Source: Candidatus Aerophobota bacterium
GTDB lineage: Bacteria; Aerophobota; Aerophobia; Aerophobales; B3-G15
DNA length: 5,912 bases
NCBI GenBank assembly: GCA_014859225.1
Contig: JACUUP010000089.1
Span: forward strand, 1 to 5,912
Reading direction: 5' to 3'
Positions 1-5,912 of this stretch are shown here, piece after piece. Positions within the stretch are counted from its first letter, which is position 1; each line of letters opens with the position of its first letter. The notes under the pieces were generated by a model that worked only from the letters and a program-made list of their open reading frames with translations, was not told where the DNA came from and did no database searches. The translations under genes and the position numbers were made by a program.

Positions 1-4
1 TATT

Positions 5-26
5 CAAAATCCGTTTGCGGATTTTG
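5..26 (-). terminator. Hairpin terminator downstream of the serine tRNA genes
   Basis: A perfect 9-bp inverted repeat (CAAAATCCG / CGGATTTTG) encloses a 4-nt loop. Read on the minus strand it lies about 40 nt past the 3' end of the tRNA pair, and its descending arm ends in TTTT. This is the expected position and form of an intrinsic terminator for the tRNA transcript. The stem is symmetric, so it could also act on plus-strand transcripts entering from the left. The T-run is short, which limits confidence. Confidence 0.55.
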
Positions 27-64
27 TTCAAAGAAAGTTCGGATTTCGTCCAAAAAGTGAAAAT

Positions 65-157
65 TGGCGGAGAGGGAGGGATTCGAACCCTCGGGAGAGC
101 TTTTAACCCCCCACACGATTTCCAATCGTGCACTTTCGACCACTCAGTCACCTCTCC
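65..157 (-). tRNA. tRNA-Ser (anticodon GGA)
   Basis: On the minus strand the 5' acceptor arm GGAGAGG (151-157) pairs with CCTCTCC (69-75). It is followed by discriminator G73 (68), typical of serine tRNAs, and an encoded CCA (65-67). The anticodon loop TTGGAAA, closed by CACGA/TCGTG, presents GGA (complement at 121-123), which reads UCC and UCU codons. The GTTCGAATC T-loop motif and a long class II variable arm, expected for serine tRNAs, are both visible. It lies 35 nt downstream of the second serine tRNA and was probably transcribed with it. Confidence 0.97.
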
Positions 158-192
158 GTATTAATGGACATTTATCGTTTAGGGTAGGTATG

Positions 193-281
193 TGGCGGAG
201 GGGCTGGGACTCGAACCCAGACAGGCGCAATGCCCTTCACCGGTTTTCAAGACCGGCTCCTTGCCATTCGGACACCCCTCC
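193..281 (-). tRNA. tRNA-Ser (anticodon UGA)
   Basis: On the minus strand the acceptor stem GGAGGGG (275-281) pairs with CCCCTCC (197-203). Discriminator G (196) and an encoded CCA (193-195) follow. The anticodon loop CTTGAAA, closed by CCGGT/ACCGG, gives TGA (complement at 247-249), which reads UCA, UCG and UCU by wobble and modification. The long variable arm and GGTTCGAGTCC T-arm fit a class II serine tRNA. It is the promoter-proximal gene of the pair. No terminator separates it from the GGA gene. Confidence 0.97.
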
Positions 282-324
282 TGCTTATATAAATACAGCT
301 TCTATTTTTTGGATATTATCTTCT

Positions 325-355
325 ATTATATTAATGATTTTTTTATCTAAGGCAA
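325..355 (-). promoter_or_regulatory. Candidate sigma-70 promoter for the tRNA pair
   Basis: On the minus strand a perfect TATAAT (325-330) lies 19 bp from TTGCCT (350-355), which matches the first three -35 bases. Transcription would start around 318, giving a leader of about 37 nt before the UGA tRNA. The 19-bp spacer is longer than ideal. An alternative -10 (TATATA) lies just upstream of the tRNA but has no good -35 partner. Confidence 0.35.
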
Positions 356-520
356 TACAAGGATACTTATACATTTAAAAGAGATAATTTCTGCATAAGC
401 GTTAGCTAAGTAAAGACAGCAATGTAACCGCACCCTTCCTGGTACGTATTTTAGTGGATAGTTACTTTTTCCCCAAATACTAAATGTTGAGACCTGGTCC
501 CATCAGTCAATAGAAGTTGA

Positions 521-548
521 TTGACATAATAAGAAATGGTGGTAAAGT
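521..548 (+). promoter_or_regulatory. Candidate sigma-70 promoter of the signalling operon
   Basis: A perfect -35 TTGACA (521-526) is followed after 16 bp by TAAAGT (543-548), which matches four of six -10 bases. The predicted start near 555 would give a leader of about 73 nt before the GGDEF start codon. The inverted repeat GTCAAT-N8-ATTGAC (506-525) overlaps the -35 box and could be an operator. The -10 is weak, so the promoter may depend on a regulator. Confidence 0.45.
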
Positions 549-627
549 GATGTTGGACAGAGAAAATCAACAGTTAGTTATTAGTATTAAAGTTATGAAA
601 AACCTTTTATAGACGGGGAGGGAAAAA

Positions 628-1527
628 ATGCCATTTAAAAAAGATGAAAGAAAAGTATCTACAGGTGGGGGAGTTTTTCTTAGATATTTTACCTTCTTCA
701 TCCTGGGCATATCTCTTATCGCTGTTCTTTTACACTTTATCTTTTTCCAGGTAAGGTATCCTGCGCAAATAGGTGCAGTCATCACCGACATCGTAATCCT
801 TGCTATAATAGTTAGCATACTTTTTGAAACATACCATCTGGGCAGGCTATGGCAAGGTCCCTTTATCTGGATTAATGTTGGAATTTTTTTCTTTTTTATG
901 GGATTTTTACTGGAGCTTTTAGGTGAGTTTTTTGTAAAGCCAGGTTTTATGCGCTACAGTATAGAAAATGGTCCAAAGCTACTTGCCTTTGGAATTTTAG
1001 CCTGGGGGTTTTTTCAGTGGGGTAAGGAAAAGTTTGAGGTGAGCAGAAAAGTTGAAACGTTAAAAGAGATAGATGGCCCGACGGGTCTTCCCAACAGGTC
1101 CAGTTTTAATCAAGAACTTGAAAGACGTGAGAGGATTGCCAGAAGGTATGGAGAGCTTTTTTCCCTGATTTACCTGAACATAGATAACTTCAGAAGATAC
1201 AACGAAGATGCCGGAGAAATTCTGGGAGATGCCCTGTTAAAGAAGATGGCTGAGCTCATTTCCCAAAATGTAAGAGGTGGAGATATTAGCTTCAGGTATG
1301 GAGGGGATGAATTTATGGCTCTTCTTCCCGGGGTTAAAGGAGAAATTAGCGAGAAAATAGCCTCTAGGCTAAGAGCAAAAGTAGAGGATGAGTTTAAAAA
1401 AGAAGGGATAACCACAAGTTTAGCTGTTGCCTCTTATGAGCAGGATAAAAACATCATTAAAAGACTTGAGGAGGCAATGCTTATGGCAAAAACTGCAGGG
1501 AAAAACAGGGTATATAAAGCAGACTGA
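628..1527 (+). CDS. Membrane-anchored GGDEF diguanylate cyclase
   Basis: Predicted diguanylate cyclase (2 GTP to c-di-GMP), 299 residues, anchored in the inner membrane. The N-terminal third has four hydrophobic segments at about residues 17-40, 47-68, 79-102 and 115-131, with no recognised sensor domain. The GGDEF domain runs from about 147 to the end, starting with the usual GPTGLPNR entry motif. The active-site loop GGDEF is intact at 225-229. The product-inhibition I-site RxxD (RGGD, 216-219) lies exactly five residues before it. N192 and D201 fit the guanine-contacting positions. One oddity is that the first metal-ligand Asp of the DxD motif is Asn184 (LNIDNF), so activity may be reduced. 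The ATG follows a strong GGGGAGGG ribosome binding site (615-622). It is the first of four same-strand signalling genes; the gap to the kinase gene is 62 bp. The domain call is firm; catalytic competence is uncertain. Confidence 0.93.
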   Translation: MPFKKDERKVSTGGGVFLRYFTFFILGISLIAVLLHFIFFQVRYPAQIGAVITDIVILAIIVSILFETYHLGRLWQGPFIWINVGIFFFFMGFLLELLGEFFVKPGFMRYSIENGPKLLAFGILAWGFFQWGKEKFEVSRKVETLKEIDGPTGLPNRSSFNQELERRERIARRYGELFSLIYLNIDNFRRYNEDAGEILGDALLKKMAELISQNVRGGDISFRYGGDEFMALLPGVKGEISEKIASRLRAKVEDEFKKEGITTSLAVASYEQDKNIIKRLEEAMLMAKTAGKNRVYKAD

Positions 1528-1589
1528 TTAACTTGAAAAAATTTTATAAAAACATCTATATGCTATAGCTTGGAAAAAGAGGAGCGCAG

Positions 1590-2684
1590 GTGAGCAAGCA
1601 GCTTTATAAAGTAATTCTTGATGTTTTGCCTCAGGCTATCCTCGTTTTAAATAAGGACCTGAGAGTGATAGTATGTAATCAAAGATGTGAGAGCTTTTTC
1701 TTAAAATCAATAGAGGACATCGTAGGCAAAAAGCTATCCGAGATTACTTACGACGAAGAGCTTGCCAGTAAAGCTAAAGTAGTGCTGCAAGATGCAAAAG
1801 TTGAAACCAAATTTGTTGAATTTCACCTGGATATAAAAAAAGAGAGCCCAAAAATCCTGAGAGCCACGATAACTCCTTTCCACAGGGAAGATTTTGGCAT
1901 TCCCTCCTGTCTTGTAATGTTAGAAGACATTACCGGACAGGTTGAACTTGAGGAAAAAGTGCTGCAATCAGAAAAGCTCGCCGGGATGGGACTTCTGGCA
2001 CGAAGGATAGTGCATGAGCTCGGGAATCCATTAAGCATCATGACCTCAACACTTCAGTATGTCCAGCCTATACTTGAGAATATCAACAATCAAGAAGTGA
2101 CAGAGACTATGGAAACCCTCAGAGAAAGTGCCCACCAGATGTATACCCTGCTGCAGAATCTTTCTGATTTTTCAAGCTCAAAGCGGCCTCAATTTGAAGT
2201 ATGCAAGTTTCATCAAATTTTGCTCCAACTTTTCACCCTTATCAGCAAAGAAGCCGAGATGCACAATATCAGTATCCAAAAAGAGTTTGACGACAGGATT
2301 ACCGGCTGCGATGTAGATAAACAACAGATAAGACAACTTTTTCTAAATCTCTTTAAAAATGCTATTGAGGCTATGCCCCGGGGAGGGAAACTGTACGTAA
2401 AGACATGCCTTGCTCCAAAAGATTCACCAGAAAATGAAGACAGAGTTCTTGTAGAGATTTCTGATAGCGGAGAAGGAATTAGCAAAGCGGAAATGCAGTA
2501 TATCTTCAAACCTTTTTATTCTACAAAGCCAAGAGGCACAGGATTGGGACTTTCCTTCTGTCGACGGGTTGCAGAAGAACATGAGGGAGAGCTCCTGGTG
2601 AAAAGTGAGTTAAGAAAAGGGACCACATTTATGGTGAGTTTACCTGTAAAACAGACTAACATAAGAGATTATGCAAAGAATTAG
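1590..2684 (+). CDS. Soluble PAS-domain sensor histidine kinase, NtrB-like
   Basis: Cytoplasmic histidine kinase of 364 residues with no membrane segment. Residues about 1-120 form a PAS domain (VLPQAILVLNKD start, ending LEDITGQ). A HisKA dimerisation domain follows, with H-box HELGNPL and phospho-acceptor His142. The HATPase_c domain is complete: N-box NLFKNAIEAM (N257), G1 box DSGEGI (D292), F-box FKPFYSTK and G2 box GTGLGL (316-321). The layout matches NtrB-type partners of sigma-54 activators, and its stop codon lies 2 bp before the next gene, which encodes such an activator, so they are very likely cognate. The start is GTG, chosen because AGGAG (1580-1584) lies 5 nt upstream and the PAS domain begins at once. 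The upstream gap contains CTATATGCTATAG (1556-1568), an inverted repeat with an extended -10-like TGCTATAGC, so a weak internal promoter is possible. The ligand is unknown. Confidence 0.95.
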   Translation: MSKQLYKVILDVLPQAILVLNKDLRVIVCNQRCESFFLKSIEDIVGKKLSEITYDEELASKAKVVLQDAKVETKFVEFHLDIKKESPKILRATITPFHREDFGIPSCLVMLEDITGQVELEEKVLQSEKLAGMGLLARRIVHELGNPLSIMTSTLQYVQPILENINNQEVTETMETLRESAHQMYTLLQNLSDFSSSKRPQFEVCKFHQILLQLFTLISKEAEMHNISIQKEFDDRITGCDVDKQQIRQLFLNLFKNAIEAMPRGGKLYVKTCLAPKDSPENEDRVLVEISDSGEGISKAEMQYIFKPFYSTKPRGTGLGLSFCRRVAEEHEGELLVKSELRKGTTFMVSLPVKQTNIRDYAKN

Positions 2685-2686
2685 GT

Positions 2687-4082
2687 ATGTATATGAGGAA
2701 CAATCGCCCGACTATTCTTGTGATTGATGATGAGCTTCTGGTACACAAAGTCATCTTGCGCCTGTTAAAGCCAGAGTTTTCTGTTGAGAAGGCTTTGTGC
2801 GGACAGGAAGGACTTAAAAAGATAGAGCTTATGACACCTGACCTCATCCTTTTAGACTTAAGGATGCCCAAAATGAGCGGCATGAGTGTTTTAAAGAAAG
2901 TGGTGGGAAAAAATGAAGATATCCCGGTTATCATTCTTACCGCTTATGGAAATGTAAGCTCAGCAGTTGAGGCAATAAAGCTTGGAGCAGCAGATTACAT
3001 TGAAAAGCCTTTTGATAATCAGAAACTTAAGAGGATGCTGGAAAAGCTTCTGGAAAGAAAGAAAAATATCCAGACAGTTGCAGATGAGATGGGTATTGTG
3101 GGAAAAAGCCCACAAGTTCAAAAAGCCTGGGAACTGGTTAAGAAATTTGGACCCACGGATATCCCCATTCTCCTCCAGGGGGAAACTGGTACGGGTAAAG
3201 AACTTTTTTCAAGAGCCGTTCACTTTCTCAGCAAGCGACACAGGGAAGCCTTTGTGCCCGTTGATTGCTCCTCTTTACCTGAATCTTTAATAGAAAGTGA
3301 GCTTTTTGGATACAAAAAAGGAGCTTTTACCGATGCAGATAAGGACAAAGCGGGGCGACTGGACTGCGCTCATGGGGGAACCTTATTTTTGGATGAGATT
3401 GGCAACCTTCCCACAAAAGACCAGATAAAACTTTTGAGAGTCCTTCAGGAAAAACAGTACATTCCCCTGGGAGCAAAAGAAGCTAAAAGTCTTGATGTGC
3501 GTGTGGTGAGTGCAAGTAATGCTAACCTTAAAGAAGCTATTGAGCGAGGCAATTTCAGAGAAGACCTTTACTACCGTATCAGTGGAGTAGTTATTGAACT
3601 TCCTTGCTTGAGGGAAAGGGAGGGTGATGTAGAGACTCTTACCCGATATTTTGTAGAAAAATATGGAAGAAAATACAATAAGCCCAACGTAGAGATTTCA
3701 GATGAGGCTACACATCTTTTATGCTCCTACGGCTGGCCGGGAAATGTTCGGGAGCTTGAATATGTAATAGCCCGGGCAGCTGTTCTTTCAGATAAGGTTA
3801 TTTTCCCCTCACACCTTCTTTTATATTCCCAAAAGAAAAGTTTTACTTCAGGTGAAAATTACGCGGAAGGAATTAATGTAGAGGTAAAATTTGACTCCAG
3901 CTTTAAAGGACCGATTGATTTAAAAAAGGTAAAAAAAAAGGTTAGTAGAAAAATTTGAGAGACTCACCATTGATGAGATGAAAAAAAGAACCTCTTTAAA
4001 TCAAATTCAACTTGCAGAGTTTCTCGGTATAGACCCCAAAACCTTACGCAGCAGGATAAAAAATGATTCTCATAGTAGATGA
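2687..4082 (+). CDS. NtrC-family sigma-54 response regulator, frameshifted near its C-terminus
   Basis: Phosphorylation-controlled activator of sigma-54 RNA polymerase. The receiver (residues about 8-125) has D14/D15, phospho-acceptor D57, T85 and K107. The AAA+ domain (about 137-380) has Walker A GETGTGKE (165-172), the sigma-54 contact loop as GAFTDA (212-217) rather than GAFTGA, Walker B GGTLFLDE, likely arginine fingers at FREDLYYR, and GNVREL. The first frame stops at 3956-3958 after 423 residues. The missing Fis-type helix-turn-helix is found one frame over up to a stop at 4080-4082 (LVEKFERL ... FLGIDPKTLRSRIK). The second frame is blocked by TAA at 3930-3932, so the shift must lie between 3933 and 3941, in the run of nine A. 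Eight A would restore one protein. It starts 2 bp after the kinase; ATG 2693 is an alternative with better-spaced AGGT. The full-length gene overlaps the next by 20 nt. Family certain; whether the indel is real is open. Confidence 0.93.
3931..3939 (+). other. Run of nine A at the frameshift site
   Basis: The homopolymer sits where the reading frame of the sigma-54 activator is lost. The upstream frame reads on for only five codons to TGA, while the helix-turn-helix frame is open only from 3933 onward. The frame change needed is +1 (equivalent to -2). One surplus A in the sequence, or RNA polymerase slippage giving eight or eleven A, would join the halves. Confidence 0.85.
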
Positions 4083-4428
4083 CCAAAAAAGTATGTGCTG
4101 GATTCTATCCAAAATTCTCTCAGAGGCTGGATTTTTGGTGGAAACCACACAAACAGCCGAAGAGGCTCTTTTAATAGCAGCTAACAATAAAATCCGGGCG
4201 GCAATCATAGACTACCGACTGCCGGATAAAAATGGATTTGACCTTTTTTTAGAGCTTAAAAAGTGCAATCCAAAAATCCTGGGTGTGCTCATCAGCTCCT
4301 ACGGTTCAAAAGAGCTCAGAGAAAAGGCCACCCAGCTCGGTTTTTACGCCTACTTTGACAAACCCTTCCAAAATCAGGCCATCGTTACTGCTCTGCAAGC
4401 GGGTCTTGAGAAAACCATGGGAAATTAA
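4063..4428 (+). CDS. Stand-alone CheY-like receiver domain protein
   Basis: Single-domain response regulator of 121 residues, cytoplasmic, with no output domain. All phosphorylation residues are present: acidic pair D6/D7 (VDDQ), phospho-acceptor D50 (IIDYRLPD), S78 at the Thr/Ser position, and K100 in DKPF. Such proteins act by protein contact or as phosphate shuttles or sinks; the kinase encoded upstream is the natural donor. The ATG lies inside the last codons of the full-length sigma-54 activator (20-nt overlap), and AGGA (4053-4056) is 6 nt upstream, so it is translationally coupled to that gene. It closes the signalling operon, followed by a strong hairpin. Its C-terminal 25-30 residues have a degraded relative at 5264-5371, showing that a second receiver gene once lay downstream. 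The partner or target is not identifiable from the sequence. Confidence 0.92.
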   Translation: MILIVDDQKSMCWILSKILSEAGFLVETTQTAEEALLIAANNKIRAAIIDYRLPDKNGFDLFLELKKCNPKILGVLISSYGSKELREKATQLGFYAYFDKPFQNQAIVTALQAGLEKTMGN

Positions 4429-4434
4429 CACCCA

Positions 4435-4460
4435 AAATTGGGGAATCAATTCCCCAATTT
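4435..4460 (+). terminator. Long perfect hairpin ending the signalling operon
   Basis: A 12-bp perfect inverted repeat (AAATTGGGGAAT / ATTCCCCAATTT) with a 2-nt centre begins 6 bp after the receiver stop codon. It has only three T after the stem, so intrinsic termination may be incomplete, though the stem is strong and symmetric. A diverged copy occurs at 5376-5405 at the same offset from the receiver remnant, so it was probably duplicated with the gene. Confidence 0.6.
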
Positions 4461-4463
4461 CCC

Positions 4464-4491
4464 TTGACAAGGTATAAATTTATGGGAGAAT
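4464..4491 (+). promoter_or_regulatory. Sigma-70-type promoter of the toxin-antitoxin pair
   Basis: A perfect TTGACA (4464-4469) is followed by a 16-bp spacer and GAGAAT (4486-4491). An extended -10 TG sits at 4483-4484, which compensates for the imperfect hexamer. The predicted start near 4498 leaves only about 10 nt before the ATG at 4509, with no Shine-Dalgarno. The -35 begins 3 bp after the upstream terminator hairpin, so the module has its own promoter. Confidence 0.6.
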
Positions 4492-4508
4492 GTGTAATAC
4501 GTTGAAAA

Positions 4509-4862
4509 ATGAAAAAACCAAAGGGATATAGATTAGATAGTAGAAAAATAGAAGATCCGATTATTTTGAAGTTTATTAAGGATAGCAAAAACCTGAGAGA
4601 GAGAATAGAGAGGATATATCTTTTTGGGTCACGGGCAAGAGGCAATGAAAAACCAGATTCAGACTATGATTTGCTCATAGTTGCCGACCATCCTGATGCA
4701 AAATTTAGAGAAAAAATATACGATATAGTTATTGATATTTTACTTGAGACAGGAAAGCTTATTTCTCTGAAGATTTTTACAGGAAAAGAATTCAGAAAGT
4801 TGTGTCAAGCCCATACACCGTTTATGAAAAATATTCAAAGAGAGGGTATTAGAATTGGATAA
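4509..4862 (+). CDS. mntA: MntA-type nucleotidyltransferase antitoxin
   Basis: Small minimal nucleotidyltransferase of 117 residues. The signature GSx10DxD is intact: G40-S41 in LFGSRARG and D52/D54 in DSDYDL. D76 (VIDIL) is a candidate third metal ligand. In characterised MntA/HepT pairs this enzyme transfers AMP to the HEPN toxin and silences it; that is family knowledge, not shown here. A short N-terminal extension of about 30 residues precedes the core. The ATG is the first possible start because TGA (4503-4505) is in frame just upstream. There is no Shine-Dalgarno, so translation may be near-leaderless. The 3' end overlaps the HEPN gene by 8 bp, the usual order and coupling of this system. 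It appears more AT-rich than the signalling genes, in line with acquisition. The symbol is by family; orthology is not established. Confidence 0.87.
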   Translation: MKKPKGYRLDSRKIEDPIILKFIKDSKNLRERIERIYLFGSRARGNEKPDSDYDLLIVADHPDAKFREKIYDIVIDILLETGKLISLKIFTGKEFRKLCQAHTPFMKNIQREGIRIG

Positions 4863-5283
4863 GAAGACTATCATCTTAATAAAAGGGTACATGGAGAAGG
4901 CACGAAACAAGTTAAGTGTTGCAGAAAAATTATTGGATGGCAAGGCTTATGATGATGCGGTCTCTCGTGCATATTATGCTGCTTTTCACGCTGCTCAAGC
5001 AATGCTTTTGATTGAGGGATTATCTGCAAATACACACCATGGGGTAGTAACTTTATTTGGACTCCATTTTGTTAAGACAGGAAAGATTGATAAAAAGTTT
5101 GGAAGATATTTAGCCAATCTAAAGGATGATAGAGAAAATGGAGACTATGAAATTTTTTCTACCATTGATGAAGAAGTAGCACAAAAAGCTGTAAAAGAGG
5201 CAGGGGAATTTGTAGCAGAAATAAACAAATTTATAACTCAATTAATACTTGCATCTCCCGCAGAAAAAAAACCTCAAGCTTGA
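4855..5283 (+). CDS. hepT: HEPN-domain toxin (HepT-like, COG1895-type)
   Basis: HEPN helical-bundle protein of 142 residues, presumed RNase-type toxin of the pair. The family pattern is clear: KARNKLSVAEKLL (16-27), DAVSRAYYAAFHAAQAML (34-51), THHGV (60-64), HFVKTGKI (71-78) and RENGDY (93-98). A canonical C-terminal Rx4-6H motif is not obvious; R93-E-N-G-D97-Y98 occupies that place, with Y98 a conceivable AMPylation target. An Rx6H (R38-H45) occurs in the second helix. The TTG start (4855) is preferred because GAGGG (4842-4846) sits 8 nt upstream, it couples to the antitoxin stop, and family members have a dozen residues before the KAxxxL helix. ATG 4891 is an alternative. The last ten or so residues (SPAEKKPQA) seem to be read from the receiver remnant, so the natural C-terminus may have been replaced at the insertion junction. 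Confidence 0.86.
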   Translation: MDKKTIILIKGYMEKARNKLSVAEKLLDGKAYDDAVSRAYYAAFHAAQAMLLIEGLSANTHHGVVTLFGLHFVKTGKIDKKFGRYLANLKDDRENGDYEIFSTIDEEVAQKAVKEAGEFVAEINKFITQLILASPAEKKPQA

Positions 5284-5371
5284 GTTCCATGCCTACTTTC
5301 GTGCATCCTTTTAGAACAAGGCCATCACTGCCATTCTTCAGGCAGATTTAAGAATTCTAAAGGGAGTCACT
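5264..5371 (+). pseudogene. 3' remnant of a second CheY-like receiver gene
   Basis: Read in frame from 5264, the translation includes LEFHAYF, then RASF, an in-frame TAG (5312-5314), NKAI and ILQADL. This aligns without gaps to residues 92-115 of the intact receiver (LGFYAYFDKPF-QNQAI-LQAGL), with about 13 of 24 residues identical. DNA identity is also visible, for example GCCTACTTT and GGCCATC at the same spacing. The catalytic DKPF Lys is lost (RASF), and everything upstream of about residue 87 is missing, replaced by the toxin-antitoxin genes. The fragment overlaps the last codons of the HEPN gene in another frame. It is followed at the equivalent offset by a diverged copy of the receiver gene's terminator hairpin. 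It is a dead duplicate, not an expressed gene. Confidence 0.82.
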
Positions 5372-5375
5372 ACCC

Positions 5376-5405
5376 GAAATTAGGGAAATTTTTCCCGAAC
5401 TTTTT
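5376..5405 (+). terminator. Hairpin plus T-run after the HEPN gene and receiver remnant
   Basis: The core stem GGGAAA/TTTCCC (5383-5388, 5391-5396) has a TT centre. It is extended by TT/AA and AA/TT pairs across single mismatches, and followed by TTTTT (5401-5405). It resembles a worn version of the palindrome at 4435-4460. It now probably terminates the toxin-antitoxin transcript before the gas vesicle promoter. Confidence 0.6.
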
Positions 5406-5425
5406 ACTACACCTTCCAGGCAAAT

Positions 5426-5451
5426 TTCGTAAAATCCTTAAAGCTTGCGAA
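5426..5451 (+). promoter_or_regulatory. Possible activator-binding inverted repeat upstream of the gvpA promoter
   Basis: TTCGTAA (5426-5432) and TTGCGAA (5445-5451) form a 7-bp inverted repeat with one mismatch, half-site centres 19 bp apart. It lies about 48-73 bp upstream of the predicted sigma-54 start. That is close to the range for enhancer sites bound by Fis-type domains, but nearer than most. There is no direct evidence of binding. Confidence 0.3.
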
Positions 5452-5472
5452 TTCTACCCTTTTTCTCCTTTT

Positions 5473-5487
5473 TGGCACATTTTTTGC
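5473..5487 (+). promoter_or_regulatory. Sigma-54 (RpoN) promoter of gvpA
   Basis: TGGCAC (5473-5478), five bases, then TTGC (5484-5487) matches the -24/-12 consensus at the invariant GG and GC with exact spacing. The predicted start is near 5499, about 150 nt before the gvpA ATG. Such promoters need an AAA+ activator; one is encoded at 2687-4082. Confidence 0.8.
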
Positions 5488-5509
5488 CCCATTAGATTGT
5501 TAGAGTATT

Positions 5510-5541
5510 GGTAAAGGCGGGAGGCTAAAGGCTCCCTTACC
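5510..5541 (+). promoter_or_regulatory. gvpA leader hairpin 1
   Basis: GGTAA (5510-5514) pairs with TTACC (5537-5541), and GGGAG (5519-5523) with CTCCC (5532-5536). A 4-nt bulge lies on the 5' side and the loop is 8 nt. It sits about 10 nt after the predicted transcript start and could protect the 5' end of an abundant mRNA. Confidence 0.5.
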
Positions 5542-5554
5542 AGAGATGGACAAC

Positions 5555-5570
5555 ATAACGTAATAACGTA
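5555..5570 (+). repeat. Tandem 8-bp direct repeat in the gvpA leader
   Basis: ATAACGTA occurs twice with no gap. It lies between two leader hairpins. Its function is unknown; it may be a replication-slippage duplication or paired protein half-sites. Confidence 0.75.
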
Positions 5571-5571
5571 G

Positions 5572-5590
5572 GACAGGCGTCCCGCCTGTC
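5572..5590 (+). repeat. gvpA leader hairpin 2, REP-like palindrome
   Basis: A perfect 8-bp stem GACAGGCG/CGCCTGTC surrounds a TCC loop. It is markedly more GC-rich than the flanks and resembles short palindromes that are scattered in many genomes. No T-run follows, so it is unlikely to terminate transcription. In the mRNA it would form a very stable hairpin. Confidence 0.6.
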
Positions 5591-5591
5591 A

Positions 5592-5635
5592 CTTTCAAGA
5601 GGTTAGGAAATTTTTGACATTACCTTTTTTGAAAG
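5592..5635 (+). promoter_or_regulatory. gvpA leader hairpin 3, reaching the ribosome binding site
   Basis: CTTTCAA (5592-5598) pairs perfectly with TTGAAAG (5629-5635), and AGGT (5600-5603) with ACCT (5622-5625) across a small asymmetric bulge. The last paired base is the first G of the GGAGGTGA Shine-Dalgarno (5635-5642), so folding would lie against the ribosome binding site. This could modulate gvpA translation. The loop is large and the effect is only inferred. Confidence 0.4.
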
Positions 5636-5648
5636 GAGGTGAGAAAAT

Positions 5649-5866
5649 ATGGCTACAGTCCAAAAATCCATGGATACGTCTAGTTTAGCTGAGGTCATTG
5701 ACCGTATTCTTGATAAGGGAATTGTGGTTGATGCCTGGGCAAGAATCTCGCTGGTGGGGATTGAAATCCTGGCTATTGAGGCGCGTGTGGTGATAGCATC
5801 AGTAGATACTTTCTGAAATACGCTGAAGCTGTAGGACTGACAGCTGCAGCTGCGGAAGCTACTTAA
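5649..5866 (+). pseudogene. gvpA: Gas vesicle structural protein GvpA with a one-base deletion
   Basis: GvpA is the small hydrophobic protein that polymerises into the gas vesicle wall. Codons 1-55 encode the family core almost unchanged: [20 protein letters not shown], then [23 protein letters not shown] (5814-5816) then stops the frame. One base over, from 5813, the rest follows exactly: [17 protein letters not shown] and TAA (5864-5866). Adding one base within the T-run at 5811-5812 restores a 72-residue protein, the normal GvpA length. The ATG has a near-perfect Shine-Dalgarno (AAAGGAGGTGAG, 5632-5643) with 9 nt from GGAGG to ATG, fitting very high expression. It is driven by the sigma-54 promoter at 5473. 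No slippery heptamer is present, so programmed -1 shifting is unlikely. It is either a sequencing error or a broken copy; gvpA is often multi-copy. Family identity is certain. Confidence 0.92.
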
Positions 5867-5878
5867 TCTAAGCTTCTG

Positions 5879-5899
5879 TTTCCCTCCCCCTGAGGGAAA
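5879..5899 (+). terminator. Hairpin just downstream of gvpA
   Basis: TTTCCCTC (5879-5886) pairs with GAGGGAAA (5892-5899) around a 5-nt loop, beginning 12 nt after the restored gvpA stop. No T-run follows; the next bases are AGACC. It may be a partial terminator or an mRNA-stabilising stem that keeps gvpA message in excess over downstream gvp genes, an arrangement known in other gas vesicle operons. Confidence 0.45.
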
Positions 5900-5912
5900 A
5901 GACCGGTTCCCC

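Follow-up and report, generated by a model that had tools for sequence, protein, structure and literature searches.

A probable GvrA/GvrB/GvrC-type, sigma-54-dependent control module at a gas-vesicle locus of Candidatus Aerophobota

Introduction

Is the gas-vesicle gene gvpA of a Candidatus Aerophobota bacterium transcribed from an RpoN-dependent promoter, and is that promoter operated by the kinase and activator encoded beside it? The question is raised by a 5,912-nt stretch of DNA (the window, meaning the whole of the sequence analyzed here), for which a first-pass annotation had proposed a dedicated two-component switch for buoyancy. RpoN control of gvpA was considered unusual in that annotation. 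This is wrong, as experiments in Serratia ATCC 39006 have established that gvpA1 is under sigma-54/GvrA control. In that strain, 5'RACE placed the start of gvpA1 transcription behind a consensus sigma-54 site, transcription of the gene depends on the NtrC-family protein GvrA, and in-frame mutations in gvrA, gvrB or gvrC lower it (PMC4982088). Moreover, an rpoN transposon mutant makes no gas vesicles and shows reduced gvpA1 transcription (PMC11778176). GvrA-type operons have been described across Proteobacteria, and GvrA and GvrC homologues have been noted in Thiodictyon (PMC5944118).

Our reading is that a gas-vesicle operon is controlled here by a sigma-54-dependent module of the GvrA/GvrB/GvrC type, a mechanism that we consider probable (roughly 0.85). 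The mechanistic part of the original proposal, a dedicated kinase/activator switch on an RpoN-dependent gvpA promoter, is supported by footprinting, by synteny, by the activator tree and by the fixed spacing of a dyad, while its novelty falls to the Serratia precedent. Because the Serratia switch is already proven, the finding adds a distant lineage to a known system and does not constitute a new one.

Results

The proposed promoter, TGGCACATTTTTTGC (5473–5487, forward strand), is an exact match to the -24/-12 consensus TGGCAC-N5-TTGC with ATTTT as its spacer. The GG at 5474–5475 and the GC at 5486–5487 give the GG-N10-GC geometry that had been ascribed to it. It is the only exact match on either strand of the window, as compared with 0.01 ± 0.10 expected from shuffles, and the 1.8 Mb genome contains four exact matches versus one for the reversed control pattern. 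The three other matches are all intragenic: antisense inside a pyruvate-formate-lyase-like gene on contig C90, antisense inside gvpF on C94, and at the 3' end of a transketolase-like gene on C268. A wider sigma-54 regulon built on them was therefore rejected. The gvpA start codon (5649) lies 161 nt downstream of the promoter, and transcription is predicted to begin at about 5498–5500, which would give a 5' leader of about 150 nt. A palindrome, GACAGGCGTCCCGCCTGTC, sits in this leader at 5572–5590. It is a dispersed repeat found at 40 places in the genome at ≤2 mismatches, and was rejected as a gvpA-specific regulatory hairpin.

Upstream of the promoter, and on the same strand, Pfam searches identified a sensor kinase with PAS, HisKA and HATPase domains (1590–2684; GvrB-like role), an NtrC-type sigma-54 activator (2687–3958 as assembled; GvrA-like) with receiver, AAA+ (GAFTDA) and lid regions (Sigma54_activat, E = 2.1e-64), and a single-domain response regulator in the GvrC-like position (4063–4428; Response_reg, E = 9.7e-20). 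The assignment of a kinase and an NtrC-type activator to 1590–4082 was thus borne out, the kinase being a PAS histidine kinase and the helix-turn-helix (HTH) of the activator lying in another frame as assembled. All three genes are linked to a gvp gene, as are those for the GvrA/GvrB/GvrC regulators. The order kinase-activator-receiver is common to the window, to G009 (a genome from another family of the same order) and to loci L066 and L052, and a receiver gene is found at the same place in G009, L012, L013, L052, L066, Methylocella and Methylosinus. A membrane GGDEF protein is encoded directly upstream of the kinase (628–1527); it was rejected as a component of the switch because the ORF before the kinase in G009 encodes a receiver rather than a GGDEF protein.

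Two copies of the dyad AATTnGGGAAnnnnTTCCCnAAYT occur in the window and none in shuffles, and no further copy was found elsewhere in the genome at ≤2 mismatches. One of them, UAS2 (AATTAGGGAAATTTTTCCCGAACT; 5378–5401), has its core centered 84 nt upstream of the promoter, and the other, UAS1 (AATTGGGGAATCAATTCCCCAATT; 4436–4459), is a near-perfect copy that follows the receiver gene. UAS2 is probably an enhancer for the adjoining activator, with AATTCGGGAATCAATTCCCTAATT as the candidate site for its HTH. No published description of the dyad was found in a partial literature search. The region between the two copies is occupied by a nucleotidyltransferase-HEPN pair (4509–5283, forward strand; 4509–4862 and 4855–5283 by Pfam), which thus lies between receiver and promoter and is absent at the corresponding place in G009. 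The pair is toxin-antitoxin-like, with degenerate duplicates of the receiver 3' end and dyad on either side: positions 5291–5402, directly upstream of the promoter, are a degenerate repeat of 4348–4460 (alignment score 61 versus 20 ± 3 for shuffles). In the likely history of this spacer, a duplication and an insertion separated the receiver gene from the gvp promoter, with one dyad remaining at its working distance. The pair itself is probably not part of the switch, and a TTGACA-type site at 4464 may serve as its promoter.

Among 17 genomes of the order, a full Gas_vesicle plus GvpL/F set was detected only in the genome of the window (G000), with a partial cluster in G011. In G009, genes for kinase, activator and receiver, followed by the dyad and the promoter (TTTGGCACATTTTTTGC), are found on one contig, and a 17-nt stretch including the promoter is identical to that of the window. 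Its activator (462 aa, in frame) is ~62–64% identical to the window activator, whereas the other activators of the order reach 45%. A 161-bp region is present in G009 in two divergent copies (L132 60–240 and 4290–4470), one before a receiver-only gene and the kinase, the other after the receiver. The dyad and promoter are letter-for-letter identical in the two copies and the stretch between them differs, such that the pair of cassettes can be read as a natural footprint of dyad and promoter. The copy in front of the regulators suggests positive autoregulation in G009. The downstream G009 promoter precedes an operon start other than gvpA: about 20 nt of a gene beginning with MGNISD are present before the contig breaks off, and this gene resembles the MGNMSD gene found first on the gvp contig C94 of G000. 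No overlap that would join C215 to C94 was found. Loss of the promoter in a relative that keeps the locus had been named as grounds for doubt; in G009 regulators and promoter are both kept, and neither gvpA nor gvpF/L was found in the 84%-complete assembly.

As assembled, two genes of the window are interrupted. A run of nine A residues (3918–3960 region) precedes the stop of the activator ORF at 3958, and the Fis-type HTH of this protein (3933–4082; HTH_8, E = 2e-4) runs on in the +1 frame to 4082. Similarly, gvpA (5649–5816, forward strand) encodes 55 aa that match Pfam Gas_vesicle (E = 1.5e-15) and score above the NCBIfam GvpA cut-off, and a frameshift at about 5813 places the conserved C-terminus in the -1 frame, where it is read to a stop at 5864–5866. 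Each indel is a single base within or next to a homopolymer, and the metagenome assembly is fragmented, so that both are most simply read as assembly errors. For the activator, we prefer assembly error or a recent indel over programmed frameshifting. The latter was rejected because the activator of Methylocella tundrae, split comparably in one assembly, is whole in a second, and that of G009 is in frame. Alternatively, the locus could be decaying, with the frameshifts and the inserted nucleotidyltransferase-HEPN pair being real, the promoter a relic, and the switch dead in this strain. The presence of two frameshifts within 1.9 kb and the degenerate duplicated flanks around the inserted pair are in line with decay. 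However, besides the nature of the indels and the M. tundrae parallel, the end of gvpA is close to the contig edge, the HTH downstream of the frameshift remains collinear with that of the G009 protein, which is in frame, and the gvp genes on C94 are intact. We therefore consider decay unlikely.

The dyad core lies at a conserved distance from the promoter: 84 nt for the window and each of the two G009 copies, 85 nt for the Desulfobacterales gvp locus L012. A looser core, GGAA-N4-TTCC, was found 117–182 nt before the gvpA sigma-54 promoters of Phycisphaerales L019, Syntrophaceae L045, G053 and a Thiodictyon plasmid, and it occurs within 700 bp upstream of gvpA at 4 of 18 loci with a linked activator versus 1 of 63 without one. 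On the Thiodictyon plasmid (L148 13666–14219), the gvpA with this dyad and a sigma-54 promoter stands alone, with no other gvp gene within 14 kb. A dyad universal to gvp sigma-54 promoters was rejected: it is absent near those of L013, L041 and L048, as well as L052, L066, L151 and L152, the last four being members of the clade of the window activator. Since UAS2 scores as a terminator-like hairpin followed by T's, the 24-bp dyad might be a transcription terminator of the receiver gene rather than an activator site. This is decidedly unlikely given that the 84/85-nt distance is kept in several genomes, that one of the two G009 copies lies ahead of the regulator operon, and that the core recurs in upstream dyads of other phyla, in one case beside the lone gvpA.

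An RpoN is encoded in the genome, the absence of which had been raised as a possible objection to the switch. Its DNA-binding domain (Sigma54_DBD, 92–94 bits) includes the RpoN box ARRTVAKYRE and was the only part recognized; none of Pfam's N-terminal RpoN domains was detected in this protein (L007), which is short (~370 aa) and divergent and whose contig stops at the 3' end of rpoN. Only two proteins of the genome have a strong sigma-54 activator domain (234 and 219 bits; the next scores 30 bits), one encoded on C192 and the other in the window. The existence of a second strong activator leaves room for gvpA being under sigma-54 with the C192 protein acting in trans, or with several activators sharing the promoter. 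We regard this as very unlikely, because within the genome the dyad is confined to the gvpA locus, and across phyla it is adjoining kinase-activator genes that accompany gvpA and its promoter.

For a wider comparison, 80 named gvpA loci were scored with a -24/-12 matrix that is our approximation of the published consensus. Strong sites before gvpA were found in Desulfobacterales, Brocadiales, Phycisphaerales, Ignavibacteriae, Bacteroidales, Syntrophaceae and Chlorobiaceae; there were none in the Bacillota of this sample and, apart from Nostoc L081, none in its cyanobacteria. With this approximated matrix, scores of at least 10 were obtained for 7 of 17 activator-linked loci versus 2 of 48 others, counting loci with enough flank (Fisher p = 7e-4). 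The order kinase-activator-receiver-gvpA recurs in L066 and L052, where the -24/-12 site is located further upstream, ahead of the receiver gene. In the activator tree, the window protein falls in a clade of nine gvp-linked activators (support 97/89) and does not group with the remaining activators of its order, while the gvp-linked activators of Bacteroidota and Bacillus lie elsewhere on long branches. Even though its scoring is a consensus match and a sigma-70-like TTGACA lies at 4464 ahead of the nucleotidyltransferase gene, the idea that the -24/-12 match arose by chance and that a different promoter drives gvpA is barely credible in view of the rarity of the promoter, the 17-nt identity in G009, the conserved dyad spacing and the association with linked activators.

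Discussion

The elements described above, their conservation and their linkage were observed directly, and they suggest the following route of control. In response to a presumed stimulus, the soluble PAS kinase would phosphorylate the NtrC-type activator, which would bind the dyad GGGAA-N4-TTCCC 84 nt upstream of the promoter. Its AAA+ domain would then melt the DNA for RNA polymerase-sigma-54 waiting at the -24/-12 site, so that the gvpA mRNA would begin at about 5499, and the receiver-only protein would probably tune phosphoryl flow. The rarity and position of the promoter, the presence of RpoN alongside only two strong activators, conservation in G009, the association of both GGAA-N4-TTCC and the -24/-12 site with linked activators, the gvp-linked clade, and the Serratia precedent all favor this model. 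Weighing against it are the out-of-frame HTH and the GvpA truncated as assembled, the nucleotidyltransferase-HEPN pair that splits regulators from promoter, the dyads missing near several clade members' promoters, and the G009 promoter at a contig end before an operon start other than gvpA.

Like Serratia sp. ATCC 39006, the window combines an NtrC-family activator and GvrB/GvrC-type regulators encoded with the gvp cluster, a sigma-54 promoter upstream of the first gvpA, and two transcription units, one for regulators and one for structural genes. Unlike in Serratia, the kinase, activator and receiver genes lie upstream of gvpA as a contiguous set uninterrupted by gvp genes, and are separated from it by a nucleotidyltransferase-HEPN pair. 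In addition, a sigma-54/dyad copy precedes the regulator genes in G009, whereas Serratia gvrA is reported to have a sigma-70-type promoter. On the plasmids of Methylocella tundrae and Methylosinus (gvrA-gvpF-gvrB-gvrC-gvpA), the activator belongs to the same clade as that of the window, and kinase and receiver likewise stand directly before gvpA, with a -24/-12 site ~75–80 nt in front of it. They differ in having gvpF between activator and kinase, and GGAA-N4-TTCC was not found near their promoter. At Bacteroidota/Ignavibacteriota loci (L041, L048, L053 and others), a kinase and a sigma-54 activator adjoin gvpA and the -24/-12 site lies ~80–160 nt before it, but the activators there group separately and at a distance, and no dyad common to them and the window was found.

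What is both new and useful here is the candidate enhancer dyad, together with the duplicated G009 cassette. A broader proposal, to which we give somewhat less than even odds, is that one ancestral dyad (GGAA-N4-TTCC), often at a fixed distance, is recognized by GvrA-clade activators across phyla, and that duplication of the cassette onto the regulator genes in the order of the window created a self-reinforcing buoyancy switch. The module itself indicates that the Serratia-style sigma-54/two-component flotation switch is an old, traveling part of gas-vesicle clusters, outside Proteobacteria too. A concrete candidate enhancer sequence makes direct binding by the activator testable, and a defined set of kinase, activator, dyad and promoter could act as an inducible control of gas-vesicle expression in laboratory strains. 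As a side observation from the same order, G011 (L139 1106–2227) encodes a large GvpJ-like protein of 373 aa with a long C-terminal extension, beside a gene for an ArsA-like ATPase.
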